From Acidimicrobiales bacterium (GTDB lineage: Bacteria > Actinomycetota > Acidimicrobiia > Acidimicrobiales > SHLQ01): a DNA stretch of 64,000 bases. A program made the translations under genes and the position numbers. Positions 1 to 64,000 of the stretch are shown piece after piece; positions within the stretch are counted from its first letter, which is position 1, and each line of letters opens with the position of its first letter. The notes beneath the pieces are model-generated. The model had not been told where the DNA came from. It saw only the letters and a list, made by a program, of their open reading frames with translations, and ran no database searches. Location: assembly GCA_020628865.1 (NCBI GenBank), contig JAHDEJ010000013.1, positions 1 through 64,000 of the forward strand. Reading direction: 5' to 3'.

Positions 1-656
1 TCTACACCGAAGCCCAACGAGCGGTGCAGGCCGCACACGGGTCGCAGCCGCTAGCCGACACGATGGAGTTCGCCATCGTGACCGACACCATCCCTGACGA
101 CCACGCCGAATTCATCTCGTCTCGGGACTTCTTCTTCCTGTCCTCGGTGAACTCGAAGGGCGAGCCTACGGTCTCGCACAAGGGCGGCGGTGTGGGTGTC
201 GTCCGTGTTCTCGATCCGAAGACGATCGCCTTCCCCGCTTACGACGGGAATGGGATGTTCCTCTCGATGGGCAACGTGGCCGAGACCGCCAAGATCGGCC
301 TGCTGTTCATCGACTTCGAGACGCCCCACCGCGTGCGCGTGCAGGCGACCGCGACTTACTCGGCCGAGATCGGACCCGACGACGCGCTCGCCGAAGCGTG
401 GCCCGGCGCGATCGGCATCGTGCGAGCCACCGTCGACTCCGTCTTCGTGAACTGCGCCCGCTACATCCATCCGCACACCCGGGTCGAGTCCTCCAAGTAC
501 GTGCCCGATGCCGAGGGCACACAACCGCATGCGTCCTGGAAGCGGATCGATCTGCTGCAGGACTCGCTGTCGGCGGAGGATCAGGCCCGTACCGCCAAGG
601 AGGGAACGATCACCGTGGAGGACTACGCGGAGCGTCTCGCCTCGGGCGAGTCCTGA
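1..656 (+). CDS. Pyridoxamine 5'-phosphate oxidase-family flavin-binding protein (5' end outside window)
   Basis: The reading frame is open to the left window edge, so the true start lies upstream; the visible GTG at 24 is probably internal. The visible part is about 217 residues. The split-barrel pattern of the PNPOx-like superfamily can be seen: an opening helix with a SQPLAD-like stretch, then FFFLSSVNSKGEPTVSHKGG and TIAFPAYDGNGMF, which are typical FMN-contact strands. Such proteins are usually flavin- or F420-dependent oxidoreductases of unknown substrate. The gene ends convergently with the next gene and overlaps its 3' end by 34 bp. The family call is good; the substrate cannot be told. 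Confidence 0.8.
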   Translation, partial: YTEAQRAVQAAHGSQPLADTMEFAIVTDTIPDDHAEFISSRDFFFLSSVNSKGEPTVSHKGGGVGVVRVLDPKTIAFPAYDGNGMFLSMGNVAETAKIGLLFIDFETPHRVRVQATATYSAEIGPDDALAEAWPGAIGIVRATVDSVFVNCARYIHPHTRVESSKYVPDAEGTQPHASWKRIDLLQDSLSAEDQARTAKEGTITVEDYAERLASGES

Positions 657-1486
657 TCGGCGAACACCAGGATCAGAGGCAGAAACGCCACGCCGAACAG
701 GGGCCAGTGGAACACGACGAACATCGTCGCGGCGATCACGGCGTGCATCAGCCACGCAGCCGCCGCCCACGCCATGGCCCAGCGCCGATTCACGAGCGCA
801 ACCGGCGCACCCAGCTCGATCAGGATCACCGCAACGGCGAGTGGCGCCGAGGCGATGCCGAGGTCGACGAGCGGCGCGGCCAACGGTGAGGCGGTCCCAC
901 CGAGTACGTCCAGCCGCATTGCGGAGTAGGTGATGTGCCGCTCGAGCACCCCATCGGCAATCCAGCCGAGGCCGCCGATGCGGAGCTTGGCCACGCCGGC
1001 CACCACGTAGGTGGCCACCGTCATCAGCGAGGCCAACCGCAGCGCCCAACCCGCAAGTCGAGCGTCGACCCGGTTGGGGGGCTGGAGCAGCAGTCCTGCA
1101 GCCAACGCCAGGATGTGGAGCGTCGGTAGCACGTCGAACCACAGGATCTGACCGCCCGAGGACCGATGCGTGAAGAGGATGAGCGCGGCCGTGCAGAGCG
1201 CCAGCGAGGCCGGTCGCAGGAATCGACCGACGAGCAGCGAGGCCGAACCCAGGAGTCCGGCAGCCCACACGATCGCAAGGATCGGGCGGGGGAGCGGACT
1301 CCCGAGCGGACGGAGGGCGCCGACCGGTTCCCACGTCGTCGGTGCCGCGAGGAGGGCAGGCGCACGAACGATCAGGTAGCCGAGCATCACGGCCCCGGCG
1401 AGCCGACTCCACCGCAGCATCGCACCGCTGTCCACGGTCGGCGAGAACCAGTCGATCGGCATCCGGCTCGCAGTGGCTGCGGTCAT
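623..1486 (-). CDS. HTTM-domain-like polytopic membrane protein
   Basis: About 287 residues with roughly seven hydrophobic segments. The stretch VVAGVAKLRIGGLGWIADG resembles the conserved core of HTTM (horizontally transferred transmembrane, vitamin K carboxylase-like) proteins. The ATG at 1486 is chosen over an upstream in-frame ATG because it overlaps the stop of the preceding gene as ATGA, and because the upstream extension is Arg-rich and unlike a protein N-terminus. It is translationally coupled to the small secreted protein before it. HTTM/DoxX-like proteins often occur with such partners, but the reaction is unknown. The 3' end overlaps the convergent PNPOx-family gene by 34 bp. Confidence 0.65.
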   Translation of the reverse strand: MTAATASRMPIDWFSPTVDSGAMLRWSRLAGAVMLGYLIVRAPALLAAPTTWEPVGALRPLGSPLPRPILAIVWAAGLLGSASLLVGRFLRPASLALCTAALILFTHRSSGGQILWFDVLPTLHILALAAGLLLQPPNRVDARLAGWALRLASLMTVATYVVAGVAKLRIGGLGWIADGVLERHITYSAMRLDVLGGTASPLAAPLVDLGIASAPLAVAVILIELGAPVALVNRRWAMAWAAAAWLMHAVIAATMFVVFHWPLFGVAFLPLILVFADQDSPEARRSA

Positions 1487-1902
1487 GGCAGTCGACAGGT
1501 CGTCAGGACGTCCACGGTTGCGGTTGCACGGCCGGTACGGACGAAATCGGTCAGGGGTGCGCGGATTCGGACGATCCTGATCGTCTCGATGGCGTCGGTC
1601 GCAGCGACGCGGCTCGCGATCCGCTCGCACTGGGCCCGGCCATCATCGGCCCGGGCCGCGCGTCGGAGGCGCGCCTCGGCCACGAGCGGATCGTCGGTGT
1701 CGGCGATCTGACGCATCGACAGTTCGACGGTCGTGCCCGAGGCGGTACTTGCCTCGGCCGAGATGAAGGACGCATCTGCGGGCCGGGCGGTGGCATACAT
1801 CGGGTGGGTCGAGACGGGGAACCCGTCGGCGCCGGTCACGGCCGGCACGAGCAGGACGACGGTGGTCGCGACGCTCACGAGTGCGAGCGCGGCGAACCGC
1901 AT
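1483..1902 (-). CDS. Small secreted or membrane-anchored protein coupled to the HTTM-like gene
   Basis: 139 residues. An N-terminal hydrophobic segment (residues 3-22) looks like a signal peptide or anchor and is followed by FPVSTHPMYA. This resembles the P-x-S-x-(Y/H)-P-M motif that recurs in proteins encoded beside HTTM membrane proteins. The rest is an Arg- and Ala-rich domain ending in a Cys (TTCRLP). It starts two bases after the upstream PPOX gene and overlaps the downstream gene by four bases, so the three minus-strand genes form one operon. No catalytic motif is recognised; the partner role is inferred from the coupling. Confidence 0.55.
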   Translation of the reverse strand: MRFAALALVSVATTVVLLVPAVTGADGFPVSTHPMYATARPADASFISAEASTASGTTVELSMRQIADTDDPLVAEARLRRAARADDGRAQCERIASRVAATDAIETIRIVRIRAPLTDFVRTGRATATVDVLTTCRLP

Positions 1903-1903
1903 G

Positions 1904-2323
1904 TCAGTGGACCTGCCCGACCGCCGTCGTCGGGGAGAGGGTGGCGACGAGGCGTCGCTCGATCACCATGGCCTGCCGGTACTCCTCCCAATCGGGATGC
2001 GCCTCGCCGGCGACACGCTCGTAGTAGTCGACGAGCAGGTCGCACGTGGCGTCGTGCGGGTCGGCCGCCTCGGGCGAGAGTTCCACGGTTCCGTCGAAGG
2101 CGACATAGCTCCACGAATCGGGTTCAGTGATGTGCAGGACCACCCGGGGGTCCCGGCGCATGTTCGACGTCTTGGCTCGCCCAGCCGTCACCGAGATGAG
2201 GAACCGATCCCCGGCGGACGCATAGGCGATGTCGGATGATTGGGCACGACCGTCCTTGCGCAACGTGATCAACACGGCGTTCTTCCGGTCGGCGGCCCAG
2301 GTGGTGGCGGTGTGGAGGTCCAT
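1904..2323 (-). CDS. PPOX-class probable F420-dependent oxidoreductase
   Basis: 139 residues, the usual length for the split-barrel PPOX class. NAVLITLRKDGRAQSSDIAY and the TSNMRRDPRVVLHI stretch are typical of actinobacterial F420-binding members, which reduce small organic substrates with F420H2. YERVAGEAHPDWEEYRQAMV near the C-terminus is also a family hallmark. It is the first gene of a three-gene minus-strand operon. The cofactor is inferred from family resemblance; an FMN- or heme-binding member cannot be excluded. Confidence 0.8.
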   Translation of the reverse strand: MDLHTATTWAADRKNAVLITLRKDGRAQSSDIAYASAGDRFLISVTAGRAKTSNMRRDPRVVLHITEPDSWSYVAFDGTVELSPEAADPHDATCDLLVDYYERVAGEAHPDWEEYRQAMVIERRLVATLSPTTAVGQVH

Positions 2324-2378
2324 GCCCGGATGCTACGAGGGCGCAGGGGCCGGTGTCGGCCGAACCTAGGGTGGACCG

Positions 2379-3596
2379 ATGAACAGCGCGCCAACCTCCG
2401 TTCTCGGATCCTCGTTCTCCTTGCCGTGCGGGCTGATGCTCAGAAACCGGATCGTGAAAGCGGCGATGTCCGACTCGATGGGGGACGGCACAGGCAGGCC
2501 GACGGACGAGCAGGTTCGGCTCTACGAGCGCTGGGAAGAGGGCGGGGCGGCCCTTTCGATCATCGGTGAGGTCCAGATCGGCCCGGGACATCCCGAGAAG
2601 CCCGGCAACCTCGTCCTCGATGCGAGCGCGGATGAAGCCGCCATGCGCAGGCTCGCGGCGAGCGCCTCGTCCGGCGGTCGGCTGTGGCCACAACTCGGCC
2701 ACGCGGGCGCGATGTCGTTCCCACCCATCAGCGAACCCGTCGGCCCGTCGGCGCTCGATCTCCCGGGCGTGCGATGCACCGCGCTGTCGCTCGACGAGGT
2801 GCGGGAGCTGCCGGCGAGGTTCGCCCGGTCGGCGGCGCTCGCGAAGGCGTTCGGTTTTAGTGGCGTGGAACTGCACGCTGCGCATGGATTCCTGCTCAGC
2901 CAGTTCCTCTCGCCGCTGTTCAACCGCCGCACGGATGCGTACGGCGGTTCGATCGAGAAGCGTGGTCGCCTTGTGACCGAGGTGCTCGAGGCAGTCCGCT
3001 CCGAAGTCGGCTCCGCGTTCGCCGTGGGCGTCAAGATCAACGCAACCGACGAGCTCGAAGGCGGCTTCACCGAAGCGGACTCGCTTGCGGTCATCGGCCG
3101 GCTCGGGGCCGCTGGCGCAGACTTGATCGACATCAGCGGCGGCACCTACTTCCCCGGTGCGGCATCCGCATCCGATCGGGTCTCGTCGGGTGCGTACTAC
3201 GCCGACGTCTCGCGCCGGGCCCGTGACGTCACGGATGTCCCGTTGATGCTCACCGGTGGAATCAAGACCCGCGCCGAGGCGGAGCGGCTCGTCGAATCGG
3301 GGACCGCCGACCTCGTCGGTCTGGCCCGCACGATGGTGCTGGATCCCTGGTTGCCCCAGTCGTGGACGACCGGCTCCGGCAGCGATCCGACGTTTCCGCG
3401 GTTCGACGATCCACCGCCGGGCGGGGTCACCGCGTGGTTCACGATGCAGTTCGACTCGATCGCCGCCGGCGGGAGTCCGTCGAACGAATGGACCGCGGCA
3501 TCTGCGCTCCGCGAGTACGAGGCACGGGATGCCGAACGCGTCGTCCGTTGGAATGCGCGTCATCGCGGCCGACCATCTACAGCCGACCGACGCTGA
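2379..3596 (+). CDS. NADH:flavin oxidoreductase, old yellow enzyme family
   Basis: 405 residues forming a single FMN TIM barrel, without the C-terminal FeS/FAD domains of 2,4-dienoyl-CoA reductase. Visible motifs are NRIVKAAMSD near the N-terminus, the substrate-binding pair H166/H169 in ELHAAHGFLLSQFLSP, NRRTDAYGGSIEKR, and the phosphate-binding LTGGIKTR and DLVGLARTM. It should reduce activated alkenes with NAD(P)H. It is monocistronic, and its end forms a shared inverted repeat with the convergent HAD gene. The physiological substrate is unknown. Confidence 0.88.
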   Translation: MNSAPTSVLGSSFSLPCGLMLRNRIVKAAMSDSMGDGTGRPTDEQVRLYERWEEGGAALSIIGEVQIGPGHPEKPGNLVLDASADEAAMRRLAASASSGGRLWPQLGHAGAMSFPPISEPVGPSALDLPGVRCTALSLDEVRELPARFARSAALAKAFGFSGVELHAAHGFLLSQFLSPLFNRRTDAYGGSIEKRGRLVTEVLEAVRSEVGSAFAVGVKINATDELEGGFTEADSLAVIGRLGAAGADLIDISGGTYFPGAASASDRVSSGAYYADVSRRARDVTDVPLMLTGGIKTRAEAERLVESGTADLVGLARTMVLDPWLPQSWTTGSGSDPTFPRFDDPPPGGVTAWFTMQFDSIAAGGSPSNEWTAASALREYEARDAERVVRWNARHRGRPSTADRR

Positions 3597-3631
3597 TCCG
3601 CAGACGAGAATGGGCTGCTGATCGGATCAGC
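3592..3631. terminator. Inverted repeat carrying both stop codons of a convergent pair
   Basis: GCTGATCCG at 3592-3600 and CGGATCAGC at 3623-3631 are perfect 9-bp complements. The TGA of the OYE gene lies in the left arm and the TGA of the HAD gene in the right arm. A bidirectional terminator is plausible, although there is no T-tract. Confidence 0.55.
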
Positions 3632-4325
3632 CAGACGAAGCCAGTGCTGCCTCGAGGTCGAGCACGGTGGCGAGCCGCTCCATCACCGGAACGCCGTGGA
3701 CGTCGGCGGGGTCGATCAGAAAGGCCTGCATCCCCATCCGCTTCGGTCCGGCATGATCCGCTTCGACGTTGTCGCCGATGAACACGGTGCTGCCTGGCGC
3801 AGATCCGACCTGGTCGATTGCCGCCTCGTAGATCGAGAGGTGCGGCTTTTGCCAGCCGTGATCGACCGACAGCACGACAGCAGTCATGAGGTCGGCGACG
3901 CCCATGGCCACCAACATGTCGGGGACCATGGTCCGGTCGTGCGTGTTCGACACGACGGCGATTCGATGATCGGCCGCAAGACGACCCAACATCTCGGCGA
4001 CGCCATCGATCGGCACGACGTGATGCGACCACTCTCCGACGAAGCTTCGCCCGAGCGCCTCCGTCTCCGCTTCGGCGCACGGCAATGCGTTCCCGGCGCA
4101 GAAGGCCGCCGCGACATCCAACATCGAGAATTCTCGCAGCGTCAGTCGACTCTCCCGCTCCAACGCGGACATCGATGCGTCCCACGCTGAGGCGAACTGG
4201 TCGTGGTCGCCGTCGAACCCGAGCGACTTGGCCAGCTCCACCGTCTGCGGATAGCCGTGCCCGACCCGCTCCGCCCGGTACTCGACGAGCGTGCCGAAGA
4301 AGTCGAACAGCAGCGCTTCAGCCAT
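3627..4325 (-). CDS. HAD-superfamily hydrolase (phosphatase-like)
   Basis: 232 residues with all four HAD motifs: FDFFGTL (nucleophile D8), VVSNTHD (motif II, S126), K160 in QKPHLSIY, and FIGDNVEAD (metal Asp at 185). The helical cap between motifs I and II marks subfamily I. It probably dephosphorylates a small metabolite, and the YjjG/haloacid-dehalogenase-like order fits. The ATG at 4325 overlaps the upstream membrane-protein stop as ATGA, so the two are co-translated. Confidence 0.85.
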   Translation of the reverse strand: MAEALLFDFFGTLVEYRAERVGHGYPQTVELAKSLGFDGDHDQFASAWDASMSALERESRLTLREFSMLDVAAAFCAGNALPCAEAETEALGRSFVGEWSHHVVPIDGVAEMLGRLAADHRIAVVSNTHDRTMVPDMLVAMGVADLMTAVVLSVDHGWQKPHLSIYEAAIDQVGSAPGSTVFIGDNVEADHAGPKRMGMQAFLIDPADVHGVPVMERLATVLDLEAALASSG

Positions 4326-5206
4326 CAGGCGGTGCTGAAGCCCCGGTCGATCGCCTCGGCCACCACCGCGCCGGGTCGGGTGGGTGCGACGAGGAAGGCA
4401 TCGATCTCGGTCGTCTCGACCTCGGAACCGGCGGAGTTGAGGATGATCTTCTGCGTCGTCTTCAGCTCCGCCTCGAGCACGAGGCCCATCGAACCGAGCG
4501 TCAGGTCCTCGGCGTTGTCTGCGGCGTCCGCATGGGCCGGCCCGAAGCTCGAGACGTCCTCGACGCGGAAGAGCTGCGGCTCGCGCAGCGCCGTCTTGTC
4601 GTGTACCACCACGCCGGCCGGCACGAAGACCAGCCATCGTTGCGACAGCCGGTGAAGCGCCTTCCCGGCCGACCATGCCGCCGGGAGACCGATCGCAACG
4701 AAGATCACGCCGGCGACCCATTGCTGAGTCAGGAGATACACGGGACCGATGGTGAGCCCGGCGATGATCACGGCGCACACGACGAACAGCGGTCCGATGG
4801 CAAGCGCTCCGGGGGTGCGGAGCAGAAAGCGCCGCTCGTCGCCGTAGGACGAGCCGTCGACGAAGGCATCGCCGATCGGAGGACGCCATGCCAGCAACCC
4901 GCAGATGGCGGCGATGGCCGTGCTCAGTGCCACGAACGCCGCTTCTGCGTCCGCTCCGCCGGCAAGGAGCGCCCAAAGCAGCAGTGGCAGGGCGCCCGGG
5001 ATACCAACGCGGATGACGGTGAGCGACTCGGTGCGGGGAACCATCAGCGTGATCAGGAGCGCACCCCACACGACCCACAGCAGGATGCCACCGCCGACCT
5101 GCAAGCTTCGCTCGCCGTCGTCCATCGCTGCCTCGAAGACCGGTCCGGCCACGAAGGGCAGCACCAGCCAGAGGACCCGGAGCAGCTGGAGTTCGACGAG
5201 ATTCAC
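4325..5206 (-). CDS. Conserved membrane protein of unknown function
   Basis: About 293 residues from the GTG at 5206. An in-frame ATG at 5242 would add 12 residues but lies only 7 bp from the divergent ligA start. At least six hydrophobic segments are followed by a soluble C-terminal domain from about residue 190. That domain contains LVFVPAGVVVHD and a string of beta-strands resembling a PH-like fold. No family is recognised with certainty. It is coupled to the HAD gene by a 4-bp overlap. Confidence 0.6.
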   Translation of the reverse strand: MNLVELQLLRVLWLVLPFVAGPVFEAAMDDGERSLQVGGGILLWVVWGALLITLMVPRTESLTVIRVGIPGALPLLLWALLAGGADAEAAFVALSTAIAAICGLLAWRPPIGDAFVDGSSYGDERRFLLRTPGALAIGPLFVVCAVIIAGLTIGPVYLLTQQWVAGVIFVAIGLPAAWSAGKALHRLSQRWLVFVPAGVVVHDKTALREPQLFRVEDVSSFGPAHADAADNAEDLTLGSMGLVLEAELKTTQKIILNSAGSEVETTEIDAFLVAPTRPGAVVAEAIDRGFSTA

Positions 5207-5239
5207 GGCCCCAAACGTAGCGACACAGGCCCGGGATAA

Positions 5240-7291
<2,052 letters not shown>

Positions 7292-7297
<6 letters not shown>

Positions 7298-7714
7298 GAC
7301 TTCGAAGCACCACCGAATGGTCTGGACGTCATCGCGATCCTCGACCGGCCAATAGGTGGCGGTCACACAGTTCGACTGTGCCGGAAAGAACTCGAGTACC
7401 TTTCCGTCGGCCGGACGGTAGGTGTAGAGCCCCAACGACTGCTGAGCGGAATCGATCTGGTCGGTGGGAACCGGAATGATCTCGCCGCCGGCCTCCAGCG
7501 TCAGCGTCGCCTCGTACCCCGCAGCAAGGTCGATACCGACCATGTCGCGGCGAAGGATCTCGGATTCGCGGGCCGGGATCAACGCGTCGATCGCCGGATT
7601 CGCCGTCACGGTGATGTCCTCGTTGTCGCCTCCGCCCGAAAGGCCGGCGAGTACGAGCAGGCCGATGCCGACGCCGAGCAGACCCGACAGGATCAGACGC
7701 TGTTTCTTGTGCAT
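7292..7714 (-). CDS. Small membrane-anchored extracytoplasmic protein
   Basis: 140 residues. A basic start (MHKKQR) and one hydrophobic helix (residues 8-25) are followed by a soluble domain with two Cys (SNCVTATYW and RWCFEVT) that could pair outside the cell. It has the layout of a single-pass exported protein, but no family is recognised. It lies convergent to ligA and divergent from the PASTA kinase. Confidence 0.5.
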
Positions 7715-7913
7715 GGCCCAATCGTACGTTCGGGCCGGCCGTGTACCCCGTCCGAGCAGCCACGATTTGTTGTGCTCTTACGAACTGTTCAGATGTCGAC
7801 GAGGTGCGGGTCGTCTGCGGTCTCCGAGCGGTCGTCGTACGGTGGTGCCGGCGACGCCTGAATTCTTGCGGGGGTGGCGCTGCCATCGCAGCCCCAGCGC
7901 GTACGGTGAAAAG

Positions 7914-10088
7914 ATGACCAGCGGTTCCACCACTCCGTCAGCGGCCGCCGTGCCGTTTGCGGCGCGCCCGGGGCGGGTACTCGCAGGTCGGTACAAGCTG
8001 GTCCGGCCGATCGGCCGTGGCGCGTCGGCGTGGGTCTGGCTGGCCGAGGACCCGAATCTGAACCGTCCGGTGGCGATCAAGATGCTCCACGACGGGCTCG
8101 TGGCAGACACCACATTTCTCGACCGTTTCCGTGCCGAGGCGCAAGCGGCCGCTGCGTTGAGCCATCCGAACGTGCTCGCCGTCCACGATTGGGGAGAGCA
8201 GGAGATCCCGTTTCTGGTCACGGAACATCTGGGTGGCGGCTCCCTGCGATCGATGCTCGACGCCGGTTCGACCCTTTCGCCGTCGCAGGCGATCGCCGTT
8301 GGCCTCGAAGCCTGCCGAGGGCTGCACTTTGCCCATCGTCAACGGTTCGTACATCGAGACATCAAGCCGGCCAACCTGCTCTTCGGCGGAGACGCTCGCT
8401 TGCGTATCGCCGATTTCGGGCTCGCCCGGGCGATCGCGGAGTCCGGTTGGACCGAGCCGAACTCGAATCTGGTCGGAACGGTTCGCTACGCCTCGCCCGA
8501 ACAAGCGCAGGGCAAGCGACTGACCGGAAAGTCTGACGTCTACTCGCTCGGGCTCACGCTCATCGAGGCAATCACCGGCGAACCGGTCTTCACCGGCGAC
8601 ACCGCGGTCGGAGTGTTGATGGCCCGTGTCGAACAGGACGTGCAGATCCCGGACCTTCCACCGCGCCTCGCCGATGCGTTGAAAGCGATGACGATTCGCG
8701 ACCCGGAGGATCGGCCGGATTCGGCCAAGGCCGGCGTTGCGCTGTTGACAGCGGCCGAAGGACTACCGCGTCCCACGGCGCTCGTGTTGGCTCCACCGGC
8801 GGTCCGACTCGAACCGCAGCCCGACCCGGACCCCGACGCAGCTGCGGCCGCCACGCCCGTCCCTCCAGCAACGGAGGTGCCGGCGGTCGAGGACGTCGAT
8901 GCGTCGGTCGATGCCCAGATGGACGTCGTCGAGACATCGAGCCCATTGGACGACGAAGCGCCGGAACCGGCCGCCGCCCCACCAGTTGCGGCGGCCCCGA
9001 CGGTTCCCGCAACGCCCCGGCCCGTATCGGAGCCGACCCCGGCCGAAAAGGTGGCCGCTGCGCGGACAGCGCTCGACGAGACCCGGCAGACCCCCAAAGA
9101 CAATTTGGACACGACGCAGTTGGCGGGAGCGGATGACGTCGACGCCACCGAGGTGTCCGGACCCTCGATCGCCGGAGCGGCAGACGAGGACGATGGCCCG
9201 ACCCGCCGTTGGCCATGGCTGCTTCTCACCACGGTGGCCATCGCTGCGGCCGCCTGGTTTGCGTACAACCAGTTCGAGGCGTCCCTGCCGGCCGAGCTCG
9301 CCGTGCCCGACGTCGTCGGGATGGACCGCGAGAGCGCACTCGCGGAACTCGGCGACACCTGGCTCGTGTCGGAGAAGCTCGACCGTGTGGCCGATGTTCC
9401 CCAGGGGGCGATCATTCGGACAGATCCTGCTGCCGGCGAACTCCTTGCGGAAGGCGAGACGCTCGACTACTGGGTCTCGCTCGGCCTCCCGCTCGTCCGT
9501 GTGCCGTCGGCCGACATCGTCGGCCGGAGCGAGCAACAGGCCGCAGCGACGCTTGATGCCATCGGCCTCTCGATGGGCGAGATCACGCGCATCAACGACG
9601 AGGCGATCGGCGAAGGGCTGGTCATCTCGGTCGAGGCAGCGGCTCCGGAACTCCCGCAGGGCGATCCCGTCGACCTCACCGTGTCGCTCGGCCCGGTGAC
9701 CCGGGTCGTCCCGACACCACAGGCCGGATTGGACATCTCCCTCTATCTCGAGACACTCACCGAGCAGGGGCTAGGCAACACCCTCGGCGAAGTGTTCGAC
9801 GAAGAGATTCCGGCGGGACAAGTCATCTCGATCACTCCACCGCCCGGGACCAACATCGAGCGAGGCGAGATCGTCGAAATTCTCCTGTCGCTCGGTCCGG
9901 AGCCCGTGGCCGTGCCCGACATCAGCGGCGAACTGATCGGGCCGGCGATCGAACGGCTCGAGCTCGCCGGGTTCGTGCCCATCGGCGAAGGCAACTTCCG
10001 TTGCCCGGCCGTCGGCACCGATCCGCCGGAAGGCTCGCTCGTGCAGCCAGGCGAGCCCATCACGGTCATTCTCACCGAGTGCGAGTGA
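7914..10088 (+). CDS. Membrane Ser/Thr protein kinase with four PASTA repeats (PknB-type)
   Basis: 724 residues from the ATG at 7914. The kinase domain covers roughly residues 25-290: a Gly-rich loop in GRGASAWVWLAED, ATP-binding K56 in VAIK, catalytic D149 in HRDIKPAN and D167 in DFGLAR. An Ala/Pro-rich juxtamembrane linker follows, then one transmembrane helix near 433-454 (PWLLLTTVAIAAAAWFAYN) and four PASTA units from about 463 to the end. PASTA modules of PknB bind muropeptides and couple cell-wall state to growth. No FtsZ/PBP gene cluster surrounds it, unlike the mycobacterial pknB locus. Confidence 0.95.
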   Translation: MTSGSTTPSAAAVPFAARPGRVLAGRYKLVRPIGRGASAWVWLAEDPNLNRPVAIKMLHDGLVADTTFLDRFRAEAQAAAALSHPNVLAVHDWGEQEIPFLVTEHLGGGSLRSMLDAGSTLSPSQAIAVGLEACRGLHFAHRQRFVHRDIKPANLLFGGDARLRIADFGLARAIAESGWTEPNSNLVGTVRYASPEQAQGKRLTGKSDVYSLGLTLIEAITGEPVFTGDTAVGVLMARVEQDVQIPDLPPRLADALKAMTIRDPEDRPDSAKAGVALLTAAEGLPRPTALVLAPPAVRLEPQPDPDPDAAAAATPVPPATEVPAVEDVDASVDAQMDVVETSSPLDDEAPEPAAAPPVAAAPTVPATPRPVSEPTPAEKVAAARTALDETRQTPKDNLDTTQLAGADDVDATEVSGPSIAGAADEDDGPTRRWPWLLLTTVAIAAAAWFAYNQFEASLPAELAVPDVVGMDRESALAELGDTWLVSEKLDRVADVPQGAIIRTDPAAGELLAEGETLDYWVSLGLPLVRVPSADIVGRSEQQAAATLDAIGLSMGEITRINDEAIGEGLVISVEAAAPELPQGDPVDLTVSLGPVTRVVPTPQAGLDISLYLETLTEQGLGNTLGEVFDEEIPAGQVISITPPPGTNIERGEIVEILLSLGPEPVAVPDISGELIGPAIERLELAGFVPIGEGNFRCPAVGTDPPEGSLVQPGEPITVILTECE

Positions 10089-10104
10089 ACCTAGACTCGG
10101 CGCC

Positions 10105-10527
10105 GTGACCGATCAGCACGCGTTCCTCTCGCCCGGATGGATCGAGGCCGCCCGCGGCATTCGAGCAGACGTCGAGGGTCGGGTGCCGCCGCCCGACGTG
10201 CCTCTGAAGGCCAACGTCATCGTCACGGATACGCCGTTCGAAGAAGACGAGATCCGGGGCTTCATCGACAGCTCCGACGGTTCGATCATGCTCGAACTGG
10301 GCGAACTCGACGACGCGGAGCTCACGGTCAAGACCGACTACGAGACGGCGCAGGCGCTTTTCGTGTCGCAGGACATCCAGAAGATGATGGAGTCGTTCAT
10401 GACCGGCAAGATCCTGGTCACCGGGGACGTGGCCAAGATCCTCATGCTCACCCCGCCGACGGACCCCGAACAGATCGAGCTCGCGCAGGAGATTGCGCAG
10501 CGCCTCGACGAGATCACGGCCGACTGA
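10105..10527 (+). CDS. SCP2 sterol-carrier-like domain protein
   Basis: 140 residues from a GTG 16 bp after the kinase stop. ELTVKTDYETAQALFVSQD, followed by MMESFMTGKILVTGDVAKIL, matches the hydrophobic-pocket pattern of SCP2-like lipid-binding domains (gain-of-binding helix plus GKI/VxGD loop). It presumably binds a lipid or acyl ligand. It may be co-transcribed with the kinase; a functional link is not shown. Confidence 0.7.
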   Translation: MTDQHAFLSPGWIEAARGIRADVEGRVPPPDVPLKANVIVTDTPFEEDEIRGFIDSSDGSIMLELGELDDAELTVKTDYETAQALFVSQDIQKMMESFMTGKILVTGDVAKILMLTPPTDPEQIELAQEIAQRLDEITAD

Positions 10528-10588
10528 AGTAACAGACCCGTGACACCCGCTGCGCATGGGAGCGGGCCGCCCTAGCTAGCCTGCGGGG

Positions 10589-10903
10589 ATGACAGAATCC
10601 GCTGATGATCAGGTGCTGTCGCGAGACGATGTCGCCCACGTGGCCCGTCTCGCCATGCTCGAGTTGACCGACCAGGAGATCGATCTCTTCACGGTGCAGC
10701 TTGGCGACGTGCTGGAGACCGCCAATGCGATGAATGCGCTCGATCTCGGCGACATCGAGCCGTTCCATCATCCGCTTGGTCTGACCAACGTCACCCGGCC
10801 CGACGAGGTACGTCCCTCGCTCGACCGCGAGGAAGTGCTCAGCCAGGCGCCAGCGGTCGAAGACGACCGGTTCCGTGTTCCTCCGGCACTGGGGGAGGAG
10901 TGA
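10589..10903 (+). CDS. gatC: Glutamyl-/aspartyl-tRNA amidotransferase subunit C
   Basis: 104 residues, normal length. LSRDDVAHVARLAMLELTDQ and the C-terminal LRPDEVRPS-like segment (TRPDEVRPSLDREEVLSQAP) are GatC hallmarks. GatC stabilises GatA and GatB in the amidotransferase that converts Glu-tRNAGln and Asp-tRNAAsn to the amide forms. It is first in gatC-gatA-gatB, with its stop overlapping the gatA start. Confidence 0.95.
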   Translation: MTESADDQVLSRDDVAHVARLAMLELTDQEIDLFTVQLGDVLETANAMNALDLGDIEPFHHPLGLTNVTRPDEVRPSLDREEVLSQAPAVEDDRFRVPPALGEE

Positions 10904-12363
10904 TGACCCACGCACAGCCGGCGGCATTCGGCACCGCCCATTCCATCGCCGCCGCCGTCCGTTCCGGTGAGCGCACGGCGGCTTCGGTCGTCGACGAGCA
11001 CCTTGCACGAATCGATGCGGCCGAAGGCGAGGTCAACGCCTACAACCACGTGATGGCCGCCGAAGCCCGAGCCGCCGCGGCCGATCTCGATGTTCGAATC
11101 GCCGCAGGGGAAGACGTCGGCCCGCTCGCCGGCGTGCCCGTCACGCTCAAGGACAACATGTGCACGCGGGGCGTGCCCACGACCTGTTCGTCGAAGATTC
11201 TCGAAGGTTGGCATCCGCCGTACTCGGCCACCGTCGTCGACCGGCTCGCCGCCGCCGGCGCCATCGCCGTCGGCAAGGCGAACCTGGACGAGTTCGCCAT
11301 GGGGTCGTCCACCGAGAACTCGGCCTTCGGCCCCACGCGCAACCCACACAACCTCGGCACGGTGCCCGGTGGTTCCAGCGGGGGCAGCGCAGCGGCCGTG
11401 GCGGCCGGTTTCAGCCCGCTGTCCCTCGGCTCGGACACCGGTGGCTCCATCCGTCAGCCCGCCTCGTTCTGCGGGCTCGTCGGCGTGAAGCCCACCTACG
11501 GAGCGGTGTCTCGCTACGGGCTCATCGCCTTCGGCAGCAGCCTCGACCAGATCGGTCCGTTCGCCACCGACGTCGCCGATGCCGCGCTGAGCTACGAGGT
11601 GATCGCCGGTCACGACGAGCGGGATTCCACATCGGTCGCACAGCCGGCACTTGCCGTCTCGTCGAAGCTCGACGCCGGTGTCGAGGGTCTGCGCGTCGGC
11701 ATCATCAGCGAGATGGTCGGCGGTTCGATCGAGGGCCTCGCTCCCGATGTGCTCGCTCGTACGACGGCCGCCGCCGATGCGCTCGTGGCTGCGGGCGCAA
11801 CGGTTGACGAGTGCTCCATCCCCACCTCGATTCACGGCATCGCCGCGTACTACATGGTTGCCCCGGCCGAGGCGTCGTCGAACCTCGCCCGGTTCGATGG
11901 CGTTCGCTACGGCCTGCGTGAAGACGGCAACAACACGGCAGCGATGAACACGGCCAGTCGCACCGCAGGCTTCGGCGACGAGGTCAAGCGCCGGATCATG
12001 CTCGGCACCTACGCACTGTCCGCCGGATACCGGGACGCCTACTACGGCAAGGCCCAGCAGGTCCGGGCGAAGATGGCCGAAGAGTTCGCATCGGTGTACG
12101 AACGGTTCGACGTGCTCCTGACCCCCACGGCGCCGAGCACCGCGTTCGCGTTCGGGGCGAAGGCCGATCCGATGGCCATGTACCTGAACGATGTCTACAC
12201 GATCCCGTCGAACCTGGTCGGCCATCCGGCCATCTCCGTTCCGTTCGGCGCTGGCGACGACGGCATGCCGATCGGCGTGCAGGTGCTGGCCCCATTGATG
12301 GGCGAGGTCGTGATGTTCCAGGTCGCTGCCGAACTCGAACGAGCCGCTGGAGGTGCAGCATGA
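10903..12363 (+). CDS. gatA: Glutamyl-/aspartyl-tRNA amidotransferase subunit A
   Basis: 486 residues from the ATG at 10903, which overlaps the gatC stop as TGATG behind a strong GGGGGAGGAG ribosome-binding site. A GTG at 10900 is the alternative start. The amidase-signature triad is complete: K83, cis-Ser S158 in GGSSGGSA and nucleophile S182 in SDTGGSIRQPA. It hydrolyses glutamine to give ammonia to GatB. An ATGA overlap joins it to gatB. Confidence 0.97.
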   Translation: MTHAQPAAFGTAHSIAAAVRSGERTAASVVDEHLARIDAAEGEVNAYNHVMAAEARAAAADLDVRIAAGEDVGPLAGVPVTLKDNMCTRGVPTTCSSKILEGWHPPYSATVVDRLAAAGAIAVGKANLDEFAMGSSTENSAFGPTRNPHNLGTVPGGSSGGSAAAVAAGFSPLSLGSDTGGSIRQPASFCGLVGVKPTYGAVSRYGLIAFGSSLDQIGPFATDVADAALSYEVIAGHDERDSTSVAQPALAVSSKLDAGVEGLRVGIISEMVGGSIEGLAPDVLARTTAAADALVAAGATVDECSIPTSIHGIAAYYMVAPAEASSNLARFDGVRYGLREDGNNTAAMNTASRTAGFGDEVKRRIMLGTYALSAGYRDAYYGKAQQVRAKMAEEFASVYERFDVLLTPTAPSTAFAFGAKADPMAMYLNDVYTIPSNLVGHPAISVPFGAGDDGMPIGVQVLAPLMGEVVMFQVAAELERAAGGAA

Positions 12364-13865
12364 GCGACGCAAGCACAGGAGTGAGCGCAAGCGGGATGGC
12401 GCCGGTCGTGATGATCGACCGTGGTCCCGACATCCACGAACCGTCGATCCCTGACGACTGGGAACTCGTCTGCGGCCTCGAGGTCCATGTCGAGCTCTCC
12501 ACGGCGACGAAGCTGTTCTGCGGCTGTGCCAACGCGTTCGGCGCCGAGCCGAACACCAACGTGTGCCCCACGTGTCTCGGCCTGCCCGGCTCGCTGCCGG
12601 TCATCAACGAGAAGGCCGTGACCGACGCGATGCGCCTCGGTCGAGCCCTCAACTGCACGGTGCAGCCGGCGGTCATGGCCAGGAAGAACTACTTCTACCC
12701 GGACATGCCAAAGGACTTCCAGACCAGCCAATACGACAAGCCGACCAACGAGAACGGCTGGCTCGATCTGCCCGACGGCACCCGCATCAACGTCGAACGC
12801 GCCCACATCGAGGAAGACACGGGCAAGTCCACGCATGTGGGCGGCGACGGCCGGATCAGCTCGGCCGAGTATTCGCTGATCGACTACAACCGTGCCGGCG
12901 TGCCCCTGCTCGAGATCGTGAGCCGACCCGACATCCGCACGGCCGAGGAAGCGAAGGCCTACGTGTCCGAGCTGCGCGGGATCGTGCTCGCGTTGGGCGT
13001 CTCCGACGCCCGGATGGAGGAGGGCTCGATGCGGGTCGACGCCAACATCTCCGTCCGACCGCGTGGAACCGACGAGCTGCGGCTGCGATGCGAGGTGAAG
13101 AACATCAACTCGATCAGTTCGCTGGGCCGTGCCATCCAGCACGAAGCGAACCGTCACATCGACCTGTACCTCACAGGGGACCGGCCGATTCAGGAGACTC
13201 GGCACTGGGACGAGGAAGCCGGACGCACCCGGTCGGGGCGTTCGAAGGAAGACGCCGAGGACTACCGGTATTTCCCGGAACCCGATCTCGTTCCGCTCGA
13301 GCCGTCGGCCGAGGAACTGCAGGCGATCGACGAATCGATGCCGCAGCTTCCGGCCGCAATCCGCAGCGAGCTCATGACGGCCGCCGAGATCGGCGTCGAG
13401 GACGCCGGCCTGCTCGTCGACCGAGGGGACGCCGTGTTCGCCCTCGAGGCGATCGGCGCCGGAGCGGACGGCAGTCGTGTGGCCGTGCACCTCATCAACA
13501 ACCTCGCCGACGGGGTGGGCGCACTCACGCCCGCATCGTTCGCTGAACTTGTGGCGATGGAAACGGGTGGCGACCTGTCGTCGACCCAGACCAAGGAGGT
13601 GCTCGCCGAAATGGCCGGCACCGGCGGGTCCGCGAAGGACATCGCTGCCGCAAAGGGCTTCGAGGCGATGGACACGGGCGAGCTGGACGGGCTCATCGAC
13701 GGGCTGATCGCAGACCATGCCGACGAGTGGTCTCGTTTCTGTGGTGACGACGAGGGCGACGCCAAGAAGATGGCCGGGTTCTTCACCGGCCAGATCATGA
13801 AAGCCACCCGTGGGCAGGCCGACGGCAAGGTCGTCGCCCAGCTGCTGAACGCTCGGAAGGGCTGA
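12360..13865 (+). CDS. gatB: Glutamyl-/aspartyl-tRNA amidotransferase subunit B
   Basis: 501 residues. After a non-conserved N-terminal extension of about 35 residues comes WELVCGLEVHVELSTATKLF, then zinc ligands in FCGCANAFG and VCPTC, the kinase-like amidotransferase core (YNRAGVPLLEIVSRPD; MRVDANISVRP) and the C-terminal YqeY-like tRNA-binding domain. It phosphorylates the misacylated tRNA and transfers ammonia from GatA. It is coupled to gatA by ATGA. Confidence 0.97.
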   Translation: MSDASTGVSASGMAPVVMIDRGPDIHEPSIPDDWELVCGLEVHVELSTATKLFCGCANAFGAEPNTNVCPTCLGLPGSLPVINEKAVTDAMRLGRALNCTVQPAVMARKNYFYPDMPKDFQTSQYDKPTNENGWLDLPDGTRINVERAHIEEDTGKSTHVGGDGRISSAEYSLIDYNRAGVPLLEIVSRPDIRTAEEAKAYVSELRGIVLALGVSDARMEEGSMRVDANISVRPRGTDELRLRCEVKNINSISSLGRAIQHEANRHIDLYLTGDRPIQETRHWDEEAGRTRSGRSKEDAEDYRYFPEPDLVPLEPSAEELQAIDESMPQLPAAIRSELMTAAEIGVEDAGLLVDRGDAVFALEAIGAGADGSRVAVHLINNLADGVGALTPASFAELVAMETGGDLSSTQTKEVLAEMAGTGGSAKDIAAAKGFEAMDTGELDGLIDGLIADHADEWSRFCGDDEGDAKKMAGFFTGQIMKATRGQADGKVVAQLLNARKG

Positions 13866-13871
13866 ACCCGT

Positions 13872-14564
13872 ATGGACAATGCGGCGTTGCTCGCTGCCTA
13901 TGGAGAGGTTCGCAGCCGCTGCATGGAGATCGGACGGTCATTGACCGCCGAACAGGCGGCAACCGTGGCGCCGTGCTGCCCGGCGTGGACCGTCAAGGAT
14001 CTGTTCGCCCACATGGTCGGCGTGGCCGTGGACATGATCGAGGGCAACCTCGAAGGTGTGGCCACCGAGCCATGGGCGGATGCGCAGGTGGCCCGTCGGG
14101 TCGACGACGATCTGCCGACGATTCTCGAAGAGTGGGAGGGGACCGTCGAACAGATCGACGCGTTCCTGTCCAAGCTGGCCGATCGGATCCCGCCACCGTT
14201 CTTCATCGATGCGTGGACCCACGAGTGGGATGTCCGTCAGGCGCTCGGCCTCGCTGCGGTTCCGGATCTGGTCCTGCCGCGCTACGTGCGGGACGCGATC
14301 GTCGAGCGGAACCAACAGTTGGCGGTCGAGCACGGGCTGGCACCGACCCGGCTGGTGATCGAAGACGGCGATCACAGCACCGACGCCGTTCTGGGCGTGG
14401 GTGAGCCCGAGGCGGTCGTGGCGATGACCATCTTCGAGTACATGCGTTTGACCATGGGACGCCGCAGCCAAGAGCAGATTTCGGCGATCGCACCCGGGGC
14501 CGCCACCGACGTGCTGGTGATCTGGTCCCCGGCGGTACGGGACATCGTCGACCCCGTCCTCTGA
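13872..14564 (+). CDS. Maleylpyruvate-isomerase-like (DinB-fold, mycothiol-type) protein
   Basis: 230 residues. CPAWTVKDLFAHMVGVAVDM and DAWTHEWDVRQALGL carry the spaced His residues of the metal-binding DinB/maleylpyruvate isomerase N-terminal domain common in actinobacteria. A C-terminal domain of about 80 residues (TRLVIEDGD...) fits the two-domain form. Characterised members are mycothiol-dependent thiol transferases or isomerases. It begins 6 bp after gatB and is probably co-transcribed with it. The substrate is unknown. Confidence 0.8.
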   Translation: MDNAALLAAYGEVRSRCMEIGRSLTAEQAATVAPCCPAWTVKDLFAHMVGVAVDMIEGNLEGVATEPWADAQVARRVDDDLPTILEEWEGTVEQIDAFLSKLADRIPPPFFIDAWTHEWDVRQALGLAAVPDLVLPRYVRDAIVERNQQLAVEHGLAPTRLVIEDGDHSTDAVLGVGEPEAVVAMTIFEYMRLTMGRRSQEQISAIAPGAATDVLVIWSPAVRDIVDPVL

Positions 14565-14573
14565 GACGGCGCG

Positions 14574-14596
14574 ATTTTTCGGCGCGTCCGAAAAAT
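14574..14596. repeat. Inverted repeat downstream of the gat operon
   Basis: ATTTTTCGG and CCGAAAAAT flank a 5-nt loop, 9 bp after the end of the DinB-like gene. The stem is AT-rich at its base, so it may be a weak terminator or a protein site. Confidence 0.45.
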
Positions 14597-14707
14597 TCTC
14601 TGATGGCTGCAAGAAACTGGCGGTCGTTGACGTATTGGTGAGTGATGAGTCGATCCGACCCAGGCAAAGCTGCCTGGCGGTTCCAAGTTCGAGGAGGGAC
14701 GTCAACC

Positions 14708-14821
14708 ATGGCTGAAACCTGGCGCCACGTCGTGCGTAGAACACTTGCTGCGATCTCCGTGCTGGAACCGCCGTCGGAACCCCTGCGTCCAACGGACAAA
14801 GGCGGGCACAAAGACACCTGA
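14708..14821 (+). CDS. Candidate small protein of 37 residues
   Basis: The ATG at 14708 is preceded at normal distance by GAGGAGGG, one of the strongest ribosome-binding sites in the region. The product starts MAETWRHVVRRTLAAISVLE, a basic amphipathic N-terminal half, and ends in a polar tail (TDKGGHKDT). An in-frame ATG at 14645 would give 58 residues but has a poorer site. The ORF stops 20 bp before the large nested hairpin, as a one-gene transcript would. No homologue is recognised. Confidence 0.4.
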   Translation: MAETWRHVVRRTLAAISVLEPPSEPLRPTDKGGHKDT

Positions 14822-14840
14822 CCTACAGCGGCGAGTGGGA

Positions 14841-14884
14841 GCACCCCCGGGTTGAAGTCTGACTTCGCCATGGCCCGGGGGTGC
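14841..14884. terminator. Nested inverted repeat (two-stem hairpin)
   Basis: Outer arms GCACCCCCGGG (14841-14851) and CCCGGGGGTGC (14874-14884) are perfect 11-bp complements. The loop itself contains GAAGTC/GACTTC (14854-14866). The structure would be very stable. It could terminate the small ORF transcript or be a leader of the sigma gene, which starts 133 bp downstream. Confidence 0.5.
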
Positions 14885-15016
14885 ACGCCGCTGGCACTGA
14901 AGTTGGGCTGGGGGGTGGGCCCCGGCCCGGCACAGTGGTCACACGGCCCATTTTCTATGCAGCACGTCTCGTGGCATCCTCGATACGGTGCGGTGGCGAG
15001 TGGGAGACGAAGTTTG

Positions 15017-16147
15017 ATGACGAGCACGCTTGTCGACGACAGCTTTCACCAAACGTTCTCCCAAGCGCAGAGCGGTCATCCGGCGGCGTTGCAGGCTGTG
15101 GTCGGCGAGTTCATCCCGCCGGTCGAGTACTTCCTTCGCCGGCGAGGCGTGTCGGATCCCGAGAGCACCGCAAACAGCGTGGTCGAACGGGCCCTCCGTT
15201 CTGGCGACGCCGATCGTATGGTCCACGCTGCGGCGTTTCGGAGCTATGTCTTTGCGATCGCCCGCAACGAGGTGGTGAATCAGCATCGCTACCGCGGACG
15301 ACGTGTGACACTCGATCTGGTGGACGATCCGGCGGAAGTCGGAAGCTTGGCAACCGCTCCCGGAGCCGAGACCCTGGTGCTCTCCTCGATGGCAGTCGAC
15401 GAACTGCTGTCCCATGTCAGCCATGAACAGGCTGAAGTCATCGAACTCCGAGTCTTGGAAGGCCAGACGCTTGAAGCGACGGCGAAAATCCTCGGCAAGT
15501 CCGTTCCGGCAGTGACCTCGCTGCAGTACCGCGGGCTCGCTCGGCTGCGTCAGGCGGTGTCCGTCGTTGTCGCGCTCGTCGTGGTGCTTCTGGTGTCACG
15601 ACTGCTGGATCGTGACACCGTCGATGCGCCGGTCATCAGCGATGACACCGGCGTCGTGGATGTGCCGATGGTGGATCCGGATCGCATGGAGGGGTCGAGG
15701 TTCGATGTCGAGTCGGTTGAGGCGCAGCAAGCGCGGGCGATCGGCGCAGGCACAACTGACGCGCCGATATTCGCTGTCCACACCGAACCGTTGGCGCTGA
15801 TGCCTGAACCGGCAGACCAGGCTGGGGAACCAAAGCCAGTCGGCGCCACAGCTGCGGCGGTGGGGCCAGCCAGCGCCAGCACTTCCACCCGCGACGACGT
15901 CGTCGCAACATCGGATGAAACTCAGCCGATTACGTACGAGGTTCGCTGGGCCGCGGAGCCCGCGGTAGAGGCGGCAAACAATTCGGGCGCTGATGCGGAA
16001 ACGGGTGAGGCGGTTTCGACGAATCAGGCCAAGGGCAACGCACGCGGAATCGAGAAGAGCGCTGGCTGCGACAAGGCCAACGGCCGAAGCGGCAAGACCC
16101 CAGCGACGTGTGCGGCGAGCCTCGCCGACCTCCACGCCTCTCGTTAG
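15017..16147 (+). CDS. ECF-type sigma factor fused to a transmembrane anchor and extracytoplasmic tail
   Basis: 376 residues from the ATG at 15017. Residues 20-95 look like sigma region 2 (FRSYVFAIARNEVVNQHRYR). Residues 125-178 look like region 4 with its helix-turn-helix (EGQTLEATAKILGKSVPAVT, then LQYRGLARLRQ). A 19-residue hydrophobic helix (VSVVVALVVVLLVSRLL) follows directly, and about 175 Ala/Glu-rich residues come after it with two Cys near the C-terminus. ECF factors are normally about 200 residues and soluble, with a separate membrane anti-sigma; no anti-sigma gene is adjacent here. Upstream in-frame ATGs would place the start inside the nested hairpin. Confidence 0.75.
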   Translation: MTSTLVDDSFHQTFSQAQSGHPAALQAVVGEFIPPVEYFLRRRGVSDPESTANSVVERALRSGDADRMVHAAAFRSYVFAIARNEVVNQHRYRGRRVTLDLVDDPAEVGSLATAPGAETLVLSSMAVDELLSHVSHEQAEVIELRVLEGQTLEATAKILGKSVPAVTSLQYRGLARLRQAVSVVVALVVVLLVSRLLDRDTVDAPVISDDTGVVDVPMVDPDRMEGSRFDVESVEAQQARAIGAGTTDAPIFAVHTEPLALMPEPADQAGEPKPVGATAAAVGPASASTSTRDDVVATSDETQPITYEVRWAAEPAVEAANNSGADAETGEAVSTNQAKGNARGIEKSAGCDKANGRSGKTPATCAASLADLHASR

Positions 16148-16162
16148 CAGTCACACGCCAAT

Positions 16163-16201
16163 GGTGCCTGGCACCTTCAGCATCCAAAGGGGCCTGGCAC
16201 C
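16163..16201. repeat. 26-bp-spaced dyad repeat, locus 1 (two units)
   Basis: GGTGCCTGGCACC at 16163 and GGGGCCTGGCACC (one change) at 16189 are exactly 26 bp apart, starting 16 bp after the sigma-factor stop. The flanks ATGGTGCC and GGCACCAT also pair, so the pair can fold into one hairpin. It belongs to the same family as the arrays at 26652 and 55839. Confidence 0.8.
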
Positions 16202-16308
16202 ATTCCCTGTGGGTGAGCGGGTGGTCACGGTGGGTCGTGTGTCGGACGTGTCGCGAATGTGTCATTTCGATTAACACCTCCCGAAACGACCGGCCTAGCG
16301 TCTTCGCC

Positions 16309-16500
16309 ATGAGCGAACTTGAAGTCGAAGTGACCCTCGCCAGTGCGAGCGAACGCCGCCGCCTCTGGATCACCGCCATCCCCGGAATTCGTCCAGGCCG
16401 ACGCCTGCGGATTGATCACCCAACGGAACCGCACCGTTGGTGGAGGGTCATCGAAGTGGGGCAGATGCGCCTGCGCGACCTGCCGATGAGCCCGGCATGA
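16309..16500 (+). CDS. Small basic protein of 63 residues
   Basis: The ATG at 16309 opens a 63-residue frame: an acidic beta-like start (MSELEVEVTLAS), an Arg-rich centre (RRRLWITAIPGIRPGRRLRI) and a Trp-containing end (HRWWRVIEVGQMRLRDLP). The pattern suggests a small beta-barrel-like domain. It overlaps the next micro-ORF as ATGA. No family is recognised; its reality is supported by the coupling and by normal codon usage. Confidence 0.5.
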   Translation: MSELEVEVTLASASERRRLWITAIPGIRPGRRLRIDHPTEPHRWWRVIEVGQMRLRDLPMSPA

Positions 16501-16571
16501 CGATCATGCGACTCGTGCTGGCGTTCGGTCGCCGTCGCCAGCGGATCCACGCCGTTCTGAACGGCCGCTGA
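16497..16571 (+). CDS. Micro-ORF of 24 residues coupled to the preceding gene
   Basis: Starts inside the stop of the 63-residue gene (ATGA) and encodes a very basic peptide, MTIMRLVLAFGRRRQRIHAV and four more residues. It would be translated by re-initiation. Possible meanings are a tiny membrane- or RNA-interacting peptide, or chance. The convergent MATE gene ends 17 bp away. Confidence 0.35.
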   Translation: MTIMRLVLAFGRRRQRIHAVLNGR

Positions 16572-16587
16572 CCGACCGGGTGTCGGA

Positions 16588-17925
16588 CTAGCCCGCGCCG
16601 AGCACGAGCCAGCGATCGGACCGGAAGCGCCAGATCAGGCCGAGCCCCCGCACGACCATCAGGACCCAGATCGCCCCCCAGAGCCAGCCCAGTCCGAGGC
16701 CCATCGCCGGGACGAGCAGGGCCAGGGGTACGAAAATCACTGCGGCGCTGGCCATGGCCCACGCCAGGAACGTCATGTCGCCGGCGCCGATGAGCACACC
16801 ATCGAGCGCAAAGACGAGGCCGTTGAGCGGTTGCATGAGGGCGAGGTGGATGAGGGCGATCGTCGCCAGCGAGACCACGGCGGCATCGTTCGTGAACACG
16901 TGGGGGAGGAACGGCGCTCCCAGCCCGAAGATCGCCATCGCCACGACGCCGACGACCACGCCCCAATAGAGACACCGCGCGCCGGCTGCGCGGGCGCCAT
17001 CCTCGTCGCCGGAGCCGAGGAATCGACCCATCATCGACTGGCCGGCAATCGCCACGGCGTCGAGCGCCAGCGCCGTGAAGATGAACAGCTGGAAGGCGAT
17101 CTCGTGGGCAGCGAGGGCTTCGGTGCTGATCCGGCTCGCCGCCGCCACCGAGACCGTGAACGACCCGCGCAGCGCAACGGTTCGGACGAAGAGGGTTCCG
17201 CCCACTCGGAGCAGGCGCACGATCTCGGCGAGGTCGGGCGACAGCTGTGTGCCTCTCGCGATCACGTCTCGGCCGATCCACAGGAGGTAGGCGCCGGCGC
17301 CGAGCCACTGCGCCACCACGGTGGCGAACGCCGACGCGCCGATCTCCATGTCGAAGCCGACGATCAGAATGAGTTCCAACACGAGGTTGAAGATTGCTGT
17401 GCCGACAGCAACCCAGAAGGGGCGGGCCGTGTCCTGCAGGCCCCGGAGGTAGCCGACCCCGCTGAGCGTGAGCAGCATGGCCGGCAGGCCCCAGAGGCTG
17501 ATTGTGAAGTAGATGCGGGCCTGCTCCAGCACGGCCTCGGCGTTGCCGTCGTCCGTCTCGCCGAGCAGCCGAAGCAGCGGTTCGGCGAAGATCCAGAGGG
17601 CGAGCCCCAGCAGGATGCCCATCGCTCCGGCCAGCCACAGCCCCTGGACGGCCTGATGGGCGGCGCGGCCGTGCTCGTTTGCGCCCATGAGACGGGAGAC
17701 GGCCGCCGTCGTTCCGTACGCGAGGAAGATCATGATGGCGTGAGCGGTCAGCAGCGTCTGGCCGGCCACGGCGAGGCCGGCGAGCTCGTTGGTGCCGAGC
17801 AGATTGCCGACAACGGCCGTGTCGGCGAGGACGTAGAGCGGCTCGGCGATCAGCGCGCCGAGCGCCGGGATTCCCAGTCGGGCAATCTCCCGATCCAGAA
17901 GCTTGGTTGCCTCGCTCCTCGCCAC
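16588..17925 (-). CDS. MATE-family efflux transporter (DinF-like)
   Basis: 445 residues with about 12 transmembrane helices in two related halves. GIPALGALIAEPLYVLADTA at the N-terminus and LRGLQDTARPFWVAVGTAIF in the middle are characteristic of the DinF branch of the MATE superfamily, which exports cationic or toxic compounds with H+ or Na+. It is monocistronic and divergent from the acyl-CoA operon. The substrate is unknown. Confidence 0.92.
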   Translation of the reverse strand: MARSEATKLLDREIARLGIPALGALIAEPLYVLADTAVVGNLLGTNELAGLAVAGQTLLTAHAIMIFLAYGTTAAVSRLMGANEHGRAAHQAVQGLWLAGAMGILLGLALWIFAEPLLRLLGETDDGNAEAVLEQARIYFTISLWGLPAMLLTLSGVGYLRGLQDTARPFWVAVGTAIFNLVLELILIVGFDMEIGASAFATVVAQWLGAGAYLLWIGRDVIARGTQLSPDLAEIVRLLRVGGTLFVRTVALRGSFTVSVAAASRISTEALAAHEIAFQLFIFTALALDAVAIAGQSMMGRFLGSGDEDGARAAGARCLYWGVVVGVVAMAIFGLGAPFLPHVFTNDAAVVSLATIALIHLALMQPLNGLVFALDGVLIGAGDMTFLAWAMASAAVIFVPLALLVPAMGLGLGWLWGAIWVLMVVRGLGLIWRFRSDRWLVLGAG

Positions 17926-17987
17926 CGCCGCAGCCTACGAGGGCGCCTCGGGGATGCTGCAGGCGAAGTCCCGGCCGTATGGGAGCG

Positions 17988-18009
17988 AATAGTCGGATGT
18001 CCGAGTATT
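17988..18009. promoter_or_regulatory. Probable operator for the MarR regulator, site 1
   Basis: Half-sites AATAGTCGGA and TCCGAGTATT flank a TG centre; they are complementary at 9 of 10 positions. The site lies 52 bp upstream of the SDR gene. A near-identical site lies at 19772-19793, upstream of the MarR gene itself, so both are probably bound by that regulator. Confidence 0.65.
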
Positions 18010-18060
18010 CTGCCGATCACATGGATTCACCCGGAGCACGGCTCCGCAGGAGGTACAGCA

Positions 18061-18843
18061 ATGTTGGACGTTGACGGCGCATCCGCAGTCGTGACCGGTG
18101 GCGCTTCGGGCCTTGGATACGGCTGTGCCGCCAAGCTCGCCGCCAATGGTGCAAAGGTGCTCATCGCCGACCTCGACGAGGAGAAGGGCAACGCAGCTGC
18201 CTCCGAGTTCGGTGGCATGTTTGTCAAGGCCGACGTCGCCGACGAGGAGCAGATGGCTGCTGCGATGCTCGCGGCCAGCGAGATGGGTCCGCTACGTGCC
18301 TGCGTGAACGCGGCCGGCATCGGCCACGCCATGCGTACGGTCAACCGCTCGGGTGAGCCGTTCGACCTCGCCCAGTTCGAGTTCGTCGTCCGCGTCAACC
18401 TCATCGGCACGTTCAACTGCACGCGCCTCGCTGCAGCCGAGATGTCGAAGACCGAGCCGCTCGCCGACGGCGAGCGCGGCTCCATCGTGAACTTCGCCTC
18501 GGTGGCGGCGTTCGACGGCCAGATCGGTCAGGCCGCCTACTCGGCCACCAAGGCCGGCATCGTCGGTATGACCCTCCCGATCGCCCGCGACCTCAGCAGC
18601 ATCGGCGTGCGCGTCAACACCGTCGCTCCCGGCCTCTTCGACACCCCCATCTACGACAAGATGGCTGCCGGTGGCCGTGACCCGCAGGAGTTCAAGGACA
18701 CGCTCGGCGCAAGCGTCCTGTTCCCGAAGCGCCTCGGCTTCTCCGACGAGCTCGGCAGCATGGTCTACGAACTTGTGACCAACAGCTACATGAACGGCGA
18801 GACGATCCGCGTCGATGCGGGCGTCCGCCTTCCGCCGAAGTAG
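18061..18843 (+). CDS. Short-chain dehydrogenase, 3-hydroxyacyl-CoA dehydrogenase type II-like
   Basis: 260 residues. NAD-binding TGGASGLG at residues 12-19, catalytic S147 (NFASVAAF), Y160 and K164 (YSATK), and the LFDTPIYDKM/FPKRLG C-terminus closely resemble HSD10-type enzymes. Those oxidise 3-hydroxy-2-methylbutyryl-CoA and related 3-hydroxyacyl-CoAs. An AGGAGG site precedes the ATG. It forms an operon with the crotonase and fits branched acyl-CoA breakdown. Confidence 0.88.
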   Translation: MLDVDGASAVVTGGASGLGYGCAAKLAANGAKVLIADLDEEKGNAAASEFGGMFVKADVADEEQMAAAMLAASEMGPLRACVNAAGIGHAMRTVNRSGEPFDLAQFEFVVRVNLIGTFNCTRLAAAEMSKTEPLADGERGSIVNFASVAAFDGQIGQAAYSATKAGIVGMTLPIARDLSSIGVRVNTVAPGLFDTPIYDKMAAGGRDPQEFKDTLGASVLFPKRLGFSDELGSMVYELVTNSYMNGETIRVDAGVRLPPK

Positions 18844-18893
18844 TCCCGGAACCTTCCAAACCGCTCAACCACATCGATCCCAGGGGGAACACC

Positions 18894-19661
18894 ATGGCAG
18901 ATGAAGTACTCACCGAGGTCCGGGGACGCGTGATGGTCATCACGTTGAACCGGCCCGATGCAATGAACGCCGTCAACCAGGACCTCGCCCAGCAGTTGGC
19001 GGCGGCGATGGACGAGATGGACGCGAATCCGGAGATCTCGTGCGGCGTGCTCACCGGCAACGGTCGCGGCTTCTGCGCCGGCATGGACCTCAAGGCGTTC
19101 GCGCAGGGCAGCTTCCCGACCGTCGAAGGCCGTGGGTTCGGTGGCATCACCGAGCAGCCGCCGAAGAAGCCGGTCATCGCTGCGGTCGAAGGGTTCGCCC
19201 TCGCCGGTGGTCTCGAGCTTGCGCTCACGTGTGATCTCATCGTGTCGGCCGAGGGCGCCAAGTTCGGTATCCCCGAGGCGGGCGTTGGCCTGTTTGCCGG
19301 TGCCGGCGGCCTGATGCGTCTGCCTCGTGTTGTCCCGTACGCGGTGGCGATGCGGATGGCACTCACGGCCAAGCCGATTCGCGCTGAAGAGGCGCTGGAC
19401 TACGGCATGATCGCCGAGGTCACGCCGAAGGGTGAGGCACTTGCCAAGGCGATCGAGCTGGCGGAAGAGATTGCGGCCAACGCGCCGCTTGCGCTGATCG
19501 CGTCGAAGGCGCTCGTGCGGGAGAGCAACGGCCGCACCGAGGACGAGTTCTGGACCTACCAGGCTGAGAACTACTTCAAGATGGTCTTCCAGAGCGAAGA
19601 CGCCATCGAGGGCGCCACGGCATTCGCCGAGAAGCGCCCGCCCAACTGGCAGTCCAAGTAA
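18894..19661 (+). CDS. Enoyl-CoA hydratase/isomerase (crotonase family)
   Basis: 255 residues, typical length. The oxyanion-hole segments NGRGFCAGMDLKAF and EGFALAGGLELALTCDLIVS are visible, followed by KFGIPEAGVGLFAGAGGLMR. Crotonases of this type hydrate 2-enoyl-CoA. It lies 50 bp after the SDR gene in the same orientation, so hydratase and dehydrogenase would act in sequence. Substrate chain length is not certain. Confidence 0.88.
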   Translation: MADEVLTEVRGRVMVITLNRPDAMNAVNQDLAQQLAAAMDEMDANPEISCGVLTGNGRGFCAGMDLKAFAQGSFPTVEGRGFGGITEQPPKKPVIAAVEGFALAGGLELALTCDLIVSAEGAKFGIPEAGVGLFAGAGGLMRLPRVVPYAVAMRMALTAKPIRAEEALDYGMIAEVTPKGEALAKAIELAEEIAANAPLALIASKALVRESNGRTEDEFWTYQAENYFKMVFQSEDAIEGATAFAEKRPPNWQSK

Positions 19662-19665
19662 CCAT

Positions 19666-19681
19666 CACCCTCCGCGCGCAC
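19666..19681. repeat. Short dispersed repeat, copy 1
   Basis: CACCCTCCGCGCGCAC, followed two bases later by CACCACA, is repeated at 60607-60622 with the same CACCACA spacing. It overlaps by two bases the long palindrome at 19680-19718. Confidence 0.5.
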
Positions 19682-19718
19682 GCCACCACATCGGTACCAG
19701 GTACCGATGTGGTGGCGT
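19680..19718. terminator. Near-perfect 18-bp palindrome after the crotonase gene
   Basis: ACGCCACCACATCGGTAC and its exact complement surround a 3-nt CAG. There is no T-tract, as is common for actinobacterial terminators. It would end the SDR-crotonase transcript before the MarR gene. Confidence 0.65.
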
Positions 19719-19771
19719 CGTCACATTCTGTGGCCATGGGTCTTCAGCCGCCGGCGTTTGTGTTCAAGAGA

Positions 19772-19793
19772 ATTAGTAGGATGTCCGACTATT
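19772..19793. promoter_or_regulatory. Probable operator for the MarR regulator, site 2
   Basis: ATTAGTAGGA and TCCGACTATT flank a TG centre, 36 bp before the marR start. The right half-site is the exact complement of the AATAGTCGGA half-site found at 17988. Autoregulation together with control of the upstream operon is the simplest reading. Confidence 0.65.
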
Positions 19794-19828
19794 TGGTGTC
19801 CTGCTAAACTGCTGGATGAAGGGGGCAC

Positions 19829-20371
19829 ATGGCCAAGGAGCAGACATCCGAACTCGATCTGATCGGCGAAACCCGTCGGAATTGGGGCGAGCGCGGGATT
19901 CGTGAGCCGGAGGCCATGGCCGCGGCGACGTCGCTCGCCCGGGCGCAGCAGGTCGTGCTCGGCCGCATCAATCAGGCGCTCGGCGAGTACTCGCTGACGT
20001 TCTCCCGCTACGAGGCGCTCGCGCTGCTCAGCTTCGCTCGCAACGAGTCCATGGGCATGGCTCGGATGGGGGAGCGCCTGCAGGTGCATCCCACCAGCGT
20101 CACGTCCACCATCGACCGGCTCGAGCGGGACGGTCTGGTCATCCGCAGCCCCCACCCCGACGACCGGCGGGCCACCCTCGCCACGCTCACCGACAACGGC
20201 CGTGAGGTGCTCACTGCGGCAACAGCGGCCCTCGAGGACATTCGCTGGGGGATGGGGGAGATCGCCGACGGCGACCTTTCCAACCTCACCGTCAACCTCG
20301 CCCACGTTCGCGCCTCTGCCGGCGATAACACCGACGACTCTCTTCCCATATTCACGAAAGGCACCTCATGA
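19829..20371 (+). CDS. MarR-family transcriptional regulator
   Basis: 180 residues. The winged helix-turn-helix is clear: MARMGERLQVHPTSVTSTID as the recognition region and LVIRSPHPDDRRATLATLTD as the wing, flanked by dimerisation helices. MarR proteins usually repress and are released by a ligand, plausibly an acyl-CoA here. It overlaps the mutase start by ATGA, so it is the first gene of the mutase operon. Paired operators at 17988 and 19772 suggest that it controls both halves of the regulon. Confidence 0.9.
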   Translation: MAKEQTSELDLIGETRRNWGERGIREPEAMAAATSLARAQQVVLGRINQALGEYSLTFSRYEALALLSFARNESMGMARMGERLQVHPTSVTSTIDRLERDGLVIRSPHPDDRRATLATLTDNGREVLTAATAALEDIRWGMGEIADGDLSNLTVNLAHVRASAGDNTDDSLPIFTKGTS

Positions 20372-22050
20372 GCGACGCTCCCACAGGCAACGAAGCTGAC
20401 GCAGCCGCCGAGGAGGCCTGGCGCAGCTCGCCCGAATACGCCGCATGGCGCGAGCGGTACGACGCCGCAACCCTTCGCGACAAGCCGTACGAGACGATGT
20501 CCGGCGTGCCGGTCGAGCCGATCTATGGCCCAGGCCCGTACCCGGGGGAGTATCCGTACACCCGCGGGGTCTATCCGAGCATGTATCGGAGCCGTCTGTG
20601 GACGATGCGGATGTTCGCCGGCTTCGGCACGGCCGAGGACACCAACGCCCGCTTCAAGGACATCCTCCGCAACGGCGGCACCGGCCTGTCCACCGCCTTC
20701 GACATGCCAACCCTCATGGGCCGGGACTCCGACAGCCCCTGGGCCCTCGGTGAGGTCGGCCGAGCCGGCGTTGCGGTCGACACGCTCGCCGACATGGAAG
20801 ACCTCTTCGCCGACATCGACCTCTCGGGCGTGTCCACCTCGATGACCATCAATGGCCCTGCTGCCGTGGTGCTCGCCATGTACATCGCCGTCGCCGAGAA
20901 GACGGGCGTGCCACAAGCCAAGCTCGCCGGCACCATTCAGAACGACATCTTCAAGGAGTATCAGGCGCAGAAGGAGTACATCTATCCTCCTCGCCCGAGC
21001 GTTCGCATCGTCACCGACATGATCCAGTACACGGCGGCCGAGATGCCCCGCTGGCACCCGGTTTCGATCTCCGGCTACCACATTCGCGAAGCCGGCAGCA
21101 CCGCTGCCCAGGAGCTGGCGTTCACGCTCGCCAACGGCTTCGCCTACGTCGAAGCCGCAGTAGCCGCCGGTGTCGACGTGGACGAGTTCGCCGGCCGTCT
21201 GAGCTTCTTCTTCAACAGCCACAGCGACTTCTTCGAGGAGATCGGCAAGTTCCGTGCGGCCCGTCGCATCTGGGCCCGCTGGATGAAGGAGCGCTACGGG
21301 GCCACGAAGGAGCGGTCCATGTTGTGCCGCTTCCACACCCAGACCGCCGGCGTGTCGTTGACGGCGCAGCAGCCCGAGATCAACATCGCTCGCGTCGCCA
21401 TTCAGGCGCTTGCCGGTGCGCTCGGCGGAACGCAGTCGCTGCACACCGACAGCTTCGACGAGGCCCTGGCGCTGCCCACGGAGAAGGCGGCCCGCATCGC
21501 GTTGCGGACGCAGCAGATCGTTGCGCACGAGACGGGCGCCGCCGATGTGATCGACCCGCTCGGGGGATCCGACTACGTCGAGTGGATGACCGACGAGATG
21601 GAACGTCAGGCCGAGGCGATCTTCGCGCACCTCGATGACCTCGGTCAGGGATCGATCCTTGAAGGCGTCTACGCCGGAATCGAGAACGGCTACTTCGTCG
21701 GCGAGATCGCCGACAGCGCCTACCGATTCGAGCGCGAAGTCAACAATGGGAATCGGATCATCGTCGGTGTCAACGCCTTCACCGACGGGGACGACAGCGA
21801 CCAGAGCATCCTGCGCATCGATGCCTCGGTCGAGGAATACCAGCGAAAGCGCCTTGCCGACGTCAAGCTCGGCCGTGACGACGCCGCGGTGCAGGCAGCT
21901 CTGGCTGCGGTCACCGCAACTGCCGCCGACCCGACCGCAAATCTCATGCCGCCGATCATTGATGCGGTGAAGGCCTACGCCACGCTCGAAGAAGTGTCCA
22001 TGGCCATGGAGAAGGAATTCGGCACCTACGTCGAGAAAGCGATCATCTGA
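20368..22050 (+). CDS. icmA: Adenosylcobalamin-dependent acyl-CoA mutase large subunit, isobutyryl-CoA mutase type
   Basis: 560 residues, the TIM-barrel substrate domain of the methylmalonyl-CoA mutase family without the B12 domain. The residues that select substrate are F83 (RMFAG), A110 (STAFDMP) and Q201 (AQKEYIYPP). In methylmalonyl-CoA mutase the first and last equivalents are Tyr and Arg (Y89/R207); isobutyryl-CoA mutase has Phe and Gln. 2-hydroxyisobutyryl-CoA mutase has Ile, with Asp at the A110 position. The sequence therefore predicts interconversion of isobutyryl-CoA and n-butyryl-CoA or a close analogue. It is followed at once by the B12 subunit and MeaB. The subunit call is sure; the substrate is inferred. 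Confidence 0.8.
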   Translation: MSDAPTGNEADAAAEEAWRSSPEYAAWRERYDAATLRDKPYETMSGVPVEPIYGPGPYPGEYPYTRGVYPSMYRSRLWTMRMFAGFGTAEDTNARFKDILRNGGTGLSTAFDMPTLMGRDSDSPWALGEVGRAGVAVDTLADMEDLFADIDLSGVSTSMTINGPAAVVLAMYIAVAEKTGVPQAKLAGTIQNDIFKEYQAQKEYIYPPRPSVRIVTDMIQYTAAEMPRWHPVSISGYHIREAGSTAAQELAFTLANGFAYVEAAVAAGVDVDEFAGRLSFFFNSHSDFFEEIGKFRAARRIWARWMKERYGATKERSMLCRFHTQTAGVSLTAQQPEINIARVAIQALAGALGGTQSLHTDSFDEALALPTEKAARIALRTQQIVAHETGAADVIDPLGGSDYVEWMTDEMERQAEAIFAHLDDLGQGSILEGVYAGIENGYFVGEIADSAYRFEREVNNGNRIIVGVNAFTDGDDSDQSILRIDASVEEYQRKRLADVKLGRDDAAVQAALAAVTATAADPTANLMPPIIDAVKAYATLEEVSMAMEKEFGTYVEKAII

Positions 22051-22051
22051 C

Positions 22052-22480
22052 ATGACAGACACGTCCGCAACCGACGAGGCACCAGAGCAACTGCGGGTCA
22101 TCCTGGCCAAGCTCGGACTCGATGGCCATGACCGTGGGATCAAGGTCGTCGCCCGCATCCTGCGAGACGCCGGGATGGAAGTCATCTACCTGGGTCTGCG
22201 CCAAACGACGGACAGCATCGTTGCCGCAGCCGAGCAGGAAGACGCCGATGCCATCGGCCTCTCCATGCACAACGCCGGGCACATGACGCTGGCCCCGGCG
22301 ATGGTCAAGGCGGTCGACGAGGCCGATCTGGGGACGCCGGTCATCGTCGGTGGCATCGTCCCGGAGGACGACATCCAGCCACTGCTCGACGCCGGCGTGG
22401 CCGCGGTCCTCGGCCCGGGGACGTCTGCCGAAGGCGTGGCTCAGGCGGTCCGTGACGCCGTCGCGGCGGCAAACGCCTGA
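22052..22480 (+). CDS. icmB: Acyl-CoA mutase small (cobalamin-binding) subunit
   Basis: 142 residues, a stand-alone B12-binding Rossmann domain. LDGHDRG supplies the axial His (H26 in the DxHxxG motif), and IGLSMHNAGH and VIVGGIVPEDD are the remaining cobalamin-tail contacts. It pairs with the large subunit encoded one base upstream. Separate large and small subunits are typical of ICM and HCM mutases. Confidence 0.9.
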   Translation: MTDTSATDEAPEQLRVILAKLGLDGHDRGIKVVARILRDAGMEVIYLGLRQTTDSIVAAAEQEDADAIGLSMHNAGHMTLAPAMVKAVDEADLGTPVIVGGIVPEDDIQPLLDAGVAAVLGPGTSAEGVAQAVRDAVAAANA

Positions 22481-22481
22481 C

Positions 22482-23483
22482 GTGGCTCGCCACAAACGAA
22501 GCATTCCGGAGCTCTACGCCGCCGCTCGATCCGGCGAGCGGCGTGCGCTCGGACGACTCCTGACGCTCGTCGAACGCGGCGGTGCGGGTGCCGACCAGAT
22601 CAGCGAGCTTGCTCACCCGGACGCTGGGCGAGCCCACATCGTCGGCATCACGGGGGCACCCGGAGCCGGCAAGAGCACACTGGTCGGTCAGCTCGTCACC
22701 GATCTCGTCGCCGCCGGTCGCAACCCGGCCGTGCTTGCGGTCGACCCGTCGTCGCCGCTCACTGGGGGCGCAATCCTCGGGGACCGCATCCGGATGGACG
22801 ACGCGGCCGAGCCGGGTTCGGGCAAGGCCACGGCGTTCGTCCGTTCCATGGCCACCCGCGGCCATTCCGGTGGACTCGCTCTCGCAGTTCCGCTGGCCGT
22901 TCGCGTGTTCGACGCCGTCGGCTACGACCCGGTCATCATCGAGACCGTTGGTGTGGGTCAGGTCGAGGTGGACGTCGTCGGGGCCGCCGACACCGCCGTC
23001 GTGGTGATGACCCCCGGAACGGGCGATGCCGTGCAGGCCAACAAGGCCGGCCTGCTCGAGGTCGCCGACCTGTTCGTCGTCAACAAGGCAGACCGGCCCG
23101 GCGCCAACGATGTGCGGCGCGACCTCGACCTCATGCTCGATCTCAGCCACATGACCGGACAGGAGTCCGAGACCGGCTATCGCCCGCCGATCATCATGGC
23201 GTCTGCCCTCCACGGTGACGGCAGCGGCGACGTCTGGGATGCGGTGGAGGCGCACCTCACCCACCTCGACGAGGCCGACCTTCGTGCCGTCCGACGTCGT
23301 CACCGCATCCGCACCGAAGTCCGCGCCCGGCTCGAACAGGCCATGGCAGCCGCCGCCGAAACGGCGATGAACTCCGAGCGGGGCTCGCAATGGCTCGACC
23401 AGGCCGAGCGCACCGAGATCGCACCCACCCACGCAACGAACCAACTGCTCGACGTACTGTTGAGCGACCCAGAGGAGCACTGA
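22482..23483 (+). CDS. meaB: MeaB/ArgK-family G-protein chaperone of the mutase
   Basis: 333 residues from the GTG at 22482. P-loop GAPGAGKS (58-65), then DPSSPLTGGAILGDRIRM, the family's switch region, ETVGVGQVEVDV and NKAD. MeaB proteins gate cofactor loading and protect B12 mutases with GTP hydrolysis. Its place directly behind the mutase subunits supports this role. Its stop overlaps the thiolase start (TGATG). Confidence 0.95.
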   Translation: MARHKRSIPELYAAARSGERRALGRLLTLVERGGAGADQISELAHPDAGRAHIVGITGAPGAGKSTLVGQLVTDLVAAGRNPAVLAVDPSSPLTGGAILGDRIRMDDAAEPGSGKATAFVRSMATRGHSGGLALAVPLAVRVFDAVGYDPVIIETVGVGQVEVDVVGAADTAVVVMTPGTGDAVQANKAGLLEVADLFVVNKADRPGANDVRRDLDLMLDLSHMTGQESETGYRPPIIMASALHGDGSGDVWDAVEAHLTHLDEADLRAVRRRHRIRTEVRARLEQAMAAAAETAMNSERGSQWLDQAERTEIAPTHATNQLLDVLLSDPEEH

Positions 23484-24697
23484 TGGCCCACACCCCCGAT
23501 CCCCAAAACCCGCACGCCGACGACGTCGTCATCCTCGATGGCGCCCGCACACCGATCGGCCGATTCAACGGCTCGCTCAGCGGCTTCACCGGAACCGACC
23601 TCGGCGGCATGGCCATCGCCGCCGTACTCGAGCGCACGGGCGTCGCCGCGGACGCCATCGACTCGGTCGTGATGGGCCACGTGCTCACCGCAGGCGAAGG
23701 GCAATCGGGCGCTCGCAACGCGGCCGTCAAGGGCGGCATCCCGCTGACGGTCGACGCCACCACCGTCAACAAGGTCTGCCTGTCCGGCATGCAGGCGATC
23801 AACTACGCGGCCATGCAGGTCATGACCGGTCAGGCGACGACAGTTGTGGCCGGCGGTATGGAGTCGATGAGCAACAGTCCGCACCTGCTCATGAAGAGCC
23901 GTACCGGCTACGGCTACGGCGACGGGCAATTGGTGGACTCGCTGCAGTTCGACGGGCTGACCTGCGCGGTCGAGTCGAAGATCATGGGCGAGGCGACCGA
24001 CGTCTACGCCGCGGCGGATGCGATCCCGCGGGACGCGCAGGATGCATTCGCGGCACAGTCCCACGACCGGGCGGCCCGGGCGATCAAGGACGGGGTGCTT
24101 CGAAGCGAAACCTTCACCGTCTCGATTCCGCAGCGCAAGGCAGACCCGATCGCGTTCGAGGACGACGAGGGCGTTCGTGCCGGAACCGATGCCGCATCGC
24201 TCGGCGGTCTGCGGCCCGCCTTCGTGGCCGACGGCACGATCACCGCCGGCAACGCCTCACAGCTCTCCGACGGTGCCTCCGCAATGATCGTCACGAGTCG
24301 GGCCCGGGCCGACGAACTCGGCGTCGAACCGCTCGCAACGGTCCTTGGCTACGGCATGGTGGCCGGGCCGGACAACTGCTCGCTCCTGCATCAGCCGTCC
24401 CGCGCCATTGAGGCGGCGGCCGACCGGGCCGGCGTCGACATCCGCGACATCTCGCTGTACGAGATCAACGAGGCGTTCGCCGCTGTCGGACTCGGTTCCA
24501 TGGCAGAGCTCGGCATCAGCGACGAGATCGTCAACGTCAACGGCGGGGCGATCGCCGTTGGCCATCCGCTCGGGATGTCCGGCAACCGGATCACGCTCAC
24601 ACTGCTGCACGAGCTTCGTCGTCGCGGTGGTGGTATCGGTGCCGCCGGGCTGTGCGGGGGCGGCGGTCAGGGCGACGCCATCATCGTTTCCGTCTGA
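23483..24697 (+). CDS. Thiolase (acetyl-CoA C-acyltransferase family)
   Basis: 404 residues. Nucleophile C99 in VNKVCLSGMQAI, NEAFA, H in AVGHPLGMSG and the final Cys in LCGGGGQGDA form the complete thiolase active site. The last motif differs a little from the usual CIGGG. It cleaves or forms 3-ketoacyl-CoA and ends the mutase operon. With SDR and crotonase it completes a beta-oxidation set. Confidence 0.93.
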   Translation: MAHTPDPQNPHADDVVILDGARTPIGRFNGSLSGFTGTDLGGMAIAAVLERTGVAADAIDSVVMGHVLTAGEGQSGARNAAVKGGIPLTVDATTVNKVCLSGMQAINYAAMQVMTGQATTVVAGGMESMSNSPHLLMKSRTGYGYGDGQLVDSLQFDGLTCAVESKIMGEATDVYAAADAIPRDAQDAFAAQSHDRAARAIKDGVLRSETFTVSIPQRKADPIAFEDDEGVRAGTDAASLGGLRPAFVADGTITAGNASQLSDGASAMIVTSRARADELGVEPLATVLGYGMVAGPDNCSLLHQPSRAIEAAADRAGVDIRDISLYEINEAFAAVGLGSMAELGISDEIVNVNGGAIAVGHPLGMSGNRITLTLLHELRRRGGGIGAAGLCGGGGQGDAIIVSV

Positions 24698-25915
24698 TCA
24701 GGTTCGATCGAGCTCCCGCAGAAGGTCACGATCGAGTTCGGACACGTTGGTGACCCCGAGGAGGGTCATCGCTCGGACCAGCTCGTCGTGCAGGAACCCG
24801 AGCGCCTTGTCGACCCCGGCCTCGCCGCCGGCACCGAGGCCGTACAGGTACGCCCGGCCCGCCATGCAGGCGTCGGCTCCGAGCGCGATCGCTTTGGCAA
24901 TGTGGGTGCCGCGGCGGATGCCGCCGTCGCAGATGATCTGCATCGAGTCGCCGATTGCATCGCGAACCTGTGGGACGAGTTCGATGGGGGAGGGCGAGTG
25001 ATCGAGCTGCCGGCCGCCATGGTTGGAGAGCGCCACGGCTTCGAGCCCGAGGTCGGCGGCGATCTTCGCGTCCTCGACCGTCTGGACGCCCTTGATGACG
25101 ATCGGGCCATCCCAGATCTCACGGAACCACGCGACGTCGTCCCAGTTGAGGGTCGGGTCGAGCTGGTTGGCGATGTAGTCCGCCAGCGCGGTGGCATCGG
25201 TGCCGTCGGATTGATCGCTGCCGGTGATGTTGGCGAACAGGATCGGCTCGGACCGGATGAAGTCCCAGGTCCACCCCGGATGGCGAATGCCGTCGATGAT
25301 GGTGTCCAGACCCAACTTCGGCGGGAGGGTGAACCCGCGGCGGACGTCGCGTTCGCGGCGCCCCAGGGTCTGCAGATCGACGGTCACTGCGATCGCCTCG
25401 TAGCCCGCACGCTGCGCCCGCTGCACGACCTCCTTCACGAGACCGCGGTCTCGCCAGACGTACACCTGGAACCACTTCGGGCCATCGCAGACCTCGGCCA
25501 CTTCCTCGATCGAGCGGGTCGACAGCGAAGAGAGTGAGTAGGGGATGCCGCGCCCGGCGGCAGCGCGGGACGTGTCGAGTTCGCCGCCCGAGGTGCCGAT
25601 TCTGCTGAAGCCTGTTGGCGCCATCACCAACGGCAGCGGAATGCGCTTGCCCAGCAGCGTGGTGGACGTGTCGATGTGTTCGACGTCTCGGAGGACCCGT
25701 GGTCGGAACTCCCAGTCGTCGAAGCGATCGGTGTTGTTCCGCAAGGTGATCTCGTCGTCGGCGCCACCGTCGATGTAGTCGAACACGCCACCGGGCAGCC
25801 GCCGTTTGGCGATGGTGCGAAGGTCGTCGATGTTGGCCGCCCGATCCAGGTCGCGTTGAGTGCGGTTGACCGTGATCGGCTGGAAGCGCAGGGTGGAACG
25901 AAGGTTCTCGAGCAT
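24698..25915 (-). CDS. FMN-dependent alpha-hydroxyacid dehydrogenase (L-lactate dehydrogenase-like)
   Basis: 405 residues. LPGGVFDYIDGGADDEITLR, PTGFSRIGTSGGELDTSRAA, FQVYVWRDRG, the catalytic His in LSNHGGRQLDHSPS and the FMN-phosphate loop DGGIRRGTHIAKA are the hallmarks of the LldD/glycolate-oxidase family. It oxidises a short 2-hydroxyacid. The divergent GntR gene and the operator between them match the lldD-lldR arrangement. Its stop codon abuts the thiolase stop as TGATCA. Confidence 0.9.
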   Translation of the reverse strand: MLENLRSTLRFQPITVNRTQRDLDRAANIDDLRTIAKRRLPGGVFDYIDGGADDEITLRNNTDRFDDWEFRPRVLRDVEHIDTSTTLLGKRIPLPLVMAPTGFSRIGTSGGELDTSRAAAGRGIPYSLSSLSTRSIEEVAEVCDGPKWFQVYVWRDRGLVKEVVQRAQRAGYEAIAVTVDLQTLGRRERDVRRGFTLPPKLGLDTIIDGIRHPGWTWDFIRSEPILFANITGSDQSDGTDATALADYIANQLDPTLNWDDVAWFREIWDGPIVIKGVQTVEDAKIAADLGLEAVALSNHGGRQLDHSPSPIELVPQVRDAIGDSMQIICDGGIRRGTHIAKAIALGADACMAGRAYLYGLGAGGEAGVDKALGFLHDELVRAMTLLGVTNVSELDRDLLRELDRT

Positions 25916-25940
25916 GGCGAGGCCATCTCCTCAATCGTCG

Positions 25941-25955
25941 GATTGTCCTACAATC
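25941..25955. promoter_or_regulatory. GntR/FadR-type operator
   Basis: GATTGTCCTACAATC is a perfect palindrome with a 3-bp centre and contains TTGTCCTACAA, which fits the FadR-subfamily consensus TNGTNNNACNA. It lies in the 81-bp divergent gap between the hydroxyacid dehydrogenase and the GntR gene, close to both starts. Confidence 0.75.
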
Positions 25956-25996
25956 CTATTTTCCGATGATCTTGTCCACTCGGCTATCGTGGGAGC

Positions 25997-26638
25997 GTGA
26001 TCAACCTTCCGAAGCTCGAGGTGGATGGCACGGTGAGCCGAGTCGCCGGCGTGCTGCGCGACGAGATGCTGAGCGGTTCGCTTGCACCTGGCACACAACT
26101 CGTGGTGGCGACCCTGGCCGAGCAGCTGGGCACCTCGAAGGGCAGTGTGCGCGAGGCCATTCGGGAGCTTGTCAGCGAAGGCCTTCTCGAACATCATCTG
26201 CACCGCGGCACGTTCGTTCGGGAGTTTTCGGCGGACGAATGCGCCGATCTGTATCTCAGTCGTTCGGTGATCGAAGTGTGGGCGGCGAATCGAATTCTTG
26301 TTGAGAAACCAACGGATTTCGACGAACTGGAGGCCGCCGTGGAACGGATGGCGACTTCCGATTCAGCGACCGACATCATCGACGCCGACATGGACTTTCA
26401 TCGTGCTCTCGTGGCGTTGGCTGGGAGCCCGAGGATGGCGGAGCTGCACCAGTCGCTGATTGCGGAGACGACCGTGATGGCCCGGGCCCGCCGGCCGTTC
26501 GACGCCCAGGATCATCACCCCATCCACCGAGTTCTGTTGGACGCGTTGAAGGACGGCAACACCGGCGCCCCGGACCTCCTCGAAGCTCACCTCAGCGACG
26601 CCCGCAACCGCATGCTCAACCGCTCCGCCCAAACCTGA
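25997..26638 (+). CDS. GntR-family regulator (FadR/FCD subfamily)
   Basis: 213 residues from a GTG. N-terminal winged helix (LAEQLGTSKGSVREAIRELV) followed by an FCD-type all-helical domain with metal-ligand-like positions (D in DADMDFHRALV, H in HRVLLDAL, and HLSDARNRM). FCD regulators sense 2-hydroxyacids or other carboxylates. It should control the divergent dehydrogenase through the operator at 25941. Confidence 0.9.
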   Translation: MINLPKLEVDGTVSRVAGVLRDEMLSGSLAPGTQLVVATLAEQLGTSKGSVREAIRELVSEGLLEHHLHRGTFVREFSADECADLYLSRSVIEVWAANRILVEKPTDFDELEAAVERMATSDSATDIIDADMDFHRALVALAGSPRMAELHQSLIAETTVMARARRPFDAQDHHPIHRVLLDALKDGNTGAPDLLEAHLSDARNRMLNRSAQT

Positions 26639-26651
26639 GCCCACCCCAAAA

Positions 26652-26768
26652 GGTGCCAGGCACCTTCCGGGCGTAATGGTGCCAGGCACCTTCGAGACGT
26701 AATGGTGCCAGGCACCTTCGAGACGTAATGGTGCCAGGCACCTGCTGGGCGCAATGGTGCCAGGCACG
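26652..26768. repeat. 26-bp-spaced dyad repeat, locus 2 (five tandem units)
   Basis: GGTGCCAGGCACC begins at 26652, 26678, 26704 and 26730, with a last copy at 26756 ending in G. The period is exactly 26 bp. The 13-bp spacers are similar but not identical; two are TTCGAGACGTAAT. The array starts 13 bp after the GntR stop and ends 49 bp before the GGDEF gene. Confidence 0.9.
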
Positions 26769-26817
26769 TTTTGGGGAACACTGGATTGTGGGGCCTGTCG
26801 GCCGACGGGGGCTTCCT

Positions 26818-27579
26818 ATGGTGGGTCCTGAGCACGTCCGAACAGATGAACGGCACGGTGCCGACCCTCTCGTGCCCAGCGCGATCCTCGAACTGTCCGG
26901 CGCAGAAGCCGCAGCCCTCTCAGCCATCCGTCGTTTCGGCACTGGCGGGGTCATCCTGCGGGTGAGCGCCGGAGCCGTCGCAAGCTCCGTCGTGATCACG
27001 AGCATCCTGATGCTCGTCCTGTTCGGACCGTCATCGAGCGCCTTTCTCCCCGGGCTTGCCATCGGGGCAATCGTGCCTGCGCTCGTCGCACCCCCGATCA
27101 TCACCGTCATCGCCCGGCTGATCTCCCGGCTCGATCAGATGGGGGAGAAGCTCGCTGCAGTCGCAACGACGGATCCGCTCACCGAAGTGCACAACCGGCG
27201 CGGATTCTTCGAGGAACTCGACTCCATCGAACTCGACGACGGACCGCTGTCGGTGGCGATGCTCGACATCGACGACTTCAAACAACTGAACGACCGCCAC
27301 GGGCACGCGAGTGGCGACGCGGTACTCCGACACGTCGCCGGCTGGCTGCAACACCACGCCGAACGTTCAGGAGTCGTCGCTCGGCTGGGCGGCGATGAAT
27401 TCGTCCTGGTTGCCTCATCGCAGATCGTCAACCGGCTGAACCGTCGCGAGATGTTCACCATTGGCGAGGTCAGCTGTTCCGTGACGATCGGCATCGCACC
27501 GATGGGGGACGCTGGAGTCGACGAGGCATTGGCCGACGCCGACGCCCAGCTGTACCGGCACAAGGCCGCCCGCAACTGA
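26818..27579 (+). CDS. GGDEF-domain protein (probable diguanylate cyclase)
   Basis: 253 residues from the ATG at 26818; earlier in-frame starts would fall inside the repeat array. Two transmembrane helices (about residues 45-95) precede a GGDEF domain that begins at DPLTEVHNRRGFFEEL. It has metal-site DIDDFKQLNDRHGHASGD and active-site GGDEFV intact, so c-di-GMP synthesis is likely. No EAL domain is seen. Its stop abuts the histidine kinase stop as TGATCA. Confidence 0.9.
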   Translation: MVGPEHVRTDERHGADPLVPSAILELSGAEAAALSAIRRFGTGGVILRVSAGAVASSVVITSILMLVLFGPSSSAFLPGLAIGAIVPALVAPPIITVIARLISRLDQMGEKLAAVATTDPLTEVHNRRGFFEELDSIELDDGPLSVAMLDIDDFKQLNDRHGHASGDAVLRHVAGWLQHHAERSGVVARLGGDEFVLVASSQIVNRLNRREMFTIGEVSCSVTIGIAPMGDAGVDEALADADAQLYRHKAARN

Positions 27580-28671
27580 TCAGAGGTGCTGGGCCGAGTA
27601 CTTCGGGAGCCGGATGGTGACCTTGGTGCCAGCGTTGGCTCCGGTCTCGATCGACAGGCCGTACTCCGGGCCGAACGATGATCGCAGCCGGGTGTCCACG
27701 GCAAGGATCCCCACATGGGGTGTGCTGTCCGTGCCGCTGAGGGCTCGCTCCAACTGGGCCGGATCGATCCCGACGCCGTCATCCTCGATGTGGATTGCGA
27801 CTTCCGGCCCGGCGTTCTCGGCGATGATGCTCAACCTTCCAGCCCCGGGCCGGGCCTCCAGCCCATGCGAGATCGCGTTCTCCACGACCGGCTGGATCGT
27901 CAGGAAGGGAAGCCGCACCGGCAGCGCCTCCGGCGCGATGTTCAACGCCACGTCGAACCGGCCACCGAACCGCGCCTGCTCGAGATCGAGATACGCCTCG
28001 ACGAGACGAAGCTCCTCCGACACCGTCGTCAGGTCGGCCTGCGTGCGGAAGCTGGCTCGAAGAAACTCGGCGAACGTGGCGATCAGCGTGCGGGCCCGCG
28101 CCGGATCCGTGTTGACGAGTCCGGCGATTGCGGTCAGCGAATTGTGCAGGAAGTGCGGCGAGATCTGGGCCCGCAACGCTCGCAGCTCGGCCTCGGCCGC
28201 GTACGCCCTCGACTGCTCCAGCTCGGCGAGCTGCAGTTGCGACTCGACGAGCGAGGCCAGCTCGCGCAGCTCGCTCACATGACGGCGGGCATGCTCGGAG
28301 GCGAGGACGTGAATCGTCCCGATCGGCAGTCCCTCCGTCGTCAGTGCCACGGCAATGACCTCCGCCGAGCCGGTGGGCACGGTGATCTCGTAGACGGTCG
28401 GTCGATCCAGCCGACCGCGATCCAGGATGCCGGCCGTCTGCTCCAACACGGCGTCGTCCCAAGCGATCGACGCGCCGTCGACGGCGAGTACGGAACGGTC
28501 GTCGGTGACGGCTACGCAGGTCGCGCACAGGATCGACCGAGCCGTCTCGGCGATCTGGGCGGCGGCGCGCGTGGTGAAGCCGGATCGAAGCGCGGTCGAC
28601 AGCCGGTTCACGTCCTCGAGCATGGCCAACGCGTCGGTGGCCGGCCCGCTGCTGCGGCGGAAGAGCGCCAT
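27580..28671 (-). CDS. LytS-type sensor histidine kinase with GAF-like input
   Basis: 363 residues. A GAF-like N-terminal domain (about 20-140) with clustered Cys (ILCATCVAV) precedes a coiled coil and a His_kinase (LytS) H-box with H173 in QISPHFLHNSLTA. The ATPase motifs PVVENAISHG and DDGVGI follow. No transmembrane segment is seen, so input is cytoplasmic. It overlaps the symporter stop by ATGA and pairs with the LytTR regulator encoded upstream and divergently. Confidence 0.88.
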   Translation of the reverse strand: MALFRRSSGPATDALAMLEDVNRLSTALRSGFTTRAAAQIAETARSILCATCVAVTDDRSVLAVDGASIAWDDAVLEQTAGILDRGRLDRPTVYEITVPTGSAEVIAVALTTEGLPIGTIHVLASEHARRHVSELRELASLVESQLQLAELEQSRAYAAEAELRALRAQISPHFLHNSLTAIAGLVNTDPARARTLIATFAEFLRASFRTQADLTTVSEELRLVEAYLDLEQARFGGRFDVALNIAPEALPVRLPFLTIQPVVENAISHGLEARPGAGRLSIIAENAGPEVAIHIEDDGVGIDPAQLERALSGTDSTPHVGILAVDTRLRSSFGPEYGLSIETGANAGTKVTIRLPKYSAQHL

Positions 28672-30404
28672 CAGACCGGCACCTCGACGTGGCGCTCTTC
28701 GTCGACCTGGTCGTCGATCTCGGGCACATGCATCAATGCGAACTTGTGGCCGATGTCGGCCACCTTGTTCCGGTCACGTTTCGAGACGATGATCGCAACA
28801 GCGAACCCGATGGGCACCGTCCAGGCGGCGGGTGTGGTGAAGATCGCGAGCGGCCAGCCGCCGGTGACCAGGCCGGCCCACGAGACGAGCACGGCACCGG
28901 TGCTCAGCACACCGCCGGTGATTGCCGCGGCCATGGCGCCCCGGCTGGTGAGCCCGGTCCACCAGATTCCCAGGAGGAGCAATGGACAGATCGACGACGC
29001 CGCAATGGCCGTCGACCAGCCGATCAGCACGTTGATGTCGATCTGCTCGACGGCGAGCCCGGCGGCGACCGATACCGCGCCACCAACCCAAACCGCTCGC
29101 CGGAACTGGGGAACCCCGGCGGACATCATGTCGTGGCTCACGGCGCCGGCGATTGCGATGAGGAGCCCGGAGGAGGTGGACAGGAATGCCGCAACCGCAC
29201 CGGCGGCGACGATTGCGGTGACGAGCTCGCCACCGATGCCTTCGATCAAGCGCTCGCCCACGAGCACCGTGATTGCGTCGGTCGTTCCGTTGCTCAACAC
29301 CTCCGGACCGACCACCCGCCCGACGGCCGAGAACATCGGCAGCATCGCGTAGTACGGGGTGATGAGGGCCAGCACGTAGAGGTTGGTCCGGCGGGCGGCA
29401 CGTCCGGTTGGGTTCGTGTAGAAGCGGACGACGATGTGGGGGAGCGCGGTGAGCCCGAACATGTTCGCGACGAAGGACGCGAGCGAGAAGTAGAGCGGAT
29501 GGCCGCCGCTCAGGTTCTTCTCACCGAGCGCCTGCGCCCAGGACTCGCCGGTGAGGGGTTCGATGCCTTCGGCGTGCGGCACGAGTGTTCCAGCCGGCCA
29601 CGTGATCTCCGAAGCTGCGGCGATGGTCAGCTCGCCTGCGGGGACCAGCGTGCCGGTCCGTTCCACCACGAAGTCGCCGATCGAACCTGAACCGCTCACC
29701 ACCACGCCCTCGTCGACGACCACGGTGATCTCGTTCGGGTATTCGACCGTCGTGTCTTCGACGAAAACGGGGGGTCCTTCGGTCACGATTTCGCCGACCT
29801 CCTCGCGGAACCAGAACGTCGAGATCACGACGAAAGGGATGAGGATTCCGAGGAAGATGAAGAAGAACTGGAACCCCTGCACGAACGTGATTCCCCGCAT
29901 GCCTCCGGCGCTCAGGTTGGCCGCCACCAACACTCCGACGGCAACGACACCCACCCAATACGGGGTGCCGATGAGCGCCCGGGTGACCACACCGGCGCCT
30001 TTGAGCTGGGCGAGGAAGAAGAACCAGCTGGCAACGACCACCATCACGGCAACCACCGTCCGAAGCCGAGGCGAATCGAGCCGCCCCTCCACGAACTCGG
30101 GGATCGTGTACGAACCGAATCGGCGCATCGGAGCGGCGAGAAACAGCGAGAGCAGGAGGAACCCGACCGTCCAACCGGCGATGGGCCACAACATGTCCGG
30201 ACCGAAGACCATGATGAGCGCCGGCGCGCCGAGGTAGCTGGCCGCCGACATCGCCTCACCACAGACCGCAAACGCGTTCCAGACCGGATGAACCGAACGC
30301 GAGGCCACGAAGAAGTTGGATGTCGTTCGGGCATAGCGAAGCCCGGTCGTGCCGAGGATCAGGGTCATCGTCACCACGCTCAGCACGGCGATGATCGGAA
30401 TCAC
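28671..30404 (-). CDS. Sodium/solute symporter (SSS family, acetate/pyruvate-type)
   Basis: 577 residues from the GTG at 30404, which overlaps the preceding gene as GTGA. Thirteen or so hydrophobic segments; FFVASRSVHPVWNAFAVCGE and SAASYLGAPA are typical of ActP/YjcG-like members. A hydrophilic insert of about 110 residues sits between two helices (about residues 215-325), longer than in ActP. The neighbouring small membrane protein and LytS/LytTR system resemble carboxylate-uptake loci. The substrate is not determined. Confidence 0.88.
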   Translation of the reverse strand: MIPIIAVLSVVTMTLILGTTGLRYARTTSNFFVASRSVHPVWNAFAVCGEAMSAASYLGAPALIMVFGPDMLWPIAGWTVGFLLLSLFLAAPMRRFGSYTIPEFVEGRLDSPRLRTVVAVMVVVASWFFFLAQLKGAGVVTRALIGTPYWVGVVAVGVLVAANLSAGGMRGITFVQGFQFFFIFLGILIPFVVISTFWFREEVGEIVTEGPPVFVEDTTVEYPNEITVVVDEGVVVSGSGSIGDFVVERTGTLVPAGELTIAAASEITWPAGTLVPHAEGIEPLTGESWAQALGEKNLSGGHPLYFSLASFVANMFGLTALPHIVVRFYTNPTGRAARRTNLYVLALITPYYAMLPMFSAVGRVVGPEVLSNGTTDAITVLVGERLIEGIGGELVTAIVAAGAVAAFLSTSSGLLIAIAGAVSHDMMSAGVPQFRRAVWVGGAVSVAAGLAVEQIDINVLIGWSTAIAASSICPLLLLGIWWTGLTSRGAMAAAITGGVLSTGAVLVSWAGLVTGGWPLAIFTTPAAWTVPIGFAVAIIVSKRDRNKVADIGHKFALMHVPEIDDQVDEERHVEVPV

Positions 30405-30811
30405 GGAGCGGCCTCCCGATGGGCCTCGCTCCACTCGGTCTCGATGCGCACGGATCGACGTTCGTGGAGGAAGGCGAGCGCCGCGGTGGAGAACAATGCG
30501 ATCGGCCCGACCACCACCCACGGCACCGGTGGGAGGCCGAACGGGCGGGCACTGCGAACCTCGGGAACGAGTGCCAGCAGGAGCAGGAAACCGAGGAGGG
30601 GAACGACGATCACGGCCACATGCCGAAGGGACGTTCGAGCCTGCAACCGCACCAAATCGAGCACCTCTTCAGCGTCGACGGTGTGGCCTCGAACGTGGCT
30701 CGCCCGACCCCGGGATCGGTCGAATCGGCGGGCCGCCGCCGTCCGCGGATGCAGGACCACGCGGCGCCGTTCGGCGGGGGGCGGAGACTCGGACATGCCG
30801 CCAGTGTCCAT
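30401..30811 (-). CDS. Small two-helix membrane protein, symporter partner (DUF485-like position)
   Basis: 136 residues, or 131 from the second Met. A basic soluble N-terminal half precedes two hydrophobic segments (VAVIVVPLLGFLLLLALV and WVVVGPIALFSTAALAFL). ActP-type symporters are commonly encoded with such a small membrane protein (YjcH/DUF485). The GTGA overlap with the symporter supports a stoichiometric pair. The family match itself is weak. Confidence 0.6.
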   Translation of the reverse strand: MDTGGMSESPPPAERRRVVLHPRTAAARRFDRSRGRASHVRGHTVDAEEVLDLVRLQARTSLRHVAVIVVPLLGFLLLLALVPEVRSARPFGLPPVPWVVVGPIALFSTAALAFLHERRSVRIETEWSEAHREAAP

Positions 30812-30860
30812 TGCGCTGGGAGGCGAGTCCAGTTATCTTTCCCCGACCGGAGGGGTGTTT

Positions 30861-31610
30861 GTGCTTCGAGCTTTGGTGGTGGACGACGAAAAACCGGCCC
30901 GGGACGATCTGCGCTGGATGCTCGATCGGCAGGACGACATCGGCGAGGTCGTGGAGGCCTGCGGCGCGGCGGAGGCGCTGAAGCTGCTCGCCGCCTCGTC
31001 CAAGGACGACGCGTTCGATGTCGTGTTCCTCGACATTCGCATGCCCGAGCTGGACGGACTCGACATCGCCCGGATGATCGGCAGGTTCGAAGCGCCACCG
31101 GCGATCGTTTTCGTGACCGCGTTCGACACTCCGGCGTCCGACGCGTTCGAGCTCGCCGCGGTCGACTACCTGCGAAAGCCGGTCGCCGCCGACCGACTGA
31201 GTCGCGCCATCGATCGTGTCTGCGCCGTGCGCAGCGGTGCCGGGAGGGAGCCCGATCTCCAACCGGATCGGCTCGCTGTCTCCACCCACGGTGGCCGCCA
31301 AGTCCTCCTGCGGCCGAACGAAGTCACGCATTTCGAGGCGTCCGGAGACTACGTGCGGGTGCACACGGCGACCGAGTCGTACCTGATCCGAGACACCATG
31401 GCGCGCTTGACAGATGCGTGGAGCCGCCACGGCTTCCTCAGGATCCACCGCGGCTACAGCGTCCGAATGTCTGCGGTCGATGAGGTTCGCTCGTCGTCGA
31501 GCGGCCGGTGCGTCCTCGTCAACGAGCAGGAAATTCCGGTCTCGCGTCGGTATGCCCGGGAGCTCACGCTGCGTCTCACCGGCGATCGGAACCCCGACAG
31601 AGCGAACTGA
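30861..31610 (+). CDS. LytTR-family response regulator
   Basis: 249 residues from the GTG at 30861 behind GGAGGGG. The receiver domain has D58 in FLDIRMPELDG and the KP of DYLRKPV. A C-terminal LytTR DNA-binding domain follows (VTHFEASGDYVRVHT, FLRIHRGYSVRMSAVDEV). It is divergent from the symporter operon and should respond to the LytS-type kinase. In E. coli, BtsSR and YpdAB of the same type switch on carboxylate transporters. Confidence 0.93.
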   Translation: MLRALVVDDEKPARDDLRWMLDRQDDIGEVVEACGAAEALKLLAASSKDDAFDVVFLDIRMPELDGLDIARMIGRFEAPPAIVFVTAFDTPASDAFELAAVDYLRKPVAADRLSRAIDRVCAVRSGAGREPDLQPDRLAVSTHGGRQVLLRPNEVTHFEASGDYVRVHTATESYLIRDTMARLTDAWSRHGFLRIHRGYSVRMSAVDEVRSSSSGRCVLVNEQEIPVSRRYARELTLRLTGDRNPDRAN

Positions 31611-31693
31611 GGCGAAAAAGCCCTGCCGTTCATCGACCGTTCGTCGCACTCGATGGCGAGTGGACCCGTCGAACTCCCCGCCTGCTGAAAAGC

Positions 31694-31713
31694 CACAGTT
31701 CGTCTGGACTGTG
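31694..31713. promoter_or_regulatory. Inverted repeat upstream of the TRAP operon
   Basis: CACAGT and ACTGTG are separated by 8 bp, about 100 bp before the TRAP genes and 84 bp after the LytTR gene. It could be an activator or repressor site; the binding protein is unknown. Confidence 0.35.
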
Positions 31714-31744
31714 ACCGGCGACACCGGGAAGGATGTGAAGGTCC

Positions 31745-31764
31745 GCAGCAGAGGAATCTGCTGC
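31745..31764 (+). promoter_or_regulatory. Leader hairpin of the TRAP operon
   Basis: GCAGCAGA and TCTGCTGC form a perfect 8-bp stem closed by a GGAA tetraloop, 18 bp before the leader ORF start. It could act in mRNA stability or translation control. Confidence 0.45.
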
Positions 31765-31782
31765 ACCAGGGGAGGGGAACAG

Positions 31783-31824
31783 ATGGTGCGAGTCATCGCG
31801 ATGCTCGGAGGTCGGTGTGGCTGA
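31783..31824 (+). CDS. Leader ORF of 13 codons overlapping the dctQ start
   Basis: The ATG at 31783 follows the purine-rich GGGGAGGGG and encodes MVRVIAMLGGRCG, ending at a TGA that overlaps the first codons of the TRAP small permease. Its site is better than that of the permease itself, so ribosomes may load here and re-initiate. It may instead be a chance ORF. Confidence 0.4.
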   Translation: MVRVIAMLGGRCG

Positions 31825-32686
31825 TCAGACGAGCAATGTCGACGTCGAGTCGATTCTCGAAGGTGTGAAGGTCGAGAAGGACCTCGACATCAGCGCCGAC
31901 AGCCCGGCGCTTGCGATCTTCGCCCGAATCCATCCGGCTGGCATCGTGGCGGCCGGCGCCCTGATCGCCGCCATCATCGGCCACGTTGCGTTCGACACGG
32001 ATCGGCTGATCGGCAACATGAGCTGGTGGCAGTGGGTGCTGCTCGTTGCCGTCGTCGCACTGTCGGTGCTGCCCGACGTGATGAACCGGGTTCGTGTGGC
32101 CATCGAAGCGATTGCGGACACGATGCTTCGGATCGTCTGGGTCCTCGGGTGGCTCGTGTTCATCGTGCAGCTCATCAACGTGGTGACCCGCTACCTCAAC
32201 CCGCTCTTCGAGAGCGACATCCTCATCGGCGAGATGACCAGCCTCGCCTGGCAGCTGTTCGCACTCATTGCGCTGCTCGGACTTCCCTACGGCGTGAAGG
32301 CCGCAGTGAACCCCCGCATCGACTTCTGGTGGGCCGAATGGTCGGATCGAAAGAAGGCCTGGCTGGACTTCGTGATGCACACGTTCTTCTTTCTCCCCTT
32401 CCTCTTCTCGATGACGATCATCCTGCGGCAGTTCGCCGCCACCGCACTCGGCCAACGTCGCGGCGACGGAACCTGGCCGAGCGGATGGCGGGTCTGGGAG
32501 ACCTGGGAAGAATCGCCGGACGCCGACCAGCTGCCACTCGGGCCGATCAAGGCGTTCATCTTCGTGGGCTTCGTGTTCTTCGCTCTGCAGATCGCGGCCG
32601 AGATCATCAAGACCGGCTTCGTCCTCATGGGCAAGCGTGACTACGGACAGATCGCCTCCGGCGACGAGTTCCAGCGGATCGAGTAG
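31817..32686 (+). CDS. TRAP transporter small permease (DctQ-like, extended)
   Basis: 289 residues from the GTG at 31817 with GGAGG six bases upstream. About six transmembrane segments; NVVTRYLNPLFESDILIGEM and FALIALLGLPYGVKAAVNPR carry the DctQ core. Two additional helices at the N-terminus (residues 38-95) make it longer than the usual four-helix protein. It resembles the mannitol/chloroaromatic subgroup. It is first of the Q-M-P operon. Confidence 0.85.
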   Translation: MADQTSNVDVESILEGVKVEKDLDISADSPALAIFARIHPAGIVAAGALIAAIIGHVAFDTDRLIGNMSWWQWVLLVAVVALSVLPDVMNRVRVAIEAIADTMLRIVWVLGWLVFIVQLINVVTRYLNPLFESDILIGEMTSLAWQLFALIALLGLPYGVKAAVNPRIDFWWAEWSDRKKAWLDFVMHTFFFLPFLFSMTIILRQFAATALGQRRGDGTWPSGWRVWETWEESPDADQLPLGPIKAFIFVGFVFFALQIAAEIIKTGFVLMGKRDYGQIASGDEFQRIE

Positions 32687-32697
32687 GGGACCAGCAG

Positions 32698-34317
32698 ATG
32701 ATGAGCACCGGCCTTTTGGCCATCGAAACCTTCCTCGGACTCGACTGGGGCGTCTTCTTGTCGCTCGTGATGTTCGCGGTCTTCATGTTCCTGATCCTCA
32801 CCGGTTACAACGTGGCGTTCTCGTTTGCGAGCGTGTCGGTAGCCTTCGCCTTCATCGGCGATCTGACCGACGCATTCCGCGTTGAGTCGCTGGCCACGCT
32901 CGGGAACCAGTGGTTCACGGCGGTGAGCGATGCGACGCTCCTCGCCGTGCCGTTGTTCGTGTTGATGGGAGCCATCCTCGAACGGTCTGGCCTGGCCGAA
33001 CGGCTGCTGAACGCCATCGGCCTGCTCATGGGCCCGCTCCGTGGTGGCGTCGCCGCCGCTGTGGTCATCGTGGGCACGCTCCTGGCCGCTGCGACCGGTG
33101 TGGTCGCGGCAACCGTGATCGTGATGGGTCTGCTGTCGCTGCCGGCGATGGTCAAGCTCGGCTACGACCACAAGCTCGCCACCGGCGCCATCACGGCGTC
33201 GGGCACGCTGGCTCAGCTGCTTCCGCCCAGCATCGTGCTCATCCTGCTGGCCCAGCAGTTGGGCGTCGGCATCCTCGGCCTGTTCGCCGGTGCGCTGCTG
33301 CCCGGGCTGCTCCTTTCCGGCCTCTACGTCGTCTACGTGCTCGGGGCGGCCTACCTCAAGCCCGAGCGTGGTCCGGCAATGCCTCCCGAACAGCGGGAGC
33401 TCGCCGGAAACCCGTCGCTCGCCACGAAGGCGATCCTTGCGGGGATCCTCGCCTTCATGGTCTTCCTGGTCCTGATCCTGCGAGGCGCAGATCCGGAGAC
33501 CACGAACGCACTCGGTTTCGCCCTGCTGTGGTCGGGCGTCGCGTTTGCGATCTTCTTCGGGATCATGGCGGTCACCAAGATGCTGGGCACCGAGGTGCTG
33601 GTCTCGATCGTGCCGACCGTCGTCCTCATCGTCGGCGTGTTGTTCTCGATCTTCCAGGGCATCGCCACACCGTCGGAGTCCGGTGCGGTCGGTGTGCTCG
33701 GCGCTCTCATCCTCACGGTCCTCAACCGGCTGGTGGACAAGCAGCTGATCAAGGAGGGAGCGGCCCACATCCAGACCGAGTGGAAGCTCACGCCGAAGGC
33801 GCTCCGGGCCGCCGGTATCTCCACCGCCAACATCACGATCCTCGTGATGACGCTGCTGTTCTGCTCCACCTTCTTCCGCCTGATGTTCCGCGAGCTCGGC
33901 GGTGCCGATCAGGTGTCCGACTGGCTCACCTCGGTCGGCGGTGGCAAGTGGGGGTTCGTGCTGATCGCCATGGTCGCCGTGTTCCTGCTGGGCATCAATC
34001 TCGAGTTCCTCGAGATCACCTTCATCGTGGTCCCGATCTTCGTCCCGGCGATGCAGGAGCTCCAGTTCACCGAAGCCGAAACCATCTGGTTCGCGATGCT
34101 GATGGCGGTGAACCTCAACATGGCCTTCATCTCGCCGCCGGTCGGGTTCTCGCTCTTCTACCTGCAGAGCGTTGCGCCGCCTGAGGTGAAGACCGCCGAC
34201 ATCCACAAGGGTGCGATCCCGTTCATGGTGTTGCAGGGCATCGCCATGGTCATCCTCGGCATCTGGGACGAGATCGTGTTCACGTCCATGCGCTTCTTCG
34301 GAGGCATCGAAGTCTGA
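32698..34317 (+). CDS. TRAP transporter large permease (DctM-like)
   Basis: 539 residues and about 12-14 helices. LDWGVFLSLVMFAVFMFLIL, the conserved TGYNVAFSFA, SGTLAQLLPPSIVLILLAQQ and the C-terminal NMAFISPPVGFSLFYLQSV are DctM features. It forms the elevator-type Na+-coupled transport unit with the small permease. It lies 11 bp after dctQ. Confidence 0.93.
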   Translation: MMSTGLLAIETFLGLDWGVFLSLVMFAVFMFLILTGYNVAFSFASVSVAFAFIGDLTDAFRVESLATLGNQWFTAVSDATLLAVPLFVLMGAILERSGLAERLLNAIGLLMGPLRGGVAAAVVIVGTLLAAATGVVAATVIVMGLLSLPAMVKLGYDHKLATGAITASGTLAQLLPPSIVLILLAQQLGVGILGLFAGALLPGLLLSGLYVVYVLGAAYLKPERGPAMPPEQRELAGNPSLATKAILAGILAFMVFLVLILRGADPETTNALGFALLWSGVAFAIFFGIMAVTKMLGTEVLVSIVPTVVLIVGVLFSIFQGIATPSESGAVGVLGALILTVLNRLVDKQLIKEGAAHIQTEWKLTPKALRAAGISTANITILVMTLLFCSTFFRLMFRELGGADQVSDWLTSVGGGKWGFVLIAMVAVFLLGINLEFLEITFIVVPIFVPAMQELQFTEAETIWFAMLMAVNLNMAFISPPVGFSLFYLQSVAPPEVKTADIHKGAIPFMVLQGIAMVILGIWDEIVFTSMRFFGGIEV

Positions 34318-34370
34318 CCGAGTACCGGTCACCACACAGCAAGACCATCTACAGGAGGGGAAACTCCAAA

Positions 34371-35612
34371 ATGGAAAACCAGGAAACCCAGGAGGAACTG
34401 ACGGGACTCAACCGTCGCTCGTTCCTCGGCAAGGCAGGCGTCGGCGTGGCCGGCTTTGCTGCCAGCGCCGCCGTCCTCGCAGCGTGCGGCAGCGACGGTG
34501 AGCCGTCGGACAACGCCGACGGTGGCGACACCGGAACGGATTCGTCCGAGGGTGGCACCAGCGAAGAGAACGAGATCATCGAGGCGTCCCAGGACGCTCC
34601 GGAGATCGAGTGGGAGATGGCCACCAGCTGGCCGACGGCCCTGGTCACCATCTTCGGTGGCGCAACGTTCTTCACCGAGCAGGTCAGCCGCCTCACCGGC
34701 GGTCGCTTCAAGATCAACGCCCGCCCCGCAGGCGAGATCGTCGGCGGCACCGAGGTGCTTCCCGCCGTGCGCGATGGTGGTGTTGCCTCCGGCCACACCG
34801 CGTCGTACTACTACACCGGCCTCAGCCCGGTGCAGCAGTTCGGTACCGCAGTTCCGTTCGGCCTCAACCAGCGTCAGCAGAACGCCTGGCTCTACCAGGG
34901 CTACAACGGCAACCCGCGGGGTATCGACATCCTCAACGAGTTCTATGCCGAAGAGCACGGCACCATCGCCTTCCCGGCCGGCGGTACCGGTTGCCAGATG
35001 GGCGGCTGGTTCTCCAAGCCGATCGAGAGCGTGGCCGACCTCAACGGTCTGACCATGCGTATCCCGGGTATCGCGGGTCAGGTGCTCACGAACCTCGGTG
35101 GTGAGCAGATCTCGATGCCTGGTGGCGAAATCCTCCAGGCCATCCAGACCGGCGCCATCGATGCGGCCGAGTTCGTCGGCCCGACCGATGACCTCATCCT
35201 CGGCCTCGACCAGTTCGACGGTGAACTCTTCTACTACCACCCGGGTTGGTGGGAGCCAGGCACGGCGCTCGAGGTCCAGTTCCCGCTGTCGCAGTGGAAC
35301 GAGCTGCCTGAGCAGTACCAGGCCGCAATCGAGGCTGCCGCCGCAATGGCGAACTCGAACATGATGGCCACGTACGACACGCTGAACCCGATCGATCTCC
35401 AGACGATCAAGGGCTTTGCGAACGTGCAGGAGTTCAACTCCGACATCATGGCGGCGTTCAAGGAAGAGACCGAGAACGTGCTCGACACCATCGCCGGAGA
35501 CGATTCGCGGTTCGCCGCAATCCTCGGCCCATGGCGTGAGTACCGCGACGCGGTCTCCGAGTGGCACGGCCTCGCCGAGCGCTCGTACCTCAACTCTCAG
35601 ACCCAGCTCTGA
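34371..35612 (+). CDS. TRAP transporter substrate-binding lipoprotein (DctP-like)
   Basis: 413 residues. A twin-arginine signal (NRRSFLGK, R15/R16) is combined with a lipobox ending at C39 (VLAACG), so it is a Tat-exported lipoprotein. An acidic linker of about 40 residues precedes the DctP fold, with the signature region MGGWFSKPIESVADLNGLTM and the Arg of MRIPGIAG that usually binds a carboxylate. AGGAGGGG precedes the ATG. The ligand is probably an organic acid. Confidence 0.93.
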   Translation: MENQETQEELTGLNRRSFLGKAGVGVAGFAASAAVLAACGSDGEPSDNADGGDTGTDSSEGGTSEENEIIEASQDAPEIEWEMATSWPTALVTIFGGATFFTEQVSRLTGGRFKINARPAGEIVGGTEVLPAVRDGGVASGHTASYYYTGLSPVQQFGTAVPFGLNQRQQNAWLYQGYNGNPRGIDILNEFYAEEHGTIAFPAGGTGCQMGGWFSKPIESVADLNGLTMRIPGIAGQVLTNLGGEQISMPGGEILQAIQTGAIDAAEFVGPTDDLILGLDQFDGELFYYHPGWWEPGTALEVQFPLSQWNELPEQYQAAIEAAAAMANSNMMATYDTLNPIDLQTIKGFANVQEFNSDIMAAFKEETENVLDTIAGDDSRFAAILGPWREYRDAVSEWHGLAERSYLNSQTQL

Positions 35613-35633
35613 GCCGGTAACCCTTCCCCTCCG

Positions 35634-35659
35634 CCGGCGGGGCCTTCGGGCCCCGCCGG
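35634..35659 (+). terminator. Terminator of the TRAP operon
   Basis: CCGGCGGGGCC and GGCCCCGCCGG form a perfect 11-bp stem around a TTCG tetraloop, 22 bp after the dctP stop. There is no T-tract, but the stem is very stable. Confidence 0.8.
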
Positions 35660-35703
35660 TCACCGGGTTGGTGCCCGGGACGACGGGGAGACATTCTCGG
35701 ACC

Positions 35704-36147
35704 ATGCGCGATCGTGTGCTCCACAATTCGGTACGGGCGCTGCTCCCGGATACGGACCGCATCGTGCACCTTGTGCACATGTGGAGCCGCCATCGGCTCA
35801 TGCTCCCGTACGCCATTGCCGCGTTCGCCGGCCTGTTCGTTGTGGCATTCGTGGTCGGTGTCGACCAGTGGAGCGGGCGGATCGGGCTTGGGCTCGCGGG
35901 CGCAGCCACGGCGGCGATGGCGACAACCGAATATCGCGTCCTCGCACTGACGACGAGCGGGCTCGTGCTCCTGCGTTCGAGCCGCGTCCGACAGAAGGCG
36001 GTGGCGGTCATCGAGACGCTGCCATCCAGCACGGCGATCGCTCCGGAGACCAGCAATCTGGTCATCACCGACTGGTCGGTCGGCGACGCAATCTACAGCG
36101 TGATGAAGCGCCACCAGGCCTCGATGGTCGCCATCTCGCAACGATGA
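35704..36147 (+). CDS. Small membrane protein of unknown function
   Basis: 147 residues. Two hydrophobic segments (about 38-55 and 62-78) are followed by a soluble beta-rich domain (YRVLALTTSGLVLLRSSRVR). This could be a PH-like (YdbS-type) domain on the cytoplasmic side. Its stop overlaps the start of the protease gene by ATGA, so the two proteins are made together. No family is assigned. Confidence 0.55.
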   Translation: MRDRVLHNSVRALLPDTDRIVHLVHMWSRHRLMLPYAIAAFAGLFVVAFVVGVDQWSGRIGLGLAGAATAAMATTEYRVLALTTSGLVLLRSSRVRQKAVAVIETLPSSTAIAPETSNLVITDWSVGDAIYSVMKRHQASMVAISQR

Positions 36148-36812
36148 GGCGGGCGGGGGCAACGCTGTTGTCGGCGGTTCTTCTGCTCGTGGCCTGCGGT
36201 GACGCCACCTCAACTCCGGATGAGCGTGCTGTCTCGCTCACCACGACAGCATGCGGTCATGCCTCTCGAACGACCGGCGCAGGCGTCATCGTGGAGGACG
36301 GATGGGTGCTCGCCTCGGCCCACGTCGTGGCCGGTGCGGGCGAGGTCGAGGTCACCGGTGGTTTCGGATCCGCCGTGGCGCGCGTTGCGGTCCTGGACGA
36401 GGACGCAGATCTTGCCCTCCTGAACGTTTCCGGAGCGAACGCCGATCCCGTCGACGTGGCGAGGGCCGCGGTCGGCGACATCGTCGAATTCGCCGGCGGC
36501 GGGCCGTCCGGTCCCATCGCTTCGACCGTGCTTCGGCCGGTCGAGGTTCGCATCGAAGGTGTCCGGTCGACCGAGCGGACGAGTCGGCTGGGCTATGAGA
36601 TCGATGCCCGGGTAGCGCTCGGCGACAGTGGTGATGGGGTGTTCGACGAGGACGGCGCTCTGGTCGGGGTCGTGTTCGGCCGCCCACTCGAGGAGGAGAG
36701 CCGATCCTTCGTCGTGCGGCACGAGGAGATCAACCGGGTGCTCTCCCTCGATCGCGGCGGGAACTGGTCATGCGACCCCACACAGCATCGGGTGGTGCTC
36801 ACCGCTGGGTGA
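36144..36812 (+). CDS. Trypsin-like serine protease lipoprotein
   Basis: 222 residues. A lipoprotein signal ends at C18 (LLVACG). The chymotrypsin-fold triad is complete: H60 in ASAHVV, D89 in DADLALL and S162 in GDSGDGVF. Two further Cys (C37 and the one in NWSCDP) could form a disulfide. There is no PDZ domain, unlike HtrA. It should act on the outer face of the membrane and is coupled to the small membrane protein before it. Confidence 0.85.
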   Translation: MRRAGATLLSAVLLLVACGDATSTPDERAVSLTTTACGHASRTTGAGVIVEDGWVLASAHVVAGAGEVEVTGGFGSAVARVAVLDEDADLALLNVSGANADPVDVARAAVGDIVEFAGGGPSGPIASTVLRPVEVRIEGVRSTERTSRLGYEIDARVALGDSGDGVFDEDGALVGVVFGRPLEEESRSFVVRHEEINRVLSLDRGGNWSCDPTQHRVVLTAG

Positions 36813-36876
36813 ATCGACCCGTGTTGCATTTTCTTTATGTGACTCAAGACCTCGGCGATCGCGACGATTGTCAACC

Positions 36877-37050
36877 ATGCTGATGATTGAAGTTGTCGCG
36901 AACACGATGCTCCTCATGCTGATCCTTGGCGTCGCGATTGTCGGCGGAACACGGTTCGTGAACTGGTTGAACGAGTTTGCCAATCGATCTGTGGTTCGGA
37001 TCGAGTCGCGCAACCTCGACGGCGACCTGCGCCGCATTCTCGAAGACTGA
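36877..37050 (+). CDS. Small single-pass membrane protein of 57 residues
   Basis: From the ATG at 36877: a hydrophobic helix (ANTMLLMLILGVAIVGG, residues 8-24) followed by a charged amphipathic tail (SRNLDGDLRRILED). It is too short for a confident family call, but the topology and codon use look real. It ends 28 bp from the convergent nucleoside hydrolase. Confidence 0.45.
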   Translation: MLMIEVVANTMLLMLILGVAIVGGTRFVNWLNEFANRSVVRIESRNLDGDLRRILED

Positions 37051-37078
37051 CCACAAGCCGGCCCGGGCGTCGGCCCAG

Positions 37079-38005
37079 TCAGCCCAGCAGCTCGTAGAGC
37101 ATCCCGAAGAACGCATCCTCGGGGTAGCGGGTGACCACCGTTGCGTTCGGGGTCCCCTGAGCGAAGCCGTAGTGATCCACGATCATCGTGCCTCGCATCG
37201 GATCCGGACCGATCGCGATGTCCACCGCAAGAAACTCACTCGTCGCGGGCGACGGGTCGATGGCATGTGCCATTGCAATTGGGTCGGGAAAGTCCGGCCC
37301 GGCGAGCCGCGTTTCCTCCCAGGCGTACTGCGCCAGTGTGGCCTGGATGTCGATGCTGAAGTTGGCCTGCGCGGTGCCGAGCGCACGGATCTCCGCCCGG
37401 CGCTCCTCGGTGACCACGGCATTCGCAATGCTCACGTCCCAGCCGACCAGTTCGAGCGGCATGCCGGACCGCAGAACGACCCGTACAGCCTCGGGGTCGA
37501 CCCAGAAGTTGAACTCTGCGGTCGGCGTGATGTTGCCGGGGCCGTGTTCTCCGGTGCCACCCATGATGACGACACGCTCGACCTTCTCGGCGATGTCCGG
37601 TGCCCACAGCAGCGCGATGGCGAGATTCGTGAGCGGTCCGATGGCGATGAGCGTGACCTCTCCCGGGTTGGCTCGGATCGTGTCGACGATGACCTGTGGA
37701 CCCCATCCCTCGGCCGGTGTCCGTCCGCTGAGCGGGAGACCGATGTCGCCCATTCCGTCTTCGCCGTGCACCTCTTGTGCGGTCTGCAGGTCGCGGGCCA
37801 TCGGCGCCGGCGCGCCGGCGTACACCGGGGTGTCGGCACCGCAGAGTTCGACCGTGTAGAGCGCGTTCTGAACGGCCTGATCGAGCGGCACGTTTCCGGC
37901 AACCACGGTGAAGCCGACCACGTCGACGTCGGGGTGGGCGAGCGCCATGCACATGGCCACGGCGTCGTCGCTTGCGGTGTCGGTGTCGATCAGAAACTTG
38001 CGCAT
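37079..38005 (-). CDS. Nucleoside hydrolase (IUNH family)
   Basis: 308 residues. The N-terminal DTDTASDDA places the Ca2+-binding Asp cluster at D7, D9, D13 and D14. LIAIGPLTNLAIAL, VIMGGT and ITPTAEFNFWVDPEA complete the family pattern. It cleaves the N-glycosidic bond of ribonucleosides for salvage. Active-site His variation that distinguishes IU, CU and IAG classes is not resolved here. It is divergent from ilvD with a 35-bp gap. Confidence 0.9.
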   Translation of the reverse strand: MRKFLIDTDTASDDAVAMCMALAHPDVDVVGFTVVAGNVPLDQAVQNALYTVELCGADTPVYAGAPAPMARDLQTAQEVHGEDGMGDIGLPLSGRTPAEGWGPQVIVDTIRANPGEVTLIAIGPLTNLAIALLWAPDIAEKVERVVIMGGTGEHGPGNITPTAEFNFWVDPEAVRVVLRSGMPLELVGWDVSIANAVVTEERRAEIRALGTAQANFSIDIQATLAQYAWEETRLAGPDFPDPIAMAHAIDPSPATSEFLAVDIAIGPDPMRGTMIVDHYGFAQGTPNATVVTRYPEDAFFGMLYELLG

Positions 38006-38040
38006 GGGGCCGCACGATAGCTGGCATCTAGACTGCGGTC

Positions 38041-39894
38041 ATGGCCAACTACCGCTCCCACGAATCCACCTCCGGCCGCAACATGGCCGGCGCACGCGCC
38101 CTTTGGCGGGCGACGGGCATGACCGACGATGATTTCGACAACAAGCCGATCATCGCGGTCGCCAACTCGTTCACCCAGTTCGTTCCCGGGCACGTCCACC
38201 TGAAGGACATGGGCCAGCTCGTGGCCCGCGAGATCGAGGCGGCCGGTGGCGTGGCCAAGGAGTTCAACACCATCGCCGTCGACGACGGCATCGCCATGGG
38301 GCACTCCGGCATGCTCTACTCCCTCCCGAGCCGAGACCTCATCGCCGACTCGGTCGAGTACATGGTGAACGGCCACAAGGCCGATGCGCTGGTGTGCATC
38401 AGCAACTGCGACAAGATCACACCGGGCATGCTCATGGCCGCCATGCGCCTCAACATCCCGGCGGTCTTCGTCTCCGGTGGACCGATGGAGGCGGGCAAGA
38501 CCAAGCTCGCCGGCGAAGAGGTCAAGGTCGATCTCATCGACGCAATGATGAAGGCCGGCGACAAGAACGTCAGCGACGAGGACGTCGAACGGATCGAACG
38601 GTCGGCCTGTCCCACCTGCGGCTCCTGCTCCGGCATGTTCACCGCCAACTCGATGAACTGCCTGACCGAGGCGCTCGGCTTGTCGCTGCCCGGCAACGGC
38701 ACCACGCTCGCCACCCACGCCGACCGCGAGCGCCTCTTCCTCGAGGCCGGCCGACTCATCGTCGACATCGCGAAGCGGTACTACGTGAAGGAGGACGATT
38801 CCGTCCTGCCTCGTTCGGTGGGTTCCAAAACGGCGTTCATGAATGCCATGTCGCTCGATATCGCCATGGGCGGCTCCACCAACACGATCCTCCACCTCCT
38901 GGCTGCGGCCGAAGAAGGGGCCGTGGACTTCACCATGGCGGACATCGATGCGCTCAGCCGCCGGGTGCCGAACCTGTGCAAGGTCGCGCCGGCGGTCAAC
39001 GAGTACCACGTCGAAGATGTCCACCGAGCGGGTGGCATCCCGGCGATCATGGGCGAGCTCGCCCGTGGCGGAATCATCGAAACGTCGACGCCGCTGATCC
39101 ACGCCGCCAATTGGGACGAAGCGTTGGCGCAGTGGGACATCGCTCTGGATCCGTCGGAGGAAGTGAAGACCTTCTTCCGGGCCGGCCCGGCCGGCATCCC
39201 CACGCAGGTGGCGTTCAGCCAGGCCACCCGCTGGGACACACTCGACGACGACCGCGAGAACGGCTGCATCCGATCCGTCGAGCACGCCTACTCGACCGAA
39301 GGTGGCCTTGCCGTGCTGTTCGGCAACATCGCCGAAGACGGCTGCATCGTGAAGACGGCAGGCGTCGACGAGTCCATCTGGACGTTCAGCGGTCCGGCCC
39401 GCGTCTACGAGTCGCAGGAAGCCGCGCTCGACGGCGTGCTCGAAGAGGTCGAGGCCGGAGACGTCGTGATCGTCCGGTACGAGGGCCCCAAGGGCGGTCC
39501 GGGCATGCAGGAGATGCTGTACCCGACCACCTACATCAAGAGCCGCGGCCTCGGCAAGGAGTGTGCGTTGCTCACCGACGGCCGCTTCTCCGGCGGCACG
39601 AGCGGCCTCTCGATCGGCCACGCCTCGCCCGAGGCGGCCGAGGGCGGTCTCATCGGGCTGGTCGAGGACGGCGACATCATCGAGATCGACATCCCGAACC
39701 GTTCGATCAACCTTGCGGTCGACGAGGCGACGCTGCAGGCCCGCCACGAAGCCCAACTCGCACGCGGCCACGACGCCTACAGCCCACTGGATCGGGATCG
39801 TGAGGTCAGCCAGGCACTCCAGGCGTTTGCTGCGATGACCACGTCGGCGTCGCGTGGCGCCGTGCGCGACGTGAGCCAGCTTCGCAAGGGGTGA
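38041..39894 (+). CDS. ilvD: Dihydroxy-acid dehydratase
   Basis: 617 residues, the length of the E. coli type. Cluster ligands are visible as C123 ([11 protein letters not shown]) and C196 in [12 protein letters not shown], and [16 protein letters not shown] and [17 protein letters not shown] are family signatures. It makes the 2-ketoacid precursors of valine and isoleucine. It works with ilvBN at 58 kb but is not in that operon. The stop overlaps the next gene as GTGA. Confidence 0.97.
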
Positions 39895-40694
39895 GTGTTC
39901 CCAAGCTGCTGGGGCTCCCGTGGGACGGAAGCTCCTCATTTCTCCGGGGGCCGGCGGGTGCGCCGGACGCAGTCAGGACGGCGTTGCATGGTGGCTCGGC
40001 CAACTACACGACCGAACTCGGCGTGCAGGTCGATCCCGACCGCTGGATCGACCTCGGAGACCTCGACTTCACGAGCGAGGAGCCTGCAGTTGCACATGAG
40101 ACGATTCGAGCGGGCGTCGACGCCGCGATCCTCGATGGGGCACCCATCCTGTCGGTCGGCGGCGATCACTTCGTCACCTGGCCGATCATCGAGGCGCTGC
40201 GCTCCCGGCACGATCAGCTGACGATCCTGCACTTCGACGCCCACCCGGACCTGTACGACGCGCTCGACGGCAACCGGTGGTCGCACGCATGTCCTTTTGC
40301 CCGCATCATGGAAGCTGGTTTGGCGGACCGGCTGGTGCAGCTCGGAATCCGGACGGCAACACCGCACCAGCGCGAACAGGTCGAGCGATTCGGTGTGGAG
40401 ATGCACGAACTCCGGTCGTGGGACGGCGCGGTGCCCGAGCTCTCCGGACCCGTCTACGTGTCGGTCGACGTGGACGCGCTCGATCCCGCATTCGCCCCGG
40501 GGATCTCGCACTTCGAGCCGGGTGGGATGAGCAGCAGGCAGCTGATCGATTCGCTGCACCAGCTCGCGGGCATGGACCTCACCCTTGTTGGCGCAGACGT
40601 GGTCGAGATCAACGTCGATCGCGACGTCCACGACATGACCGCAATGGTCGGAGCGAAGCTCGTCCGCGAGCTGCTCGGTCTGATGCTGAGCTGA
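39891..40694 (+). CDS. Arginase/agmatinase-family ureohydrolase
   Basis: 267 residues from a GTG that overlaps the ilvD stop. Binuclear Mn ligands are visible in [17 protein letters not shown] and [14 protein letters not shown]. The N-terminal [20 protein letters not shown] is agmatinase-like, so release of urea from agmatine or a related guanidino compound is likely. No arginine decarboxylase is nearby. The exact substrate is uncertain. Confidence 0.82.
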
Positions 40695-40792
40695 CGACAG
40701 GTTGTCGTTGGCCGACACCGACGAATCCCCACCATTGCGCTGAATGGCAGCGCTCTACACTCGCATCACGGCGACGAGGGAGCGACAGCCAC

Positions 40793-41656
40793 ATGACCTT
40801 TGCAGCGGTGGAAGCCGGAGGAACCAAGTTCCGAGCGGCGATCGTCGACGACGAGATGACCGTGGTCGACGAAGCATGGATTCCGACCACGACGCCCGAC
40901 GAGACGCTCGGTGCCGTCGAGCGGTTCTTCGCCGGTCATCCGCAGACGAGGGCTCTGGGCATTGCGTCGTTTGGGCCGCTCATCGTCGACCCGGAGTCCG
41001 CCACCTACGGCTCCATCGCCAAGACGCCGAAGCCCCATTGGACGGGAGCCCCACTGCTCAGTCGGCTTCAGGCCAGCCTTGGCGTTCCGGCTGACATCCA
41101 GACCGATGTCGAGGCCGCAGCAGTCGCCGAGCACGAGCTTGGAGCGGGGCAGGGGCACCGCAGCGTTGGTTACGTCACCGTCGGCACCGGCATCGGCGCC
41201 GCACTCGCCATCGACGGCGTGCCGTTCCGCGGTCGGGATCACACCGAGCTGGGCCACATCCCCGTCCGGCGGATGCCCGGCGACACGTTTGCCGGTCGCT
41301 GTCCATTCCACACGGACTGCCTCGAGGGCATGGCCTGCGGCCCCGCGATTGCCGAACGGTGGGAGGCCGATCCGTCGACACTCGACGACCGTGACGACGT
41401 GTGGGACCTGGAAGCCGGCTATCTGGCGCAGCTCGTTCGCGTGTATTCGCTCGCCTTCGCCCCGGACGTGATCCTGTTCGGTGGGGGCGTGGGCACACGC
41501 CCGGACATGGCCGATCGCATTCAGCGGGCTGCAATGGCGGACATCGCCGGCTATTCGGTGAGCCATTCGGACAACGCCAACCTGGTGAAGACGGCCGGAC
41601 TCGGTGCCGAGGCCGGCCTGATCGGTGCGGCGCTGATCGCTCGTTCGCTCGTCTGA
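40793..41656 (+). CDS. ROK-family sugar kinase (fructokinase-like)
   Basis: 287 residues. ATP-binding EAGGTKFR, GTGIGAAL, and the zinc motif H...C..C in TELGHIPV and CPFHTDCLEGMACGPA are those of ROK fructokinases (Mak/GmuE type). Beside a mannitol-type dehydrogenase, it would phosphorylate the fructose formed. GAGGGAG lies upstream of the ATG. It ends convergently with the DeoR gene in a shared hairpin. Confidence 0.85.
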   Translation: MTFAAVEAGGTKFRAAIVDDEMTVVDEAWIPTTTPDETLGAVERFFAGHPQTRALGIASFGPLIVDPESATYGSIAKTPKPHWTGAPLLSRLQASLGVPADIQTDVEAAAVAEHELGAGQGHRSVGYVTVGTGIGAALAIDGVPFRGRDHTELGHIPVRRMPGDTFAGRCPFHTDCLEGMACGPAIAERWEADPSTLDDRDDVWDLEAGYLAQLVRVYSLAFAPDVILFGGGVGTRPDMADRIQRAAMADIAGYSVSHSDNANLVKTAGLGAEAGLIGAALIARSLV

Positions 41657-41671
41657 CCCCAGGGGTCAGAC
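41651..41671. terminator. Bidirectional terminator spanning two stop codons
   Basis: GTCTGACCCC and GGGGTCAGAC are perfect 10-bp complements around a single base. The left arm carries the kinase stop and the right arm the DeoR stop, so one hairpin ends both convergent transcripts. Confidence 0.7.
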
Positions 41672-42460
41672 GGTGACCACCTCGACGCCGTGAGTGCGGA
41701 TGGCGTCGAGCATCGCAGTGTCGGTCTCGGTCCCGGTGATCAGAATGTCGATGTCGGCCCAGGCGCCGAACCGCACGAGGTGGTCGTGACCGAACTTCGA
41801 GGGGTCGACGAGCGCCACGACATGGCTCGCCGAGCGGATCATCGCCTGTTTGATGGAGGCTTCGAACGTGTACGGCGTGGACAGCCCGGCTTCGGTCGCC
41901 CCATCGGTGCTGATGAACAACACGTCGACGTTGAGGCGCTGGACGGCTTCGACCGCCTGAGCGTCCACGACGGAGAGCGTCTGGCTCCGGATTTCTCCGC
42001 CGAGAATGCTCACACCGGCGGCGTCGGCCTGAGCCAACGCCTGTGCGGTCGGCAGCGAGTTCGTGACGATGTGCAGATTGCGGCCACGCGGGATGACCTC
42101 GGCGAACCGTGTGAGGGTGCTGCCCGCATCGATCATCACGCTGCCGCCGTCGGGAAGCTCCTCGACGGCGCGCGCAGCGATACGACGCTTGTCTTCGTCG
42201 TAGGCGTCGTCGCGCTTGGCGACGAGCGGCTCGAACGACGACCAGCTCACGGCCCCACCGTGCACGCGTTGCAGGAGGTGTTTCTCCTGGAGTTCGGACA
42301 GATCCCGACGAATCGTCTCGGTGGTGACCCCGAACCGATCGGCCAGATCGGAGACCTCGACCGCACCGTGCAAGTCCACGAGCGCGAGGATCTTGCGTTG
42401 GCGTTCCGATTGGAAGAGCGGAGTGCGCTCACCGACTTCAGTTGTTTCCTGTAGCGACAC
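41666..42460 (-). CDS. DeoR-family transcriptional regulator
   Basis: 264 residues. N-terminal helix-turn-helix (VEVSDLADRFGVTTETIRRD) and the DeoR sensor domain with LFISTDGATEAGLSTP and the sugar-phosphate-binding DAGSTLTRF. Regulators of this class sense phosphorylated sugars. Its start lies inside the 3' end of the dehydrogenase gene (23-bp overlap), so it is made from the same transcript and probably regulates the polyol genes. Confidence 0.92.
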   Translation of the reverse strand: MSLQETTEVGERTPLFQSERQRKILALVDLHGAVEVSDLADRFGVTTETIRRDLSELQEKHLLQRVHGGAVSWSSFEPLVAKRDDAYDEDKRRIAARAVEELPDGGSVMIDAGSTLTRFAEVIPRGRNLHIVTNSLPTAQALAQADAAGVSILGGEIRSQTLSVVDAQAVEAVQRLNVDVLFISTDGATEAGLSTPYTFEASIKQAMIRSASHVVALVDPSKFGHDHLVRFGAWADIDILITGTETDTAMLDAIRTHGVEVVTV

Positions 42461-43919
42461 CCAGGCCCCCCGTGGCGTTGCGAATGGTCGATCGTAGCCC
42501 TTGGGTACGAACGGATTCCAACGCCGCCACGAAGGATTGCTGGAGTGTCGAATCGGACTGGAGTGCGTCGTCGAAGACGACGTCGAGTGTGAGGAAGGAC
42601 GCAGGGTCGCCGACCGAGGCTGCGGCAGCGGCCGTGATGATGTCGTTCAGCGGGTCCGGGGCGAGCTCGAATGGCTGTCCGTCGTCGGTGACACCGAGGA
42701 GGTACTGGCACCAAGTCGCGAGCAGCAGGCCGCCGAGTACGGTCGGTCCGCCGGCGGCGAGGTGCGTGCGCACGGTGGGCAGCAGGAACTTGGGGAGCTT
42801 GCCGGAGCCGTCGGAGCAGAGGCGGGCGACCTGGTCTCGAATCTGTGGGTTCGAGAATCGTTCGATGAGGATCTCGATGTACTCGTCCACATCCAGGCCG
42901 GGCACCGGTTCGAGCGAGGTCTTTGCTTCGTTGTCGAGGAAGGCACGAACGAAGGCGAGGACGTCCGGGTCGGCCATGGCGTCGTGCACGAGTTCGATGC
43001 CGAGGAGCGCTGCGGCGTAGGCGAGGCAGGAGTGGCCGGCGTTGAGCAGCTGCAGTTTCATGTGCTCGTAGGGCTGAACGTCGTCCGTGATGATGATGTC
43101 GAGTTCCTCGAACGGTGGACGGGCGCCCGCGAAGTCGTCCTCGATCACCCACTGGCGGAACGGTTCGCAGGCGACGGGCCATGCGTCGGCGATGCTGTGG
43201 TTGTCCGCCAGCCAGACGCGGTCGTCATCGCTGGTCGCCGGGGTGATGCGGTCCACCATGCTGTTCGGGAACGCCACGTTGCCGGCGATCCAGCCGGCGA
43301 GTTCCGGATTCAGCTGCATCGCCACGCCCAACGTGGCGGCGCGGGTGGCGGCACCGTTGGCCATGATGTTGTCGCAGCTCATGATCGTGACCGGAGCGCC
43401 GCCGTCCACCATGCGCTGTTCGAGGCCGGCCGCAATGAGGGCAAAGGCGGAACCGGGGGCGGCGTTGGGGGATTCGGCGTCGAATTCACCGGACGCATCG
43501 TCGATCGGATAGCCGCCCTCGGTCACGGTGAGCGACACGATCTGCGTCGTTGGTGCAGCAATGGCGGAGATGAGCTCTGCCGGATCTGGGTGCGCGTGGA
43601 TGTAACCGACCATCGAACCGATCACGGTGGCCGACGTTTCCTCGGCGCCGCGCTCGATCACGGTGAACAAGGTGTCCTGGCCCAGCAGTGCGTCGGCCAT
43701 GGCGGCATCACCGGGAAGCACGCCTGCTCCGAGGATGGCCCAGTCGGTGTTTCCGGCCCGGCACAGCTCGTCAACGTAGGTGGCGAGGTGCGAACGGTGG
43801 AAGCCGCCGACCCCGATGTGCACGATCGACGGTGTCAGGGCCGAACGGTCGTAGGGGGGCGGCGAGACCGTGGCGTCGAGGTCCGAGAGGCCAGCAGAGG
43901 AGAGTCGGGTCGGTTCCAT
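42438..43919 (-). CDS. Mannitol dehydrogenase-family polyol dehydrogenase
   Basis: 493 residues. NAD-binding IVHIGVGGFHRSHLATYVDE, SCDNIMANG, FPNSMVDRITPAT and the catalytic Lys/Asn/His cluster in HMKLQLLNAGHSCLAY mark the long-chain mannitol dehydrogenase family. It oxidises a polyol such as mannitol or arabitol to the ketose. It is divergent from the ABC importer, and its last codons overlap deoR. Mannitol is the best guess but is not proven. Confidence 0.9.
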   Translation of the reverse strand: MEPTRLSSAGLSDLDATVSPPPYDRSALTPSIVHIGVGGFHRSHLATYVDELCRAGNTDWAILGAGVLPGDAAMADALLGQDTLFTVIERGAEETSATVIGSMVGYIHAHPDPAELISAIAAPTTQIVSLTVTEGGYPIDDASGEFDAESPNAAPGSAFALIAAGLEQRMVDGGAPVTIMSCDNIMANGAATRAATLGVAMQLNPELAGWIAGNVAFPNSMVDRITPATSDDDRVWLADNHSIADAWPVACEPFRQWVIEDDFAGARPPFEELDIIITDDVQPYEHMKLQLLNAGHSCLAYAAALLGIELVHDAMADPDVLAFVRAFLDNEAKTSLEPVPGLDVDEYIEILIERFSNPQIRDQVARLCSDGSGKLPKFLLPTVRTHLAAGGPTVLGGLLLATWCQYLLGVTDDGQPFELAPDPLNDIITAAAAASVGDPASFLTLDVVFDDALQSDSTLQQSFVAALESVRTQGLRSTIRNATGGLGVATGNN

Positions 43920-43954
43920 ACCGGGAGCGTAGAACAACGCAAACGAAGGTGAAT

Positions 43955-43991
43955 TCGGAACGAACGCCAATATGGAAGAACCGCGTTCCGA
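43955..43991. promoter_or_regulatory. Candidate operator in the divergent polyol promoter region
   Basis: TCGGAACG (43955-43962) and CGTTCCGA (43984-43991) are perfect complements with half-site centres 29 bp apart. They lie between the dehydrogenase and ABC-transporter starts, a natural place for the DeoR regulator to bind. Confidence 0.4.
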
Positions 43992-44104
43992 CGATTTCAA
44001 GCCCGACCCGACCCCCAAACCAACATAAACACAGGTAAAACCTGAGGAAGTGCAAGTGGGGGACACCCCATTCGCGCCTGTTCAAACAACGAAGGGGAAA
44101 CCAC

Positions 44105-45586
44105 GTGAACACCACACCACGCAGCGAGCGCCGCTCACTGCACTTCATCCTCATGAGCATGCTGGCGGTCTTTGCCGTCATTGCTGCTGCATGCGGTAGC
44201 GACGCAGCTGACGTCGTCGACAGCGCAACGGACGCCGTCGAGGACGGCGCAGAGGCCGTCGAAGACGCCGTCACCGGCGACGACGAAGAAGAAGCCATGG
44301 AAGAAGAAGACGCCATGGAAGAAGATGGCGACGACGCCATGGAGGAAGAGGTCGCCGTTGATCGTTCGATCACCGTCGCACTCGTCGGCAACGACAACAT
44401 CACCCGCATGGGCGAGCTGGCCGCAGAGCACTTCACTCCGCAGACCGGCATCGAAGTCAACCTGACCGTGCTCGACGAGCAGACCCTGCGCGAGGTCACC
44501 ACCCGTGACGTCGGCGCCGGCGGCGAGCAGTTCGACGTTGTCCAGATCGGCATGTACGAGACGCCGCAGTTCGGCGCCAACGGCTGGCTCGTTGGTCTCA
44601 ACGACCTCGCTGCCGCATCCGACACCTACGACATCGACGACCTGATCCCGGCCGTGCGCAACGGTCTGTCGGTCGACGGTGAGCTCTACGCCTCGCCGTT
44701 CTACGCCGAGTCGTCGTTCGTGATGTACCGCTCGGACATCATCGACAACATGCCGGCTGCTCCCACCTGGGAAGAAGTTGCGGCCATCGCTCGCGAGGTC
44801 GACACCGAGGAAATGGCCGGCATCTGCCTCCGCGGCAAGCCCGGCTGGGGTGACCTCGGCGCGGCGTTCACCACCGTGCTCAACACCTTCGGTGGCACCT
44901 GGTGGCTCGCCAACGACGACGGCTCCATCGGCGCCTCGCAGGTCGATCAGCCCGAGTTCGCCGAAGCGCTGAACTTCTACGTTGACCTCCTCAACGACGC
45001 TGGCGAAGATGACGCCGCCAACTCCAGCTTCAACGAGTGCAAGACGCTCTACGAAGAGGGCAAGGTCGCCATGTGGTACGACGCCACGGTCGCTGCCAGC
45101 CTCTTCCCGGACGACGTTGTGGCCAACACGGCCTTCGCCCTCGCTCCGACCAAGGAGACCGACGCCTCCGGTTGGCTCTGGGCCTGGACCCTCGCCATCC
45201 CGGTCAGCACCTCTGACCAGGACGCCGCATGGCAGTTCATCGACTGGGCAACCAACGCCGACTACCACGAGCTGATCGCCTCCGAAGACGGCTGGCGTGC
45301 AGTTCCCCCGGGCACCCGTCAGTCGCTCTACGAGCGCCCCGAGTACCTCGAGGCTGCTGACGCATTCGCGCAGCGCACGCTCGACGCCATGCTCGCCGCT
45401 CCGATCGACAACCCCGGCACCACGCCGCGGCCCGGTCTCCCCGGCGTGCAGTACGTGGGCGTTCCTGAGTTCCAGGACGTCGGCACCCAGTGCACCCAGC
45501 TCTTCTCCGCCGCCATCGCTGGTTCGATGAGCGTCGAAGATGCGCTCGCTGACTGCCACATCATCGCATCTGAAGTCAGCAACTAA
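44105..45586 (+). CDS. Sugar/polyol ABC transporter substrate-binding lipoprotein
   Basis: 493 residues from a GTG. A signal peptide ends in a lipobox with C30 (VIAAACG). A very acidic, repetitive linker (about 31-83, with repeated AMEEE/AMEED blocks) leads to a family-1 solute-binding fold (FDVVQIGMYETPQFG, YASPFYAESSFVMYRSDI). It resembles SmoE/polyol-binding proteins. It is first of the importer operon; GAAGGGGAAACC precedes the start. Confidence 0.92.
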   Translation: MNTTPRSERRSLHFILMSMLAVFAVIAAACGSDAADVVDSATDAVEDGAEAVEDAVTGDDEEEAMEEEDAMEEDGDDAMEEEVAVDRSITVALVGNDNITRMGELAAEHFTPQTGIEVNLTVLDEQTLREVTTRDVGAGGEQFDVVQIGMYETPQFGANGWLVGLNDLAAASDTYDIDDLIPAVRNGLSVDGELYASPFYAESSFVMYRSDIIDNMPAAPTWEEVAAIAREVDTEEMAGICLRGKPGWGDLGAAFTTVLNTFGGTWWLANDDGSIGASQVDQPEFAEALNFYVDLLNDAGEDDAANSSFNECKTLYEEGKVAMWYDATVAASLFPDDVVANTAFALAPTKETDASGWLWAWTLAIPVSTSDQDAAWQFIDWATNADYHELIASEDGWRAVPPGTRQSLYERPEYLEAADAFAQRTLDAMLAAPIDNPGTTPRPGLPGVQYVGVPEFQDVGTQCTQLFSAAIAGSMSVEDALADCHIIASEVSN

Positions 45587-45654
45587 ACGAAAGTCCACAC
45601 AAAGCCACGCAATACCAGCTATTGCATGGCTGAAGTGAAAGACTGATTACCTGT

Positions 45655-45683
45655 CCGGCCGGGCGTCTCGTACGCCCGGCCGG
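45655..45683 (+). terminator. Intercistronic hairpin after the binding-protein gene
   Basis: CCGGCCGGGCGT and ACGCCCGGCCGG form a perfect 12-bp stem, followed by GCGTGTTTCG. Lying between the binding protein and the permeases, it probably protects or partly terminates mRNA so that more binding protein than permease is made. Confidence 0.65.
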
Positions 45684-45728
45684 GCGTGTTTCGTACCGCA
45701 GGCCCGGTTCATCTTCAGGGGGAGCGTC

Positions 45729-46676
45729 ATGTCGAACGCCGTTGTCGATCGCGAAGTCGACAGCAAAAAGGAATCTCGCGCCAACGAAATCAAGCGTTTG
45801 GAGCGCCGCGAAGGCTGGAAGCGCCGCCTTCCCATCCTGCCCGCACTGCTGTTCACCATCGTGGTGACGCAGATCCCGTTTCTGTTCACGCTGTTCTACA
45901 GCCTGACCGACTGGCGGATCGACAAGCTCGAGCCGCGCCAGTTCATCGGCATCGACAACTACACCTCTCTGACGGAAGAAAGCGAGAAGTTCTTCCGAGA
46001 GGCGGCCTGGGTCAGCGTCCAGATGACCGTCATGGCGGTGCTCTTCTCGCTCATCGTCGGCACCATGCTCGCCATCCTGCTCGACCGGAAGTTCTTCGGG
46101 CAGGGCTTCATTCGCACCCTGCTCATCACCCCATTCCTCGTGATGCCCGTTGTCGCCGGCCTCATGTGGAAGACACAGATGCTGAACTTCAACTTCGGCA
46201 TCATCAACTGGATCCTCAACGGTCTGGGTCAGGAGTCCGTCGAGTTCGCCACCAGATACCCGATGGGATCCGTCATCGTCGTGCTCGTCTGGCAGTGGAG
46301 CCCGTTCATGATGCTGATCGTGCTCGCCGGCCTCCAGGGCCAGGACCCATCGGTCCTCGAAGCCGCCCGCGTCGACGGTGCTTCGACCTTCGGGATCTTC
46401 CGCCAGATCACCTTCCCGCAGCTGCGCCCGTTCCTCGAGCTCGGCACACTGCTCGGCGCCATCTACCTCATCCAGGTGTACGACCACATCGAAGTGATCG
46501 TCGGCGGCCAGCCCGGTGCCAACAACCTGCCGTTCTACATCGCCCAACGATCGATCGGCGGCGGCAACCGATTCGGTCTCGCCTCCACGTATTCGATCAT
46601 CGTGGTCATCGCATCGATCATCATCGCCAACATCGGCCTCCGAGTGTTGTCCAACCTGCTGGAGGATGATTCCTGA
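45729..46676 (+). CDS. ABC transporter permease (MalF/SmoF type)
   Basis: 315 residues, six helices. A charged N-terminal tail precedes LPALLFTIVVTQIPFLFTLF. The EAA loop is EAARVDGASTFGIFRQITFP. It forms the membrane channel with the next gene. The TGATG overlap with the second permease ensures equal expression. Confidence 0.93.
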   Translation: MSNAVVDREVDSKKESRANEIKRLERREGWKRRLPILPALLFTIVVTQIPFLFTLFYSLTDWRIDKLEPRQFIGIDNYTSLTEESEKFFREAAWVSVQMTVMAVLFSLIVGTMLAILLDRKFFGQGFIRTLLITPFLVMPVVAGLMWKTQMLNFNFGIINWILNGLGQESVEFATRYPMGSVIVVLVWQWSPFMMLIVLAGLQGQDPSVLEAARVDGASTFGIFRQITFPQLRPFLELGTLLGAIYLIQVYDHIEVIVGGQPGANNLPFYIAQRSIGGGNRFGLASTYSIIVVIASIIIANIGLRVLSNLLEDDS

Positions 46677-47545
46677 TGGCGTTGTTCACCCGTGCCCCCA
46701 AGGCCGAACCGATTCTCGGCCAGAACCGGCTGGTTGCGCATCTGCTGTCGTTCCTGACGTGGATCATCGGCCTGATGTTCTTCTTCCCGCTCTTCTGGCT
46801 CACGGTCAACGGTTTCAAGGAAGAGTCCGTGGCCAGCGCCGACCCGACACTGCGCTTCGAACCGACGCTCGACCGATTCTCCGAGGTCACCGAGGCGAAT
46901 TCGGGCCTGCTGAGCTTCGCCGAGGCGTTCGGCAACTCGTTCTGGATCGTGTTGATCTCGACGGCCTTCGTCATGGTGCTCGCCATTCCGGCCGCCTACG
47001 CCCTGTCGATCCGGCCGATGAAGAAGTGGCGGGACGTGCTCTTCTTCTTCATCTCCACGAAGTTCCTCCCGATCGTCGGCATCATCATGCCGGTCTGGAT
47101 CATCGCCCGAGATCTGGAGCTGCTCGGCACGCGAACCGTTCTCGTCGTCCTCTACACGGCGATGAACCTGCCGCTTGCCGTCTGGATGCTTCGGTCGTTC
47201 TTCGCCGAGGTGCCCAAGGAACTGATCGAGGCCGCACAGATCGACGGCTGCAGCCTGATCGGTCAGATCCGGCAGGTCCTGCTTCCCATCGTGGCTCCCG
47301 GCGTGGCCGCAACCGCACTCCTGTGCGTGATCTTCGCCTGGAACGAGTTCTTCTTCGCAGTGCAGCTCAATCCGACCGGTGCGTCGACCATCCCGGTCTG
47401 GGTCAACTCGCAGCAGAAGTTCCAGGGCCAGTTCATCGCCAGCCTCAGTGCGGCATCGGTCCTGGCCACTCTGCCGGTGGTCATCGCCGGCTGGGTTGCA
47501 CAGAAGCGAATGATCCGTGGTCTGGCCATGGGAGCGATCAAATGA
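46676..47545 (+). CDS. ABC transporter permease (MalG/SmoG type)
   Basis: 289 residues, six helices. The EAA loop EAAQIDGCSLIGQIRQVLLP is visible, as is the terminal AQKRMIRGLAMGAIK typical of the MalG branch. It is the second channel subunit, coupled to the first permease by a start/stop overlap. Confidence 0.93.
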   Translation: MALFTRAPKAEPILGQNRLVAHLLSFLTWIIGLMFFFPLFWLTVNGFKEESVASADPTLRFEPTLDRFSEVTEANSGLLSFAEAFGNSFWIVLISTAFVMVLAIPAAYALSIRPMKKWRDVLFFFISTKFLPIVGIIMPVWIIARDLELLGTRTVLVVLYTAMNLPLAVWMLRSFFAEVPKELIEAAQIDGCSLIGQIRQVLLPIVAPGVAATALLCVIFAWNEFFFAVQLNPTGASTIPVWVNSQQKFQGQFIASLSAASVLATLPVVIAGWVAQKRMIRGLAMGAIK

Positions 47546-47641
47546 TCGTCGGTTCGCTCCGCTCACCTCACCGAGTTGCTCGCTGGCGCTCACCACATCA
47601 CAACGATCCGCAGACCACAACCGAACGACTGGAGCAGCATC

Positions 47642-48742
47642 ATGGCTGAAGTACGCTACGAAAAGGCGAGCCGCATCTATGGCTTCGGCGGCGTGGGAGC
47701 CGTTCGGGCGGTGAACGAGCTCGATCTCAACATCGCCGACGGCGAGTTGCTCGTGCTGGTCGGTCCGTCCGGATCCGGCAAGTCGACAGCGCTGCGCATG
47801 CTCGCCGGCCTCGAAACCGTCAACGAGGGAAGCATCTTCATCGACGACGTCGATGTCACGCTCAAGCCGCCGCAGGACCGCGACATCGCCATGGTGTTCC
47901 AGAACTACGCGCTCTATCCGAGCATGACCGTGGGCGAGAACATGGGCTTCGCCCTCAAGCAGGCCAAGGTTCCGAAGGCCGAGCGCCGTGCCCAGGTGGA
48001 GGAGGCCGCTCGCATCCTCGACCTCGAGCCGTACCTCGACCGCAAGCCCAAGAACCTCTCCGGCGGCCAGCGTCAGCGTGTTGCCATGGGCCGCGCCATC
48101 GTCCGGAGCCCGCAGGTCTTCCTGATGGACGAGCCGTTGTCGAACCTCGACGCCAAGCTTCGTGTGCAGACCCGCACCGAGCTCGCCGATCTCCAGGCCC
48201 GACTCGGCACCACGATGGTGTACGTGACCCACGATCAGGTCGAAGCGATGACGATGGGGCACCGCGTGGCCGTGCTCGATCACGGTGAACTTCAGCAGGT
48301 CGACACGCCCCGACGCCTCTACAGCTCTCCGGCGAACCTGTTCGTCGCCGGGTTCATCGGCTCTCCGGCCATGAACCTGATCGAGACCGACCGAACCGGG
48401 GACGAACTCCACTTCGGCTCCACGGTCGTGCCGCTGTCCGACGACGTGCAGGCCGATCTGAAGGCATCTGCGTCCACGCGTTTCGTGGTCGGTGTCCGCC
48501 CGGAGCATCTGATCCAGACCCCGGACGGCGCCCCATGCGGAGCGACGGTCGTGGAAGAGCTCGGTTCCGACGCCTTCGTCCACGCCTCGATGCCGCACAA
48601 CGGAACCGAAGCCACCGTGGTCGTCCGCGTCGACGGTGAAACGGCGATCACTCGTGGCGACAACCTCACCATTGCCATCGGTGGGCCGGTGCACATCTTC
48701 GACGCCGAGTCGGGCGTCCGACTCGGCAAGCCGGTCACATGA
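47642..48742 (+). CDS. ABC transporter ATP-binding protein (MalK/SmoK/UgpC type)
   Basis: 366 residues. Walker A GPSGSGKST, Q-loop MVFQNYALYPSMTV, signature LSGGQRQRVAMGRA, Walker B VFLMDEPLSNLDA, switch His in YVTHDQVEAM and a C-terminal TOBE/regulatory domain. It energises the polyol importer. It lies 96 bp after the second permease; earlier in-frame starts would add a non-conserved tail. Confidence 0.95.
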   Translation: MAEVRYEKASRIYGFGGVGAVRAVNELDLNIADGELLVLVGPSGSGKSTALRMLAGLETVNEGSIFIDDVDVTLKPPQDRDIAMVFQNYALYPSMTVGENMGFALKQAKVPKAERRAQVEEAARILDLEPYLDRKPKNLSGGQRQRVAMGRAIVRSPQVFLMDEPLSNLDAKLRVQTRTELADLQARLGTTMVYVTHDQVEAMTMGHRVAVLDHGELQQVDTPRRLYSSPANLFVAGFIGSPAMNLIETDRTGDELHFGSTVVPLSDDVQADLKASASTRFVVGVRPEHLIQTPDGAPCGATVVEELGSDAFVHASMPHNGTEATVVVRVDGETAITRGDNLTIAIGGPVHIFDAESGVRLGKPVT

Positions 48743-48745
48743 TCG

Positions 48746-48795
48746 GGTGACGATAGGGCCGCCGGATCCCCTCCGAGGGCTGCTCTATCGTCACC
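48746..48795. terminator. Bidirectional terminator between importer ATPase and LysR gene
   Basis: GGTGACGATAG (48746-48756) and CTATCGTCACC (48785-48795) are perfect 11-bp complements enclosing a second interrupted stem (CGGA/TCCG). The right arm contains the LysR stop. Confidence 0.65.
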
Positions 48796-49630
48796 TCTGT
48801 GTGGCCAGAAATTCGGCCGCGGCATCGCTTGGCGAAGGTCCGGCGATCGCCACCCAGCTGATGGGGATGTGCCGGTCGAGTGGGATCACGCACAGGTCGT
48901 CGCGACGCTCGGGGACGGCGCGGCGCGGTTGGATGGTGACGGCCCCGCCCGTGGCGACGAGGTCCAGGATGCAGGCGAGCGATTCGACGGTCGTGATGTT
49001 CGCCGGCGAGGTGTTGGCCGGCCGAAAGAATGCGTCGAACTCGAACCCCGGCTGTGGGTCGAGTGCCGATCCCAGATAGTGGAATGGTGCGATGTCGGCG
49101 GCGCGTGCGGTCGCCTTCCCGGCCAGGGGATGTGTCGCGGCCACCACCAGCGCCAGCTGGTCTTCGGCGACGGTGACCGCATTCGAGTCCGGGCAGCGTT
49201 GTCGGGCATCGAGAACGATGTCGACCTCGTTGTTGGTCAGCGGACGATCAGTCGGGTGGAGTTCGATCCGCGTGATGGTGAAGGTCTGCATGCCGAGATC
49301 TGCGAGCGCCCAGGCAATGGAGTCGAAGAAGCCGACACCGATCCGAAGGGGACGCTCGATCCCGCTGCCCAGCCATCGTGCCGCAAGTTCGGCTTCCGAC
49401 AGCTGCCGATCGGTGGCTGCGGCCGCCTCGGCCACGATGCGGCCGGCTGCGGTGAGTCGCATCGAACGGCCGTCCACCGTGGCGAGCTGGAAGCCGAGGC
49501 GTCGTTCGGCCTCCTGCAGCCTCCGGCTCGCCGCCGAGGGGCTCAGGTGAATGGCTGCGCTCGCCGCCGCCAGGGTGTCGTGCCGCGTCAGCGCCGACAG
49601 GAGTTCGAGGTGGCCGCTATCGAGGATCAC
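48791..49630 (-). CDS. LysR-family transcriptional regulator
   Basis: 279 residues from the GTG at 49630; an ATG at 49657 would add nine residues. The N-terminal helix-turn-helix (LAAASAAIHLSPSAASRRLQ) is followed by a periplasmic-binding-like effector domain. LysR proteins typically activate the divergent operon, here the putative betaine-degradation genes, in response to a pathway ligand. The start choice is uncertain. Confidence 0.88.
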   Translation of the reverse strand: MILDSGHLELLSALTRHDTLAAASAAIHLSPSAASRRLQEAERRLGFQLATVDGRSMRLTAAGRIVAEAAAATDRQLSEAELAARWLGSGIERPLRIGVGFFDSIAWALADLGMQTFTITRIELHPTDRPLTNNEVDIVLDARQRCPDSNAVTVAEDQLALVVAATHPLAGKATARAADIAPFHYLGSALDPQPGFEFDAFFRPANTSPANITTVESLACILDLVATGGAVTIQPRRAVPERRDDLCVIPLDRHIPISWVAIAGPSPSDAAAEFLATQR

Positions 49631-49723
49631 GCGGCCAACGGTAGGCCAAACCTGCATGAGGCGCACCAGTACGGTGCGAAAGATGCACTGGACGCAAGTT
49701 GAAATGTCGCGCATTCTGCGGTG

Positions 49724-50713
49724 ATGGGTATCGCCGTCCCCTTTCCCGAGACACAACCGGCCGGTTATCGCTGGCTCGACAACGAACCGGTCTTCGACCC
49801 TGAGCGGCACCTCCAGCTCGAAGCGCCCACCAACATCGTGCTGCTCGAGGACCTCGGCTACGGCGCCGAGGAGATCGCCACCAAAGCAACGCCGGTCGCA
49901 GCATCCACGCCGTTCCGCGTGCTGAGCGACGAAGGGGCAGCCACGCTGATCGAGATCGCCCGCGAGCTGCGCCAGTTCGTCCGCCCCGCCGGCGACCGCA
50001 TTCAGAACATGCTTCGCGGCGGCTGCTACCGGTCGCGGTGGCTGCGGGATCTCTGCACCAGTCAGGAACTGAGCGACCACCTCGAAGCCATCTACGGAAT
50101 TCCGATCGCCCCACACCCGATGCCCGTGCACCTCGGCCACATGAACTTCGAGCCGAACAGCATCGACAACGCCATCGACAAGTGGCACCACGACACACTT
50201 CCGCTGGATTTCGTGATGATGGTCACCGACCCGCACGACGTGGACGGTGGCCGATTCGAGTACTTCGAAGGCACGAAACACGAGGCGGCCGAGCTCGCCG
50301 CAGCCGGTCAGACCCCGCCACCGGAGCGCACCGTTGCCCCGGACTTCCCGGGACCCGGGTACGCGATCGCACTGCACGGGAACATGGTCGTGCACCGGGC
50401 CGGGCCGCTCTACAGCCTCGACGAGCGGATCTCGATGGTGAATGGCTATGTGGCCCTCGATACCTCCCGCGACGATCAGAGCCGATCGGCGGACCTGTTC
50501 GTCGTCGATGACCACGAAGTGCTCTTCACCGAGTGGGCCAAGATGGCCGCTTGGCGGTCGAGCGGCCGACTCGCCGCCCTGATCGAGGAGCTTCCGTTCA
50601 CGAGCGACCGGGAGGCGGTCATCGCCGAGCTCGAGCGGGGGATCGAGGACGCCCAGCGGGCGATCGACGAGATGCGAGCCGGGGAACGCCAGATGGAACA
50701 CTACGGGGGCTGA
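49724..50713 (+). CDS. Fe(II)/2-oxoglutarate oxygenase-like protein (PhyH-type)
   Basis: 329 residues; a GTG directly upstream at 49721 is the alternative start. The metal facial triad appears as H and D in KWHHDTLPLDFVMM and a distal H in HGNMVVHRAGPL, with DPHDVDGGRFEYFEG between them. Family members hydroxylate or demethylate small molecules with oxygen. As first gene of the betaine-type operon it could hydroxylate or N-demethylate a quaternary amine. The family call is moderate and the substrate is inferred. Confidence 0.65.
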   Translation: MGIAVPFPETQPAGYRWLDNEPVFDPERHLQLEAPTNIVLLEDLGYGAEEIATKATPVAASTPFRVLSDEGAATLIEIARELRQFVRPAGDRIQNMLRGGCYRSRWLRDLCTSQELSDHLEAIYGIPIAPHPMPVHLGHMNFEPNSIDNAIDKWHHDTLPLDFVMMVTDPHDVDGGRFEYFEGTKHEAAELAAAGQTPPPERTVAPDFPGPGYAIALHGNMVVHRAGPLYSLDERISMVNGYVALDTSRDDQSRSADLFVVDDHEVLFTEWAKMAAWRSSGRLAALIEELPFTSDREAVIAELERGIEDAQRAIDEMRAGERQMEHYGG

Positions 50714-52225
50714 GTGGCACGTCGGGAGAGAGCTCCTCGGGTTCGCCCGACAATCGACACCTCGCATCACCGGAAGCTGCGTCATCCCTTCGAGCCGCTC
50801 CGCGTGCTGTCGGACGATCAGGTTGCCCAGATTCACGAGAGCGCCGTGTCCTACCTGGCCGATGAAGGCATGAAGGTCCTGCTCGGGGAGGCCCGGGAGA
50901 TCTTTGCGGCCGCAGGATGTGCCGTCGATGACGAGATGGTTCGTCTCGATCCCGATCTGATCGCGCAGGCCATCTCCGACGCCCCCAGCGAGTTCGAGCT
51001 CCATGCCCCGAATCCCGACAAGTCGTTCATGCTCGGGGGGAACAGTCTGGCGCTCATGCCGGTCGGCGGCCCGCCGTTTGTCGCCGACCGGGAAACCGGT
51101 CGCCGCGCCGGGACCCTGGCCGACCAGGAAAACTTCCTGCGCCTCACGCAACACTACGACGTCATGGCCGCCGCATCACCGTGTGTGGAACCCGACGACG
51201 TGCCGATCAACCACCGGCACCTTCGCTCGGTGATGGCGAGTCTCACGTTGACCGACAAGGCGCCGTTTCTCTTTGCTCGCGGCCGGGAACGAGTCCGGGA
51301 CTCGTTCGATCTGATCAAGATCCGACTGGGGATCGAGTCCGACGAGACGTTTGCGGAAACGCCCCGCTGTTGGACCAACATCAACACCAATTCGCCCCGC
51401 CAGCTCGACATCCCCATGTCGATGGGCATCATCGATTTCGCTCGTATGGGTCAGGCGAACATCATGACGCCGTTCACTCTGGCCGGTGCCATGGCACCCG
51501 TGACGCTGGCTGGAGCGCTCGTACTGCAGCACATGGAGGTGCTGTGTGCGGTCACGCTTGCGCAGCTGGTGCGGCCGGGCGCGCCCGTCCTCTACGGGGC
51601 ATTCACGTCGAACGTGGACATGAAGTCGGGCTCGCCGGCCTTCGGCACGCCGGAAGCGTTCAAGGGTGCACTGGCCAGCGGGCAACTCGCCCGCCATGTG
51701 GGCTTGCCGTGGCGATCCTCGGGATCGAGTTCGTCGAATGCGGTCGATGCCCAGGCCGGCTACGAGACAATGCTCAACACCTACGGCGCACTGCTCGGCG
51801 GCGCCAACTGGATCATGCACGCTGCCGGATGGCAGGAAGGCGGCCTCGTGGCCGACTACGAGAAGTTCATCGTCGACATCGAGATGTGCCAGATGATCGC
51901 TGAAATCTGCCAGCCGCTCGTCGTCGACGATGCATCGTTGGCCCTGGACGCCATCACCGATGTCGGTCCCGGCGGACACTTCTTCGGAACACCGCACACC
52001 CTCGACCGATTCGAGACGGCGTTCTATCAACCGCTCGTGTTCGGCCGGATGCCGTTCGAGCAGTGGGTCGAGGAAGGTGCTCGCCGCACGGATGAGCGGG
52101 CCACGTCGATATGGCGGACGGTGCTCGACGAGTTCCAACCGCCGCCGATCGACGATGATGTCATTGCAGCAATGCAGGACTTCGTCGAGCGCCGAATCGC
52201 TGAAGGTGGCGCCGCCCCGGACTGA
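50714..52225 (+). CDS. MttB-like trimethylamine/betaine methyltransferase family protein
   Basis: 503 residues, the length of MttB. ESAVSYLADEGMKVL, CVEPDDVPINHRHLRSVMAS and GLVADYEKFIVDIEM place it in the MttB superfamily. There is no in-frame amber codon, so it is a non-pyrrolysine member like glycine-betaine and proline-betaine methyltransferases. Those methylate a corrinoid protein, but none is encoded in this window. It begins directly at the oxygenase stop codon. Confidence 0.85.
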   Translation: MARRERAPRVRPTIDTSHHRKLRHPFEPLRVLSDDQVAQIHESAVSYLADEGMKVLLGEAREIFAAAGCAVDDEMVRLDPDLIAQAISDAPSEFELHAPNPDKSFMLGGNSLALMPVGGPPFVADRETGRRAGTLADQENFLRLTQHYDVMAAASPCVEPDDVPINHRHLRSVMASLTLTDKAPFLFARGRERVRDSFDLIKIRLGIESDETFAETPRCWTNINTNSPRQLDIPMSMGIIDFARMGQANIMTPFTLAGAMAPVTLAGALVLQHMEVLCAVTLAQLVRPGAPVLYGAFTSNVDMKSGSPAFGTPEAFKGALASGQLARHVGLPWRSSGSSSSNAVDAQAGYETMLNTYGALLGGANWIMHAAGWQEGGLVADYEKFIVDIEMCQMIAEICQPLVVDDASLALDAITDVGPGGHFFGTPHTLDRFETAFYQPLVFGRMPFEQWVEEGARRTDERATSIWRTVLDEFQPPPIDDDVIAAMQDFVERRIAEGGAAPD

Positions 52226-52235
52226 GGAGACCACG

Positions 52236-53342
52236 ATGATCAACGAGATCCGCGTGTATGCGGTGCCACTCAGCGCCGAGACGAAATACACCATGTCCAG
52301 CTCGAACGTCGCCACGCCGATGTCGACCATTGTCGAGGTGGTCGATTCCGACGGATTCGTCGGGTACGGCGAAGCCTGTTTGGCGAGCCCACAGTTCCAG
52401 CCGGCACACAACGACGGCGTCCGGGCGTCGCTCGCAGTTTTGGCTCCGTCGATTCTCGGGCTCGACCCCATGCAGTTCACCGTCGTGAACGCGGCCATGA
52501 ACCGCGCGCTGACCGGCCACGCGGAGGGGAAGGCGGCACTCGACATCGCGTGCTGGGACCTCGCCGGCAAGCGCCTCGAGCAGTCGGTAGTCGACATGCT
52601 GGGCGGCGCGCAGATGGACGACGTGCTCACCTATCACGTGGTCGGCATCGATGCCCCCGACGCTGCGGCCGCCACCGCCGTCCGCTTGCAGGAGGACGGC
52701 ATCACTCGGCTGCAGCTCAAGGCCGGCGGCCGCGGAATCCATGAGGACATCGCAAGCATCCACGCCGTTGCCGAGGTGCTACGACCCGGCACCGATCTGG
52801 CCGTCGACACCAACCGCGGTTGGTCGACGGCTGAGGCAATCCAGGTGTCGAACGCCTGCCGAGACATCACGATGTCGATGGAGCAGCCGTGTGCCACGGA
52901 GGCGGAACTCCACCAGGTGAAGGCACAGATCGTGCACCCCATCATCGTCGACGAGAGCTCGACCGGCATCGACGCCGTCGCCCGCATGATCTCGAACGGG
53001 CTCGCCGACGGGTTCGGCCTCAAAGCCACGCGGCTCGGTGGCCTCACGGCGATGCGCGCCGTGCGGGATCTGTGCATGGCGACGCGAACACCCATGAGTT
53101 CCGACGACGCCTGGGGCGGCGACATCATCGCTGCAGCTGGCGTTGCCCTTGGCGCCACGCTCGACCCGCAATTCAGTCGGGGAGCGTGGCTGGCGCACCC
53201 GTACCATCAGACCCACTACGACGAGGCCAACGGGCCACGCATCGAGAACGGCTTCGCCACGCTGCCCGCCGGCGGACCGGGGCTCGGTCTCGTGCTCGAA
53301 GCGGGCCAGTTCGGCGACCCGGTCGCCGTGTACCGGACGTAG
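52236..53342 (+). CDS. Enolase-superfamily racemase/epimerase (betaine-epimerase-like)
   Basis: 368 residues from the ATG at 52236. Mandelate-racemase/muconate-cycloisomerase fold with acid-base Lys at K162 (LQLKAGG; the first position of KxK is Q160) and K263 (GLKATRLGGL). The metal ligands are D191 (VDTNRGW), E216 (MEQP) and D239/E240. Lysines on both faces fit 1,1-proton transfer, as in 4-hydroxyproline-betaine 2-epimerase HpbD. The neighbours support a betaine substrate. Confidence 0.8.
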   Translation: MINEIRVYAVPLSAETKYTMSSSNVATPMSTIVEVVDSDGFVGYGEACLASPQFQPAHNDGVRASLAVLAPSILGLDPMQFTVVNAAMNRALTGHAEGKAALDIACWDLAGKRLEQSVVDMLGGAQMDDVLTYHVVGIDAPDAAAATAVRLQEDGITRLQLKAGGRGIHEDIASIHAVAEVLRPGTDLAVDTNRGWSTAEAIQVSNACRDITMSMEQPCATEAELHQVKAQIVHPIIVDESSTGIDAVARMISNGLADGFGLKATRLGGLTAMRAVRDLCMATRTPMSSDDAWGGDIIAAAGVALGATLDPQFSRGAWLAHPYHQTHYDEANGPRIENGFATLPAGGPGLGLVLEAGQFGDPVAVYRT

Positions 53343-53382
53343 ACAACCAAAGCCACGACGCTTTCGAAAGTAGAGCAAGCAC

Positions 53383-55836
53383 ATGACAACCGACGCAAAC
53401 ATCGTGGTCATCGGGGCCGGCATCATCGGCTCTGCCGTGGCCTATCACCTCGCCGACATGGGCATCGACGGCGTGGTCGTCGTCGACAAGGGCGACCTCG
53501 ACGTGACCGATGGGTCGACCTCGCACGCACCGGGCGGTCTGCGGACGCTCGCCGCTTCGCACTTCTTCACCACCCTCGGCGTGGCGAGTCGGGCGGTCTA
53601 CGACACGCTCCCGCTCGCCGTGCCCGGGCAGGAACAGTTCTGGCGCCACGGTTCGGTGCAGGTGGCGAACACCGCCGAGCGGTTCGACAGCCACAAGCGC
53701 CTGGCCGAGACCGGGCTGAGCGAGGGAGTCGAGGCCAACCTGCTCACGCCGGCCCAGATCGCCGAACTCGTCCCGCTGATCGACCCGTCGAAGGTGTACG
53801 GCGGCATCCACATCCCGTCGTCCGGGGTGGTCGACACGATGGCGTTGGCCAACTCGATGCGACAGGTGGCCGAGGCGACGGGCCGGGCCCGTTTCGTCGG
53901 CAACAGCGAAGTCGTCGACATCGAGGACACTGACGGACGCCTCACTGCGATCGTCACGGACGGCGAGCTCGGCCGGATCACCTGCAACCAGGCGATCGTG
54001 TGCACGAACATCTGGGGCCCGCTGCTTGCCGAGAAGACCGGCTTCGACATGCCCCTCTACCCGGGTGAGCACCAGTACATCTTCACGTCGCCGATCGATT
54101 CGCTCGACACGTCGTCGCACGTGAGCTTCCCGGTCGTCGCCATGGACGACCTGTCGATCTACTTCCGGCAGCACGGCGATCACCTGGGCATCGGCAGCTA
54201 CGACCATCCGGCGAAGCTCGTCGATCCGAGCCGCCTGCCCAAGTCGGCGAAGATGCCCTTCACCGCCGACGACTTCGACAGCGCGTGGGCAAAGATGCAG
54301 CACCACATGCCGGCGCTCGAACACGCCTCGATCCGAGACGGGTTCAACGGCATGTTCTCCTTCACCGTCGACGGCTCTCCGGTGTGCGGCGAGACGCAAC
54401 TGAAGGGCCTTTGGACGTCCGTCGGTGCCTGGCTCTCCTTCGCCAGCGAACTCGGCCGCGTGATGGCGAACTGGATGACGACCGGCGATCCCGGCATGGA
54501 CATGACCCAGGCCCACATCAACCGATTCTTCGCCCACCAGACCAACGACAAATTCCTGTCCCGACAGGCCAAGTACTTCTACGAGATCGGCTTCGACGAC
54601 ATCCATCCGACCGACGTCGTCTCGTCGGTGCGCCACGTCCGCCATTCACCCTGCCACGCCCGTACGGAGGCGCTGGGAGCGCAGTACATCCCCGTGTCCG
54701 GTCAGGAAGCGCCGCTGTACTACGAGACCAACGAGGCACTGGTGGCGAAGTATCGGGAGCAGATCCCCGAGCGGACCGGGTACGACGCGCAGGGCTGGAG
54801 CCCGATCATGGGCGCCGAGCACCTCGAGTTGCGAGCGAACGTCGGCATCATCGATTGGACCGCCGCCATCGCCCCGATCGAGGTGAGCGGCCCCGGTGCG
54901 CTGGACCACTTGCAGCACCTTTGCACCGCCGACATCGATCTGCCCGTGGGCGGCATCGCGTACTCACTCATCCTGACGCAGGCCGGGATGGTCGCCCGCG
55001 ACGTGACCGTGAGTCGCATGGGGGAAGACACGTGGTGGATCCTCACCGGCAAGGGAAACCTGGAAGCGGAGCTCGCCTACTACCAATCGCTCGTCTCGGA
55101 CGACGATCGGCATGCCGTCCGCTACACCGACCTCGGCGAGGCCGTCGTGCCGATCGCCATCTGGGGGCCGAACAGCCGAGCCGTGCTCGAAGCCTGCAGC
55201 GGCAACGACGTCTCGAACGAGGCGTTCCCCTGGTACACGTGGCAGAACATCGACGTGGGCATGGCGCCAGCCAAGGTGTTGCGCCTCTCGTACGTCGGCG
55301 AGCTTGGCTACGAGATCTACGTACCGACCTCGTACGCCCTCCACGTGTGGGACACGTTGTGGGAAGCCGGGCGGCAGTTCGACATGCCGGCAATCGGCGC
55401 CGCCTCGGTGTTCTCCGCCCGCATGGAGAAGGGCTACCGGCTCTGGGGCGGCGACACCACGCCGGAGTGGTCGCCGGCCGAGAGCGGTCTGTCCTGGGCC
55501 ATGGCGAAGGACAAGGACTTCCACGGCAAGGCGGCGGCACTTGCTGCGCCGGTGCGTCGCAAGATCGTCACCCTGCAGTTCACGAACCGGGATTCCGTCG
55601 TCTACGGCTGGGAACCGGTACTTGTCGGCGACCCAGCGGGCGAGAACGTCGTCGGCTACATCGCCGGTGCCGGAGACGGATTGAACGTCGGCGCCTTCCT
55701 GGCCCACGCCTTCGTCGACGTGGACCGAATCGAGGACGGTCTCGAGGTGACCGTGCAGGCCACCGGCGTCCAGCACCCGGCCACGCTGGTCAAGGGCCCC
55801 CGCTTCGATCCCCAAAACAGCCGCCTCAAATCCTGA
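53383..55836 (+). CDS. FAD-dependent dehydrogenase with GcvT folate domain (dimethylglycine/sarcosine dehydrogenase-like)
   Basis: 817 residues. FAD-binding VVIGAGIIGSAVAYHLADMG (G11-G16), DAO fold to about residue 390, then a GcvT/aminomethyltransferase folate domain (LRANVGIIDWTAAI, YVGELGYEIYVPTSYALHVW) and its C-terminal barrel. Such enzymes oxidatively demethylate N-methylated glycine or related amines and pass the one-carbon unit to tetrahydrofolate. It closes the betaine-type operon. Confidence 0.9.
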   Translation: MTTDANIVVIGAGIIGSAVAYHLADMGIDGVVVVDKGDLDVTDGSTSHAPGGLRTLAASHFFTTLGVASRAVYDTLPLAVPGQEQFWRHGSVQVANTAERFDSHKRLAETGLSEGVEANLLTPAQIAELVPLIDPSKVYGGIHIPSSGVVDTMALANSMRQVAEATGRARFVGNSEVVDIEDTDGRLTAIVTDGELGRITCNQAIVCTNIWGPLLAEKTGFDMPLYPGEHQYIFTSPIDSLDTSSHVSFPVVAMDDLSIYFRQHGDHLGIGSYDHPAKLVDPSRLPKSAKMPFTADDFDSAWAKMQHHMPALEHASIRDGFNGMFSFTVDGSPVCGETQLKGLWTSVGAWLSFASELGRVMANWMTTGDPGMDMTQAHINRFFAHQTNDKFLSRQAKYFYEIGFDDIHPTDVVSSVRHVRHSPCHARTEALGAQYIPVSGQEAPLYYETNEALVAKYREQIPERTGYDAQGWSPIMGAEHLELRANVGIIDWTAAIAPIEVSGPGALDHLQHLCTADIDLPVGGIAYSLILTQAGMVARDVTVSRMGEDTWWILTGKGNLEAELAYYQSLVSDDDRHAVRYTDLGEAVVPIAIWGPNSRAVLEACSGNDVSNEAFPWYTWQNIDVGMAPAKVLRLSYVGELGYEIYVPTSYALHVWDTLWEAGRQFDMPAIGAASVFSARMEKGYRLWGGDTTPEWSPAESGLSWAMAKDKDFHGKAAALAAPVRRKIVTLQFTNRDSVVYGWEPVLVGDPAGENVVGYIAGAGDGLNVGAFLAHAFVDVDRIEDGLEVTVQATGVQHPATLVKGPRFDPQNSRLKS

Positions 55837-55837
55837 C

Positions 55838-55878
55838 AGGTGCCTGGCACCTAACGGGGGCTTAGGTGCCAGGCACCT
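55838..55878. repeat. 26-bp-spaced dyad repeat, locus 3 first pair (17-bp-stem hairpin)
   Basis: GGTGCCTGGCACC (55839) and GGTGCCAGGCACC (55865) start 26 bp apart. Because the two are mutually complementary, AGGTGCCTGGCACCTAA and its complement form a perfect 17-bp stem with a 7-nt loop. The pair begins two bases after the dehydrogenase stop. Confidence 0.9.
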
Positions 55879-55959
55879 AAGGGCGTCTAGAGGTTCGTCC
55901 CGTTGAAGAATCAACGATTTCAGATCTGTCGCCCGGCTCGACGTAACCGCGCCCACGCC

Positions 55960-56004
55960 TCAGGTGCCTGGCACCTAACGGGGGCTTAGGTGCCAGGCAC
56001 CTGA
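55960..56004. repeat. 26-bp-spaced dyad repeat, locus 3 second pair (20-bp-stem hairpin)
   Basis: This is a second copy of the same pair (GGTGCCTGGCACC at 55963 and GGTGCCAGGCACC at 55989) with the identical 13-nt spacer. Flanks extend the perfect stem to 20 bp. It lies 35 bp before the PLP-enzyme gene. Confidence 0.9.
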
Positions 56005-56038
56005 GAGGTGGGATTGTCGGGTCGGGTACGATCGCGGC

Positions 56039-57292
56039 ATGAGCATGCCGACGAGTGGCCGGTCAATCGACGATGTCATGGCGGACCTCGCTGCCAAACG
56101 TGATCACGATGTTCGCTGGGAGGACGGAAGAACCTTCGGCATGGTCTACGACGGCGGTCCCGGCGTCAAGGAAGTCGCCGAACGGGCCGCGGCCATGTAT
56201 CTCCACGAGAACGCACTCAACACGATGGCGTTTCCCTCGCTCCGGGAGATCCAATCCGACGTCGTCGGCTGGACCGCAGAACTGCTGCACGGTCCCGAGG
56301 GCACCGCCGGATTCCTCACCAGCGGCGGCACCGAATCGATCCTGTGTGGCGTGAAGGCGGCACGCGAACGGGCGCGCAAGGAGCGGGGAGTCGGCCAGCC
56401 GAACATGGTGCTCGCCTCCAGCGCCCACGCGGCATTCCACAAAGCAGCCCACCTCTTCGGCATCGAGACCCGCGTTGCGCCCGTCCGGCCCGACTGGACC
56501 GCCGACGTCGACGCGATGACACAGCTCGTCGACGACAACACCGTTCTCGTCGTCGGCTCCGCACCCCAGTATCCGCAGGGCGTGATCGACGACATTCCGG
56601 CGATCGCTGCGCTCGCAACGTCGGTCCGCGCAAGCTGCCACGTCGACGCGTGCATGGGCGGCTTCTTCCTCCCATTCGCCGAACGGCTCGGACGCGACGT
56701 CGCGCCGTGGGACTTCCGGGTCGACGGCGTCACGACCATCAGCGCCGACGTGCACAAGCTCGGTTACGCGCCGAAGGGCGTCAGCGTCATCCTGCATCGC
56801 ACCAAGGAGCTGCGGAAGTACCAGACATTCGTCTTCGACGACTGGCTCGGCGGGTTCTACGCCTCGCCCAACCTGCAGGGAAGTCGCAGCGGCCTGCCGA
56901 TGGCGGCGGCGTGGGCCGTGATGCAACACCTCGGGATCGACGGGTACGTGGGGCTGGCCCAGTCCGTACTCGCCAACGCCGACGCGATGCGGGCAGGCAT
57001 CGCCGAGATCGACGGCCTCCACGTGTTGGGGGACGGCGGGTTTCAGCTGATCGCGATGGCGAACGATCCGGAGAGTGATGTGGAGATCGATGTGTTCGCG
57101 CTTGCCGACGCACTGGTGAAGCGCCGCTGGTATCACGATCGGCAGACGCCGCCCGACTCGCTGCACTCGACCGTTTCGAACACCAACGATGGGGTGATCG
57201 AGGAGTACCTGGCCGACCTCCGCCTGGCGGTCGGCGAGGTCGGCACCAGTCGAGCAGCCAACCGGTCGACCACCTACGCCACGCTCGAGTAG
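56039..57292 (+). CDS. PLP-dependent lyase/decarboxylase, sphingosine-1-phosphate lyase-like (group II fold)
   Basis: 417 residues. FLTSGGTESILCGVKAARER, HAAFHKAAHLFGIE and the PLP Lys K240 in ISADVHKLGYAPKGVSVILH match the S1P-lyase branch of group II decarboxylases. Prokaryotic members cleave long-chain base phosphates or act on other phosphoethanolamine-like amines. No sphingolipid genes are in the window, so the substrate is open. It is separated from the betaine operon by the dyad repeats. Confidence 0.85.
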   Translation: MSMPTSGRSIDDVMADLAAKRDHDVRWEDGRTFGMVYDGGPGVKEVAERAAAMYLHENALNTMAFPSLREIQSDVVGWTAELLHGPEGTAGFLTSGGTESILCGVKAARERARKERGVGQPNMVLASSAHAAFHKAAHLFGIETRVAPVRPDWTADVDAMTQLVDDNTVLVVGSAPQYPQGVIDDIPAIAALATSVRASCHVDACMGGFFLPFAERLGRDVAPWDFRVDGVTTISADVHKLGYAPKGVSVILHRTKELRKYQTFVFDDWLGGFYASPNLQGSRSGLPMAAAWAVMQHLGIDGYVGLAQSVLANADAMRAGIAEIDGLHVLGDGGFQLIAMANDPESDVEIDVFALADALVKRRWYHDRQTPPDSLHSTVSNTNDGVIEEYLADLRLAVGEVGTSRAANRSTTYATLE

Positions 57293-57302
57293 ACGACGTC
57301 AA

Positions 57303-57321
57303 CGTTGGGTCAGGCCCAGCG
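57303..57321. terminator. Hairpin between convergent PLP-enzyme and nucleotidyltransferase genes
   Basis: CGTTGGG and CCCAGCG pair over 7 bp with one G-T wobble around a 5-nt loop that contains part of the opposing stop codon. No T-tract is present. Confidence 0.4.
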
Positions 57322-57843
57322 CTCCCGAGCGACCGGCGCCATCTGGTCCCGGTCACCGTCGCGGGCCGCCGTCGAAGACACGGAACGGAGTTCCGGCGGC
57401 GTCGCCAGGGCCAGGTCTGCCGGCGCTGCAGCTCCGTCGCGAGTCGCCACGACGGTTTCAGGGAGCGCAGCAACCGCGGCATCGCGGGCTGCGGCGTCGG
57501 TGTAGTAGCGCTCGTCGTTCACCTGCTCCCACTTGTCTGCACCCATGATCACCACGTCGTAGCCGTCGGCGATGTCGACGATCAGCTGTGCGTCGGTGGT
57601 GTGGACGGCCAGCCAATCATGCGCAGCGATGTCGGCAGCGATGAGCGCGATTCGCTCTTCGAGCGGCGGGCCCGGGGGAGTCGGCTTGTCGAGCGCCACT
57701 CGGGATACGACGAAGTGCACCTCGTCGAGACGGTGCCGCTCGCGAGCCAGACGAGCCACTTCAAGGTGGGCCACCGTGAGCGGATTGAAGGATCCCGGAA
57801 AGACGCCCCGGCGCAGTTCACCATCCGCAAGTGGATCGTCCAT
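57310..57843 (-). CDS. Cytidylyltransferase-fold nucleotidyltransferase (NadD-like)
   Basis: 177 residues from the ATG at 57843; an upstream ATG at 57879 adds 12 residues and would overlap the ilv promoter. GVFPGSFNPLTVAHLEVARL is the nucleotide-binding (H/T)xGH-type motif of adenylyltransferases, and DVVIMGADKWEQV is a NadD/CoaD-like segment. The usual C-terminal ISST motif is not obvious. It may transfer AMP to nicotinate mononucleotide or a related acceptor, but this is uncertain. Confidence 0.65.
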   Translation of the reverse strand: MDDPLADGELRRGVFPGSFNPLTVAHLEVARLARERHRLDEVHFVVSRVALDKPTPPGPPLEERIALIAADIAAHDWLAVHTTDAQLIVDIADGYDVVIMGADKWEQVNDERYYTDAAARDAAVAALPETVVATRDGAAAPADLALATPPELRSVSSTAARDGDRDQMAPVARERWA

Positions 57844-57852
57844 CTCTTCATG

Positions 57853-57889
57853 TTGCCGTAGCCGGGTGCTTCGAGGCATACTCACACTC
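57853..57889 (+). promoter_or_regulatory. Putative promoter of the ilvBN leader
   Basis: TTGCCG (57853-57858) and CATACT (57877-57882) are separated by 18 bp and each match the sigma-70 hexamers at four of six positions. Initiation about 7 bp downstream would fall at the GTG of the leader peptide, giving a leaderless start. This is inferred. Confidence 0.45.
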
Positions 57890-57928
57890 GTGAATTTCGA
57901 CCTCGACCTCGTAGTAATTCTCTCGTAG
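57890..57928 (+). CDS. Branched-chain leader peptide of the ilvBN attenuator
   Basis: A GTG-started 12-codon ORF, MNFDLDLVVILS, ends at a TAG. Six of its 12 residues are Leu, Val or Ile, with Val-Val-Ile-Leu in a row just before the stop. Two alternative-fold hairpins and a T-rich terminator follow. This is the layout of classic ilv attenuators, where ribosome stalling on scarce branched-chain aminoacyl-tRNA permits read-through. Confidence 0.8.
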   Translation: MNFDLDLVVILS

Positions 57929-57929
57929 T

Positions 57930-57948
57930 ACTCGACCCACCGTCGAGT
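57930..57948 (+). promoter_or_regulatory. Attenuator pause hairpin (1:2 stem)
   Basis: ACTCGAC and GTCGAGT form a perfect 7-bp stem, extendable by two pairs, directly after the leader-peptide stop. It is placed as the first hairpin of an amino-acid attenuator. Confidence 0.65.
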
Positions 57949-57954
57949 GCTGCC

Positions 57955-57986
57955 GCCTTCCCACACGGGAAGGCTTCTTGGTTTTT
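57955..57986 (+). terminator. Rho-independent attenuator terminator before ilvB
   Basis: GCCTTCCC and GGGAAGGC enclose ACAC and are followed by TTCTTGGTTTTT. This is the only clear stem-plus-T-tract terminator noticed in the window, and it lies 52 bp before ilvB, where only read-through would express the operon. Confidence 0.85.
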
Positions 57987-58037
57987 CAGGCCGCATTCAC
58001 ATCAACCACCACACACCCGAAGGGGCAGGAGCACATC

Positions 58038-59768
58038 ATGGAGATGGACGGAGGACAGGCACTCCTCAAAGCACTCGAGTACGAGGGCGTTGAGGTCGTG
58101 TTCGGCTACCCCGGCGGAGCCATCCTGCCCGTATACGACTCGGTGCTCGACGCCGGCATCCGTCACGTGCTCGTCCGGCACGAGCAGGGCGCCGGCCACA
58201 TGGCCTCGGGCTACGCCCACGCCACGGGCAAGCCGGGCGTCGTCATGGTCACGAGCGGTCCGGCGGCGACGAACATCGTCACGCCGCTGGCCGACGCCTA
58301 CCTGGATTCGGTCCCCATGGTCGCCATCACCGGGCAGGTTCCCTACGGCCTGATCGGCACCGATGCCTTCCAGGAGACGGACACGACCGGCATCACCATG
58401 TCGATCACCAAGCACAACTATCTCGTGTCTGACCCGAACGACATTCCGCAGATCGTGCACGAGGCGTTCCACATCGCAACGCACGGGCGGCCGGGGCCGG
58501 TCCTGATCGACCTGCCCAAGAACATCACCGACGCGATGAACCCCGATTCGAAGATGACCTGGCGCGATCCTGTCGCGGTCGATCTTCCGGGGTTCCAGCC
58601 GGTGCTCGACGGCGACCCGGCCGACATCGAGGCCGCGGTGAAGCTGCTCAAGGACGCCGAGCGCCCCGTGATCTACGCCGGCGGAGGCATTCTCAAGTCC
58701 CGGGCTGCGGCGGAACTCCAGGCGTTGGCCGAGAAGACCAACACGCCGGTGGTCACGACGCTCATGGCTCGCGGCGCGCTGCCGGACAGCCACGAGCTCA
58801 ACCTCGGCATGCCGGGCATGCATGGCAACTACACCGCTGTCATGGCGATGCAGGAGGCCGATCTGTTGCTTGCGCTGGGTAGTCGGTTCGACGATCGGGT
58901 GACGGGGCGTCTCGACTCGTTCGCCCCCGACGCCAAGGTCGTCCACGTCGACATCGACCCGGCCGAGCTCGGCAAGATCCGCCATCCCGACGTCGCCATT
59001 CGTGGCGATGCCAAGCGGGTGATCGCGGCGATGCTCGACACGCTCGGTACCGCGCAGACGGCGGACCATGGCGCGTGGCGCTCGAAGCTCAGCGGCTGGC
59101 AGGAGAACTATCCGTTGGCCTACGAGCCGGCTGAGCCGGGCGGCAAGCTCAAGCCGCAGATGGTCATCGAGAGCATCCGTGATGCGTCGCCGAAGGACAC
59201 GATCGTTGCCTCCGGCGTTGGTCAGCATCAGATGTGGGCCAGTCAGTACTGGACGTTCGATCACGCCTACACGTGGCTCAACTCCGGTGGCCTCGGCACG
59301 ATGGGCTACTCGATTCCAGCGGCGGTCGGCGCCAAGGCCGGTATGCCGGACCGCACCGTGTGGGCGATCGACGGCGACGGGTGCTTCCAGATGACCTGCC
59401 AGGAGCTCATCACCGCCTCGGTCGAGAACATTCCGATCAAGGTGGCGCTGCTCAACAACACGTACCTCGGCATGGTCCGTCAATGGCAGGAGATGTTCTA
59501 CGAGAACCGTCTGTCCGAAGTCGATCTGTCCGGCCCCGTGCCCGACTACATCAAGCTGTCCGAGGCCATGGGTTGCGTGGCCATCCGGGTGGAGGACCCC
59601 GACGAGGTCGAGGACGCCATCGCCCGCGCCAACGCCATCAACGACCGCCCGGTCGTCGTCGAGTTCCTCACCGAGCCGGGCGAGAACGTGTACCCGATGG
59701 TGCCCGGCGGCAAGAGCAACTCCGACATCGTCGTTCCGCCGTTCCAGGAGAAGGAGACCCGGTCATGA
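58038..59768 (+). CDS. ilvB: Acetolactate synthase large subunit
   Basis: 576 residues. The ThDP Glu is E49 (RHEQGAGHMA), followed by the FAD-binding middle domain (LMARGALPDSHELNLGMPGM), SGVGQHQMW and the ThDP/Mg motif GDGCFQMTCQELIT through NNTYLGMVRQWQ. It condenses pyruvate to acetolactate or with 2-ketobutyrate to acetohydroxybutyrate, the first step of valine, leucine and isoleucine synthesis. The ATG at 58038 follows AGGGGCAGGAG. Control by the upstream attenuator is likely. Confidence 0.97.
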   Translation: MEMDGGQALLKALEYEGVEVVFGYPGGAILPVYDSVLDAGIRHVLVRHEQGAGHMASGYAHATGKPGVVMVTSGPAATNIVTPLADAYLDSVPMVAITGQVPYGLIGTDAFQETDTTGITMSITKHNYLVSDPNDIPQIVHEAFHIATHGRPGPVLIDLPKNITDAMNPDSKMTWRDPVAVDLPGFQPVLDGDPADIEAAVKLLKDAERPVIYAGGGILKSRAAAELQALAEKTNTPVVTTLMARGALPDSHELNLGMPGMHGNYTAVMAMQEADLLLALGSRFDDRVTGRLDSFAPDAKVVHVDIDPAELGKIRHPDVAIRGDAKRVIAAMLDTLGTAQTADHGAWRSKLSGWQENYPLAYEPAEPGGKLKPQMVIESIRDASPKDTIVASGVGQHQMWASQYWTFDHAYTWLNSGGLGTMGYSIPAAVGAKAGMPDRTVWAIDGDGCFQMTCQELITASVENIPIKVALLNNTYLGMVRQWQEMFYENRLSEVDLSGPVPDYIKLSEAMGCVAIRVEDPDEVEDAIARANAINDRPVVVEFLTEPGENVYPMVPGGKSNSDIVVPPFQEKETRS

Positions 59769-60262
59769 AGCGATCCCAGCTTGCAGAAACGCACACGCTC
59801 GCCGTGCTCGTGGAGAACAAGGCCGGCGTCCTCGCCCGGGTGGCCGGACTGTTCGCCCGCCGCGGGTTCAACATCGACTCGCTGGCCGTCGCTCCGACCG
59901 ACGAGCGTTTCAGCCGGATCACGATCGTGGTCGACGCGGAGTCCGCGCCGATCGACCAGATCAAGAAGCAGCTCGACAAGCTCATCAACGTGGTCGATAT
60001 CGTCGAGCTGCAGCCGGAGTCGTCGGCGCTGCGCGAGATGGTGCTGGTGCGGCTCGAGCTGCCCGAGGACGATCAGGTCGACGATGTGCTCCAGCTCGTG
60101 TCCGGATTCAACGGTGCGGTGCTTCGTGTCCGGGGCACGCAGATGATCCTGTCGCTCTCGAGTCGACCGGACGAGCTCGACTCGTTTGTCGAGAAGCTCC
60201 AGCCCTACGGGATCCGGGAGCTCCAGCGCACCGGCGCGATTGCCATTCCCGGTATCGAGTAG
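59765..60262 (+). CDS. ilvN: Acetolactate synthase small (regulatory) subunit
   Basis: 165 residues, ATGA-coupled to ilvB. N-terminal ACT domain (LAVLVENKAGVLARVAGLFA, RRGFNIDSLAVAPT) and the C-terminal ALS_ss domain (LREMVLVRLELPEDDQVDDV). It confers feedback inhibition by valine. ilvC, often next, is not here; a terminator follows instead. Confidence 0.96.
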   Translation: MKRSQLAETHTLAVLVENKAGVLARVAGLFARRGFNIDSLAVAPTDERFSRITIVVDAESAPIDQIKKQLDKLINVVDIVELQPESSALREMVLVRLELPEDDQVDDVLQLVSGFNGAVLRVRGTQMILSLSSRPDELDSFVEKLQPYGIRELQRTGAIAIPGIE

Positions 60263-60267
60263 TCGTG

Positions 60268-60296
60268 AGACGGTCGGTCCCTCGGGCCGGCCGTCT
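60268..60296 (+). terminator. Terminator of the ilvBN operon
   Basis: A 13-bp stem (60268-60280 with 60284-60296) including two G-T pairs and closed by a 3-nt loop begins 6 bp after the ilvN stop. It also lies just before the convergent monooxygenase gene and may serve both. Confidence 0.7.
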
Positions 60297-60304
60297 TCAC
60301 CGCG

Positions 60305-60592
60305 TCACAGCCGCTGCCAGGTGATGGTTTCGGCGCTGCCCAGCACGAGGTCCGAACCGAGGACGCTCGTACCGGTTTCCCGGCGCCAGGCCTTGTAGGT
60401 GTCGTAGTGCTCGGCTGACGCCCAGTCTTCGAGCAACATGAGCTTGCCGGAGGTCTCGGCGCGTTCGAAGAATTCGATGCGCTGGCATCCCTCGAAGCCG
60501 AGGGTTTCGGGAATGATCTCCTGCATCTTCGCCACCAGGGCGTCGCGTGCGCCCGCAGCCGCCTCGAACTCGATCGTCACGGTGATGGTCAT
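60305..60592 (-). CDS. Antibiotic biosynthesis monooxygenase-domain (ABM) protein
   Basis: 95 residues from the ATG at 60592. The ferredoxin-like dimeric fold is visible in ITVTIEFEAAAGARDALVAK, CQRIEFFERAE and LLEDWASAEHYDTYKAWR. ABM proteins such as YgiN act on quinols or small aromatics, or are heme-degradation relatives. No heme or quinone genes adjoin. The function is unknown beyond the family. Confidence 0.8.
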   Translation of the reverse strand: MTITVTIEFEAAAGARDALVAKMQEIIPETLGFEGCQRIEFFERAETSGKLMLLEDWASAEHYDTYKAWRRETGTSVLGSDLVLGSAETITWQRL

Positions 60593-60606
60593 GCGCCACC
60601 CTAGAA

Positions 60607-60675
60607 CACCCTCCGCGCGCACATCACCACAAGTGGGGGCAGCCCCCAGCTGTCGCGGAGTGCGCGCAGAGGGTG
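60607..60675. repeat. Inverted repeat containing short dispersed repeat, copy 2
   Basis: CACCCTCCGCGCGCAC (60607-60622) pairs with GTGCGCGCAGAGGGTG (60660-60675) with one mismatch. Inside, TGGGGG/CCCCCA forms a second hairpin. The left arm, with the following CACCACA, is repeated at 19666-19681. It lies in the divergent gap between the ABM and ParA-like genes. Confidence 0.65.
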
Positions 60676-60729
60676 GTTGTTGCGAGGTGGGGTTCGCGAT
60701 TGGGGGAGCGGGAGTGGGATGATGTGCCC

Positions 60730-61500
60730 ATGACTCGAATTGCAGTGCTCAACCAGAAGGGCGGCGTCGGCAAGACCACCGTCACGCTCGGTCTGGCGTC
60801 CGCCGCCATCGCCAAGGGCCGCTCGACCATGGTCGTCGACCTCGACCCCCAGGCCAGCGCCACCTGGGCGCTCGGACTCGACGGCCCGACCGGCCTCGCC
60901 GAAGCGCTCGCCAGCGGTGGAAGCGGTGCGGCCAAGACCGCCGTTGCCGCATCCACCTGGTCTGACGACCTGGCCGTGGTGTCGGCCGGCGCTGCGCTCG
61001 AGCCATGGCTGCCTGAGGGTGGCCCGAAGACCAGTGCACGAGCGCTCGACAAGGCCCTGAAGGGCGTCGACGCAAACCACGACCTGACCTTCCTCGACTG
61101 CCCACCCGGGCTCGGGCCGATCACCGTCAACGCGCTCTCCACCGCCGACCTTGCGCTCGTGGTCGTGGAACCGTCCGCCTTCGCCAACAACACGATGGAA
61201 GCCGTCGCCGACCTGATCGACGACGTGTGGGACCGGTTCAATTCCGACCTCGACCTCGGCGGTGTCATCGTCAACCGCCAGCCGGCAATCTCCCGCGAGG
61301 CCGAAGCCCGCTTCGACGAGCTCGGCAAGATCGTCGGAAAGCGGGCGATCTGGAAGCCGGCCGTTCCCCAACGGGTCATCGTGAACGAGGCGCTCGGCGC
61401 CCGCCGGCCGATCCACTCCTACGGCGCTCGGGCCACCGACGTCACCGAGGCGTTCGACAGCCTCTTCCGAAAGCTCGATCGGACGATCAAGGCCGACTGA
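60730..61500 (+). CDS. ParA/MinD-family ATPase
   Basis: 256 residues. Deviant Walker A KGGVGKTT (K10-T17, signature Lys K10), switch I VVDLDPQASATWALG and Walker B FLDCPPGLGP. It resembles the orphan ParA proteins that position cellular cargo. No ParB or parS site is nearby, so chromosome partition is less likely than a stand-alone role. It ends abutting the nitroreductase stop as TGATCA. Confidence 0.88.
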   Translation: MTRIAVLNQKGGVGKTTVTLGLASAAIAKGRSTMVVDLDPQASATWALGLDGPTGLAEALASGGSGAAKTAVAASTWSDDLAVVSAGAALEPWLPEGGPKTSARALDKALKGVDANHDLTFLDCPPGLGPITVNALSTADLALVVVEPSAFANNTMEAVADLIDDVWDRFNSDLDLGGVIVNRQPAISREAEARFDELGKIVGKRAIWKPAVPQRVIVNEALGARRPIHSYGARATDVTEAFDSLFRKLDRTIKAD

Positions 61501-62664
61501 TCAAGTCGACGAGGACGCTCCCACGACGACATCCCGGAGGCCCTCGACGGTCGCCTGCATGTTTGCCTTGAGGGTCGACCGTCGGGCGTTCAACACGGTT
61601 TCTTCCTGGGTCGGGTCTTGGCGCGCCGTCGTGGATGTGAGGTTGTTGTGTTCGCCGATTCGCACCGAGAAGCGGAGTCGGGTGCGGAGCCCGATCTCGC
61701 TGAGCTCGAATCGCCACACCGCTCCCGGATCGGCCGGGTCGGTGGTGGACCATTCGAACGCACGGTTCTCATCCCAACCGGTCACATGACACTCGACTTC
61801 CCAGCGGCGATCGCCCCGCTGGTTGCGGCCGACGAACCGGCCGCCGGGCCCCGGATCGGTCTGCCACTCGGCGCCCACGAACTCCGACGAGAATTGTGCC
61901 GGGAGCTCGATGTCGGTCACCGCCGGCCAGACGGCCTTCGGCCGGGCATCGATGTCCACCTCGACGACCACACCCTGGCCGTCGGCAACGCGGGCGGTAC
62001 CGTCGGCGGAGGCCTGGCTACGGGTGAACCCCCACTGGTCGAAGTAGGTGATCTCCGTCGCCGGGCGTCGGGGCACGGGCGAGAAGTCGGTCCCGATCGT
62101 GTGGGCGACCGGAAAGGTCACGATGGTCGTGACACCGTCGGGGATGCCGAGCTCGGCCGCGAGCGCTTCCACGTCGGCGTTGAGGATCGTGGTCCAGGTG
62201 CTCCCGAGGCCACGGGCCCGAAGCGCCAGGTTGAAGCTCCAGGCGGACTGGATGACCGAGTCGAAAAGGCCGGGACGACCTGAATTGTCGTGCTCGCCCC
62301 AGATCGCAGCAATGACCAGCACCGGAGCCTTGGCGAAGTTGTCCACCAGGTAGGCGCTCGACGAGAAGACCTGCTCCTTGTCGTGGTTCGTTCCGTCGAG
62401 GCGATCGGCGACCTGACGCATGAAGTCGCCGTTGCGCGAGTAGATCTCGCCGAGGCGCGCCCGAAGTTCCGGATCCCGGACGACGATCCACCGGCGGCTT
62501 GCGTCGTTCCCACCGCTCGGCGCCTGTTCGGCCACATCGATGCAGTCGAGGATTACCTTATCCGTGACCTCGCGATCGAAATCGAGCCGTCGGCGTACGG
62601 CTCTCGTGGTCATGAGGAGGCGGTCGGCCTCCGCGACATCGAACGGCGGCTGCGGTGTGTCCAT
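61501..62664 (-). CDS. Nitroreductase fused to an SRPBCC (START-like) domain
   Basis: 387 residues from the ATG at 62664. Residues 1-215 are a nitroreductase-family FMN domain (MTTRAVRRRLDFDREV near the N-terminus, EQAPSGGNDASRRW, GLGSTWTTILN). Residues about 235-387 are an SRPBCC ligand-binding fold (VVVEVDIDARPKAVWPAVTD, RAFEWSTTDP). The two domains are in one frame with no stop. Such a fusion could couple flavin reduction to binding of a hydrophobic substrate. The role is unknown. Confidence 0.82.
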   Translation of the reverse strand: MDTPQPPFDVAEADRLLMTTRAVRRRLDFDREVTDKVILDCIDVAEQAPSGGNDASRRWIVVRDPELRARLGEIYSRNGDFMRQVADRLDGTNHDKEQVFSSSAYLVDNFAKAPVLVIAAIWGEHDNSGRPGLFDSVIQSAWSFNLALRARGLGSTWTTILNADVEALAAELGIPDGVTTIVTFPVAHTIGTDFSPVPRRPATEITYFDQWGFTRSQASADGTARVADGQGVVVEVDIDARPKAVWPAVTDIELPAQFSSEFVGAEWQTDPGPGGRFVGRNQRGDRRWEVECHVTGWDENRAFEWSTTDPADPGAVWRFELSEIGLRTRLRFSVRIGEHNNLTSTTARQDPTQEETVLNARRSTLKANMQATVEGLRDVVVGASSST

Positions 62665-62704
62665 CACGCCAGTGTTCTGCACTGGACACGGTTGCGCCAA
62701 CGGC

Positions 62705-64000
62705 TCAGGTGGACCCGATGAGCTCGATCAACTCGTCGCCGTAGTTGCGGACCTTCGCCGGGCCGATGCCGGGGACCGCCAACAACTGTTGGGACGTTGT
62801 GGGCTTTCGGGCGACGATCTCGTCGAGGGTGCGGTCGTTGAACACCACGAACGCAGGCACGTCGTCGTTCTTGGCCCGCTCCAGACGCCATTGGCGGATC
62901 CGTTCGCGAAGCTCGACGCCGGCCGGTGAGGAGTCGGTGACCGCGGGCGCATTCGATGACCGCACCATGCGGTCGGGGCGAGGTGTGGGCTCCGGCTCAG
63001 GGGCGTTCGGGTCGCGCGCCGAGGCCAGCTCCTTGATGAACGGTGAGGGCTCGGGCCCGGCCGCAATGAGGACGGATTCGGAACACCGGGTGACGGCCAC
63101 GTGGAACAGCCGGCGCTCCTCCTCGAGATCTTCCGAAAGGCGATGGGGGAGGAGGCCGTCGCTCGCTTCGAACACGACCACGTGCGGCCATTCACGGCCC
63201 TTGACCTTGTGGATGGTGGCCAGCATGACCTGCGGACCTTCCGGAGGCTGCGCGACGAGCCGCGTCTTCAACCATCCGACGAACTCGCTCGGATCCGGTT
63301 GAAGGTCGGCGATGGCGATGAGGGCCTGCAGGTCGTCGCCGTGAGCGGAGCGATCCACCGAGCGACGGGAGGCATCCAGCTTCCGCTCGAGCGCGCCGCC
63401 GAGGCCGATGTCGTCGCGGATCGCGGTGAGGAGCTCCACAGTGCTCGCCCCCGAGCGGGCGAGGGTCCGCATGTGATCGAGGTCGGTGACGAACCCGTGC
63501 ACCTTCTCCTGATCGCGGACTTCGCGGAGCCGATCCGCCATGGCGGTCAGCTCGCCCAGGTCGCGCTTCTCTGCGATCCATTCGACAACCCGGGCGCTCA
63601 GCGCACGAGGAGGACGACGGGCGGCGATCGCCAGGTCGGATCCCGGCAGCAGGCGGTCTGGGGCCGTTGCGAGATCGATCCAGGCGAGCGCGCCAGCCAC
63701 ACCGGTGCGTGCGAGGAAGGAGTCGAAGACGGCCTGATTGGTCGAGATGCCGCGTTGGCGCAGGGCGACCTGAGGCGCGAGCAGCGTGGCGTTCACGCGG
63801 GTGAGCACCGCGATGTCGGACGGCGATGCGCCCTCGGCGAGCAGCTTGTCGATGTGGGTGGTGACCGACGTGATCGGATTGTCCGACTTGGTGGCGGTCA
63901 CCCCGTTCGTGGCGAGGCGGCCCGGGCGAGCGTCGATGGTCTTGTCGACGCGCCGGCGGTTGTGCGACAGCAGGTTCGACACCTTGGAGACGACTTCGGG
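62705..64000 (-). CDS. UvrD2-like superfamily I DNA helicase with HRDC domain (5' end outside window)
   Basis: The frame is open to the right edge, so only the C-terminal 430 or so residues are seen. Helicase motifs V and VI are visible (ATIHKVKGREWPHVVV, EEERRLFHVAVTRC). A linker and a C-terminal HRDC domain follow (LRERIRQWRLERAKNDDVPA, LLAVPGIGPAKVRNYGDELI). This order matches mycobacterial UvrD2, an ATP-dependent 3'-5' helicase in DNA repair. The ATPase half is not in the window. Confidence 0.85.
   Translation of the reverse strand, partial: PEVVSKVSNLLSHNRRRVDKTIDARPGRLATNGVTATKSDNPITSVTTHIDKLLAEGASPSDIAVLTRVNATLLAPQVALRQRGISTNQAVFDSFLARTGVAGALAWIDLATAPDRLLPGSDLAIAARRPPRALSARVVEWIAEKRDLGELTAMADRLREVRDQEKVHGFVTDLDHMRTLARSGASTVELLTAIRDDIGLGGALERKLDASRRSVDRSAHGDDLQALIAIADLQPDPSEFVGWLKTRLVAQPPEGPQVMLATIHKVKGREWPHVVVFEASDGLLPHRLSEDLEEERRLFHVAVTRCSESVLIAAGPEPSPFIKELASARDPNAPEPEPTPRPDRMVRSSNAPAVTDSSPAGVELRERIRQWRLERAKNDDVPAFVVFNDRTLDEIVARKPTTSQQLLAVPGIGPAKVRNYGDELIELIGST

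Follow-up and report, generated by a model that had tools for sequence, protein, structure and literature searches.

A gene in the 64,000-nucleotide stretch of Acidimicrobiales DNA analysed here (the window) encodes an ECF-type sigma unit that runs, within one reading frame, into a membrane helix and a tail predicted to be exported, and this architecture is present and inherited in two families of the order. We propose that the protein combines a surface receptor and a sigma-type regulator in one piece and that the regulator would be freed by proteolysis, a reading to which we give an even chance of being right.

The gene occupies positions 15017-16147 of the forward strand, a single stop-free frame whose translation comprises 376 amino acids followed by a stop codon. 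The start ATG at 15017 is preceded by GGGAG at 15002-15006, and alignment with a paralogue in the same genome (L031) is consistent with this start. Sigma region 2 (residues 1-97; 15017-15307, +) was delimited from a structural model, structure matches and residue comparison, and is divergent in region 2.2 (DPESTANSVVERA). Sigma region 4, containing the -35-recognition helix-turn-helix (residues 117-178; 15365-15550, +), matched structure 3vfz and scored above the Pfam cut-off for both PF08281 (31.6 bits) and PF04545 (30.6 bits). Pfam Sigma70_r2 matched the protein weakly (12.5 bits vs a cut-off of 24), and the NCBIfam ECF superfamily model TIGR02937 reached 40.9 bits, below its cut-off of 42.9; since both cut-offs were missed, we file the protein as an ECF-type homologue without calling it a proven ECF sigma factor. 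The sigma unit is followed by a transmembrane helix (residues 180-198; 15554-15610, +) with a mean Kyte-Doolittle hydropathy of 2.45 and flanks of net charge +3 on the inside and -3 on the outside, by a juxtamembrane motif, PVISDD (residues 205-210; 15629-15646, +), and by a predicted exported tail of 178 residues (15611-16144, +). Thus, the original prediction, in which a single frame encodes both sigma regions, a membrane helix and about 175 residues of tail, was borne out.

An AlphaFold2 model of the window protein, computed from a 76-row alignment, contained both sigma folds (mean pLDDT 86.9, pTM 0.49), with region 2 helices at residues 3-18, 22-42, 48-62 and 71-95. Structural matches of the model included sigmaE, SigW, SigD and CnrH: region 2 superposed at 2.8 Å, across 90 residues, on sigmaE region 2 in complex with its -10 strand (4lup), and region 4 on SigD sigma4 (3vfz) over 62 residues with an rmsd of 0.7 Å. 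Model, structures and Pfam together place the protein within the ECF fold, i.e. sigma2 and sigma4 without sigma3. The model further predicts one continuous helix from residue 163 to 201 (15503-15619, +), in which the recognition helix passes into the membrane helix.

The tail is rich in alanine, serine, threonine, proline and glycine (fraction 0.50). Pfam recognised no domain in it, and a comparison with its own genome returned no other match at E up to 1. It contains just two cysteines, at residues 351 and 365 (16067-16111, +), which could possibly form a disulphide loop. When the bases of the tail were shuffled, the frame remained stop-free in 49 of 5000 shuffles. Third-position G+C was 0.72 in the sigma part and equally in the tail, vs 0.83-0.89 in neighbouring genes, a value that would fit late arrival or low expression of the gene. 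Rfam gave no match on the window.

The best matches beyond the gene itself, among 59 related genomes, were the paralogue L031 and, in a congener, the L031 ortholog L032; the window gene itself lacks a close ortholog. L031 is about 47% identical to the window protein over residues 8-217, i.e. through the helix, and all three proteins align without gaps at the helix, with a common frame, the same helix position and an identical PVISDD motif. A frameshift or chimeric join, which would have undone the original prediction, is therefore ruled out. Three related exported propeller-like proteins adjoin the paralogue in both genomes (L031:9160-15724, L032:6710-13248), and at both loci one propeller-like gene is divergent from the fusion gene.

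We also compared the genomic slot of the window gene within its genus. The gatB gene was located in 7 of the 11 genomes, and five flanks were fetched from the six gatB-bearing congeners besides the window's own genome. Four congeners carried gatB and matE on one stretch, and their slot held neither the MDMPI gene nor a fusion; in the fifth, a short contig, gatB alone was visible. The window gene is thus an accessory gene. A separate sigma and anti-sigma pair at this place in relatives had been named as the other observation that would overturn the prediction; it is ruled out in the four slots, where the gene is simply absent. In two of the congeners (L113, L114) the gatB-matE slot spans about 1.4-1.5 kb with other content, which shows that the slot is variable. 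Around the window gene itself, Pfam identified no anti-sigma family in nine neighbouring ORFs (window 7464-22047) or in two flanking genes, in agreement with the earlier claim that none is adjacent, and no other sigma gene was found among the neighbours scanned. The ORF at 10105-10524 had no Pfam match whatever. A Ser/Thr protein kinase with three PASTA repeats (7464-10088, +) lies just upstream of gatCAB.

The same architecture, which the original prediction had proposed to look for in relatives, was found repeatedly. We searched 397 genomes of the order and then 39 genomes of family f18, and when all ORFs at the fetched loci were searched with a profile, 100 distinct sigma domains were recovered. 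In 31 of these, one of them a fragment, a hydrophobic helix of at least 1.85 followed within 45 residues of sigma4; the highest hydropathy among the remaining 69 was 0.98, many of these soluble rows having a tail too short for any helix and hence no hydropathy value. With the fragment set aside, 30 sufficiently complete, distinct fusions remained, distributed over 11 genomes from two families of the order: 8 of 12 genomes of g134 and 1 of 2 of g194 (both f18), and 2 of 11 of the window's genus, g1. They comprise 27 fusions from f18 and a trio formed by the window protein, L031 and L032. A scan of contigs gave one locus, the G008 contig of an uncultured Acidimicrobiales bacterium. Among the matches listed for 395 genomes of the class and 396 of the phylum, with about eight candidates scored per genome, no other was both helix-spanning and stop-free. 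Restriction of the fusions to g1 and g134/g194 is, for now, a provisional conclusion.

In all 30 fusions the end of sigma4 abuts the membrane helix, with a median distance of 0 residues (-7 to +2). The inside flank is more positive than the outside flank in 29 of the 30, the averages being +3.3 and -1.6, respectively. Together with the continuous helix of the model, this predicts that the cytoplasmic end of the membrane helix is formed by the -35 recognition helix.

The history of the fusion was analyzed in a tree of 90 rows, which left out 10 of the 100 sigma domains (the fragment and nine scoring below 80) and in which L080, at a contig end, was labelled soluble; in later comparisons it was counted as tethered. 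One branch separated the 30 tethered rows and three soluble rows of group D from 57 soluble relatives (support 92, not starred), and a topology that held the tethered rows together without the group D solubles was disfavoured (AU p 0.018). Branch and AU test together suggest that the fusion probably had a single origin and that the soluble gene beside the group D fusions later lost its tether. These soluble sigma genes lie directly upstream of the group D fusions, all on the minus strand (L078:6807-7367, L093:7664-8287, L098:7503-8003); in the tree their sigma domains are nested within the tethered clade, and among themselves they differ by dN 0.18-0.37 and dS 1.5-1.8.

We then asked how the sigma part has changed. 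Across 15 ortholog pairs, dN/dS where defined was 0.01-0.14 in sigma4, 0.03-0.23 in sigma2 and 0.12-0.39 in the tail, and the tail was the less constrained part in all 14 pairs for which values were defined; pairs of one group are not independent, and many dS values exceed 1. The L031-L032 pair gave a dN/dS of 0.12 for the tail and of 0.04 for both sigma2 and sigma4. These ratios indicate that the sigma part of the relatives is under strong constraint and not decaying. At the same time, the fusions of f18 keep fewer of the residue classes conserved in soluble relatives: 0.65 in regions 2.1-2.2, 0.63 in regions 2.3-2.4 and 0.82 in region 4, vs 0.91, 0.94 and 0.94 in the soluble rows. The acid at position 54, which we take to be the position of sigma70 E407, the core-binding acid of region 2.2, occurs in 47 of 57 soluble relatives, in 1 of 27 f18 fusions and in two of the window trio; the window protein has Ser54. 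A basic residue at position 95 is present in 54 of 57 soluble relatives, 1 of 27 f18 fusions and all three of the window trio. At position 77, 50 of 57 soluble relatives carry Trp and 28 of 30 fusions carry Tyr, a change that looks directed rather than random, although a single ancestral event could explain it. The losses in region 2 could mean weak binding of RNA polymerase or of the -10 element. The suggestion of a degenerate sigma factor therefore survived in part: region 2 has indeed lost conserved residues, with Ser54 in the window protein, yet no other portion of the protein is as constrained in the relatives as the sigma part.

What follows the helix varies, and in the relatives the outside domains are modular. 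Pfam analysis of 26 of the 30 fusions recognised a ricin-type lectin in nine, RTX repeats in five, pentapeptide repeats in one and DUF642 in one; in ten, including the window protein, it recognised no outside domain. A zf-HC2 or other anti-sigma domain was found in none of the 26 at Pfam E up to 0.01 (up to 1 for the window protein), nor did the window protein match, at E up to 1, any Pfam family of cell-surface-signalling anti-sigma domains. As a control, zf-HC2 was detected in L040, a protein of the same order with a sigma unit and a more distant helix. The window's genome also encodes an ECF52-like protein (L033:9343-11136, +) with a sigma unit, a Cys/His motif recognised by eye, a membrane helix and a Thr-rich tail; its zinc finger was not called by Pfam.

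The genes around the loci were predicted by a simple codon score. In 3 of about 10 fusion lineages, fusion and neighbouring exported protein have a domain kind in common. The tail of L101 matched a nearby trypsin-like protein at 50% identity over 146 aa (E 1e-36), with DUF642 in both, and L081 has, in part, the same two neighbouring genes. The lectin fusions of group E (L096, L102, L107) are followed in 3 of 3 cases by a homologous exported-protein gene; Pfam identified ricin lectin and CBM60 in the L102 neighbour, and those of L096 and L107 were assigned by similarity, that of L107 being partial at a contig end. In group B (L077, L095, L099) a homologous gene also comes directly after the fusion in 3 of 3, with a ricin lectin in L099, a long similar stretch in L095 and a short N-terminal piece in L077. 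By strict tblastn, 3 of 28 tails matched their own neighbourhood, and there was one cross-locus match outside the ortholog groups. The proposal that such a protein could be its own sensor thus gains plausibility from relatives that carry lectin, RTX or DUF642 domains outside, sometimes in common with a neighbouring exported protein.

In group C, an MIP channel gene begins within about 30 bases after each lectin fusion (3 of 3; L079:4427-5122, L094:2740-3441 and L100:4589-5284, all -). A well conserved block upstream of these fusions had no Rfam match. Upstream alignments, inspected by eye, contained no promoter element common to the five groups. Upstream of the group E fusions we observed a 12-base palindrome, ACCTGTACAGGT (L096:2207, L102:6087, L107:3004), with one base changed in L107; it has no further occurrence in the roughly 704 kb of loci and is a possible operator.

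According to the reading we prefer, an ECF-type sigma2-sigma4 unit would reside in the cytoplasm, fixed at the inner face of the membrane because the -35 recognition helix appears to continue directly as the membrane helix. The charge rule points to an N-in/C-out topology, and the exported C-terminal part would sense something outside. Pinned to the bilayer by sigma4, the tethered unit would be inactive until, in response to a signal, the protein is cut within or close to the membrane helix by proteolysis of site-1 and then site-2 type; once free, the unit would direct transcription, and in some relatives its target would probably be the gene for the neighbouring exported protein. Release is favoured because both sigma domains have been kept and because cleavage reportedly activates the fused ECF protein IutY. 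All 8 genomes checked encode site-2-type proteases, but so do all 14 controls; being universal, these proteases are permissive and uninformative with regard to cleavage. Counting against this reading are the divergence of region 2, a window-protein tail with neither a recognised sensor domain nor a similar protein in its genome, and the sharing of domains with a neighbour in only 3 of about 10 fusion lineages.

The protein might instead act in place in the manner of CadC or ToxR, with the sigma4 helix-turn-helix binding DNA unreleased and region 2 having lost its sigma function. We consider this rather unlikely, although several of the observations above speak for it. Through the rigid join of the two helices, recognition and membrane, any twist or shift would be transmitted directly to the DNA-binding surface, and the helix is continuous in the model, with the junction gap constant in every fusion; moreover, the f18 fusions have kept sigma4 better than either part of region 2, and 26 of 27 of them are missing the region 2.2 acid. 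If only sigma4 mattered, however, region 2 would need neither its fold, which is kept, nor the purifying selection seen in its dN/dS of 0.03-0.23 where defined, and the window trio still has the basic residue at 95 in all three members and the acid at 54 in two.

Group D raises another alternative, that the tethered unit serves as a decoy or anti-sigma-like partner regulating a separate soluble sigma factor. There, all three genomes have a soluble sigma gene directly before the fusion, with a sigma domain that the tree places inside the tethered clade (the AU test above), but among the fusions such a pair was seen in group D only, and the scanned neighbours of the window gene include no sigma gene; we regard this explanation as improbable. 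More improbable still, to our judgement very much so, is a decaying sigma gene whose frame continues by chance through a hydrophobic segment and a stop-free tail. Its weak Pfam match in region 2, its low third-position G+C relative to its neighbours and its absence from the same slot in four congeners are what a decaying gene might display; against this, architecture and motif are the same in a paralogue at about 47% identity, the L031-L032 comparison shows constraint in sigma2 and sigma4 exceeding that in the tail, and there are 30 fusions in 11 genomes. Release from the membrane by proteolysis remains our preferred explanation.

A more far-reaching version of this explanation is possible, and we put it forward tentatively: the fusions may be a receptor kind that has not been described, a transmembrane sigma factor free of any anti-sigma and silenced only by its -35-helix anchor, which diversified in Acidimicrobiales into a set of surface receptors whose exchangeable sensors (lectin, RTX and DUF642) turn on the exported proteins that match them. 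If true, it would be a bacterial counterpart of the membrane-tethered transcription factors of eukaryotes. If a bare membrane anchor can silence a sigma factor, sigma signal transduction requires fewer components than has been assumed. In addition, the family offers a natural series on whether the outside domain predicts the exported protein that is controlled, and the soluble offshoot of group D can be compared with its tethered sister. Our literature search, which covered ground other than the ECF reclassification and evolution surveys, found no description of a bare membrane-anchored sigma architecture; a published ECF group with the same design is possible.

Among known systems, CadC/ToxR-type activators have an N-terminal DNA-binding domain, one membrane helix and a C-terminal outside sensor. 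The fusions are like them in this layout and unlike them in the DNA binder, which is a winged helix in CadC/ToxR and a sigma2-sigma4 unit here. In SigI/RsgI of Clostridium thermocellum (PMC12203970), multiple paralogues carry carbohydrate-binding, hydrolase or peptidase-like domains as outside sensors, and a signal passing through a single membrane helix controls exported enzymes. The likeness to our fusions is one of logic: there, a separate soluble sigma factor is held by the anti-sigma RsgI, whereas here the sigma unit itself is membrane-bound. Closer in build are the fused ECF groups. ECF52 (SCO4117 of Streptomyces coelicolor) comprises a sigma unit, a zinc-finger anti-sigma, a membrane helix, a low-complexity exported region and a carbohydrate-binding domain (PMC5826349), ECF48 and ECF53 likewise contain anti-sigma parts (PMC8999054), and proteolytic release has been proposed for fused sigma factors of these types (PMC5826349, PMC8999054). 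Like them, the fusions unite in one polypeptide an ECF sigma domain, a C-terminal membrane helix and an extension that, by charge, is predicted to be exported. However, in the fused ECF proteins as described the anti-sigma domain, a zinc finger in ECF52, lies between sigma4 and the membrane, where the fusions have a median gap of 0 residues and none was found, and several paralogues per genome carry unlike outside domains here. IutY (ECF243) of Pseudomonas putida is also a single fused protein, for which regulated intramembrane proteolysis is reported as the activation step (PMC8999054); unlike the present family, it has a fused membrane anti-sigma factor and functions in iron cell-surface signalling. 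Thus, the Acidimicrobiales fusions differ from ECF52, ECF48/53 and IutY in having no anti-sigma part and in their fixed helix junction.

Follow-up and report, generated by a model that had tools for sequence, protein, structure and literature searches.

A candidate ribosome-mediated attenuator of ilvBN with a stop codon-anchored hairpin, conserved in Acidimicrobiia

Here we describe a leader upstream of the ilvBN genes of an Acidimicrobiales bacterium that, judging from sequence comparison, is very probably a ribosome-mediated transcription attenuator sensing branched-chain aminoacyl-tRNA, chiefly valyl-tRNA, via rare GTA codons. The leader was identified in a 64,000-nucleotide stretch of DNA (hereafter, the window) and consists of a short open reading frame (ORF), a hairpin anchored at its stop codon (P1), and an intrinsic terminator (P2). 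This finding widens the range of ribosome-mediated attenuation to include a largely uncultured class, in which a covariance model of the motif detects gene-specific copies, with Val codons before ilvB, Ile codons before cimA, and Leu codons before leuA and leuS. The initial annotation of the window had proposed a complete attenuator at this site: the attenuator itself is borne out by conservation, covariation, and gene-matched codons, whereas its completeness with the antiterminator suggested there is not.

Organization of the ilvBN leader

All parts of the leader lie between ilvB and a divergently oriented nadD-like gene, which starts at 57843 on the minus strand (Pfam cytidylyltransferase-like; Table 1). 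The 12-codon ORF with its Val-Val-Ile-Leu run and the GC-rich stem with a T-rich tail ahead of ilvB were both correctly recognized in the initial annotation; the hairpin that follows the ORF is also present but is longer than the 7-9 bp given there. The arms of P1, GTAGTACTCGAC (57925-57936) and GTCGAGTGCTGC (57942-57953), form a helix of -19.0 kcal/mol, and P2, with the sequence GCCTTCCC-ACAC-GGGAAGGC, folds with -14.6 kcal/mol. P2 provides an intrinsic terminator between the leader ORF and the first gene of the operon and is the single terminator-like site within 1 kb, where 0.2 such sites are expected from shuffling. The fold of the leader RNA as a whole surpasses those of 200 out of 200 shuffled sequences (z -3.8). 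Downstream, the start codon of ilvN overlaps the stop codon of ilvB (ATGA at 59765).

Table 1. Leader features in the window and loci of the gene-matched copies
Feature	Position or locus	Strand	Remarks
-35-like element TTGCCG	57853-57858	+	18 bp before the -10-like element; from sequence
-10-like element CATACT	57877-57882	+	extended form GGCATACT; 7 nt before GTG
Leader ORF MNFDLDLVVILS	57890-57928	+	12 codons, probably leaderless; GTG at 57890, stop TAG at 57926-57928
Control codons	57908-57922	+	CTC GTA GTA ATT CTC (Leu-Val-Val-Ile-Leu)
Hairpin P1	57925-57953	+	12 bp; begins one base ahead of the stop codon, with a 1-nt gap to the terminator
Intrinsic terminator hairpin P2	57955-57974	+	8 bp; arms 57955-57962 and 57967-57974
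U-tract TTCTTGGTTTTT	57975-57986	+	directly after P2
AGGAG, putative ribosome binding site of ilvB	58027-58031	+	from sequence
ilvB, acetolactate synthase large subunit	58038-59768	+	ATG start; NCBIfam TIGR00118, 757 bits (cut-off 538)
ilvN, acetolactate synthase small subunit	59765-60262	+	NCBIfam TIGR00119, 152 bits (cut-off 57)
cimA copies	L134, L136, L137, L139, L159, L162		
leuB copies	L133, L135, L138, L153, L155, L157, L160, L161, L163, L164, L166, L172		
leuA copies	L140, L154		
leuS copies	L169, L170		L169 sequence ends before the gene; its leader is identical to that of L170

The -35-like element is a weak match to the consensus and was left unlisted by a promoter scan at 9 of 12; the equivalent spot is conserved in relatives from the same genus as TTGCC, TTGTC, or TTGCA. 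The CATACT hexamer is kept in all oriented genus sequences but one, which carries GGCATAAT.

Elsewhere in the window, a palindromic 15-mer, AGGTGCCAGGCACCT, occurs at 26651-26743, 55838-55878, and 55962-56002, and also at 16162, in inverted pairs or arrays spaced by 26 bp. With one mismatch or fewer, it has 14 matches in the window (0.01 expected), and the genome contains 106 exact copies compared to none of the reversed control. It looks like an intergenic repeat of the REP/MITE type.

Conservation and covariation across Acidimicrobiia

For comparison, 93 upstream regions were collected from 80 ilvB loci of named contigs and from the genus and family of the window. The terminator core was found by pattern in 87 of these; one was dropped as spurious, and 74 remained after dereplication. 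All 74 dereplicated ilvB loci, for which the terminator core was the condition of entry, combine a leader rich in Ile, Leu, and Val with P2 and with a P1 that starts at the stop codon or adjacent to it. R1, a covariance model trained on six genus sequences, recovers the motif just upstream of ilvB in approximately 70 of 81 class loci; two of these (L050 and L082) had been missed by the pattern. R1 also gave one small off-target match. A class-wide model (R2) has matches in 222 of 296 class genomes and none in the other 74 at an E-value of 0.001, and in 76 of 396 genomes drawn from the phylum.

The conserved Leu/Val/Ile-rich ORF and the compensatory stem changes anticipated in the initial annotation for related ilvB upstream regions were thus both found. 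In an alignment that itself leans to the structure, 97.6% of the cells of the P1 and P2 helices jointly are occupied by standard pairs, compared to 41-54% in slid registers, and changes on both sides occur in 14 of 17 pairs, including all nine modelled P1 pairs. Independently of this alignment, P1 folds with -17.1 kcal/mol when its native halves are combined and with -11.8 kcal/mol when the halves are swapped. Within the genus alignment, one pair appears as T-A, A-T, and G-T, and another as A-T and G-C. Because it misaligned the 3' arms of P1, the class-wide MAFFT alignment did not enter the pair counts. The register swap of whole P1 halves is a weak control because the P1 sequence is conserved, and mismatched partners still pair at 7 of 7 positions in 52% of the cases; the covariation argument is therefore carried by the genus alignment, the folding of native and swapped halves, and the pair counts.

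Both hairpins are far more structured than shuffled sequences across the 74 loci, with mean z-scores of -3.8 for P1 and -4.6 for P2, and their placement is tightly constrained. The 5' base of P1 is located at stop +1 or +2 in 61 of the 74 relatives, and the gap between P1 and P2 is 0-5 nt in all 74; when paralogous copies (see below) are added to those before ilvB, the gap is 0-6 nt and the distance from the stop codon to P2 is at least 21 nt. The P1 sequence is conserved beyond pairing (TAGCGCACG..CGTGCGC).

Across the class, the sequence of the P2 core, CCTCCC..GGGAGG, hardly varies (for example, in L022, L028, and L041), with few or no changes in several pairs. This near-invariance exceeds the needs of a terminator alone.

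Leader translation and gene-matched control codons

In 54 of the 74 class leaders, a -10 hexamer precedes an in-frame ATG or GTG by 5-9 nt (mode 7), compared to 4.2% of shuffled controls. The leaderless GTG start approximately 7 nt downstream of a -10 element, advanced as an added inference in the initial annotation, agrees with this class-wide pattern, and translation of the leader very probably begins without a 5' untranslated region. Val is the prevailing residue at positions -3 to -5 relative to the stop codon. Among the 175 Val codons of the leaders, 114 (65%) are GTA, a 13-fold enrichment over the ilvB genes at these loci, which served as the baseline (142 of 2798, 5%). Conservation and codon choice both indicate a short leader ORF with control codons for the product of the operon.

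Further copies of the motif were detected with R2, within the class and beyond, upstream of cimA, leuA, leuS, and leuB (Table 1). These copies were classified by the downstream gene, with representative genes checked by NCBIfam, and control codons were tallied over the last seven leader residues. Copies upstream of cimA, the gene of citramalate synthase, which catalyzes the first step in isoleucine synthesis via the pyruvate route, contain 29 Ile, 4 Val, and 1 Leu; those upstream of leuA and leuS contain Leu exclusively (8 of 8 and 3 of 3, respectively); and those upstream of leuB contain 25 Ile, 17 Val, and 4 Leu. In all paralogous copies, P1 is positioned at the stop codon, and wherever P2 could be delimited, P1 ends 0-6 nt before it. 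Of all the evidence for reading of these codons by a ribosome, the match between the control codons and the downstream pathway is the strongest. One further match (L148), in which a terminator follows the end of a longer reading frame, is probably due to chance and was left out of the tally.

In the genome from which the window originates, the ilvB copy alone scores above the threshold. The second match in this genome, at C11:10945 (17.8 bits, E 0.84), consists of a tRNA with a terminator behind it and was discarded as a chance hit. In this genome, cimA follows leuB, and no such leader was seen upstream of leuB.

Two additional observations concern related leaders. Just upstream of leuA in the same genome (L176, contig C79), a short ORF, MDPRLDLRLMGPAS-stop, is located 7 nt after a TACAGT-like -10 element and resembles actinobacterial leuA leaders. 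In three loci from other classes of Actinomycetota (L145, L146, and L147), the leaders ahead of cimA contain Ile codons (ARIIGS, TTTVIIT, and TATVIID), and the terminator, GACCTCCC..GGGGGGTC, closely resembles that of the Acidimicrobiia ilvB leaders.

Transmission of the ribosome position to the terminator

We favor, with moderate confidence, a full explanation in which a ribosome-gated P1 sterically blocks P2. Transcription would begin at or beside the GTG, so that the leader would be translated without a Shine-Dalgarno site. When branched-chain amino acids are plentiful, the first ribosome would reach the stop codon and cover approximately 12 nt beyond it, that is, the 5' arm of P1; P1 would be prevented, P2 would close, and transcription would end before ilvB. 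Under shortage of valine, isoleucine, or leucine, the ribosome would stall 9-18 nt before the stop codon with its front edge at the base of P1, and P1 would form, ending 0-5 nt before P2. At the point of termination, the base of P2 would be inside RNA polymerase, where the attached stable duplex should stop the last base pairs from closing, resulting in read-through into ilvBN.

The front edge of a ribosome lies approximately 12 nt past the A site, so that a ribosome on the Val codons at -15 to -9 would reach just to the base of P1. Given that, with few exceptions, relatives and paralogous copies have the 5' base of P1 within the stop codon, we infer from this geometry the positions of the ribosome, the dependence of P1 on them, and the direction of regulation: starvation would yield P1 and plenty would not, and for control to run in a sensible direction, P1 must oppose P2. 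An intrinsic terminator works only if the last 2-3 bp of its hairpin close, and a ribosome can block this step as a bulky neighbor; the stop codon should be more than 20 nt from the terminator so that a ribosome at the stop codon does not itself block termination (PMC4824070). The distance in the present motif fits this rule, and an abutting P1 duplex may act like the bulky ribosome. Taken on its own, the proposal that P1 sterically opposes P2 is tentative, its chances falling slightly short of even. More tentative still is the reading that blocked leader translation would lead to read-through, the reverse of trp.

The predicted probability of the P2 core is 0.99 when P1 is available or the ribosome is stalled, 0.995 with a ribosome at the stop codon, and 0.97 without a ribosome. 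P1 and P2 thus coexist at equilibrium, and a switch between them would have to work kinetically or sterically. This thermodynamic compatibility would also suit a ribosome-mediated attenuator whose P1 serves only for pausing or synchronizing, like 1:2 of trp; ribosome and polymerase timing would then modulate the terminator, or else an antiterminator invisible as secondary structure, such as a pseudoknot or a protein factor, would do so. P1 is located right after the leader, where a pause hairpin is expected, and its conservation beyond pairing hints at contacts. However, a pure pause hairpin does not account for the constant gap of 0-6 nt between P1 and P2 and leaves the antitermination step unexplained, and we consider this version unlikely, although worth weighing.

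A classical three-segment attenuator, in which the freed 3' arm of P1 pairs with the 5' arm of P2, appears very improbable. Its candidate antiterminator, proposed in the initial annotation as a pairing of CCGT..GTG with CACACGG, exists in the window as an interrupted 7-bp duplex of -4.4 kcal/mol, but the CACACGG strand takes in the ACAC loop of the terminator, which is replaced by AGCC, AGAT, AACC, or AACT in relatives from the genus, and the pairing exceeds chance in none of the relatives, so this part of the proposal was abandoned. The segment freed by a ribosome at the stop codon is less structured than shuffled sequences (mean z +0.76), with none of the 74 loci at -2 or below. A search for upstream partners yielded nothing above chance for the 5' arm of P2 (z +0.81, 0 of 73) and, with scattered sites, no excess over shuffles for its 3' arm (z +0.10) or the U-tract (z -0.10); one truncated locus (L013) was left out of the final pairing energies. 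The geometry would be inverted as well: a ribosome stalled at the Val codons would leave P1 intact. P1 begins at or after the last nucleotide before the stop codon, so that the control codons lie outside the 5' arm of the first hairpin. Neither a 2:3 antiterminator that excludes the terminator nor control codons inside the first hairpin, as in trp-type attenuators, were found.

Two other pairings were considered and rejected. One, a leader pairing of GAGGU/GGUCG with ACCUC/CGACC noticed by eye, is confined to a Microthrix-like clade and would be covered by a stalled ribosome; the other, between the leader and the U-tract in L008 and L093, is not conserved.

Finally, a terminator independent of leader translation (a riboswitch, a protein-bound RNA, or a plain transcription filter with a chance ORF) is in keeping with the sequence conservation of P1 but is highly improbable, given that the control codons match the gene, the rare GTA is enriched 13-fold, P1 is tied to the stop codon, and Rfam gives no match in the window or its relatives.

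Comparison with known attenuators

Attenuators of branched-chain amino acid genes upstream of actinobacterial ilvB are already known. In the ilv and trp attenuators of Escherichia coli, the position of the ribosome on the control codons decides termination, as proposed here for the ribosome-gated P1; unlike the present motif, these systems need a 2:3 antiterminator and control codons within segment 1. Blocked leader translation is predicted to cause read-through here, but termination in E. coli ilv and trp.

None of the Rfam 15 families reached the gathering score in the window or the relatives, where sub-threshold matches appear to be due to chance, such as that of HIV_FE at P2, a chance hairpin match with 20.5 bits against a gathering score of 45.

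Candidate attenuators of ilvB, leuA, and leuS in Actinobacteria have been reported (Seliverstov 2005, PMC1262725), and leaderless IlvL and LeuL leaders of attenuators are established in Streptomyces lividans (PMC8079986). These systems share with the present motif the genes, the kind of leader peptide, the leaderless transcripts, and the terminators (PMC1262725, PMC8079986). However, Seliverstov 2005 does not mention Acidimicrobiia, the passages considered include no cimA copy, and a P1 anchored at the stop codon is not described (PMC1262725). In the literature searched, we found no description of branched-chain amino acid attenuators in Acidimicrobiia or upstream of cimA; most subscription papers were outside the scope of this search, so an earlier description is possible.

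The ilvB-II motif and ilvBNC of Corynebacterium glutamicum likewise represent an actinobacterial ilvB leader with a short ORF, a hairpin, and a terminator (PMC10272879, PMC11857589). In C. glutamicum, the leader start codon is one nucleotide from the 5' end of the RNA (PMC11857589), and the antiterminator and terminator hairpins are adjacent, overlapping by 3 nt (PMC10272879, PMC11857589). Whereas P1 of ilvB-II holds most of the ORF including the control codons (PMC10272879), P1 of the present motif begins at the stop codon and excludes them, while the P2 terminator is common to both; as far as tested, and judging by the ilvB-II description, the two do not belong to the same sequence family. 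In C. glutamicum, point mutations that affect only the antiterminator-type hairpins have moderate-to-weak effects (PMC11857589), and replacement of the control codons of Streptomyces coelicolor ilvB had no effect, as cited in PMC1262725; on the question of how the ribosome acts on the terminator, these mutant data are ambiguous.

In Mycobacterium tuberculosis ilvB1NC, experiments including a replacement of LVVI by AAAA indicate that a ribosome at the stop codon prevents, and a stalled ribosome allows, an antiterminating hairpin in a leader RNA of 166 nt (PMC13236596), which is the ribosome logic proposed here. As in the present motif, LVVI/GUA control codons lie in the leader ORF, and a terminator with a U-tract precedes ilvB (PMC13236596). 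The M. tuberculosis model relies on mutually exclusive hairpins, whereas, comparing by description, none are formed by base pairing here. The conserved layout of two hairpins lacks the antiterminator demanded by textbook models and makes the passing of the ribosome position to the terminator in Actinomycetota directly testable.
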